Source: Actinomycetales bacterium (GTDB lineage Bacteria; Actinomycetota; Actinomycetes; Actinomycetales; Dermatophilaceae). From it: 38,813 nt of DNA. Within the stretch, counting starts at the first letter, position 1; each line of letters opens with the position of its first letter. Below the pieces are notes generated by a model. That model was not told the DNA's origin, ran no database searches, and saw only the letters and a list, made by a program, of their open reading frames with translations. Both the position numbers and the translations under genes were made by a program. The DNA lies in NCBI GenBank assembly GCA_012729695.1, contig JAAYCP010000045.1, positions 1 to 38,813 of the forward strand, read 5' to 3'. Shown piece by piece: positions 1-38,813 of this stretch.

Positions 1-186
1 CGGCAACACCGGGACGAGCTCTCCGTCCTCACCCGTCGACCGACCCCGGGTCTGGCCTTCTATGGGGCGATGATCCTCCTGGGCCTCGTCAGGCCAGTAC
101 TGGCAGTCCTCGGCTACCTGGCCCTAGCGGCCTTCTATCTGGCGCCGATCCACCAGCTTCGCGCGAGGCGAGCGGGGCGCAACTGA
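1..186 (+). CDS. Small membrane protein, C-terminal end only (possibly TMEM175/DUF1211-like)
   Basis: The window opens inside an open frame of 61 codons ending in TGA at 184-186. The visible peptide has a charged start, then two closely spaced hydrophobic stretches separated by a short turn, and ends in a basic tail. Two closing transmembrane helices followed by a charged end resemble the C-terminus of prokaryotic TMEM175/DUF1211 cation-channel-like proteins, but no diagnostic motif lies in this part. Only coding status and membrane character are well supported; the family is a guess. It converges with the cystathionine beta-synthase gene, with a shared hairpin between them. Confidence 0.45.
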   Translation, partial: RQHRDELSVLTRRPTPGLAFYGAMILLGLVRPVLAVLGYLALAAFYLAPIHQLRARRAGRN

Positions 187-192
187 GCCGCG

Positions 193-213
193 CGCGGCAG
201 CTGCCTTGCCGCG
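193..213. terminator. Hairpin between convergent genes, likely bidirectional terminator
   Basis: A perfect 7-bp inverted repeat (CGCGGCA at 193-199, TGCCGCG at 207-213) with a 7-nt loop lies in the 39-bp gap between two converging stop codons. There is no U-tract, which is common for actinobacterial terminators. Confidence 0.5.
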
Positions 214-225
214 ATCCACCTCGCG

Positions 226-1608
226 CTACTCAGCCAGGAAGCTGAGGAAGTCGGCGCGGGTCAGCACGCCGACCGGCTTGCCGGCGTCGACGACGAGGAT
301 CGCGTCACTGTCCTGGAGCTCCTTGCGCGCGGTCGCAATCGGCTCGCCGGCGCCGACGAGCGGCAGGCCCGGTCCCATGTGCTTCTCGACGGGGTCCGTG
401 AGATGGGCCTTCCCGGTGAAGAGCGCCTCGAGGAGGTCGCGCTCGTAGACCGCGCCGGCAACCTCGCCGGACATGACGGGAGGCTCGGCCTTGACGACCG
501 GCATCTGCGATACGGAGTACTCCTGCAGGATGTCGATGGCCTCCTTGATCGTCTCGTTGGGGTGCGTGTGCACCAGGTCCGGGAGGCCGGTGGCCGACGT
601 CTTCGCCTCGAGGACGTCGCCGACGGTCTCGCCCTTGTGGGTGGCGAGGAATCCGTAGCTGTTCATCCAGTCGTCGTTGAAGATCTTCGACAGGTAGCCG
701 CGGCCGGAGTCGGGGAGGATGACGACGACGATTGCATCCTCGGGCAGGTCCTTCGCGGCCCGGAGCGCCGCCACGACGGCCATGCCGCACGAGCCGCCGA
801 CGAGCAGACCCTCCTCGCGGGCGAGGCGACGAGTCATGTCGAAGGAATCGGCGTCGGAGACGGCGATGACCTCGTCGACGACGGACGGGTCGTAGGCGCC
901 GGGCCAGATGTCCTCGCCGACACCCTCGACGAGGTAGGGGCGCCCGGTCCCGCCGGAGTAGACCGAGCCCTCCGGGTCGGCGCCGATGATCCGCACGCGG
1001 CCACCCTCGCGGTCCGCAGACACCTCGCGCAGGTAGCGGGCCGTGCCAGTGATGGTCCCTCCGGTGCCGATGCCGGCGACGAAGTGAGTCACTCGGCCGT
1101 CGGTGTCCCGCCAGATCTCCGGGCCCGTGGTCTCGTAGTGGCTCGCGGGGCCGGCCTGGTTCTCGTACTGGTTCGGCTTGTACCCTCCCGGGATCTCACG
1201 GGCCAGCCGGTCCGAGACCGAGTAGTAGGAGTTCGGGTCATCCGGTGCGACCGACGTCGGGCACACCACGACCTCGGCGCCGTAGGCCTTGAGCACGTTG
1301 CGCTTGTCCTCGGCGACCTTGTCCGGGCAGACGAAGACGCACTTGTAGCCCTTGCGCTGGGCGACGAGCGCCAGTCCGACTCCGGTGTTGCCGGACGTCG
1401 GCTCCACGATGGTCCCGCCGGGCTGAAGTTCGCCGCGCGCCTCCGCCTCCTCGATCATCTTCAGGGCGATCCGGTCCTTGACGGACCCACCGGGGTTGAC
1501 GTACTCGACCTTGGCCAGGACGGTGGCCCTGATGCCGTCGGTGACGGAGTTGAGGCGGACGAGGGGCGTGTTGCCCACGAGATCAAGGATGTGCTCGGCG
1601 TACTTCAC
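226..1608 (-). CDS. cbs: Cystathionine beta-synthase (PLP-dependent, with CBS domain pair)
   Basis: 460 aa. It condenses serine with homocysteine to cystathionine, the first step of transsulfuration, in the cytoplasm. The N-terminal two thirds is a PLP fold-type II domain with the lysine-containing motif PGGSVKDRIA near residue 40, the SGNTG substrate loop, and the glycine-rich phosphate loop GIGTGGTITG. The last 120 residues form two CBS repeats, each with a typical I-x-V-V-D or MPVV core. The GTG start at 1608 is chosen because MKYAEHILDLVGNTPLV is the usual family N-terminus and GAGG lies just upstream. The frame stays open antisense to the next gene up to 2319, but that extension has no family similarity. 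Length fits the mycobacterial Cbs. The neighbour at 1736 is divergent, so the 127-bp gap should hold both promoters. Confidence 0.95.
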   Translation of the reverse strand: MKYAEHILDLVGNTPLVRLNSVTDGIRATVLAKVEYVNPGGSVKDRIALKMIEEAEARGELQPGGTIVEPTSGNTGVGLALVAQRKGYKCVFVCPDKVAEDKRNVLKAYGAEVVVCPTSVAPDDPNSYYSVSDRLAREIPGGYKPNQYENQAGPASHYETTGPEIWRDTDGRVTHFVAGIGTGGTITGTARYLREVSADREGGRVRIIGADPEGSVYSGGTGRPYLVEGVGEDIWPGAYDPSVVDEVIAVSDADSFDMTRRLAREEGLLVGGSCGMAVVAALRAAKDLPEDAIVVVILPDSGRGYLSKIFNDDWMNSYGFLATHKGETVGDVLEAKTSATGLPDLVHTHPNETIKEAIDILQEYSVSQMPVVKAEPPVMSGEVAGAVYERDLLEALFTGKAHLTDPVEKHMGPGLPLVGAGEPIATARKELQDSDAILVVDAGKPVGVLTRADFLSFLAE

Positions 1609-1735
1609 AGCACCGATCCTCACATACTCGACAAGGGTGGACCGGCACGCGCCTCGACCTCGACCCACGATGAAGCGCCAAGCCGAGCTGACGAAGCCCT
1701 CCCCACTCGGCCTACCAGTGAGTAACATCGAGGCC

Positions 1736-3481
1736 ATGACTGCAAGGGAGCACGAGACCGCTCCGGCGAGCCCGACGGGCACCGGATCCGAAGCCACCGG
1801 ACGGGAGGGCGCCCCGGCGCAGGAAGCGCCCGTCGCGGTGCAGGGCCACGGCGGCTCGCACGCGACCGCGGTCGCGGCGAACCACGGGGTGCGCACGATG
1901 TTCACGCTCTCCGGCGCGCACGTGTTCCCCATGTACGACGCGGCGGAGAAGGAGGACCACGGAATCGCCCTCCTCGACGTGCGACACGAGCAGACAGCTG
2001 CCTTCGCCGCCGAGGCGACCGGCAAGCTCACCCGCTCCCCCGGCCTCGCGGTCCTCACCGCCGGACCCGGCGTGACCAACGGCGTCAGCGCGATCACCCA
2101 GGCCAAGTTCTCCGGCTCCCCCATGGTCGTCATCGGCGGCCGCGCACCGCTCGCCAAGTGGGGCATGGGCAGCCTCCAGGAGTTCGACCACGTGCCGCTC
2201 CTGGCGCCGATCACGGTGTCGGCCGAGACGGCCAAGGACACGGCGAACATCGCCGACGCGACGCACCGGGCGTTCACGGCAGCCCGCTCCGCCCACCGCG
2301 GCCCGGCCTTCCTCGACATCTACATGGACCACTTCTTCGACCAGGCCACCTCCGTGCGCCCGGGCCCGGGCAGCGGCCCCGATCGCTCCCCCGACACCGA
2401 CGCGATCGCCCGGATCGCGGAGCTCCTCGGCAAGGCCGAGCGCCCCGTGCTCGTCCTGGGCAGCGATGTCTGGAGCGACTTCGCCGAGGAGGCAGCGCTG
2501 CGCTGCGTCGAGACCCTTGGCCTCCCGGCGATTCCCAACGGCATGGGCCGCGGCATCGTGCCCGCGGGTCACCCTCTCCTCGTGACGAAGGCCCGCGGCA
2601 TGGCCTTCAACGGCGCCGACCTCGTCATCGTCGTCGGCACCCCGCTCGACTTCCGACTCGGCTACGGCGTCTTCGGCGGCAAGGACGGCGCGACCCCGGC
2701 GACCGTCGTCCACATCGCCGACTCGGCCGACCAGCTGAGCCTGCACGCCAACCCTGCGGTCGCCACCGCCGGTGATCTGGCCGCCGTCTTCGACGCGCTC
2801 ACCGAGGCGGTGCAGCGTCAGTCCACCAAGCCCGACTGGGCCACCTGGGCAGGTGCGCTGCGGGAGAAGGCGCAGGCGACGCATACCAAGGACCTGGAGC
2901 TGCTCGGCGCGAGCGCCGACCCGATCCACCCGGCGCGCATCTACGGCGAGCTGCTCCCCCGACTCGCCGACGACGCCGTCGTCATCGGCGACGGTGGCGA
3001 CTTCGTCTCGTTCGCAGGCAAGTTCGTCGAGCCGAAGCAGCCGGGCAACTGGCTGGACCCCGGCCCGTTCGGCTGCCTCGGCGCCGGGCTCGGCGCCGCC
3101 ATCGCGGCCCGGATCGCCCGGCCATCGAGCCAGGTAGTCCTTCTCCTCGGCGACGGCGCCGCCGGCTTCTCACTCATCGACGTCGACACCCTCGTGCGGC
3201 ACAAGCTCCCAGTGGTCATGATCATGGGCAACAACGGCGCCTGGGCCCTGGAGAAGGGGCCGATGCAGATGATCTACGGCTACGACGTCATCGCCGACCT
3301 CGCCCCGCAGACGCGCTACGAGGAGGTCGTCAAGGCGCTCGGTGGCGCCGGCGAGATGGTTACCGACCCGGCGCAGATCGGGCCGGCCCTCGACCGTGCG
3401 TTCGCCAGCGGGGTGCCCTACCTCGTCAACGTCATCACCGACGTGGGCGCCGCCTACCCCCGCGCCACCTACGGCGTCTGA
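1736..3481 (+). CDS. ilvG: IlvG-type acetolactate synthase-like thiamine-diphosphate enzyme
   Basis: 581 aa from ATG 1736; an in-frame GTG at 1718 would add six residues, and neither start has a well-spaced ribosome site. The three-domain TPP-enzyme layout is clear: an N-terminal pyrimidine-binding domain with the activating glutamate in RHEQTAAFAAE, a central domain, and a C-terminal diphosphate-binding domain with GDGAAGF and a downstream NN (MGNNGAW). The sequence closely follows mycobacterial IlvG, sharing blocks such as WGMGSLQE, NGM-RG and GPFGCLG. Whether it makes acetolactate is uncertain: no IlvN regulatory-subunit gene is adjacent, and IlvG paralogues can act on other 2-keto acids or 2-hydroxyacyl-CoA. 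It has about 35 extra N-terminal Ala/Glu/Thr-rich residues, probably disordered. It is divergent from cbs. Confidence 0.85.
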   Translation: MTAREHETAPASPTGTGSEATGREGAPAQEAPVAVQGHGGSHATAVAANHGVRTMFTLSGAHVFPMYDAAEKEDHGIALLDVRHEQTAAFAAEATGKLTRSPGLAVLTAGPGVTNGVSAITQAKFSGSPMVVIGGRAPLAKWGMGSLQEFDHVPLLAPITVSAETAKDTANIADATHRAFTAARSAHRGPAFLDIYMDHFFDQATSVRPGPGSGPDRSPDTDAIARIAELLGKAERPVLVLGSDVWSDFAEEAALRCVETLGLPAIPNGMGRGIVPAGHPLLVTKARGMAFNGADLVIVVGTPLDFRLGYGVFGGKDGATPATVVHIADSADQLSLHANPAVATAGDLAAVFDALTEAVQRQSTKPDWATWAGALREKAQATHTKDLELLGASADPIHPARIYGELLPRLADDAVVIGDGGDFVSFAGKFVEPKQPGNWLDPGPFGCLGAGLGAAIAARIARPSSQVVLLLGDGAAGFSLIDVDTLVRHKLPVVMIMGNNGAWALEKGPMQMIYGYDVIADLAPQTRYEEVVKALGGAGEMVTDPAQIGPALDRAFASGVPYLVNVITDVGAAYPRATYGV

Positions 3482-3536
3482 GCCTGGGCTCAGCCGTGGT
3501 TCGGCCCGACAGCCGGCTCATGTGGGACGGTGGGGT

Positions 3537-4211
3537 ATGCGCTCCCCGGCTGGCGACATACCTCGGACTGACGCCGTGGTGAGCATCATCTGGGACCTCG
3601 GCGGGACCCTGCTCGACACCTACCCCGTCGTCGACCGCGCTCTCGCCTCAGTCGTCGACGGTGGCGAGCCGCGCGACGCGACCCTCGAGGAGGTCGCACG
3701 CCTCACCCGAGTCTCGAGCGGGCACGCGATCGCGACCCTGTCCGAGCGGTACGGCGTGCCGGAGAGCGAGCTGCGCGACGCATACGAGGGGACGAAGGCG
3801 ACCTGGGAGGTGAACCCTCCGCCGGTCATGGACGGTGCGCGCGAGGTGATAGCGGCCGTCACGGCGAGGGGCGGGCTCAACCTGGTGGCCACTCACCGCG
3901 CCCGTGAGAGCGCCGAGGCCTTGCTCGCGCTCGTGGGGCTCGAGGTGGACGATCTGGTGAGCGCCTCCGACGGCTTCCCGCGCAAGCCGGACCCCGCCAT
4001 GGCACTTGAGCTGCTGCGCCGGCACGCTCTGGATCCGAGTGAGGTGATCGGCGTGGGCGACCGCCCTGGCGATGTGGCCGCCGCTGAGGCCGCGGGCGGC
4101 CGAGGAGTGCTCCTCACGACCGCGGGGCTTCCGCTCGACGCGCCTGATGGCATGCGCCGGATCAGCTCACTCCGCGAGCTCCTGGACCTGGTCGAGCAGC
4201 CGTCAGCGTGA
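3537..4211 (+). CDS. HAD-superfamily hydrolase-like protein lacking the second motif I aspartate
   Basis: 224 aa from ATG 3537. A GTG at 3579 is an alternative giving an N-terminus closer to motif I. The protein has the HAD Rossmannoid core with a small helical cap: motif I is IWDLGGTLLDT (Asp20), motif II is the T of ATHR, motif III is the lysine of RKPDP, and motif IV is GVGDRPGD. In canonical phosphatases the residue two after the nucleophile is Asp and acts as general acid/base; here it is Gly22. Some HAD proteins carry DxG in this place, so it may have altered chemistry or a non-phosphatase role. It follows the IlvG-like gene by 55 bp on the same strand. Its last 9 bp overlap the stop of the convergent thioesterase gene. 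The substrate cannot be told from sequence. Confidence 0.8.
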   Translation: MRSPAGDIPRTDAVVSIIWDLGGTLLDTYPVVDRALASVVDGGEPRDATLEEVARLTRVSSGHAIATLSERYGVPESELRDAYEGTKATWEVNPPPVMDGAREVIAAVTARGGLNLVATHRARESAEALLALVGLEVDDLVSASDGFPRKPDPAMALELLRRHALDPSEVIGVGDRPGDVAAAEAAGGRGVLLTTAGLPLDAPDGMRRISSLRELLDLVEQPSA

Positions 4212-4580
4212 GTTCCGGGCGCCGAGCTTGCTCATGAAGCGTTTGCTGTCGACGATCGCCCTGCTGATCGTGCCGCGGCCCAGGATGGTGCCGAAGTAGG
4301 TGGCCGTGACGGCGAACTGCACTGTGCGGTCGGTGCGTTCGGTGATCGTGGCCGCAACCTCGACCCTGTCCCCCACCGCACTCGGCGCGAGGTGAGCGAC
4401 GTCGACCCGGGTTCCGACGCTCGTCATCGGGGCCGGCAGCTCACCGAGAGCAGCGCACGTGACCGCCTCGCACCACGCGACGAGCCGCGGGGTGGCGAGC
4501 ACCGGCAGGGAACCGGACCCCACCGCGATCGCGGTGTCGGCCTCGGTCACGATGAACGTCTGCGTTACGGCATCCGGCAT
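4203..4580 (-). CDS. FlK-like hot-dog-fold acyl-CoA thioesterase
   Basis: 125 aa, a usual length for single hot-dog domains. The segment LPVLATPRLVAWCEA followed by TSVGTRVDVAHLAPSAVG matches the fluoroacetyl-CoA thioesterase (FlK)-like family. Thr30, Glu38 and His63 line up with the FlK catalytic Thr-Glu-His triad. Most FlK-like proteins do not act on fluoroacetyl-CoA, so a general small-acyl-CoA thioesterase, probably dimeric and cytoplasmic, is the safe description. The ATG at 4580 has no obvious ribosome site; the longer frame upstream overlaps the next gene and has no family similarity. The gap to the upstream split-barrel gene is 44 bp, so the two may be co-transcribed. Confidence 0.7.
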   Translation of the reverse strand: MPDAVTQTFIVTEADTAIAVGSGSLPVLATPRLVAWCEAVTCAALGELPAPMTSVGTRVDVAHLAPSAVGDRVEVAATITERTDRTVQFAVTATYFGTILGRGTISRAIVDSKRFMSKLGARNSR

Positions 4581-4624
4581 AGGGACATTGTGTCCCCATG
4601 CCCGGCGCCAAGGGGCGCAAGGGA

Positions 4625-5131
4625 TCAGAAGGTGAACCGCGTGCAGTCGGTCGGGAAGCTGAACCAGGCGAGCGCGCGATGCGGCGTGATGACCCGCAAC
4701 CCACCGCCGTCCTCGCCCTCCCAGGAGGTGGGCTCGGGGGTGTAGCCGGAGTCCGCATACTTCTGGAACGCCTCGGCCAGTCGGGCGCCGAAGTCGTGCG
4801 CCTCGGCCCGGGTCGCGTGCGACTCGCCCTCGATGATGACCGCCTCGGCGCCGCTCTCCAGGGTCAGCGTGACCGCAGGGTTCTGCTCCACGTTGCGGGT
4901 GTGGACGGTCGTGGGAGCACCGTCGTACCAGAACTGTCCGTCGAGCCACACTCCCCAGCGGGGCACGGTGTGCGGACGGCCGTCGGGCCGGACACTGGTG
5001 ATCCAGTAGTGCTCGGCAGCCACGAGCCGGGGCTCGACCTGGTCCCAGGTCAGCAGACCCTTCGTGTCGTCCGGCAGGCCATAGCCGTCAGGGATGCTCG
5101 GGCGGGACGGGGTGGGCAGGTCAGTCGTCAT
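4625..5131 (-). CDS. Pyridoxamine-5'-phosphate oxidase-like split-barrel protein (FMN or F420 binding)
   Basis: 168 aa. The split beta-barrel pattern is visible: HYWITSVRPDGRPHTVPRWGVW is the first pair of strands, followed by a cofactor-phosphate region (HTRNVEQNPAVTLTLESG) and the strand VIIEGESHATR. Tryptophans near the C-terminus are typical of PPOX-class proteins in actinobacteria. FMN and F420 binding cannot be separated by eye. The start at 5131 is well supported by GGAGGAA seven bases upstream. No partner dehydrogenase is adjacent; the downstream neighbour is the thioesterase. The substrate is unknown. Confidence 0.8.
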   Translation of the reverse strand: MTTDLPTPSRPSIPDGYGLPDDTKGLLTWDQVEPRLVAAEHYWITSVRPDGRPHTVPRWGVWLDGQFWYDGAPTTVHTRNVEQNPAVTLTLESGAEAVIIEGESHATRAEAHDFGARLAEAFQKYADSGYTPEPTSWEGEDGGGLRVITPHRALAWFSFPTDCTRFTF

Positions 5132-5440
5132 GGAACTCTTCCTCCGCGTGCCTGATGGTTCGCGATGCTACGACGGTCGTGGCGGGTGCGCCACCGATGA
5201 GCGTGGTCCCTGGGAGCGAGTGGCCGGGTGGGTCCTCACGCCAGCTCCAATACCTCACCTCCCAGGAGGCGTGCAGCCAGCGGTCGTGGCTCGACGAGCC
5301 CCCCTGGATAGTCCGGAAGAGCGGCCTCGAGCTCGGTCACGAGGACCACCGAGAGACCCGGGTGAAGGCTGGGGGCGGTTGTCCGCGGAGGTCGGCGGCA
5401 GGCTGGGTGCGCGGACGGGAGATGTGGGGCCGCTGGACAA

Positions 5441-5499
5441 CCCCTGCCCCCTGACTTGACCTTTGCTCCGTGGTTCGACCCCTGCCCCCTGACTTGACC
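5441..5499. repeat. Two direct copies of a 21-bp C-rich repeat
   Basis: The 21-mer beginning CCCCTGCCCCCTGACTTG occurs identically at 5441-5461 and 5479-5499, offset 38 bp. The second copy lies in the loop of the inverted repeat at 5457-5550. Confidence 0.85.
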
Positions 5500-5550
5500 G
5501 CAATTGCCGGTGATTTTCGGGCTACCTGTCGACCACGGGAGCAAAGGCCA
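5457..5550. repeat. Imperfect 23-bp inverted repeat with 48-nt spacer
   Basis: The left arm 5457-5479 and right arm 5528-5550 are reverse complements apart from one A/G difference and two one-base bulges; the shared core is CCTTTGCTCC. The arms enclose one copy of the direct repeat. Its role is unknown: it could be an RNA structure, a protein site or the end of a decayed element. Confidence 0.75.
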
Positions 5551-5686
5551 ATCGGGTTCCGCCCCCGGTCCTGCCTCGTTCTGAGCGGGTTGGGGAACGA
5601 CCACCTGCCGAGTAGCGTTGTCACCCGGGAAGCACCAGTTGCGAATCGCCCACTGTGGACTCGACGCTGGGAAAGGACGTGAGGCA

Positions 5687-6844
5687 ATGGGACGCGCTCG
5701 ACGAGCCCGCAAGATTGCCAGCGCAGCCGCCTACGGGGGTGGCGGCCTCGCTGCGCTGGCGGGGGCACTGGGGGCAGCAGGCTACGGAGTGATCCGCGCT
5801 GAGGCCGCGGTCGCCCGTCGGCAGATCGGTCAGCCGTTCGACGGTTCGCCGGATGACAACGGGATCTACGGCCACGGACCGGGCGACCCGCTGCACCTCC
5901 TCATCCTCGGGGACTCGACCGCGGCCGGCCTCGGGTGCGAGGACCGCAGCCAGACGATCGGCGCCATCCTCGCCACCGGGGTCGCCGCGTTCTCCGGTCG
6001 ACGCGTCCAGCTCACCAACGTCGCGGTTGTCGGTGCCCAGTCCTCCGACCTGGATCGGCAGGCCGCCAACGCCCTCGACTCGGTGCCGACGCCCGACGTC
6101 GCCGTCGTCCTCATCGGGGCCAACGACGTCACGCACCGCATCGAGCGGGCGACCGCCGTACACCATCTCGACCAGGCCGTCCGCAAGCTCCTCGCCACCG
6201 GCGCGCACGTCATCGTCGGCACCTGCCCGGACCTCGGGACGATCGAGCCGATCCCCCAGCCGCTGCGCTTACTCGTGCGCCGCTGGTCGCGTGACCTGGC
6301 CGCCGCCCAGACGGTCGCGGCCGTCGAGGCAGGAGCACGGACCGTCTCGCTCGCGGACATGCTCGGCCCGGAGTTCCACGCCAGCCCGCGGGACCTGTTC
6401 TCCATCGACCGCTACCACCCCTCGCCGGCCGGGTATGCGCGGGTCGCCGCCGCCCTGCTGCCGAGCGTCGTCGATGCGCTGGGCCTGTGGGCCGGTGAGG
6501 CGCCGACGGCCGTCCCGACCCCGGTCACGCGCCGCACCGTCACCCCGGTGGCGGTCGCTGCGGGCCACGCCGTGACCGAGCCCGGCACCGAGGTCTCCGG
6601 CGCCGAGCTGGGTGGCGCGGCCCGCGGCCCCCGCGGTCGCTGGGCGACGCTGCTGCGCCGCCGCCAGCCGGTCGTCCCGGCAGGGCCCGAACTCGAGGTC
6701 CAGACGGAGGAGCCGGGCGCCGGGTCCGACGCCAGCACAGCGTCCGACGCGGGTGACTCACAGGGTGAGGCGGTTCCCGCCCATGGCGACAATCACACTG
6801 CTGCGCTGACGACCCCCGGTGCCGAGCCGGAGCCGGAGAAGTAG
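5687..6844 (+). CDS. SGNH/GDSL-type esterase or lipase-like hydrolase, membrane anchored
   Basis: 385 aa. All SGNH blocks are present: LILGDSTAAG with the nucleophile Ser77, the oxyanion Gly in VVGAQSSD, LIGANDVTH with Asn146, and DRYHPSPAGY with Asp241 and His244. Residues 10-36 form a Gly/Ala-rich hydrophobic segment after a basic start, consistent with a signal anchor, so the enzyme probably works at the cell surface on an ester or acyl substrate. After about residue 285 the protein becomes Pro/Thr/Glu-rich and ends in an acidic low-complexity tail of about 80 residues. ATG 5687 is backed by GGACGTGAGG. Codon 195 is TTA (6269-6271), the only in-frame TTA I found in this window. A hairpin follows the stop, so it is probably transcribed alone. 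Confidence 0.88.
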   Translation: MGRARRARKIASAAAYGGGGLAALAGALGAAGYGVIRAEAAVARRQIGQPFDGSPDDNGIYGHGPGDPLHLLILGDSTAAGLGCEDRSQTIGAILATGVAAFSGRRVQLTNVAVVGAQSSDLDRQAANALDSVPTPDVAVVLIGANDVTHRIERATAVHHLDQAVRKLLATGAHVIVGTCPDLGTIEPIPQPLRLLVRRWSRDLAAAQTVAAVEAGARTVSLADMLGPEFHASPRDLFSIDRYHPSPAGYARVAAALLPSVVDALGLWAGEAPTAVPTPVTRRTVTPVAVAAGHAVTEPGTEVSGAELGGAARGPRGRWATLLRRRQPVVPAGPELEVQTEEPGAGSDASTASDAGDSQGEAVPAHGDNHTAALTTPGAEPEPEK

Positions 6845-6866
6845 GCTCGGGAGGAGTGCCCTCACC

Positions 6867-6887
6867 GGCGTCCGGACAACGGGCGCC
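6867..6887 (+). terminator. Hairpin after the SGNH hydrolase gene
   Basis: GGCGTCCG (6867-6874) pairs with CGGGCGCC (6880-6887), 8 bp with one G-T pair and a 5-nt loop, starting 22 bp after the stop. Outer sequences CTCACC and GGTGAG could extend it to 6861-6904. Confidence 0.5.
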
Positions 6888-6940
6888 TGACCTCCTCAGG
6901 TGAGCACCGCATACCCACTGATCCTCGACAGGAGAGAAGC

Positions 6941-8164
6941 ATGACCGAGGCTGTCATCGTCGCCACGTCCCGGACCCCCATCGGGCGGGCCTTCAAGGGG
7001 TCCCTCAGGGACATCCGACCCGACGACCTCTCGGTCCAGGTCGTCAACGCCCTGCTCGAGCAGGTGCCGGGACTGGACCCCGCGCTGGTCGAGGACCTGT
7101 ACTGGGGCTGCGCCGAGCCCAGTGGTCGGCACGGCTCGAACATGGCCCGCGTCATCGCTGTGCTCGCCGGGCTCGACCACCTGCCGGCCTCGACCGTCAA
7201 CCGCTTCTGCGCGTCCTCGACCCAGACGATGCGGATGGCCTTCCACGCCATCAAGGCCGGCGAGGGTGACATCTTCATCAGCGGTGGTGTGGAGTGCGTG
7301 TCGCAGTACATGGGCTTCGCCGGCGCCGGCGGCTCGGCCGAGGACGCGATGAACCCGAAGTTCGCCGACGCGCAGGCCCGGACGGCCGAGCTCGCTGCGA
7401 GCAACGCGACCTGGACCGACCCGCGTGAGGAAGGCCTGCTGCCAGACATCTACGTGTCCATGGGGCAGACCGCCGAGAACGTCGCCACCTTCCGTGGGAT
7501 CTCGCGCGAGCGCCAGGACGAGTGGGGCGTCACGAGCCAGAACCGTGCGGAGGCGGCGATCAAGTCCGGCTTCTTCGCGCGCGAGATCACGCCCGTCACG
7601 CTCGGCGACGGCACCGTCGTCTCGACCGACGACGGCCCTCGCCCCGGTGTCACGCTCGAGGCGCTGCAGGGCCTCAACCCCGTGTTCCGCGAGAACGGTA
7701 CCGTCACCGCCGGCAACTGCTGCCCCCTCAACGACGGCGCGTCCGGCGTCATCGTCATGAGCGACACCAAGGCCAAGGAGCTCGGCATCACGCCGCTCGC
7801 CCGGATCGTCTCCACCGGCGTCTCCGGCCTCTCGCCCGAGATCATGGGCCTCGGCCCGGTCGAGGCCTCCCGTCAGGCGCTCGCCCGCGCGGGGATGTCG
7901 ATCGGCGACATGGACCTGTACGAGATCAACGAGGCCTTCGCGGCGCAGGTGCTGCCTTCGGCCGACGACCTCGGCATGGACTTCGACAAGCTCAACGTCC
8001 ACGGCGGCGCGATCGCCCTCGGCCACCCCTTCGGCTCGACCGGCACGCGCATCATGACGACGCTGCTCAACGGCCTGCAGGCCCGCGACGGCCAGCTCGG
8101 CCTCGAGACGATGTGTGTCGGTGGCGGCCAGGGCATGGCGATCATTGTGGAGCGCCTGAGCTGA
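6941..8164 (+). CDS. Acetyl-CoA C-acyltransferase (degradative thiolase)
   Basis: 407 aa. It cleaves 3-ketoacyl-CoA with CoA to acetyl-CoA and a shortened acyl-CoA, the last step of beta-oxidation. The thiolase active site is complete: nucleophile Cys90 in NRFCASSTQ, His362 in GGAIALGHPFGSTG, and acid/base Cys392 in MCVGGGQG. The NEAF motif (residues 330-333) is present too. The loop NCCPLNDGAS takes the place of the more common NSS-LNDGA. ATG 6941 has AGGAGAG at good distance. Length and motifs favour a degradative rather than a biosynthetic thiolase. No FadB-like partner lies nearby, so the other subunit, if there is one, is encoded elsewhere. A strong terminator follows. Confidence 0.94.
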   Translation: MTEAVIVATSRTPIGRAFKGSLRDIRPDDLSVQVVNALLEQVPGLDPALVEDLYWGCAEPSGRHGSNMARVIAVLAGLDHLPASTVNRFCASSTQTMRMAFHAIKAGEGDIFISGGVECVSQYMGFAGAGGSAEDAMNPKFADAQARTAELAASNATWTDPREEGLLPDIYVSMGQTAENVATFRGISRERQDEWGVTSQNRAEAAIKSGFFAREITPVTLGDGTVVSTDDGPRPGVTLEALQGLNPVFRENGTVTAGNCCPLNDGASGVIVMSDTKAKELGITPLARIVSTGVSGLSPEIMGLGPVEASRQALARAGMSIGDMDLYEINEAFAAQVLPSADDLGMDFDKLNVHGGAIALGHPFGSTGTRIMTTLLNGLQARDGQLGLETMCVGGGQGMAIIVERLS

Positions 8165-8183
8165 TCAACAGCTGCTGAACGTG

Positions 8184-8218
8184 AGTGGGCGGGCCGCCGA
8201 TCGAGCGGCCCGCCCACT
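8184..8218 (+). terminator. Strong rho-independent-type hairpin after thiolase
   Basis: A perfect 14-bp stem (8184-8197 with 8205-8218; core GGGCGGGCCGC) with a 7-nt loop begins 19 bp after the thiolase stop and is followed by TTC. Confidence 0.82.
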
Positions 8219-8272
8219 TCGCATAGGTAGGTAGGACATCGCATGACTACCTTGCCCTTGCGATGCCCGCCC

Positions 8273-8296
8273 CCTTCTCTCCGGGGGAGAGAAAGG
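8273..8296 (-). terminator. Hairpin ending the Bax-inhibitor operon
   Basis: TTCTCTCC (8275-8282) pairs with GGAGAGAA (8286-8293) around a GGG loop, 8 bp below the stop of the small gene at 8305. A near-identical hairpin follows pth at 23675-23699. Confidence 0.55.
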
Positions 8297-8304
8297 AGAG
8301 GCGC

Positions 8305-8631
8305 TCAGGGCAGGGAGCGGCGGAGTGCCGTGAGGCGCTCGGTGAGGTCGCTGCCCCCGCCTGCGGCGTAGATGTCGAACACCAGCACGGCGAGCTGGTC
8401 CGGGATGACGGCGGCTCCGAGGTCCGGCACGGATGGCTGAGCCAGCTGCTCAGCAAGCTCATCGAGGAGGCGCCGGACCAGCCCCGCGGCCTCCTCCGCA
8501 GCCCGCACCGACAGCTCGGTGAACCGGCGCCGGATCCGGTCCACCTCCACAGACGACTCCGCCGGGACAGGTGGGCCTGTCCCGGCGGAGTGCAGTGCCG
8601 AGGTGTCGATCACGATGTGTCGATCACTCAC
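8305..8631 (-). CDS. Small protein of unknown function
   Basis: 108 aa from GTG 8631. I do not recognise a family. The N-terminus reads like a short beta strand (HIVIDTSALHS); the rest is mostly charged and amphipathic helix, with a Leu-rich segment around residues 40-65 and a final basic stretch. It looks soluble, with no signal or membrane segment. It starts 21 bp after the stop of the Bax-inhibitor-1 gene on the same strand and is followed by a hairpin, so it is probably the second gene of a two-gene operon. The ribosome site is weak, so it may depend on translation of the upstream gene. Confidence 0.6.
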   Translation of the reverse strand: MSDRHIVIDTSALHSAGTGPPVPAESSVEVDRIRRRFTELSVRAAEEAAGLVRRLLDELAEQLAQPSVPDLGAAVIPDQLAVLVFDIYAAGGGSDLTERLTALRRSLP

Positions 8632-8652
8632 ACGGCGAGGTCGCTGCGGCGA

Positions 8653-9525
8653 TCACTCACGCATACGAGCCATGAGGCGGAGGAACTCGATGTACAGCCA
8701 CACGAGCGTGACGATGATCCCGTGCGCGAGCAGCCAGCTGTAGGGCTGCGGGGCACCGCTGCGGATCGCCTGCTCGATGGAGTCGAAGTTCAGCGCCAGC
8801 GACACGGCTGCGAGGCCGACGGCGAAGATCGAGATCATGATGCCGAGGCTGCCGGAGCCGCCGAAGCCGAAGGCGGTGTTGGTGACCATCGCGTAGATGA
8901 AGTTGACGACAGCGAAGATGACGTAGCCGAAGATCATCATCGTCACGATGCGACGGAACTTCGCCGTGACCTTGATGAGGCCGACCTTGTAGGCGAGCAG
9001 CATGCCGGCGAAGGTGGCGAGGGTCGCGACGACAGCGTTCATGACGATGCCGGGGTACCGCAGCTCGAAGAACTGGCTCACCGCGCCGACGAAGAGGCCC
9101 TCGAGCGCCGCATAGGCAACGATGAGCGGGACGCTGATCGCCTTCTTCAGGACGATGACGAAGCCGAGGATGAGGGTGCCGATCATGCCACCCATCCACA
9201 GCATCATGCCGAGGCCGGGGCTGGACGCCGCGACCCGCCAGCCGACGAACCCGAGAACGAGGACGATGCCGAACAGCGACGCCGTCTTCATCATGACGTC
9301 GTCCATCGTGACCCGACCGGTCTGGACCGGGCCGGCGGACGGCGCGTTGTAGAGGTCGTTCAGCTGCTGCTGGGTCATGCCGCTCTGGGCGCCCCACTGG
9401 GCGCCTGCCTGGCCGAGGTCCGGCCGGGTGCGGGTCTCGGTGCCTACCTGGCCCGGGGGGTTGAAGCCCGCATAGCCACCGCGGGCATCCTTCTCGATTC
9501 GGTCGAAGACGGGGTTGGTCGCCAC
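8653..9525 (-). CDS. Bax inhibitor-1/YccA family membrane protein
   Basis: 290 aa. After about 75 hydrophilic residues, which include a Gln/Gly-rich stretch (AQWGAQSGMTQQQ), there are seven hydrophobic helices closing with a helix ending LYIEFLRLMAR. This layout and the C-terminal sequence match actinobacterial Bax inhibitor-1-like proteins. Bacterial members of the wider family behave as pH-sensitive calcium-leak channels or interact with FtsH; which applies here cannot be seen. GTG 9525 has AGGAGAG upstream. A 7-bp hairpin (9552-9570) sits in its 5' leader, 27 bp from the start codon. It is followed closely by the small gene at 8305-8631. Confidence 0.9.
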   Translation of the reverse strand: MATNPVFDRIEKDARGGYAGFNPPGQVGTETRTRPDLGQAGAQWGAQSGMTQQQLNDLYNAPSAGPVQTGRVTMDDVMMKTASLFGIVLVLGFVGWRVAASSPGLGMMLWMGGMIGTLILGFVIVLKKAISVPLIVAYAALEGLFVGAVSQFFELRYPGIVMNAVVATLATFAGMLLAYKVGLIKVTAKFRRIVTMMIFGYVIFAVVNFIYAMVTNTAFGFGGSGSLGIMISIFAVGLAAVSLALNFDSIEQAIRSGAPQPYSWLLAHGIIVTLVWLYIEFLRLMARMRE

Positions 9526-9735
9526 TGCGGCCTCTCCTAGAGCTCGTGCGGGCGGGGAAGGGCTCCCCGCCTCCTGCTACGAGGATAAATGGTCGAACGG
9601 CGCCGGATTGTTCCCATCCACAGGTCTTCTGAGGCTCATCTTCCGCGCCGACCGGCCCACCGATCCCCTCGTATGCGCGGGCCGGGTGGGCGAGCAGGGC
9701 ACAGTCGCAACGGTGTTGGGGTTACAGTGGCAGAC

Positions 9736-9812
9736 GCCCCCGTAGCCCAACCGGCAGAGGCAGGCGACTTAAAATCGCTCGAGTGCGAGTTCGAATCTCG
9801 TCGGGGGTGCCA
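9736..9812 (+). tRNA. tRNA with UAA anticodon (nominal tRNA-Leu), class I shape, CCA encoded
   Basis: The cloverleaf folds well. Acceptor: 9736-9742 with 9802-9808 (first pair G-U). D stem: 3 bp. Anticodon stem: GGCGA/TCGCT around loop CTTAAAA, giving anticodon UAA. T arm: GCGAG-TTCGAAT-CTCGT. CCA is encoded at 9810-9812. Two features do not fit tRNA-Leu: the variable region is only 5 nt, whereas bacterial tRNA-Leu is class II with a long arm, and the discriminator base is G, whereas LeuRS strongly prefers A73. The anticodon assigns it to UUA codons, but its amino acid is uncertain. A possible -10 hexamer TACAGT lies at 9723-9728. Confidence 0.82.
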
Positions 9813-10056
9813 CGCGTGGCGGCCAGGAGCAGGTCGAGTCGCTGCTGCGCCGACAGATCTGGCGGTCTCATCCATTGGGATGACGTGCCAACGGGAAGTT
9901 GCTTTGCCCATGCAACCCCAGCGCCCTCAGTACTACAGTGAGCGCGTCCGCCGGTCCGGCCGGCTGGGCAGCTGCCCGCTGGCGTGCAACCAACGGCTTG
10001 AGCCGGCGGTCTCGATTCACTACGTTGTCGGCAATCTCGACTAGCGAGGCATCATC

Positions 10057-10695
10057 GTGAGCACCGAACCCTCCCGCCGCCGCGGGCCCGCGAAGGGCAC
10101 CCCGCGTCCGTTGCGGATGGCGCGCGCCGAGCGGGAGGCACAGCTGCTGGACATCGCTGAGGAGGTGCTCGCCGAGCGGGGCTATCTCGCGACGACCGTG
10201 GAGGAGATCGCCGAGCGCGCGGGAATCACCAAGCCGGTCATCTACGACCACTTCGGTTCCAAGGACGGTCTGCTCCTGCGCGTCATCGTCCGCACCCACG
10301 AGGCGCTCGAGGCGGCAACCCGGGCAGCGTTCGAGGAGATGGGCAGCACCCACGATGCCGAGCGGGTCCTCCGGACCACGCTGACCGTGTGGTTCGAGTT
10401 CGTCGACTCCCATCGTGGGGGACTCCGTCTCCTCCATGAGGGGCAGATGGTCGCTCAAAATGAGTTGGAGCGGATCAAGGTCACTCAAGCGGCTCTGCTC
10501 GTCGGTGCGCTCCAGAACACCGACGCGTTCGGCGACGCTGAACCTCATGGGCTCGAGGCGCTCGTGCACGCCATCGTGGGTGCGAGCGAGCGCTACGCCA
10601 TGTGGCGGCTCTTCCACCCCCATGTCTCGGCACAGCAGGCCGTCGACGAGCTCACCGACTTCATCTGGAACGGCATCCGCCCGCGCGAGGGGTGA
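10057..10695 (+). CDS. TetR/AcrR-family transcriptional regulator
   Basis: 212 aa from GTG 10057, with GAGG about 8 bp upstream. The N-terminal DNA-binding domain is typical: a basic leader, then the helix-turn-helix at about residues 47-66 ending in AGITKPVIYDHFGSKDGLL. The C-terminal ligand domain has no recognisable specificity. The 244 bp between the tRNA and this gene contain several short dyads but none I can name as its operator. It converges with the MerR gene with only 6 bp between stops. It resembles the second TetR of this window (37788-38462) in the DNA-recognition helix, so the two may bind related sites. Confidence 0.9.
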   Translation: MSTEPSRRRGPAKGTPRPLRMARAEREAQLLDIAEEVLAERGYLATTVEEIAERAGITKPVIYDHFGSKDGLLLRVIVRTHEALEAATRAAFEEMGSTHDAERVLRTTLTVWFEFVDSHRGGLRLLHEGQMVAQNELERIKVTQAALLVGALQNTDAFGDAEPHGLEALVHAIVGASERYAMWRLFHPHVSAQQAVDELTDFIWNGIRPREG

Positions 10696-10701
10696 GGTGC
10701 C

Positions 10702-11595
10702 CTACCGGCTCCGAGCCAACCCGGCCAACGTCTCGGCGGCCGCTCCGATCCGGTGACCCAGTCGGATGATGCCCTCGGGAGCGAGGTCCTGCTGGGCGCC
10801 GCCGACGGCGATGATCAGGTCAGGGCGCTGCGCCTGAAGCGCCGTGAGGACCTCCTTGGTCGCTGCGACGTCTGCCTCGGTGGGCATGGCGATGACGATG
10901 GCCGTGGCCTCGGGGGCCGCGGCTGCAGCCAGCCAGTCCGCGAGGGGTAGGTCGGCCCCGAGGTAGTCGGTGACGAGTCCATGACGCCGGGCGGCGACGG
11001 CGAAGGCGAAAAGGCCGAGCTCGTGACGGCCGCCCGGCGGCATCCCGACGAGCACCCTGGGGCCGGCCGCGAGACGGGTCCCTGCCTCGTAGGCGGCTGA
11101 CAACCGACGCGTCACGGCGTTCGAAGCGAGGTGCTCCCCTCCGACACTGACCCGACCCGACGCCCAGCCCTCACCGAGCGCCTCGAGCGCGGGGATGAGG
11201 ATGTGGTCGACGACCGCCTCGAAGCTCCCTCGGGCCATCATCTGGTCCAGCACGACCTCGAGCCGGTCGGCATCGAGCTCCGCGGCAGCCTCGACGAGGG
11301 CCTCGATGTCGATCGTGGGGTCGATGTCGGACGAGAGGAGATCACTGGAAACGGCATCTCCGCCCCCCGACGCCTGAGCCGACTGTCGCCGGGACTCCTG
11401 CGCTGCGAGGCTCGGTGGGCGACCGGCGTCGACCAGCCGCGCCATCCGGGCCAGCGCGCGCACGTCCTCCTCGCTGTAGACGCGGTAGCCCGCCTCGGTC
11501 CGCTGCGGCGTCACGACACCGTAGCGACGCTCCCACGCCCGCAGTGTCGAGGGACTGATCCCGACGCGCTCGGCGGCGCCCTTGATCGTGTACAT
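10702..11595 (-). CDS. MerR-family regulator with B12-binding domain (CarH/LitR-like)
   Basis: 297 aa. Residues 1-70 are a MerR winged helix (ISPSTLRAWERRYG, GYRVYSEEDV). Residues 95-165 are the helical B12-binding subdomain with the Wx9EH motif: Trp144, Glu154, His155. Residues 179-297 are a Rossmann cobalamin domain with PPGGRHELG, where His191 fits the lower axial ligand (ExHxxG), and YLGADLP. CarH/LitR proteins use adenosylcobalamin as a light sensor: the dark tetramer represses and light releases it. In Thermus CarH the residue after the Trp is His132, which ligates cobalt after photolysis; here it is Ala145. B12 binding therefore looks intact, while the standard photochemical end state does not. 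It is divergent from the SDR gene at 11799, whose promoter overlaps a dyad, making that gene the likely target. Confidence 0.92.
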   Translation of the reverse strand: MYTIKGAAERVGISPSTLRAWERRYGVVTPQRTEAGYRVYSEEDVRALARMARLVDAGRPPSLAAQESRRQSAQASGGGDAVSSDLLSSDIDPTIDIEALVEAAAELDADRLEVVLDQMMARGSFEAVVDHILIPALEALGEGWASGRVSVGGEHLASNAVTRRLSAAYEAGTRLAAGPRVLVGMPPGGRHELGLFAFAVAARRHGLVTDYLGADLPLADWLAAAAAPEATAIVIAMPTEADVAATKEVLTALQAQRPDLIIAVGGAQQDLAPEGIIRLGHRIGAAAETLAGLARSR

Positions 11596-11662
11596 CAGCG
11601 GGATCCCAGTGCTGCGCAGTGGCTGATCCGCGCCCTGTCGTTACTCATTGCTTTACCTATCA

Positions 11663-11682
11663 CAAACCTTTGACAATGTTTG
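11663..11682. promoter_or_regulatory. Dyad overlapping the -35 box, candidate operator of the MerR/B12 regulator
   Basis: CAAAC (11663-11667) and GTTTG (11678-11682) form a dyad with two more paired positions inside (TT/AA). It covers the -35 hexamer of the divergent promoter. CarH-type repressors act by covering -35 elements, so the position fits; binding itself is inferred. Confidence 0.5.
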
Positions 11683-11698
11683 CAACCAACCCTAAGGT
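11670..11698 (+). promoter_or_regulatory. Sigma-70-type promoter of the SDR gene
   Basis: Perfect -35 TTGACA (11670-11675), a 17-bp spacer and -10 TAAGGT (11693-11698). Transcription would begin near 11705. It lies in an unusually AT-rich patch. Confidence 0.75.
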
Positions 11699-11798
11699 GT
11701 GACAAGCCCAAAGGGAAGCCGAAACCTCAATGATCGAGGAGCCTCGTGTCGCAGACACCACCGTTCACACCGACGCACGCCTTGTGGAGGGAGTCCTT

Positions 11799-12788
11799 GT
11801 GAGCGCAGCCGACAGCGGCCTGGACCGGCTGCTCGATCGCAGCATAGTCCCCGGCTACTCGGCTCTCGGCTACCGCCTCCGCAAACGCGAATGGTCGAAC
11901 GATGACCCCCGACCGGACGCGCTCGCGGGTCGCCGCGCCCTCGTGACCGGCGCCGGCGGCGGCCTCGGCGAGGCGACCGCCCTCGGCCTGGCCCGGCTCG
12001 GCGCAACGGTCCACCTTCTCGTGCGCTCCGAGGCGCGTGCGGCTGCGGCGGTCGACCGGATCCGAACCACCCTGGCGGAGGACGGCCGGACGGCCGAGCT
12101 CATCGTCGAGGAGTGCGACGTCTCCGACCTCGCCGCGGTCCGCGGCTTCACCGACTCCTTCGGGGGGCGCCTGCGCGCCATGGACTCCGGACTGGACGTG
12201 CTGATCCACAACGCGGGCGTCCTGCCTGCGACCCGCACCGAGTCGGTCGACGGACATGAGCTCACGGTGGCGACCCACGTCCTCGGCCCCATCCTCATGA
12301 CCGAGCGACTGCTGCCGGCCCTGAGCGCGAGCACCGTGGGCGCACGGGTCGTCCTCGTCGCCTCGGGTGGGATGTACACCCAGGGCCTACCGACCCGCGA
12401 CCCTGAGTACACCAAGGGTGAGTACAGCGGCTCCGTCGCGTACGCGCGCTCCAAGCGCATGCAGGTCGAGCTGACCCCGCTCCTCGCCGAGCGCTGGAGC
12501 GATGACGCAGTGTCCGTGTATGCGATGCACCCCGGCTGGGCGGACACCCCAGGGGTCGCCGACTCGCTCCCGCTGTTCCGCACCCTCACCCGCCCCATCC
12601 TGCGCTCCGCCGAGGCCGGCGCGGACACGGCCGTCTGGCTTGCCGCGACCGAGCCGGCCCCGCCGAGCGGCACGTTCTGGCACGACCGCAACGTCCGCCC
12701 CACGAGCTACCGCTCGGCGACGCGGCCCAAGCCTGGAAAGGTCGACACCCTCTGGCAGTGGGTGCAGGACGCGATCAACGTCGAGTGA
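11799..12788 (+). CDS. Short-chain dehydrogenase/reductase (DHRS12-like)
   Basis: 329 aa from GTG 11799, which has a strong GGAGGGAG 5 bp upstream; ATG 11730 in the same frame lacks a well-placed ribosome site. The protein shows the classical SDR elements: the nucleotide loop TGAGGGLGE (50-58), NAG (138-140), catalytic Ser189, Tyr215 and Lys219 in YARSK, and the HPGWADTPG segment. An extra N-terminal 40 residues and the C-terminal WHDR and TLWQWVQ features match the DHRS12-like subgroup. The substrate is unknown. DHRS12-like SDRs occur in some bacterial light-induced gene sets with photolyase and fatty-acid-modifying genes; none of those partners is here, so control by the divergent MerR/B12 regulator is inferred from position and promoter only. 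Confidence 0.88.
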   Translation: MSAADSGLDRLLDRSIVPGYSALGYRLRKREWSNDDPRPDALAGRRALVTGAGGGLGEATALGLARLGATVHLLVRSEARAAAAVDRIRTTLAEDGRTAELIVEECDVSDLAAVRGFTDSFGGRLRAMDSGLDVLIHNAGVLPATRTESVDGHELTVATHVLGPILMTERLLPALSASTVGARVVLVASGGMYTQGLPTRDPEYTKGEYSGSVAYARSKRMQVELTPLLAERWSDDAVSVYAMHPGWADTPGVADSLPLFRTLTRPILRSAEAGADTAVWLAATEPAPPSGTFWHDRNVRPTSYRSATRPKPGKVDTLWQWVQDAINVE

Positions 12789-12792
12789 CCCC

Positions 12793-12827
12793 GTCGGCTC
12801 AGCCGACTCAGTCCCTCTGCTCCAGAG
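12793..12827. terminator. Two adjacent small hairpins between convergent genes
   Basis: GTCGGC/GCCGAC (12793-12807, 3-nt loop) and CTCTG/CAGAG (12815-12827, 3-nt loop) fill the 70-bp gap between the SDR stop and the ppx stop. A bidirectional terminator is likely. Confidence 0.5.
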
Positions 12828-12858
12828 GATGAGCAAGCTGCCGGCCTTCTGCGTCGAG

Positions 12859-13842
12859 TCAGCCAGCCAGCCGACGCGCGACGCTCAGTGCGATGCCGTC
12901 GAGGATGTCGTGCTCCGAGGTGACGACGGCGATCCCCAGGGACGCTGCGGCCACCCGGGCGACGACCCGGTCCCAGACCAGGCCCCCGGCACCGATGACG
13001 TCGACCCGGCCGGGGTGCATGAAGCCGAGCGCGGCGCGCTCGTCGTGGCTCATCGCGAGGAGATCCGCTGAGGCGGCGGCGATCTGCTGGGGCGTGAGCT
13101 CGGCCAGGTGGATCTTGCCGGGATCGTATGCGTCCAGCGCCAGAGCGTGCGCCGTCAGGGTGGTGACGGAGCCGGCCAGGCCCACGAGCGTGTGCACGCC
13201 GGACAGGTCCACGTGCGCGGCGATCTCGTCGATCGCCGCCTCGACATCCGCGGTGGCTGCGGCGATCTGCTCAGCTGTCGGCGGGTCGCTCACGAGGTGC
13301 CGCTCGGTCATCCGGACGCAGCCGACGTTCGCCGAGTAGGACTGGATCACGCGGAAGTCGTTGCCCACGGCCTCGCCCCGGACGAGCTCGGTCGATCCAC
13401 CCCCGATGTCACACACGAGGTACGGACCCGGATAGCCGGCCGCGACGACATCGCCCGTCGCACCCGTGAAGGACAGCTCCGCTTCCTCGAGACCACTGAT
13501 GACCTCCGGCGCAATCCCGAAGTGGGAGAAGGCCGCTCGCACACCGTCGATGAACTCGGCGGCATTCGAGGCGTCACGCGAGGCCGACGTGGCGGTGAAG
13601 CGCACGCCCTCGCAGCCGAGCTCCTCGCACGTCCTGGCATAGCGGTCGGCGACGGTCAGCGTCCGCTGCATCGCGGCGGGGTCGATGGTCCCGGTCCGGT
13701 CGACGCCGTACCCGAGTCGCACGATCTCCATCTCCCGCACGACGTCGGTGACCACCGGCGCTGCTCCCTCAGCGAGCTGGACGTCGGCGATGAGCAGCCG
13801 GATCGAGTTGGTCCCGCAGTCGATCGCCCCGACACGCACCAT
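12859..13842 (-). CDS. ppx: Exopolyphosphatase / pppGpp phosphohydrolase family (Ppx/GppA)
   Basis: 327 aa. ASKHA-fold protein with the first phosphate loop GAIDCGTNSIRLLIAD at the N-terminus and the second loop VCDIGGGSTELV near residue 145. Members release phosphate from polyphosphate or from pppGpp; the short two-domain form seen here corresponds to mycobacterial Ppx2 (Rv1026), which also lies after eno, ftsB-like and DUF501 genes. The ATG at 13842 follows directly on the stop of the DUF501 gene (no spacer), so translation is coupled. It is the last gene of the long minus-strand cluster that begins at mfd. Confidence 0.93.
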   Translation of the reverse strand: MVRVGAIDCGTNSIRLLIADVQLAEGAAPVVTDVVREMEIVRLGYGVDRTGTIDPAAMQRTLTVADRYARTCEELGCEGVRFTATSASRDASNAAEFIDGVRAAFSHFGIAPEVISGLEEAELSFTGATGDVVAAGYPGPYLVCDIGGGSTELVRGEAVGNDFRVIQSYSANVGCVRMTERHLVSDPPTAEQIAAATADVEAAIDEIAAHVDLSGVHTLVGLAGSVTTLTAHALALDAYDPGKIHLAELTPQQIAAASADLLAMSHDERAALGFMHPGRVDVIGAGGLVWDRVVARVAAASLGIAVVTSEHDILDGIALSVARRLAG

Positions 13843-14454
13843 CTACGCCTCCTCCTGCTCCTGCGCCGTCCTGGCGGCAGAGCCCTTGGGTCCGGTCGCA
13901 TGACGGTCCCGGCACGGGTTCTCCCACCACCGCGGCAACAGCTCCAGCGCCTCGTCCCCGAAGGGGTTGACGCCCAGGCCGGCCGCCAGCGAGTGGGCGA
14001 CGAGAACGTGGAGGCACTTGATCCGCTCCGGCATACCGCCCGCCGAGATCCCGGCGATCTCGGGCACGTCGGCGAGCTCCGCCCGGCGGCGCAGGTAGTC
14101 CTCGTGGGCCAGCGCATACGCCCTGGCCAGCTCGGGATCATCGGCCAGCCGGTCCTGCATCTGCTTCATCACACCCTCCGACTCGAGGGTGCTGATCGCT
14201 CCGGTGAGCCGGGGGCAGGTGGCGTAGAAGGTGGTCGGGAACGGCGTCCCGTCCGGCAGCCGCGGCGAGGTGCGGACCACGTCCGGGTCCCCGCACGGAC
14301 AGCGGTGCGCCACCTCGACGACGCCGCGCGGCTCACGGCCGAGCTGGCTGTGCACTGCCTCGAGGTCCTCGGCGGTGGGTGGCTCCCCGCAGGGCGGACC
14401 GGCCTCCGCGGCGCGCGACAACGCAGCCTCCCCGCCCGTTCCAGGTCCCGTCAT
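13843..14454 (-). CDS. DUF501 family protein
   Basis: 203 aa, matching the conserved actinobacterial DUF501 family, which is almost always encoded between an FtsB/DivIC-like gene and ppx. Visible family features are the cysteine cluster HRCPCGDPDVVRTSPRLPDG, the segment PTTFYATCPRLT, and GISAGGMPERIKCLHVL near residue 145. The paired cysteines suggest a metal site or redox role, which is inference. No signal peptide. The start ATG overlaps the ftsB stop as ATGA, and its stop abuts the ppx start, placing it in the middle of a tightly coupled operon. The function is not established. Confidence 0.9.
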   Translation of the reverse strand: MTGPGTGGEAALSRAAEAGPPCGEPPTAEDLEAVHSQLGREPRGVVEVAHRCPCGDPDVVRTSPRLPDGTPFPTTFYATCPRLTGAISTLESEGVMKQMQDRLADDPELARAYALAHEDYLRRRAELADVPEIAGISAGGMPERIKCLHVLVAHSLAAGLGVNPFGDEALELLPRWWENPCRDRHATGPKGSAARTAQEQEEA

Positions 14455-15101
14455 GGAGCCGGCTCGACGTCGGTGCGGTCGGCCTGGTTGATGCTGGCGA
14501 CGAGTCGGTCGTACCAGGGCCGGCTCTCCGACACCTGACCGGTCGCAACCTGCTGACCCTCGATCTCGTCCCCCCCGATGACGGTGTAGGACACCTCGCC
14601 GGGCCGGACGAACTTCAGCCGCTCACGCGCCTGCTGCTCGATGTAGGCCGGGTCGCGCCAGCGCTCCTGCTCGGCCTCGAGCTGGGCGAGACGCTCCTCC
14701 CCCTGCGCGACCTGCCGCTCCAGCGCAGCGATCTCACTGCGCTGGGCGAAGTACGACCGCATCGTCGGCGCCAGGAGCACGACGAGCACGAGGGCGACGA
14801 TCGCGATGACGGCCCACCGCCACAGGCCACTCCCCTGGTCCTGCCGCGCACTTGCCATCACACGGGGGGCGCGGGTGGCTGCGGGACGACTCGCCGGGCG
14901 CGCCTTGTCAGCCCGCGCCGGGTTCGGGCGGAACGCCGGCTTGGCCTTGGCCGCCGACGTCTTGTTCGCGGTCTTGCTCGTGGACTTGCTCTTGGGCGAA
15001 GAGGTCGACCGCGCCGCGCTCTCGGGCCGGGCCGAGGACGAGCGCGACCCGGGCCGGGTGGTCCCCCGGCCCTTGGACGCGCCCGATCCCCGGCTCGCCA
15101 T
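14451..15101 (-). CDS. FtsB/DivIC-like septum formation initiator
   Basis: 216 aa. The first 90 residues are a disordered Ser/Lys/Arg/Ala-rich cytoplasmic tail. A single transmembrane helix follows (about 94-111), then an extracellular coiled coil (about 115-150) and the family motif ARERLKFVRPGE. This is the bitopic layout of FtsB/DivIC, which link FtsL and FtsQ in the divisome. Mycobacterial orthologues sit in the same place after eno. Its start is 8 bp downstream of the enolase stop and its stop overlaps the DUF501 start. The long basic N-terminal tail is common in actinobacteria but much longer than in E. coli FtsB (about 103 aa total). Confidence 0.9.
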   Translation of the reverse strand: MASRGSGASKGRGTTRPGSRSSSARPESAARSTSSPKSKSTSKTANKTSAAKAKPAFRPNPARADKARPASRPAATRAPRVMASARQDQGSGLWRWAVIAIVALVLVVLLAPTMRSYFAQRSEIAALERQVAQGEERLAQLEAEQERWRDPAYIEQQARERLKFVRPGEVSYTVIGGDEIEGQQVATGQVSESRPWYDRLVASINQADRTDVEPAP

Positions 15102-15109
15102 GTCCTGTG

Positions 15110-16399
<1,290 letters not shown>

Positions 16400-16439
16400 T
16401 CACTCCTTGGGTGGTGGCGGAAGGGATTCGGAAATCAGC

Positions 16440-17375
16440 CTAGCCCCCCGACACATACGCTCGCGCGAGTGCCGCGCCGAGGCGGGCGTTGTGCCTGACC
16501 AGCGCGATGTTGGCCTGGAGGGAGCGGCCTTCGGTCAGCTCGACGATCCGCCCCAGCAGGTAGGGCGTGATGTCCTTGCCGCGGATACCGAGACGGTCGG
16601 AGTCCGCCAGGGCCGTGTCGATGAAGCCCTGCATCTCCTCGGCCGGGATCTCGTCGGACTCGGGCACCGGGTTCGCGACGACAACCCCACCGCTCAGCCC
16701 GAGGTCCCACTTGGCCCGCATGATAGCCGCCAGCTGCTCGGCTCCCCCGGCGTCGAGGTCGGCGACGGACATCGGCGCCTGGAAGCCGCTGCTGCGCGAG
16801 AAGAACGACGGGAACTCGCTCGACCCCACAGAGACGACCGGCACGCCAAGAGTCTCGAGCACCTCGAGGGTGCGACCGATGTCGAGGATCGACTTCACGC
16901 CGGCGCAGATGACCGCGACGTCGGTGCGGCCGAGCTCGGTGAGGTCGGCACTGACGTCCATGCTCGACTCGGCACCCTGGTGGACGCCGCCGAGGCCACC
17001 GGTCACGAAGACCCGTACCCCCGCCAGCGCGGCGAGACGCATCGTGCTCGCGACCGTCGTGGCCCCGTGGGCGCCTCGGGCCACCACATAGGGAAGGTCG
17101 CGCACGCTCACCTTCGACACCTCTGGGTGCGAGCCGAGCAGCTCGAGCTGGTCAGGGCTGAGCCCGATGCAGGGACGGCCGTCGAGGACAGCGATGGTGG
17201 CCGGGACGGCACCGCCATCGCGGATGATCTGCTCGACCTCGGTGGCCATGGCGACGTTGTCCGGGTAGGGCATCCCGTGGCTGATGATCGTCGACTCGAG
17301 GGCGACGACCGGTCCTCCGGTCGCGAGGGCATCGCGCACCTCGTCGCTGAGGCGGAGCATGGGGTGCAGGGACAT
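16440..17375 (-). CDS. psuG: Pseudouridine-5'-phosphate glycosidase
   Basis: 311 aa, full length for the family. The enzyme splits the C-C glycosidic bond of pseudouridine 5'-phosphate to uracil and ribose-5-phosphate. Characteristic segments: ALESTIISHGMPYP near the N-terminus with the catalytic Glu, the phosphate and metal loop GGVHQGAESSMDVSADL, and CAGVKSILDIGRTLE with the Schiff-base lysine. Its start shares one base with the psuK stop (TGATG), so the two are translated together. Kinase plus glycosidase make a complete pseudouridine salvage route. The pair is inserted between mazG and eno, which are separated by lpqU alone in mycobacteria. Confidence 0.96.
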   Translation of the reverse strand: MSLHPMLRLSDEVRDALATGGPVVALESTIISHGMPYPDNVAMATEVEQIIRDGGAVPATIAVLDGRPCIGLSPDQLELLGSHPEVSKVSVRDLPYVVARGAHGATTVASTMRLAALAGVRVFVTGGLGGVHQGAESSMDVSADLTELGRTDVAVICAGVKSILDIGRTLEVLETLGVPVVSVGSSEFPSFFSRSSGFQAPMSVADLDAGGAEQLAAIMRAKWDLGLSGGVVVANPVPESDEIPAEEMQGFIDTALADSDRLGIRGKDITPYLLGRIVELTEGRSLQANIALVRHNARLGAALARAYVSGG

Positions 17376-18343
17376 CAGTGGTCCTCTCTGTCACGGGGAT
17401 CGTCGGCATCGGGTGCGGTATGCCTGTTCGGCACGTCCGGTCGGTCAGGCATGTCAGTGAGCTCTGGTAGATCTGGCAGGTCGGCGAGATCGGTCGGCAC
17501 GGTGAGGTCGGAGCGCACCGTGCGCGCGGCGACCGCGTTGCCGAAGGCGACCGCAACCTCGAGGTCGGCGCCACGCACGAGGGCGTGGATGAGGCCGGCG
17601 GTCGCCGAGTCACCGGCACCGGTGACGTCGCGTACCTCCTCCGGCGGCACCACGGCAGCCGGGACGTCCACTGGGTCCACGCCAGGGCCACGGAGCAGCC
17701 GACTGCCGGCGAGCCCACGCCGGACGCAGATGTTGGCCGCGATCGAGTGCGGGTCCAGCAGCTCGGTGAGCGCCGCATACTCGTCCTGGTTGGGAGTCAT
17801 GAGGTGGGCCGGGTATGCGGGGGTGAGCCCGGCGAGCCGCCGCGCCTTGACCACACTCACCGGCTCGATGGTGACAAGTGCTCCCGCCGCCACCGCCTGG
17901 TCGAGGGCGGCTCCGAGGACGGGGATCGGCAGGTTGGCGTCGAGCACGACGTGGCGCACGCCCTCGAGCTGGAGGTCGGCGACGTGCTCCACCGTCATGG
18001 TGTCGAGAGCGGCGAAGTCGGAGACCGCCACCGAGAGGGAGCCGTCCGTGTCGAGTGTGGCGACATAGGTCGCGGTGCGCTCGGCGTCGTGGAGGACGCC
18101 GGAGACGTCGACCCCCGTGAGTGCGGTCTCGGCGAGGACGAGTCGGCCGAAGGCGTCGTCGGCGACCCGGCTCACGAGCCGTACGTTCGTGCCCAGTCGG
18201 GCAAGGGTCTCGGCGATGTTCCTGCCCACGCCGCCAGGGCTGGCGCTCACGATTCCCGGGTTGCTCGTTTCTGGAATGAGGGATGCGCTGCTGGTCGCCT
18301 TGAGGTCGATGGCGCTCGCCCCGACGACGACGACCTCAGTCAT
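17375..18343 (-). CDS. psuK: PfkB-family carbohydrate kinase, probable pseudouridine kinase
   Basis: 322 aa. The ribokinase-like fold is evident: GGVGRNIAETLARLG (37-51) is PfkB signature 1, and DVTGAGDSATAG (239-250) is signature 2 with catalytic Asp245. The overlap with psuG makes pseudouridine the likely substrate (ATP-dependent 5'-phosphorylation), although the fold alone does not show it. The last 40 residues are an unusual acidic, Pro-rich tail with repeated short units such as TDLADLPDLPELTD, beyond the normal end of the domain. ATG 18343 has AGGAG upstream and overlaps the mazG stop by 8 bp, so mazG-psuK-psuG are coupled. Confidence 0.9.
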   Translation of the reverse strand: MTEVVVVGASAIDLKATSSASLIPETSNPGIVSASPGGVGRNIAETLARLGTNVRLVSRVADDAFGRLVLAETALTGVDVSGVLHDAERTATYVATLDTDGSLSVAVSDFAALDTMTVEHVADLQLEGVRHVVLDANLPIPVLGAALDQAVAAGALVTIEPVSVVKARRLAGLTPAYPAHLMTPNQDEYAALTELLDPHSIAANICVRRGLAGSRLLRGPGVDPVDVPAAVVPPEEVRDVTGAGDSATAGLIHALVRGADLEVAVAFGNAVAARTVRSDLTVPTDLADLPDLPELTDMPDRPDVPNRHTAPDADDPRDREDH

Positions 18344-19403
18344 CGGTGTGCTCCTGGCTCGACTCTGCGACAGCCTCCGGGGAGCCGCTGTGCGCGGTGT
18401 CCGACGCCTCCGCATCCCTCAGCGCCGGCCTGGCGCTCAGGGCGACCCGGTGCAGTGCAGCGGCGGCATGCTCGCGGGCGGCAGCCAGATCGGCGAGAGC
18501 CTGGCCCAGGTCGACCTCGGCCGCCTCGTCGGTGACGAGGTGGCGACGGCGCACCCGCGCAGCGACCTTGTCGGCCGCGAGCTCGACCGGAAGGTGGGGC
18601 GAGATGCCGTGGAGCAGGTCCTCATCCGCCGCGGCGCCGACGCCCGAGGCGGCCCGCTCGGCCGCCTTGATCTGCTCCCAGGCCTGCTCGACCTGCTCCG
18701 GAGAGCTGGCGTCGCCATCGGCGAAGACGTGCGGGTGGCGGCGCACGAGCTTCTCGACGAGGTGCCCGGCGACATCATCGATGTCGAATCCGTCTGCCGC
18801 CTCCGCGGCCACACGGGAGTGGAAGACGACCTGGAGGAGCACGTCCCCGAGCTCCTCGGCGAGGTGGGCCATGTCACCGGACTCGATGGCATCGATCGTC
18901 TCGTAGACCTCCTCGACCAGGTAGGGCGCGAGGGAGTCGTGAGTCTGCTCGGCGTCCCACGGGCAGCCGCCCGGCGAGCGCAGCCGGTCCATCGCAGCAA
19001 CGACGTCGAGGAGGCGGGCGCCGGGGACGTCCCACGAGCCGAGAAGGACCTCGACGTCGGGCGCATCGGGGCGGCTGGAGACCTCGGTGGCGATGGCGTC
19101 GGTGAGACCCGGGTCGCCGTCGCCGGACACGACCCAGAGGACGTCCTCGGTGACAGCCCGACTCACCAGCTCGCGGGCGCGCGATGCGGTGGGAGAGGCA
19201 GACGATCCGGGCTCCCCGCCGGTCTCTCCCGGATCATCGAGGATCTCGACGGTCAGCCCTGCCTCGCCGAGCGCCGAGACGACAGGGTCATCAGGGTCGC
19301 CGGCGAGCCGGGTACCCGTCTGCTCGACGAGGCGCCATGCGCTCGCGCTGAGGAGGCCCGGCGCGACGCGCGGGCTCGTGGCGAGCAGGATGAGTCTGGG
19401 CAC
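18336..19403 (-). CDS. mazG: Nucleoside triphosphate pyrophosphohydrolase MazG
   Basis: 355 aa from GTG 19403. The MazG domain begins near residue 137: RLRSPGGCPWDAEQTHDSL, then EEVYE (164-168) and AEELGDVL with Asp187, giving the EExxE...ExxD metal-binding arrangement. MazG enzymes remove non-canonical or oxidised NTPs and can lower ppGpp indirectly. The first 130 residues are a separate actinobacterial N-terminal domain (starting PRLILLATSPRVAPG) that precedes MazG in mycobacteria too. The start is placed 19 bp after the stop of the lipoprotein gene; a longer frame to 19484 would overlap that gene. The ribosome site is weak, consistent with coupling. Confidence 0.92.
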   Translation of the reverse strand: MPRLILLATSPRVAPGLLSASAWRLVEQTGTRLAGDPDDPVVSALGEAGLTVEILDDPGETGGEPGSSASPTASRARELVSRAVTEDVLWVVSGDGDPGLTDAIATEVSSRPDAPDVEVLLGSWDVPGARLLDVVAAMDRLRSPGGCPWDAEQTHDSLAPYLVEEVYETIDAIESGDMAHLAEELGDVLLQVVFHSRVAAEAADGFDIDDVAGHLVEKLVRRHPHVFADGDASSPEQVEQAWEQIKAAERAASGVGAAADEDLLHGISPHLPVELAADKVAARVRRRHLVTDEAAEVDLGQALADLAAAREHAAAALHRVALSARPALRDAEASDTAHSGSPEAVAESSQEHTDD

Positions 19404-19422
19404 TGGCCGGTCAGGCGCCGGC

Positions 19423-19899
19423 TCAGTCGGCAGGGCTCGCGATCCAGTCAGCCGTCTGCGGGATGACCTCCACCCGCTCGGCATCGAAGCTGCCGTAGCG
19501 CGGGTTCACCTCGACATCGAGCTCGAGGAGACGGGAGGTGATCTCGTTGAAGTCCTCCTCGGTCATCTTCCCGATGGCGAGGTCGAGCTTCGTCAGGTCG
19601 ATGACGTAGGGAACCGGGCCGTCGATGTCGGCGAGGGTGGAGCGCGCAGCCGCATCGGTGATCACGACGTCCCGCTCACCCAGGACGTCGAGGACGGTCG
19701 GCGCGATGATGAGCCGGGTCAGGAGGTCCTGCGCCTCCATCGGGCGCGACGCATACTGCGCGATCTGGTCGCTCGCCTCCTGCAGCCCGGACCGGGTGAT
19801 CCTGTGCCCGTCGACGATCGCGGCGGTGTCAGCCGTTCCGCAACCGGACAGGAGCAGCGCTGCGCCGGCGGCAGCGACGAGCAGGCGTGGAGTCTTCAC
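19423..19899 (-). CDS. SurA N-domain-like lipoprotein
   Basis: 158 aa. A lipoprotein signal peptide is clear: a basic start, a hydrophobic core and lipobox LLLSGC with the lipidated Cys20. The next part, AAIVDGHRITRSGLQEASDQIAQY, matches the N-terminal helix pattern of SurA/PrsA-type peptidyl-prolyl isomerase chaperones, but no parvulin catalytic domain follows. It is probably a surface-exposed chaperone-like or binding lipoprotein. It sits 61 bp after mfd and 19 bp before mazG. Mycobacteria also have a lipoprotein (lpqU) in this cluster but after mazG, and I see no clear relationship between the two. Confidence 0.85.
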   Translation of the reverse strand: MKTPRLLVAAAGAALLLSGCGTADTAAIVDGHRITRSGLQEASDQIAQYASRPMEAQDLLTRLIIAPTVLDVLGERDVVITDAAARSTLADIDGPVPYVIDLTKLDLAIGKMTEEDFNEITSRLLELDVEVNPRYGSFDAERVEVIPQTADWIASPAD

Positions 19900-19960
19900 T
19901 GAGCGGTCCCTTCTCCCAGGCGGGGCCTGGTCGGTGCACTTCGAGCATTCAACGGGTCAA

Positions 19961-23605
<3,645 letters not shown>

Positions 23606-23674
23606 GAGACCTCCTTCATTGGTGTCGATCCGACGGTCAGCACGGACAAGAGAAGGGTTCCCTTGGGGAGTGGG

Positions 23675-23699
23675 CCCTTCCCTCCCCCGGAGAGAAGGG
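23675..23699 (-). terminator. Hairpin terminator after pth
   Basis: An 11-position stem (23675-23685 with 23689-23699, one C-A mismatch) with a 3-nt loop starts 6 bp after the pth stop. It nearly repeats the hairpin at 8273-8296. Confidence 0.65.
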
Positions 23700-23705
23700 G
23701 CGCCC

Positions 23706-24305
23706 TCATCTGGGTGAGTGGAATCGCTGCTGGGCGACGAGCAGGCCCTGCTGTGCCAACACCTCGACGGCGTCCGCTGCTTCCCCGAGGAGGAAGGGCA
23801 GCTCGGCCCGCTCGTCCTTGGAGAAGTCGCGGAGCACGTAGTCGGCGGGGTCCATCCGTCCCGGCGGGCGGCCGATGCCGACGCGCACCCGCAGGTAGTC
23901 CCGGGTCCCCAGCGTCTTGCTGATCGACCGCAGGCCGTTGTGACCACCCTCGCCGCCGCCGAGCTTGAGACGCACCTGGCCGGCGTCGATATCGAGCTCG
24001 TCGTGGATGACGATGAGCCGGTCCGGCCCGGCGCCGAAGAAGCTCAGCAGCGCCTTGACCGGGCCGCCGGACTCGTTCATGTACGAGTGCGGGACCGCGA
24101 TGACCGCAGCGGGGCCGGGCCGTCCGTCAACGGTCCCCAACCGGACCTGAGCCGCGCTGGCCCTGGCCTTGTGCGCACGCAGGGGCGACGCATACCGACT
24201 CGACAGCTCGCCGACGACCATGGCGCCGACGTTGTGACGGTTGCCCGCATAGCGGTCGCCGGGATTGCCGAGCCCGACGACGACCCAGGGGGCGTTGTCG
24301 CTCAT
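23706..24305 (-). CDS. pth: Peptidyl-tRNA hydrolase
   Basis: 199 aa. It recycles tRNA from prematurely released peptidyl-tRNA. Recognisable segments are VVVGLGNPGDRYAGNRHNVG with catalytic His24, VPHSYMNESGGPV, VIHDELDIDAGQVRLK with the conserved Asp, and GGEGGHNGLRSI. The ATG at 24305, with GAGGAAGAC upstream, gives the normal family N-terminus; the frame stays open to 24431, but that would run through the strong rplY terminator at 24389-24427, so the short form is preferred. The rplY-pth order matches mycobacteria. Confidence 0.96.
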   Translation of the reverse strand: MSDNAPWVVVGLGNPGDRYAGNRHNVGAMVVGELSSRYASPLRAHKARASAAQVRLGTVDGRPGPAAVIAVPHSYMNESGGPVKALLSFFGAGPDRLIVIHDELDIDAGQVRLKLGGGEGGHNGLRSISKTLGTRDYLRVRVGIGRPPGRMDPADYVLRDFSKDERAELPFLLGEAADAVEVLAQQGLLVAQQRFHSPR

Positions 24306-24388
24306 GTCTTCCTCGCCTCGATCGGCTCGTTGGTATGCGGGGGTCGGCTCCTCCTGCGGCCGTCCGGTGAGGCGGCCGTACAGGCGGG

Positions 24389-24427
24389 CGAGGGGTCCCG
24401 GACGCCGGTGGCGTTCGGGACCCCTCG
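24389..24427 (-). terminator. Strong hairpin terminator after rplY
   Basis: A 12-bp perfect stem (24389-24400 with 24416-24427; core GAGGGGTCCCG), one mismatch, five more pairs and a 3-nt loop. It starts 28 bp after the rplY stop. Confidence 0.85.
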
Positions 24428-24455
24428 ACATCGTGCTGGCGAAAGAGGTCGTGGA

Positions 24456-25124
24456 CTACTCCGCCTGCTCGCCCTCGGCCGCCGGGGCCTCCTGGGCCGC
24501 GGGGGCCTCGGCCGGAGCCTCGGGCGCCTCCTGCTCCATGCCCGCTGCCTCCTCGGCCTCGGAGAGCTCGGCCTCGAGCGCCTCCTCGGAGATCATCGCG
24601 GTGATGTTGATGACGAGCGCCTCCTCGTCCATCGCGAGCGCGGAGCCCTGCGGCAGGACGACGTCCTTGGCCAGGATCTGGGTGCCGGCCGGCAGACCCT
24701 CGATGGAGACGGAGACCGACTCGGGGATGTCGGTGGCCTCGGCCTCGACCTGGATGGTCGGGTGGTCGACGGTGACGACGGTGTCCGGACCGGCCTCGCC
24801 CTCGACGTGCAGCGGAATGTCGACGACGACCTTCTCGCCCTTGCGGACGATGACGAGGTCGACGTGCTCGATGATCGGCTTGATGGCGTCGCGCTGGACG
24901 TCCTTCGCGAGCGCGAGCTTCTCGTCACCGTCGAGGACGATGGTGAGCAGGGCGTTCGGGTTCTTCAGGGCCATCATCGTGTCGTGGCCCGGCAGGGTGA
25001 TGTGGATCGGGTCGGCTCCGTGGCCGTACATGACCGCAGGGATCTTGTGGTCGCGGCGGATCTTGCGGGCCGCGCCCTTGCCGAACTGGGTGCGCTTCTC
25101 AGCGTTGAGCGTGAGGTCGGACAT
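24456..25124 (-). CDS. rplY: 50S ribosomal protein L25, CTC (long) form
   Basis: 222 aa. The N-terminal 95 residues are the 5S-rRNA-binding L25 domain (LNAEKRTQFGKGAARKIRR, VMYGHGADPIHITLPGH). The next 90 are the CTC/TL5 beta domain (VVDIPLHVEGEA, then AEATDIPESVSVSIEGL). The C-terminus is an acidic Ala/Glu tail rich in EAPAEAPAA-type repeats, common in actinobacterial L25. ATG 25124 has GAGGAG upstream; the longer frame to 25385 has no L25 similarity. Upstream lies a 324-bp leader region and downstream a strong terminator, so it may be a single-gene transcript. Confidence 0.96.
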   Translation of the reverse strand: MSDLTLNAEKRTQFGKGAARKIRRDHKIPAVMYGHGADPIHITLPGHDTMMALKNPNALLTIVLDGDEKLALAKDVQRDAIKPIIEHVDLVIVRKGEKVVVDIPLHVEGEAGPDTVVTVDHPTIQVEAEATDIPESVSVSIEGLPAGTQILAKDVVLPQGSALAMDEEALVINITAMISEEALEAELSEAEEAAGMEQEAPEAPAEAPAAQEAPAAEGEQAE

Positions 25125-25448
25125 GACTGGGGACTCCTCGTGGGGCAGGTCAATCGAGCGTCGAATGGATGGACATCGGTTGAAGGTGAGCTCCACCATG
25201 GAGCTCGGGCGGTGGCCTCGACGCGGGGCGCGGCACGATGACGGGCGCCGGGGGCGACCTGGGGAGGTCGGCACGTCGGCCACCGCGTCGATCACGGACG
25301 CGCTCGTAGCTTCAGGTCCTGCGGACCGGCCCTCGTGCAGCGTCCCTCGCCGAGGCAACCCAGTCAGTCTAGGGGAGGGCCCCACCTGCCACGAAATCGC
25401 CTATGGGCTGGAGCTCCGCTCGCCTCAGAGCGCTCCTCGGCGCTGGTC
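25125..25448. other. 324-bp region between the EamA and rplY genes
   Basis: No gene is visible. A perfect 7-bp hairpin, GAGCTCC/GGAGCTC with a 5-nt loop (25188-25206), lies 64 bp upstream of rplY. On the minus strand a possible -10 hexamer TAGACT (plus-strand 25367-25372) would give an rplY leader of over 200 nt, but its -35 is poor. A structured leader is possible; I do not recognise a known ribosomal-protein leader. Confidence 0.4.
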
Positions 25449-26444
25449 TCAGTGCGCCGGCGTCGGGTGGCGCTCGATGAGCTCCTCGGCGTTCGGCTCC
25501 ACGTTCGGCTCCCCCTCCGACGCGAGGAACGCAGCACGCTCCCCGAGCCGGACGGCCACCACACCGGCGAGGATGAACGCGCCACCGAGCAGCTGGATCG
25601 GCCGCGGCAGCTCGCCGAGGAGCAGCCAGGCGAAGCCGATCGCGAAGAGCACCTCGGTCAGGCCGATGAAGGACGCCAGCGTCGAGCCGAGCTGGCGGGC
25701 ACCCATGATCGCGAGGACGTATGCGAGGGCCGCCGCGATCAGGATGAGCTCACCGAAGGCGACCCACGCAGGGGTCTGCGCTCCAAGGAGCGTGACCGTG
25801 CCCGAGCCGGCGCTCATCGGGAGGACCTGCACCAGCCCGAGAACCCCGAGCGCGACGGCGCCGGTCCCCAGGCCGAGGCACGCGAAGGCGATGCTCGGGA
25901 TCGGGTTCGGCCGGCCCGCGAGGATGAAGTGACCCGCGAGGCCGAAGGCTGCGACAAGGCCCCAGGCGACCCCGACGAGGTCCGGCCGGACGGCCCCGGT
26001 GATGTCGAGCACGAAGACCAGCCCGCCGATCGCGAGCGCCATGCCGAGCAAGGTGAGCCGGTGCGGGCGCACCCGGGTGAGGAACCACACGACGAGGACG
26101 ACGATCACGACGCCGAGGAACTCCAGCAGCAGCGCCACCCCCACGGGGAGCCGCTCGACCGCCTGGAAGTAGCCGAGCTGAGCCAGCCCGACAGCGAGCA
26201 GACCGTAGGCGATGACGAGCGGCACGTTGCGTCGCACGCTCTGCCACTGGCGCACGAGGGGGCCGATCGCGAACGGCAGCAGCGCCATCGACGCCCCGAC
26301 CATGCGGATGAACACGACGAGGGTCGGCGTCCAGCCGGCCTCGATGAGGGACTTCGCGAAGGGGCCGGAGGTGCCGAAGGCGGCGGCCGCCAGCAGCGCA
26401 GCGATCAGCCCGGAACCGAACTGACGGCGGACGGCCTCGACCAT
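25449..26444 (-). CDS. EamA/DMT-family transporter
   Basis: 331 aa with ten hydrophobic helices in two five-helix halves, the EamA (drug/metabolite transporter) duplication. The first half opens AALLAAAAFGTSGPFAKSL and contains FIRMVGASMALLPF; the second half contains IGLTEVLFAIGFAWLLLGE, a typical EamA end-of-repeat motif. The last 30 residues are hydrophilic. The substrate cannot be predicted; family members export amino acids, purines or other metabolites. ATG 26444 has AAAGGA 7 bp upstream. It is divergent from the CGNR zinc-finger gene (120-bp gap), a possible regulator. Confidence 0.9.
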   Translation of the reverse strand: MVEAVRRQFGSGLIAALLAAAAFGTSGPFAKSLIEAGWTPTLVVFIRMVGASMALLPFAIGPLVRQWQSVRRNVPLVIAYGLLAVGLAQLGYFQAVERLPVGVALLLEFLGVVIVVLVVWFLTRVRPHRLTLLGMALAIGGLVFVLDITGAVRPDLVGVAWGLVAAFGLAGHFILAGRPNPIPSIAFACLGLGTGAVALGVLGLVQVLPMSAGSGTVTLLGAQTPAWVAFGELILIAAALAYVLAIMGARQLGSTLASFIGLTEVLFAIGFAWLLLGELPRPIQLLGGAFILAGVVAVRLGERAAFLASEGEPNVEPNAEELIERHPTPAH

Positions 26445-26563
26445 GGCGAAGTCCTTTCGAGGGAGGTGCTCCACGGGAGACCACGACGTCTCAGGGACAG
26501 GATGTCAGGAGCAAAGTAGAGTGTTGGTCGTGACGCTACTCCTCGAGACCGTCAGGAGTCAAC

Positions 26564-27157
26564 GTGGCTTTCACTCATGACACAGAGGTCGCCCTCCGCT
26601 ATGCGGCGACCCTGGTCAACACGATGCCCACGGACACCCGTCCCGAGGGCCTGCCCACCGTGGCCGTGCTCATCGCGCAGCTGGAGGAGTGGGACTGGAC
26701 CGGCAGGATGCCCACGACGGTCGAGGAGCTCGAGACCGTCCAGCGGGTGCGCTCACGCCTCCGGGAGTACTGGGACGGGGACCTCGAGCACGCGGTCGAG
26801 ATCACCAATGCCCTCCTGCACGACGGGCAGGCCAGGCCCAGGCTCGTCAATCACGAGCCGCTCGGCTGGCACGTCCACGCCACCGAGGATGACGCTCCGC
26901 TGGCCTACCGCATCGCGGTCGACACGGCCATGGCGATGATCGATGTCATCCGCGCCGACGAGCTCGACCGTCTCAAAGTGTGCGAGGCCTCGGACTGCGA
27001 CGACGTCTACGTCGACCTCTCCCGCAACCGCTCCCGCAAGTTCTGCGACGGGACGTGCGGAAACAACGCCAACGTCGCGGCCTACCGGGCCCGGAAGGCG
27101 GCGAAGGCCAGATCCCGTGGTGGTCGGCGCGGATCGCGCTCGAACGCTTCGAGCTAG
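26564..27157 (+). CDS. ABATE/CGNR zinc-finger family protein, probable regulator
   Basis: 197 aa from GTG 26564. The N-terminal ABATE-type domain (RYAATLVNTMP, residues 12-22) is followed by a C-terminal zinc finger with Cys140, Cys145, Cys161 and Cys165 in VCEASDCDDVYVDLSRN and FCDGTCGNN. The defining CGNR tetrad is CGNN here (165-168), followed by the usual ANVAAYRARK. A basic Arg/Ser-rich tail closes the protein. These proteins are thought to be DNA-binding stress-related regulators. It is divergent from the EamA transporter and convergent with prs, 4 bp between stops. Confidence 0.9.
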   Translation: MAFTHDTEVALRYAATLVNTMPTDTRPEGLPTVAVLIAQLEEWDWTGRMPTTVEELETVQRVRSRLREYWDGDLEHAVEITNALLHDGQARPRLVNHEPLGWHVHATEDDAPLAYRIAVDTAMAMIDVIRADELDRLKVCEASDCDDVYVDLSRNRSRKFCDGTCGNNANVAAYRARKAAKARSRGGRRGSRSNASS

Positions 27158-27161
27158 TCGC

Positions 27162-28187
27162 TCAGGCGTTCCCGTCGAACATCGACGTCACCGAGCCGTC
27201 CTCGAAGACCTCCTTGACCGCCCGGGAGATGAGCGGAGCGATCGAGAGAGTGGTGAGGGTGTCGAACCGGCACTCGGGCGCGATCGGCAGCGTGTTCGTC
27301 ACGATGATCTCCTGAGCCGCGCAGGCCATGAGCCGCTCCTTCGCAGGCCCGGAAAGGATCGCGTGGGTCGCAGCGATGACGACACCTGCCGCACCGTCCT
27401 TCATGAGCGCGTCGGCAGCCTTGGTGATGGTGCCGCCGGTGTCGATCATGTCGTCGACGAGGACACAGAGCCGACCGGCGACCTCACCGACGACCCGGTT
27501 CGCTGCCGACTCGTTGGGCCGGTTGATGTCACGGGTCTTGTGGATGAACGCCAGCGGCGCACCACCGAGGCGCCTCGACCACTGCTCGGCGACCTTGATC
27601 CGGCCGGCGTCCGGGGAGACGATCGCGAGCTCCTGGTCGCCGTACTTCTCCTGGACGTAGTCGGTGAGGATCGGCAGGGCCATGAGGTGGTCGACCGGCC
27701 CGTCGAAGAAGCCCTGGATCTGCGCCGTGTGGAGATCGACCGCCATGAGCCGGTCGGCACCGGCCGCGGCGAACAGGTCGGCGATGAGCCGCGCCGAGAT
27801 CGGCTCGCGACCACGGTGCTTCTTGTCCTGACGCGCGTACCCGTAGAACGGCAGCACGACGGTGATCCGCTTCGCCGAAGCACGCTTGAGCGCGTCGATC
27901 ATGAGCAGGTGCTCCATGATCGACTCGTTGATCGGCGCCGTGTGGCTCTGGATGACGAAGGCGTCGCAGCCGCGGACCGACTCCTCGTAGCGGACGTAGA
28001 TCTCGCCGTTGGCGAAGTCGTAGGCGCTCGTCGGCACCAGATCGGTCCCGAGCGCCGCCGCGACGTCCCGGGCCAGGTCCGGGTGCGCACGACCGGAGAA
28101 GACCATGAGGTTCTTCTTCGTGCGCTTCCGGATCCCGTGCCGGCGATCCTTGTGCTTGCCCGCCTTGTCGGCGCCACCCTTGCTCAC
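27162..28187 (-). CDS. prs: Ribose-phosphate pyrophosphokinase (PRPP synthetase)
   Basis: 341 aa. It makes PRPP from ribose-5-phosphate and ATP for nucleotide, His and Trp synthesis. Hallmarks: FANGEIYVRYEESVRG, LPFYGYARQDKKHRGREPISARL with the ATP flexible loop, VDLHTAQIQGFF, and the PRPP loop CVLVDDMIDTGGTI. The first 25 residues form a basic extension (Lys/Arg-rich) before the usual start at NLMVFSGRAHPDLA. The GTG at 28187 overlaps the glmU stop by 4 bp (GTGA), giving coupled translation. glmU-prs is a conserved actinobacterial pair linking UDP-GlcNAc and PRPP supply. Confidence 0.97.
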   Translation of the reverse strand: MSKGGADKAGKHKDRRHGIRKRTKKNLMVFSGRAHPDLARDVAAALGTDLVPTSAYDFANGEIYVRYEESVRGCDAFVIQSHTAPINESIMEHLLMIDALKRASAKRITVVLPFYGYARQDKKHRGREPISARLIADLFAAAGADRLMAVDLHTAQIQGFFDGPVDHLMALPILTDYVQEKYGDQELAIVSPDAGRIKVAEQWSRRLGGAPLAFIHKTRDINRPNESAANRVVGEVAGRLCVLVDDMIDTGGTITKAADALMKDGAAGVVIAATHAILSGPAKERLMACAAQEIIVTNTLPIAPECRFDTLTTLSIAPLISRAVKEVFEDGSVTSMFDGNA

Positions 28188-29665
28188 TGCGCGTCGTCAC
28201 CTTCTCGGTTCGAGGATCGGGTATGCGGTGGCCCCGTTTGCGATGCCGCCGCCCTCGCGGCCTCGGCCGTCTTCGTGCCTGGACGGGCCTTCTCGACCCA
28301 GCCGTCGATGTTGCGCTGGACGCCGCGGGCAATCGCCATCTGACCCGGGAGGACGTCCTGGGTCAGGGCCGAGCCGGCCGCCACATACGCACCGTCGGCG
28401 ACCGTCACCGGGGAGACGATGACACTGTCGGAGCCCACGAAGGAGTGCTTGCCGATGGTCGAGTGGTGCTTCTTGACGCCGTCGTAGTTGGCGAAGATCG
28501 TGCCAGCGCCGATATTGGCGCCCTCACCGATCGTCGCGTCGCCGCAGTAGGTCAGGTGCGGCACCTTGGCGCCCTCACCGATATCGGCGTTCTTGGTCTC
28601 GACGAAGCCGCCGATCTTGCCCCGGGCTCCGAGCACCGTGTTCGGCCGCAGGTAGGAGTAGGGACCGACCGTCGCCTCCTCACCGATGACAGCGAGGTTC
28701 GCGACCGCGCGGGTGACGCTGGCACGGTCCTTGACGACGGTGTCGCGCAGCGTGACCTCCGGGCCGATCTCGCAGCCGGCGCCGACCGACGTGGCGCCGA
28801 GCAGCTGGGTCCCGGGGAGGATCGTCGTGTCGCGGCCGATGGTGACGTCGACGTCGATCCACGTCGTGGCGGGGTCGACGATGGTGACACCGGCGCGCAT
28901 GTGGCGCTCGCAGGTGCGCTGGTTGAGGACCCGGCCGAGGGTGGCGAGCTGGACGCGGTCGTTGACGCCCTCGGTCTGCCAGAGGTCGTCGAGCACGTGG
29001 GCCTGGACCGAACGGCCTTCGGCCTTGGCGACCTTCACGACGTCGGTGAGGTACTTCTCACCCTGCGCGTTGTCCGTCGTGACCTTGCCCAGCGCCGAGC
29101 GCAGCAGCGCCGCGTCGAAGACGTAGATGCCCGAGTTGATCTCGGTGATCGCCCGCTCTTCGTCGGTCGCGTCCTTCTCCTCGACGATCGCGGTGACCGA
29201 GCCGTTGTTGTCCCGCACCACGCGGCCGTAGCCGAAGGGCTTGGGCACGCGCGCGGTGACGAGCGTGATGTCGCTGCCGCTCTCGACGTGACGCCGGGTC
29301 ACCTCGACGAGGGTCTCGCCCGTGAGCAGGGGCACGTCACCGGAGGTGACGAGCACGGGTCCCTCGAGGTCCTCGGGAAGAGCGGCCAGTCCGCACTCGA
29401 CCGCGCGGCCGGTGCCCATGATGTCGTCCTGGTCGGCGAACAGGAGATCAGGGTCGAGTGACCGGCAGTGCTCGACGACCCGGTCACGCTGGTGCCGCAC
29501 GACGACCGCGACGAAGGGTGCGCCGGTGCTGCGTGCCGCCCGGATGGCATGCGAGACCAGGGCATGACCGCCGATGGGGTGCAGAACCTTCGGGAGGTCG
29601 GACTTCATACGGGTGCCCTCGCCAGCAGCGAGGATGACGACGGCGGCCGGACGAGTCGCGTTCAC
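28184..29665 (-). CDS. glmU: Bifunctional GlmU (N-acetyltransferase / uridylyltransferase)
   Basis: 493 aa from GTG 29665 with GGGAG upstream. It makes UDP-GlcNAc in two steps: acetylation of glucosamine-1-phosphate and uridylyl transfer. The N-terminal pyrophosphorylase domain has LAAGEGTRMKSDLPKVLH, GDVPLL and EINSGIYVFD. The C-terminal left-handed beta-helix (from about residue 260) shows hexapeptide repeats and the acetyl-CoA site region NANYDG-type, here IFANYDGVKKHHS. The longer frame to 29833 would run through the ptsI terminator and has no similarity. It is the first gene of the glmU-prs pair. Confidence 0.97.
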   Translation of the reverse strand: MNATRPAAVVILAAGEGTRMKSDLPKVLHPIGGHALVSHAIRAARSTGAPFVAVVVRHQRDRVVEHCRSLDPDLLFADQDDIMGTGRAVECGLAALPEDLEGPVLVTSGDVPLLTGETLVEVTRRHVESGSDITLVTARVPKPFGYGRVVRDNNGSVTAIVEEKDATDEERAITEINSGIYVFDAALLRSALGKVTTDNAQGEKYLTDVVKVAKAEGRSVQAHVLDDLWQTEGVNDRVQLATLGRVLNQRTCERHMRAGVTIVDPATTWIDVDVTIGRDTTILPGTQLLGATSVGAGCEIGPEVTLRDTVVKDRASVTRAVANLAVIGEEATVGPYSYLRPNTVLGARGKIGGFVETKNADIGEGAKVPHLTYCGDATIGEGANIGAGTIFANYDGVKKHHSTIGKHSFVGSDSVIVSPVTVADGAYVAAGSALTQDVLPGQMAIARGVQRNIDGWVEKARPGTKTAEAARAAASQTGPPHTRSSNREGDDAQ

Positions 29666-29711
29666 GCAGGATGCTCCCAGGGTGTATGCCGTGCTGACGT
29701 TCGCCACTCTA

Positions 29712-29747
29712 CTCCGGACGGAACGTCGGCCCGGATCCGCCGGAGTG
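29712..29747 (-). terminator. Hairpin terminator after ptsI
   Basis: ACTCCGG (29712-29718) pairs with CCGGAGT (29741-29747) and, after one bulged base, CGGA with TCCG (29720-29723, 29737-29740). It lies 4 bp past the ptsI stop and marks the end of the fructose operon. Confidence 0.65.
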
Positions 29748-29750
29748 CGG

Positions 29751-31433
29751 CTAGAGGATGTCGACGAGTTCCCGGTTGGCCTCCTCGCGGACGGCGTCGA
29801 GGGCGTCCCGAGCGGTCCGCGCAGCACGGGCAACCGCCGCCAGACGCTGACACTCGGGGTAGGAGTGCATCGAGAGGGCGAGCCGCACGACGGGCACCTT
29901 GGCCGGTGCCATCGAGAGGGACGTCACACCGAGACCGGCCAGCACGAGCGCGAGGAGCGGGTCGCCACCGGCCTCACCACAGACACCCATGGGCCTGCCG
30001 GTGCGGGCCGCACCCAGGCACGCGGCGGCAATGACGTCGAGGACGGCCGGCTGCCACGGATCGAGCAGGTCGGCCAGCTCGCCCTGCATCCGGTCGGCCG
30101 CCATCGTGTACTGCCCCAGGTCGTTGGTCCCGAGCGAGCCGAACTCGACCTCGGCGAGGATGTGCTCGGACCGCAGCGCGGCCGCGGGGACCTCGATCAT
30201 GACGCCGGCCTTGGGCAGCCCGTTCTCCTTCACGCGCCGGTTGAACCAGGCAGCCTCCTCCGCCGTGGCGACCATCGGAGCCATGACCCGCACGTCGGCC
30301 CCGGTCTCCCTCGCGACGACGGCGAGTGCCTCGAGCTGGCTGTCGAGCAGCTCCGGCCGCTCCGCGGACAGGCGCAGTCCCCTCCGCCCGAGGGCAGGGT
30401 TCTCCTCCGGACCGAGGTCGGCGAACTTCAGCGGCTTGTCGGCCCCGGCGTCGAGAGTCCGCACCACGACCCGGCGCTCGCCGAACGGCTCGATGACCTG
30501 GCGGTAGATGTCCGCCTGCTCCTCGACCGTCGGGGCCCGGTCCGCGGAGAGGAAGACGAACTCGGTGCGGAACAGCCCGACACCCTCAACGTCCTGTGCG
30601 GCAGCCGCGACAGCGTCCTCGGGCCCGCCGATGTTGGCGAGCAGCGCCACGGCGTGGGCGTCCCGGGTCGATCCCGCGCCCGACAGTCCGGCGATCGCAC
30701 GCGTCCGCTTTTTGCGCTTCTCCTCCTGCGCCGCGACGTATGCGGGGCTCGGGTTGATCATGACCTCACCGGTGTCGCCGTCGAGGGCGACGAGGGTCCC
30801 GGGGGCGATCTCCGTCGCGGCCTTGACCTGGACGACGGCGGGGATGCCCATCTGGGCGGCGAGGATCGCCGTGTGGCTGGTCCGCCCCCCGGCGCTGGTG
30901 ATGATGCCGATGACCTTGTGGCGGTCGAGGGTTGCCGTCTCCGCCGGCGCGAGGTCTTCGGCGACGACGACGGACGGCTCGACCATCTCCGGCACACCGG
31001 GAATCGGCACGCCGAGAACCGCGGCGACAGCGCGGGACCCGACATCCCGAAGGTCCGTGACCCGCTCGGCAAAGAGACCCCCGAGCGCCTGGAACTGCGC
31101 GGCGAACTCCTCCACGGCTCCCGTGATGGCGTTCGCCGGTCCCGTTCCGGCGTGGACGAGCTTGCCGGCGGACTTCACCAGCCCCTTGTCGCGGGCGATG
31201 AGGGCGGTGGCCTTGAGGATCTGCTGACCGGTCTCGTCAGCCCTCGCTGCCCGCTCCTCCAGGTCGGCAGCGACCTGTGCGAGCGCACCACGGATCTGCT
31301 CGATGGCAGCCTCCGGATCCGCCGCGGCAGGCTCGGCCGCCGGCGCCCGGACGGCAGGTGCGACCTGGACCACCGGGCCCGAAGCGGTCCCAGGGCTGAC
31401 CCCGATCCCGTGGCGCGTCTCGAGCTCCGACAT
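29751..31433 (-). CDS. ptsI: Phosphoenolpyruvate-protein phosphotransferase (PTS enzyme I)
   Basis: 560 aa. It autophosphorylates from phosphoenolpyruvate and passes the phosphate to HPr. The phospho-His is His187 in GGRTSHTAILA. The PEP-binding barrel has GLFRTEFVFL, GVMIEVPAAAL, GSLGTNDLGQYTMA and the GVCGEAGGDP motif with the catalytic Cys near residue 480. The N-terminal HPr-binding helical domain is present. The ATG at 31433 lies 5 bp after the ptsH stop, with GCGGAG within the ptsH end. Last gene of the fru operon; as a general PTS component it may serve other sugars too. Confidence 0.97.
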   Translation of the reverse strand: MSELETRHGIGVSPGTASGPVVQVAPAVRAPAAEPAAADPEAAIEQIRGALAQVAADLEERAARADETGQQILKATALIARDKGLVKSAGKLVHAGTGPANAITGAVEEFAAQFQALGGLFAERVTDLRDVGSRAVAAVLGVPIPGVPEMVEPSVVVAEDLAPAETATLDRHKVIGIITSAGGRTSHTAILAAQMGIPAVVQVKAATEIAPGTLVALDGDTGEVMINPSPAYVAAQEEKRKKRTRAIAGLSGAGSTRDAHAVALLANIGGPEDAVAAAAQDVEGVGLFRTEFVFLSADRAPTVEEQADIYRQVIEPFGERRVVVRTLDAGADKPLKFADLGPEENPALGRRGLRLSAERPELLDSQLEALAVVARETGADVRVMAPMVATAEEAAWFNRRVKENGLPKAGVMIEVPAAALRSEHILAEVEFGSLGTNDLGQYTMAADRMQGELADLLDPWQPAVLDVIAAACLGAARTGRPMGVCGEAGGDPLLALVLAGLGVTSLSMAPAKVPVVRLALSMHSYPECQRLAAVARAARTARDALDAVREEANRELVDIL

Positions 31434-31438
31434 GGCGT

Positions 31439-31708
31439 CTACTCCGCGTCGAGGTCGCGGGAGAGGAGCTCGACGAGACCGTCGAGCACGGCGTCGGCGT
31501 TCTCCCCCTCTGCGGAGAGGACGACCTCCTCACCGTGCTTGGCGCCCAGCGCCATGACGCCGAGGATGCTCGTGGCGTCGACCGGGTCCTCGCCGGGACG
31601 GCCGATCTCGATGTCCAGGCCGCTCTCCGACGCCTGCTCGACGAAGAGGGCAGCGGGACGGGCGTGCAGTCCGACGGACGAGGCGATGGTGACGGTGCGG
31701 GTAGCCAT
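31439..31708 (-). CDS. ptsH: Phosphocarrier protein HPr
   Basis: 89 aa, standard HPr length. His15 in GLHARPA is the phosphorylation site; Ser47 in DATSILGVMALGA corresponds to the regulatory serine of low-GC Gram-positives, although HPr kinase is usually absent from actinobacteria, so its use here is doubtful. It sits between fruA and ptsI. A 92-bp spacer rich in T and G with repeated TGTGGCTG-like words separates it from the fruA stop. The frame is open further upstream, but only the part from ATG 31708 resembles HPr. HPr hands phosphate from EI to the IIA domain of FruA. Confidence 0.97.
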   Translation of the reverse strand: MATRTVTIASSVGLHARPAALFVEQASESGLDIEIGRPGEDPVDATSILGVMALGAKHGEEVVLSAEGENADAVLDGLVELLSRDLDAE

Positions 31709-31800
31709 GGTGTGGTGCTCCTTTGCTGTGGCTGCTGTTTCGTGGCTGTGGTGCCTGTGGCTGGTGCTGCCTTGTAGCTCTGGTCCGGTATCTGAAGAGG

Positions 31801-34005
31801 CTATGCGCCCACCACCACCTCTGCCCGGCTGTGGTCGCGCGACTTCAGTGCCACGACGACGCCGGCCATGACGACGACGCCCACGGCAAGCGCGAGGAGG
31901 AAGAGCAGGAAGTTGCCGATGAGGGGCAGCATCCAGATGCCGCCGTGCGGCGCGCGCAGCGTCGCCCCGAACGCCATCGCGAGCCCGCCCGTGATGGCCG
32001 AGCCGACGACGGACGACGCGATGATGCGGGCCGGGTCGGCCGCGGCGAACGGGATCGCACCCTCCGAGATGAAGGACGCGCCGAGCAGCCATGCCGCCTT
32101 GCCGTTCTCACGCTCGGGCTCTGAGAAGAGACGCGGCCGCACCGACGTGGCGAGCGCCATGGCGAGCGGCGCAACCATCCCGGCGGCCATGACCGCCGCC
32201 ATGATCTTCAGCTGAGGCGCATCCGCAGCCGTCCCGGCCGCTGAGAGGCCCGCCGTCGCGAAGAAGTAGGCGGTCTTGTTGACCGGCCCGCCGAGGTCGA
32301 AGCCCATCATCGCGCCGAGGACGAGACCCAGGACCAGGGCGCTGCCGCCCGACATGCTCTCGAGCCAGTCGTTCATCGCCGACATGACGGCGGCGATGGG
32401 TCGGCCCAGGAGGGTGATGAAGAGGCCCGCGGTGATGAGCGTCGACAGGAGCGGGATGACGACGACGGGCATCACGCCGCGGACACCCTTGGGGACGTTC
32501 CAGCCTGAGATCCACCGGGCGACGAGGCCGCCGATGATGCCGGTGGCGAGACCACCGAGGAAGCCGGCGTCCATCGACACCGCGATCGCTCCGCCCGTGA
32601 CACCGGGCACCAGACCCGGTCGGTCCGCGATCGCGAAGGCGATGAACCCGGAGAGGATCGGCACCAGGAAGCCGAAGGCGGCGCCGCCGATGACGAACAT
32701 CAGGGCGGCCCACGAGGTCGCGGAGATCGGGTCGAAGTTCTGGGCGATGTTGTAGGTGTCATCGCTCGTGAGGTTGAACTTGGTGATCTCCACCGCCCCG
32801 CTCTCCCCGATCGCCAGCTGGGCGACGAGGAAGGAGAGGGCGATGAGGATGCCTCCGGCGGCGACGAAGGGGATCATGTAGGACACGCCGGTCATCAGCC
32901 ACTGGCGCACCTTGGTCGCCCTGCTGGCTCCGTCGTCGACCTTGCTCGTGAGGCCGCCCGCTCCACCCGAGCCGCTGCCGGAGGCGTCCGCGGCTGCGAC
33001 CTGGACGACCGGCACCGAACCGGGCTCAGCGGCATGCTTGGCGGCCGCCTCCTCGGCCTGCCGGATGAGCTGCGGGCCGTCACTGATGGCCTTCTTCACG
33101 CCCACGTCGATGACCGGCTTGCCGGCGAAGCGTCCGAGGTCCTTCACGGGCAGCTCATGGGCGAAGACCACGGCATCGGCGTCGGCGATCTGCTCGGCGC
33201 TGAGCGGTGTCGAGCCGGCTGAGCCCTGGGTCTCGACGAGGATCTCGTGCCCTGCCTCACGGGCCGCGCCCTCGAGCGCCTCGGCCGCCATGTAGGTGTG
33301 GGCGATCCCGGTCGGGCAGGACGTCACCCCGATGAGCTTGAGTCGACGGCCGCCCGTACCGCTGCCCGAGGTCGCGCTAGCGACCTGCTCGGTGGGGGCA
33401 GGTGCCGATGCTGCCGGGGAGGACGTCCCCTCAGACGCTGCCGATGAAGACGTCACGCCGGATGCTGCTCCTGAAGCCGTCGGCTGGGGCGATGCTGCTG
33501 CGGCTGCTGCCCCGGCCGCGGCTACCTCGGGAGCCGCCGGAGCCTGCGCGGGTGGCGCGTCCAGCGCCACCTCGGCGGAGACGATGTCGACGACCTCTGC
33601 CTCACTGGTGGCGTCGGCGAGCGCCTGCTTGAACTCCTTCTTCATCAGCGCGCGGGCGAGCTTGGGGAGCATCTGCATGTGCGCATCCCCGCCGTCAGCA
33701 GGGGCGGCGATGAGGAAGATCAACCTCGCCGGACCGTCCTTGGCGCCCCACTCGATGCCGTCCGCGGAGCGCCCGAAGACGAGCGACGGCTCGGTGATTG
33801 CGGCGCTGCGGGCATGGGGGATGCCGATCCCGCCCGGAAGGCCCGTTGCCGTCTTCTCCTCACGGGCGCGCACGTCCGCGAGGAAGGCCTCGAGATCGGT
33901 GCATCGCCCGGTCTCGACGAGCCGTTCGGCCAGCAACCGGCTGGCCTCGTGACGGTCAGGAGCATCCAGATCGAGGATCACCTGCCGGTCGGTGATGAGT
34001 GCCAT
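31801..34005 (-). CDS. fruA: PTS fructose transporter, fused IIA-IIB-IIC
   Basis: 734 aa. It imports fructose and releases it as fructose-1-phosphate. Domain order: IIA (1-145) with phospho-His64 in GIGIPHARS; an Ala/Ser/Pro-rich linker (about 150-218); IIB (about 221-320) with phospho-Cys230 in LIGVTSCPTGIAHTYMA; a second Gly/Ser linker; and the membrane IIC domain (about 370-725) with many helices and the motif FDLGGPVNKTAY. AAAGGAACAGGAA precedes the ATG at 34005. The 62-bp gap to fruK is free of features. Fructose specificity rests on the IIB and IIC sequences plus the fruK neighbour. Confidence 0.96.
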   Translation of the reverse strand: MALITDRQVILDLDAPDRHEASRLLAERLVETGRCTDLEAFLADVRAREEKTATGLPGGIGIPHARSAAITEPSLVFGRSADGIEWGAKDGPARLIFLIAAPADGGDAHMQMLPKLARALMKKEFKQALADATSEAEVVDIVSAEVALDAPPAQAPAAPEVAAAGAAAAAASPQPTASGAASGVTSSSAASEGTSSPAASAPAPTEQVASATSGSGTGGRRLKLIGVTSCPTGIAHTYMAAEALEGAAREAGHEILVETQGSAGSTPLSAEQIADADAVVFAHELPVKDLGRFAGKPVIDVGVKKAISDGPQLIRQAEEAAAKHAAEPGSVPVVQVAAADASGSGSGGAGGLTSKVDDGASRATKVRQWLMTGVSYMIPFVAAGGILIALSFLVAQLAIGESGAVEITKFNLTSDDTYNIAQNFDPISATSWAALMFVIGGAAFGFLVPILSGFIAFAIADRPGLVPGVTGGAIAVSMDAGFLGGLATGIIGGLVARWISGWNVPKGVRGVMPVVVIPLLSTLITAGLFITLLGRPIAAVMSAMNDWLESMSGGSALVLGLVLGAMMGFDLGGPVNKTAYFFATAGLSAAGTAADAPQLKIMAAVMAAGMVAPLAMALATSVRPRLFSEPERENGKAAWLLGASFISEGAIPFAAADPARIIASSVVGSAITGGLAMAFGATLRAPHGGIWMLPLIGNFLLFLLALAVGVVVMAGVVVALKSRDHSRAEVVVGA

Positions 34006-34067
34006 GGGTTCCTGTTCCTTTCAGAGGGTGCGCCTGAGGTGAGCGCGTGATGAGCGACTCGGTTCCG

Positions 34068-35011
34068 TCACCGTTGGAGTACCCAGTTGCGATCGACTGA
34101 GTCACTCACGGTGACAGGGATTCCGGCAACGTCTGCCGGACTGGGGACACGACTGCCCGGGAGGGTCACGGCGGCCGCGCCCCAGGCGACGCCGATCGCG
34201 AGTGCCTCGCCAGGAGACTTCCCGAGGGAGAGTCCGTGCAGCAGGCCGGCAAGCATGCAGTCACCGGCACCGACGGTCGAGATCGGGTTGTCGATGGTGG
34301 CGCTCGCGTGGACCACCGTCTCGGATGTCACGACGACCGCGCCGTCGCCTCCGAGGCTGACCGCGACGGTGCTGATCCCGCTGTCGTTGAGCCTGCGAGC
34401 AGCGTCGACGACAGCGCCGAGGGTGTCGAGCCGCTCGCCGACCACCTCCTCGAGCTCCTCGTGGTTCGGCTTGATGAGGTCCGGCCGGGCCCGCACGGCG
34501 TGCACCATCGGCTCACCGGACGAGTCGATGGCGACCCGCAGCCCGGCCGCGTGGGCGGACTCGGTGAGCGTCGCATACAGATCGGGTGACGCGCCCGGCG
34601 GCAGGCTGCCGCAGCCCACCACCCAGCTGCCCGGGGAGCTGGCGTCGAAGGTGGTGGCTAGCAGGTGGGCGACGGTCTCCTCATCCAGCTCCGGGCCTGG
34701 CTCGTTGAGCTTCGTGGTCGTGCCGTCCGGCTCCAGGACGCTGATGTTCATCCGCAGGGCACCCTCGACGGCGGTCGTCACGGCGGTCACGCCGGCTGCG
34801 CGGAGCAGCTCCTCCATCATCCGGCCCTCGGCCCCACCGCTCGGCAGCACCGCGATCGTGTCGGCCCCTTGCGCCGCGAGGACGCGACTGACGTTGACGC
34901 CCTTGCCGCCCGGGTCGACCCGGCTCGAGGTTGCCCGGATCACCTCGCCGCGGCGCAGCTGCGGGATGGTGATGGCCCGATCGAGGCTGGGATTGGGGGT
35001 GAAGGTGACGA

Positions 35012-35015
<4 letters not shown>
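34068..35015 (-). CDS. fruK: 1-phosphofructokinase
   Basis: 315 aa. PfkB-family kinase that converts fructose-1-phosphate to fructose-1,6-bisphosphate. The N-terminal MIVTFTPNPSLDRAI is diagnostic of the FruK/LacC branch. PGGKGVNVSRVLA is PfkB signature 1 and ISTVGAGDCMLAGLL signature 2, with the catalytic Asp. The position between the DeoR regulator and fruA settles fructose over tagatose. The start overlaps the fruR stop as ATGA, so regulator and kinase are coupled. Confidence 0.97.
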
Positions 35016-37438
<2,423 letters not shown>

Positions 37439-37459
37439 CGCCGACTACCCTTGGGGGCT

Positions 37460-37478
37460 GAGCCCGGCGTTCGGGCTC
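37460..37478 (+). terminator. Hairpin between gdhA and the tRNA
   Basis: GAGCCCG (37460-37466) and CGGGCTC (37472-37478), 7 bp with a 5-nt loop, 22 bp after the gdhA stop and only 2 bp before the tRNA. A terminator, or a processing signal if the tRNA is co-transcribed with gdhA. Confidence 0.55.
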
Positions 37479-37480
37479 GT

Positions 37481-37559
37481 TCCCCGGTTGGTCTGCTGGT
37501 AGGGCCCGCCTGACTTTGAATCAGGATTAGCGACGTAGGTTCGATTCCTACCCGGGGAG
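37481..37559 (+). tRNA. tRNA with UUG anticodon (nominal tRNA-Gln), unusual core
   Basis: Acceptor TCCCCGG/CCGGGGA (37481-37487, 37552-37558), D stem GGTC/GGCC, anticodon stem CCTGA/TCAGG around loop CTTTGAA (anticodon UUG), T arm GTAGG-TTCGATT-CCTAC, discriminator G as expected for Gln. CCA is not encoded (CCG follows). Oddities: two bases rather than one between D stem and anticodon stem, and a 9-nt variable region, giving a 79-nt body. All four stems pair perfectly apart from one G-T, so it does not look decayed. Confidence 0.8.
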
Positions 37560-37651
37560 CCGGAGATCTGCGAGCCCGCGAGCCGTTCTCCTGCGACCCG
37601 GGGAGGAAGCCGCGGCGGCTACCCGGGGAGCACCCACCACCCAGGATTGGC

Positions 37652-37689
37652 GTGTGCCGTTCGCGGCGCATGTCCCGCGCACGGCACAC
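37652..37689. repeat. Long hairpin upstream of the second TetR gene
   Basis: GTGTGCCGT/ACGGCACAC plus CGCGG/CCGCG, separated by one T-C mismatch: 14 pairs with an 8-nt loop. Right-arm sequence recurs at 37734-37749. It could be a terminator for the tRNA or a regulator site. Confidence 0.7.
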
Positions 37690-37749
37690 CCAGCAACGTC
37701 GGCGCCCGAACATCGTGCAACCCGCGTGCAATATCCCGCGCACGGCACA
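37673..37749. repeat. 16-bp direct repeat before the TetR start
   Basis: TCCCGCGCACGGCACA occurs at 37673-37688 and 37734-37749. The second copy lies 38 bp upstream of the assigned TetR start, a position suited to autoregulation. Confidence 0.75.
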
Positions 37750-37787
37750 GGCGCCCGCTTTGGACGAGCCGAGGTCGGTGACCAGCC

Positions 37788-38462
37788 GTGGGGCATGATG
37801 GAGATGTGGCCCAATCCCCCGTCGAGACCAAGGCAGCCGTCGCCCGCGCGCGCATGACCGGCAAGCAGCGGCGCGAGCAGCTGGTCGACGTCGGCCGCAA
37901 GCTCTTCGCCGCGAAGGGCTTCGAGGGGACCTCGGTCGAGGAGATCGCAGCGGCCGCTGGGGTCTCCAAGCCGGTGATCTACGAGCACTTCGGCGGCAAG
38001 GAGGGGCTGTATGCGGTGGTCGTCGACCGCGAGATCGACGCCCTCCTCTCGGCCATCACCGCGACGCTGACGTCGAACGGAACGTCCCGCCAGATCATCG
38101 AGCGCGCGGCGCTTGCACTTCTCGACTACATCGAGGGATCGACCGACGGCTTCCGGATCCTCGTGCGCGACTCGCCGCCCGGGCAGTCGACGGGGACCTT
38201 CGCCTCACTGATGTCGGATGTGGCCAGCCAGGTCGAGTACATCCTCGTCGCGGCGTTCAAGCGCCACCGCCTCGACCCCAAGGCCGCGCCGATGTACGCC
38301 CAGATGCTCGTCGGCATGATCGCCATGACGGGTCAGTGGTGGCTCGACTCGCGCAAGTTCAAGAAGCACGAGGTCGCCGCCCACGTCGTCAACCTGGCCT
38401 GGAACGGACTCACGGAGCTGGAGCGTCGCCCTACCCTCGAGCTCGACGACCCGGCGCACTGA
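37788..38462 (+). CDS. TetR/AcrR-family transcriptional regulator
   Basis: 224 aa from GTG 37788; GTG 37806 and ATG 37854 are in frame and none has a clear ribosome site. The DNA-binding domain begins at MTGKQRREQLVDVGRKLFAAKGFEGTS-type sequence; its helix-turn-helix is EEIAAAAGVSKPVIYEHFGGKEGLY. The C-terminal domain contains a Trp pair (GQWWLDSRK) that may line a hydrophobic ligand pocket. Mycobacteria carry a TetR gene (Rv1019) next to glmU, but here glmU is 8 kb away, so orthology is unproven. Hairpin and direct repeats in the 226 bp upstream are candidate operators. It converges with the partial methyltransferase gene. Confidence 0.88.
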   Translation: MGHDGDVAQSPVETKAAVARARMTGKQRREQLVDVGRKLFAAKGFEGTSVEEIAAAAGVSKPVIYEHFGGKEGLYAVVVDREIDALLSAITATLTSNGTSRQIIERAALALLDYIEGSTDGFRILVRDSPPGQSTGTFASLMSDVASQVEYILVAAFKRHRLDPKAAPMYAQMLVGMIAMTGQWWLDSRKFKKHEVAAHVVNLAWNGLTELERRPTLELDDPAH

Positions 38463-38516
38463 GCCCGCGCGGACGCGCCGGGCGCGCCCACCGCATACGC
38501 GAAGCCGCCGCGGGGC

Positions 38517-38638
38517 GTACCAGAACCTTCCTATTGTCACGTTCTGGTACGGCGGAGGGTGTACCAGAACGTTCCTATTGTCACGTTCTGGTACGGCGGA
38601 GGGTGTACCAGAACGTTCCTATTGTCACGTTCTGGTAC
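38517..38638. repeat. Three tandem 44-bp units, each a perfect hairpin
   Basis: GTACCAGAAC and its complement GTTCTGGTAC bracket a 14-nt spacer at 38517-38550, 38561-38594 and 38605-38638. The spacer reads (C/G)TTCCTATTGTCAC. In copies 2 and 3 the stem extends to 12 bp with loop TCCTATTGTC. The 10-bp linker GGCGGAGGGT is identical between copies. The period of 44 is not a multiple of three, so the array is not coding. It sits between two converging genes. Confidence 0.95.
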
Positions 38639-38698
38639 GGCGGCGGGCGGGAGCGGGGCGGAGTTCCGAGCGCGATGCTCTAACAAACAGGTCGCGGC

Positions 38699-38813
38699 TC
38701 AGCGCTTTCGCGCGACCGCAAAGGTCCGCCGGAACGGCAGCACCACCCCGGCAGACCCTCGTGGGTACGCCTCATGGAGCAATGCCCGGTAGGGCGTCAG
38801 GAACTCCTCCAGC
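38699..38813 (-). CDS. SAM-dependent methyltransferase, C-terminal end only (trans-aconitate methyltransferase-like)
   Basis: On the minus strand a frame enters from the window edge (first full codon at 38812) and ends with TGA at 38699-38701, giving 37 residues. The sequence LEEFLTPYRALLHEAYP, followed by a Gly and VVLPFRRTFAVARKR, closely resembles the C-terminus of trans-aconitate 2-methyltransferases, which end in a Tyr-Arg-x-x-L-x-x-AYP helix and a final beta strand. The catalytic part lies outside the window, so the call rests on this tail alone. Confidence 0.65.
   Translation of the reverse strand, partial: LEEFLTPYRALLHEAYPRGSAGVVLPFRRTFAVARKR

Follow-up and report, generated by a model that had tools for sequence, protein, structure and literature searches.

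A dispersed, genus-limited palindromic repeat, probably of REP/RPE type, forms a three-unit array between converging genes in a Dermatophilaceae genome

The window, by which we mean the whole 38,813-nucleotide stretch of DNA analysed here, contains an array of three palindromic units at 38517-38638. To the left of the array lies a plus-strand gene for a TetR-family regulator (37788-38462; Pfam PF00440) that is functionally unconnected to it, and to the right lies the 3' end of a minus-strand gene (38699-38813), which runs off the window and whose C-terminus matches the methyltransferase-fold protein of congeners. Because the TetR gene ends at 38462 and the opposing gene has its stop codon at 38699-38701, the initial annotation was right to place three units with a period of 44 between converging genes. 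Judged by the TetR protein, the closest named relatives are Dermatophilaceae, including an activated-sludge bin at 82% identity. TetR orthologues are present in all three congeners examined (G001, G002 and G003; 89-92% identity), and none of the three has the palindromic unit beside it. Downstream of the TetR gene, G001 and G003 have a glyoxalase-like gene and, beyond it, the methyltransferase gene; the window lacks the glyoxalase-like gene, and the array occupies its place between the TetR and methyltransferase genes (38463-38698). Different genes lie downstream of the TetR orthologue in G002.

Tandem Repeats Finder ranked the array as the top array of the window by a wide margin (period 44, 3.1 copies, 96% match, score 249). 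Units 2 (38561-38594) and 3 (38605-38638), both on the plus strand, share the sequence GTACCAGAACGT-TCCTATTGTC-ACGTTCTGGTAC, which is also the genome-wide majority sequence; its 34 nucleotides form a 12-bp perfect stem with a 10-nucleotide asymmetric loop. Unit 1 (38517-38550, plus strand) has C instead of G at base 11 (38527), breaking one arm pair, so that the complementary arms and loop first described for every unit hold throughout with this one arm change. The substitution itself had been listed as a peculiarity of the first copy; it is present there but is not private, being a family-wide variant that 7 copies in the genome carry. The two 10-nucleotide spacers (38551-38560 and 38595-38604) have the same sequence, GGCGGAGGGT, which points to tandem duplication of unit plus spacer, and the array is best read as one insertion followed by tandem duplications. 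Folded as RNA, a single unit is predicted to reach -27 kcal/mol (z = -8.9), and the hairpin is strong on either strand (-27 and -29 kcal/mol).

A search of the whole genome for further copies, as had been suggested, showed that the array is far from confined to one place. With exact arms, the pattern had 36 matches in the own genome and none in 57 relatives. Allowing up to 3 mismatches gave 93 matches in the 3.04 Mb of the own genome, compared to 0 for a reversed control pattern, and the occurrence of the palindrome is therefore beyond chance. A covariance model found about 99 strong-scoring sites (a manual count of strong-scoring rows) in this draft genome. The sites form about 54 clusters as fetched, or roughly 50 once overlapping contig ends are joined (C52 with C182, C226 with C61); with many of them located at the contig ends of a fragmented draft, the actual total is probably larger. 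Across 97 copies, there is almost no variation in the loop core AACGTTCCTATTG or in much of the 3' arm, the variable arm positions are bases 5-7 and 28-30, and a weak GGC...GCC extension of the flanks gives a 40-bp unit, so that the shared unit measures about 36-40 bp (weakly GGC, the 34 nucleotides, then GCC). Thirty copies are exactly identical. In all-against-all blastn, the loci had nothing in common beyond the unit, the arrays it forms and genes that are paralogous; with no longer shared segment around the unit, a longer insertion sequence or MITE enclosing it was rejected. The palindromic unit had no match above gathering score in Rfam, where only a tRNA reached threshold.

We then compared the unit between species. 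The exact core was found in no other species in a collection of about 85,000, a scan that may omit the own genome, nor in viral contigs, and plasmid and phage records gave no match. With the covariance model, related families appeared in two of the three congeners, GTCCAGCAACCTTCCTATTGTCAGGTTGCTGGAC in G001 (about 9 sites) and GTGCCACAACCTGGCAATTGCCAGGTTGTGGCAC in G002 (about 34 sites), and G003 had no units; matches in other genera were weak and look like chance palindromes. The related families differ in their arms and share the same architecture, and G001 and the own genome have the loop in common with different arms. When 26 units drawn from the three species were aligned, 94.1% of cells paired and seven pairs had changed on both sides. 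The covariation score was 0.349; shuffles gave 0.119 and slid structures no more than 0.073, the latter a control that favours the chosen structure because that structure was derived from the same aligned sequences. Despite this bias, the covariation is strong, with 43 double-changed cells where shuffles average 13. Thus the arms co-vary across species, and the palindrome is kept while its sequence drifts.

Units also lie in frame within seven genes of the own genome and G002. In the own genome these are an RNase H/histidine-phosphatase fusion with a unit in its linker, a type III polyketide synthase, SelO with two copies, and an SGL-family (gluconolactonase-like) gene with two units near a start codon that is itself uncertain; in G002 they are siroheme synthase, a toroid-like enzyme with no Pfam match, and the RNase H fusion, again in the linker. 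The fusion linkers of the two species (L016, L110) hold separate, species-specific units at differing positions. Alignments showed that the unit is absent from the compared congener orthologues of the unit-bearing genes; for the polyketide synthase, the search of the congeners turned up no close orthologue. The units in siroheme synthase and in the toroid-like enzyme take the place of part of an ancestral segment, with a net gain of +2 to +8 codons, which implies either that they did not arrive by a simple clean insertion or that the sites have been trimmed since. Orthologues of siroheme synthase, the toroid-like protein and SelO define no clean empty-site boundary or target-site duplication.

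We consider it likely, with a probability of roughly three in four, that the array in the window belongs, as one cluster of copies, to a genus-limited family of dispersed, non-autonomous palindromic repeats of the REP/RPE type. Two results weigh against this reading: the search for Y1 transposases gave no mobilising enzyme in the genus, and the orthologue alignments gave neither a clean empty site nor a clean target-site duplication. A genome-wide site for a nucleoid-associated or global regulatory protein is the strongest competitor, though an improbable one: a dimer would read the arms and the asymmetric core, selection would maintain the copies, and the species-specific arms would follow the protein as it evolves. 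Within the species, the asymmetric loop is almost perfectly conserved, which a bound protein could also explain, and the near-invariant core and 3' arm beside variable bases 5-7 and 28-30, together with a core common to the own genome and a congener, are what such a site might show. In co-directional gaps, the units have the same orientation as the flanking gene in 7 cases and the opposite in 10, and mixed orientation is expected of a DNA site. Against this, some copies sit in the linkers of coding sequences, near-identical units follow one another up to 9 times and G003 has none, all of which would be odd for a needed site, and the 30 exactly identical copies fit recent amplification better.

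The placement of the copies bears on a second alternative, in which the hairpin acts behind genes as a bidirectional transcription terminator or a stabiliser of mRNA 3' ends. By a simple in-house ORF rule used in place of a gene caller, 3 of 54 clusters fall inside genes, compared to a coding fraction of 74-82% (p < 1e-24). In 13 of 18 co-directional gaps, the units are nearer to the upstream 3' end than to the downstream start (p = 0.015), and 9 clusters lie in convergent gaps versus 5 in divergent ones, as might be expected of an element with a strong hairpin on both strands that serves 3' ends. However, the gene ends facing units (46 three-prime versus 34 five-prime) do not differ significantly, some units lie within genes or in divergent gaps, and termination needs no conserved asymmetric loop. 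The units lack a following U-tract, and a search for terminator-like sites gave none, which tells against the multiple terminator first suggested and leaves a terminator or stabiliser role quite unlikely. Of the many copies at 3' ends proposed as a mark of a REP-like family, the high number of copies is borne out; the preference for 3' ends is weak. Thirty flanking proteins were ordinary metabolic, repair and transport proteins, and there was no transposase among them.

Many copies are single and others stand head-to-tail in arrays, about 26 in number and 2 to 9 units long, with one exception (C269). Spacers within arrays are frequently repeated, so that the arrays look like tandem duplications. 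The longest array has 9 units with a 64-65 bp period and repeated spacers (L055, L057), and the contig ends L055 and L057 probably belong to one array. Many copies lie at contig ends, some of which overlap, as an assembly artefact would predict; but long contigs also contain copies whose flanking sequence is distinct and unique, and related families occur in two separately assembled congeners, so that an artefact is very improbable, and the assembly may misstate how many units each array has. An operator for the adjacent TetR regulator, the option suggested by palindromes adjoining its gene, can be dismissed almost entirely: about 99 sites lie beside unrelated genes across the genome, the unit is missing beside the orthologue in each of the three congeners, and the array is downstream of tetR rather than at a promoter.

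To relate the family to known systems, we used the published definitions of REPs (GTAG and CGTC superfamilies) and BIMEs (Di Nocera 2013, PMC3733652). Like REPs, the unit is a 20-40 bp palindrome present in high copy, mainly extragenic with some copies in genes, and belongs to species-specific families. Unlike REPs, it carries no unpaired tag, GTAG or CGTC, on either side of its consensus over 97 copies, where GGC/GCC is followed by GTAC, mirrored at the opposite end; it also has a conserved 10-nucleotide loop, and its hosts are Actinobacteria, which are missing from the phyla listed for REPs (PMC3733652). REP units mostly lie in opposite orientation, with negligible HT dimers for CGTC (PMC3733652), whereas neighbouring units here are almost only head-to-tail, unlike BIME-type REPs. 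The transposase search of the genomes was for Y1 (PF01797) alone and found no Y1/RAYT transposase in the four genus genomes, unlike what is seen for GTAG REPs; PF01797 occurs in 3 of 99 family genomes. As far as the Y1 search reaches, the Dermatophilaceae palindrome thus resembles CGTC REPs, which have no dedicated transposase (PMC3733652). Because the GTAG/CGTC tag, opposite-orientation pairs and the GTAG-type RAYT are all missing, we do not file the palindrome as a REP member. Of the three options first offered, the REP/BIME-like one nevertheless came closest: it agrees in copy number, palindromicity and intergenic placement and fails on REP tags and RAYT.

Rickettsia palindromic elements (RPE) are REP-like and lie in frame within ORFs (PMC3733652). 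Our unit is likewise palindromic, dispersed and in frame within genes for real proteins, and neither has a known transposase; compared by published description, it differs in its actinobacterial host, the lack of a CGTC tag, its 34-40 bp and its head-to-tail arrays. MITEs, at 70-300 bp (PMC3733652), share with it a non-autonomous, dispersed, gene-adjacent nature and inverted repeats, but at 34-40 bp the unit is too short, the orthologue alignments define no clean target duplication, and the Y1 search gave no parent insertion sequence. Several arrays have a period near 65 and spacers of about 31 nucleotides, as CRISPR arrays do; spacers are often duplicated, the unit is fully palindromic, and the roughly 50 loci are scattered, many of them with single copies, so that a CRISPR array was rejected, as had been judged from the window. 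By its architecture, the family is best read as a REP/RPE-like palindromic repeat without a RAYT, and in the literature we found no such element described for the Dermatophilaceae.

Under this REP/RPE-type reading, a DNA-processing or transposition enzyme encoded by the cell would recognise the folded hairpin by its loop and foot and copy it elsewhere. Units would survive where they do least harm, in intergenic space, protein linkers and in-frame positions, and tandem duplication of unit plus spacer would give rise to local arrays, including that of the window. Any effect on neighbouring mRNAs, such as the stabilisation of 3' ends by a strong hairpin, would be a by-product. More tentatively, these may be RAYT-less, self-dispersing palindromes whose hypothetical hairpin-recognising enzyme co-evolves with the arms, so that each species would have its own spelling, and tolerated in-frame insertion would add new peptide segments to proteins, for example VPERDNRNVLV; we regard this extension as possible but doubtful.

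The spread of REP-like palindromes that lack a RAYT is an open question, noted for CGTC REPs (PMC3733652), on which the family bears. The system is small, seems to be recent and is limited to one genus, in which three species have versions of their own and one congener has none. Since there are carrier and non-carrier congeners, and orthologues with and without an in-frame copy, a presence/absence hunt for the enzyme and tests of the consequences for proteins are both possible.

Two further repeats were observed. The heptamer GTATGCG occurred 240 times compared to 22 expected under an order-2 Markov model, about 11-fold, in a 327-kb sample of the own genome, and the octamer GTATGCGG 117 times compared to about 7-8. 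Both strands carry the heptamer, which occurs within genes as well as between them, and a looser consensus continues downstream of it (G at +9, C at +12); one example in the window lies at 38492-38498 (CGCATAC on the plus strand). All four genomes of the genus are enriched in it, even G003, which has no palindromic units, but loci of other Dermatophilaceae or Streptomyces showed no enrichment. By analogy, the heptamer resembles a DNA-uptake-sequence or HIP1-type motif. A second small repeat, CCCGCGCACGGCACA, occurs twice with 61-bp spacing behind tRNA-Gln in the window (37670-37749), forms part of imperfect palindromes, and is found again at 7914-7989 of L047 in the same genome.
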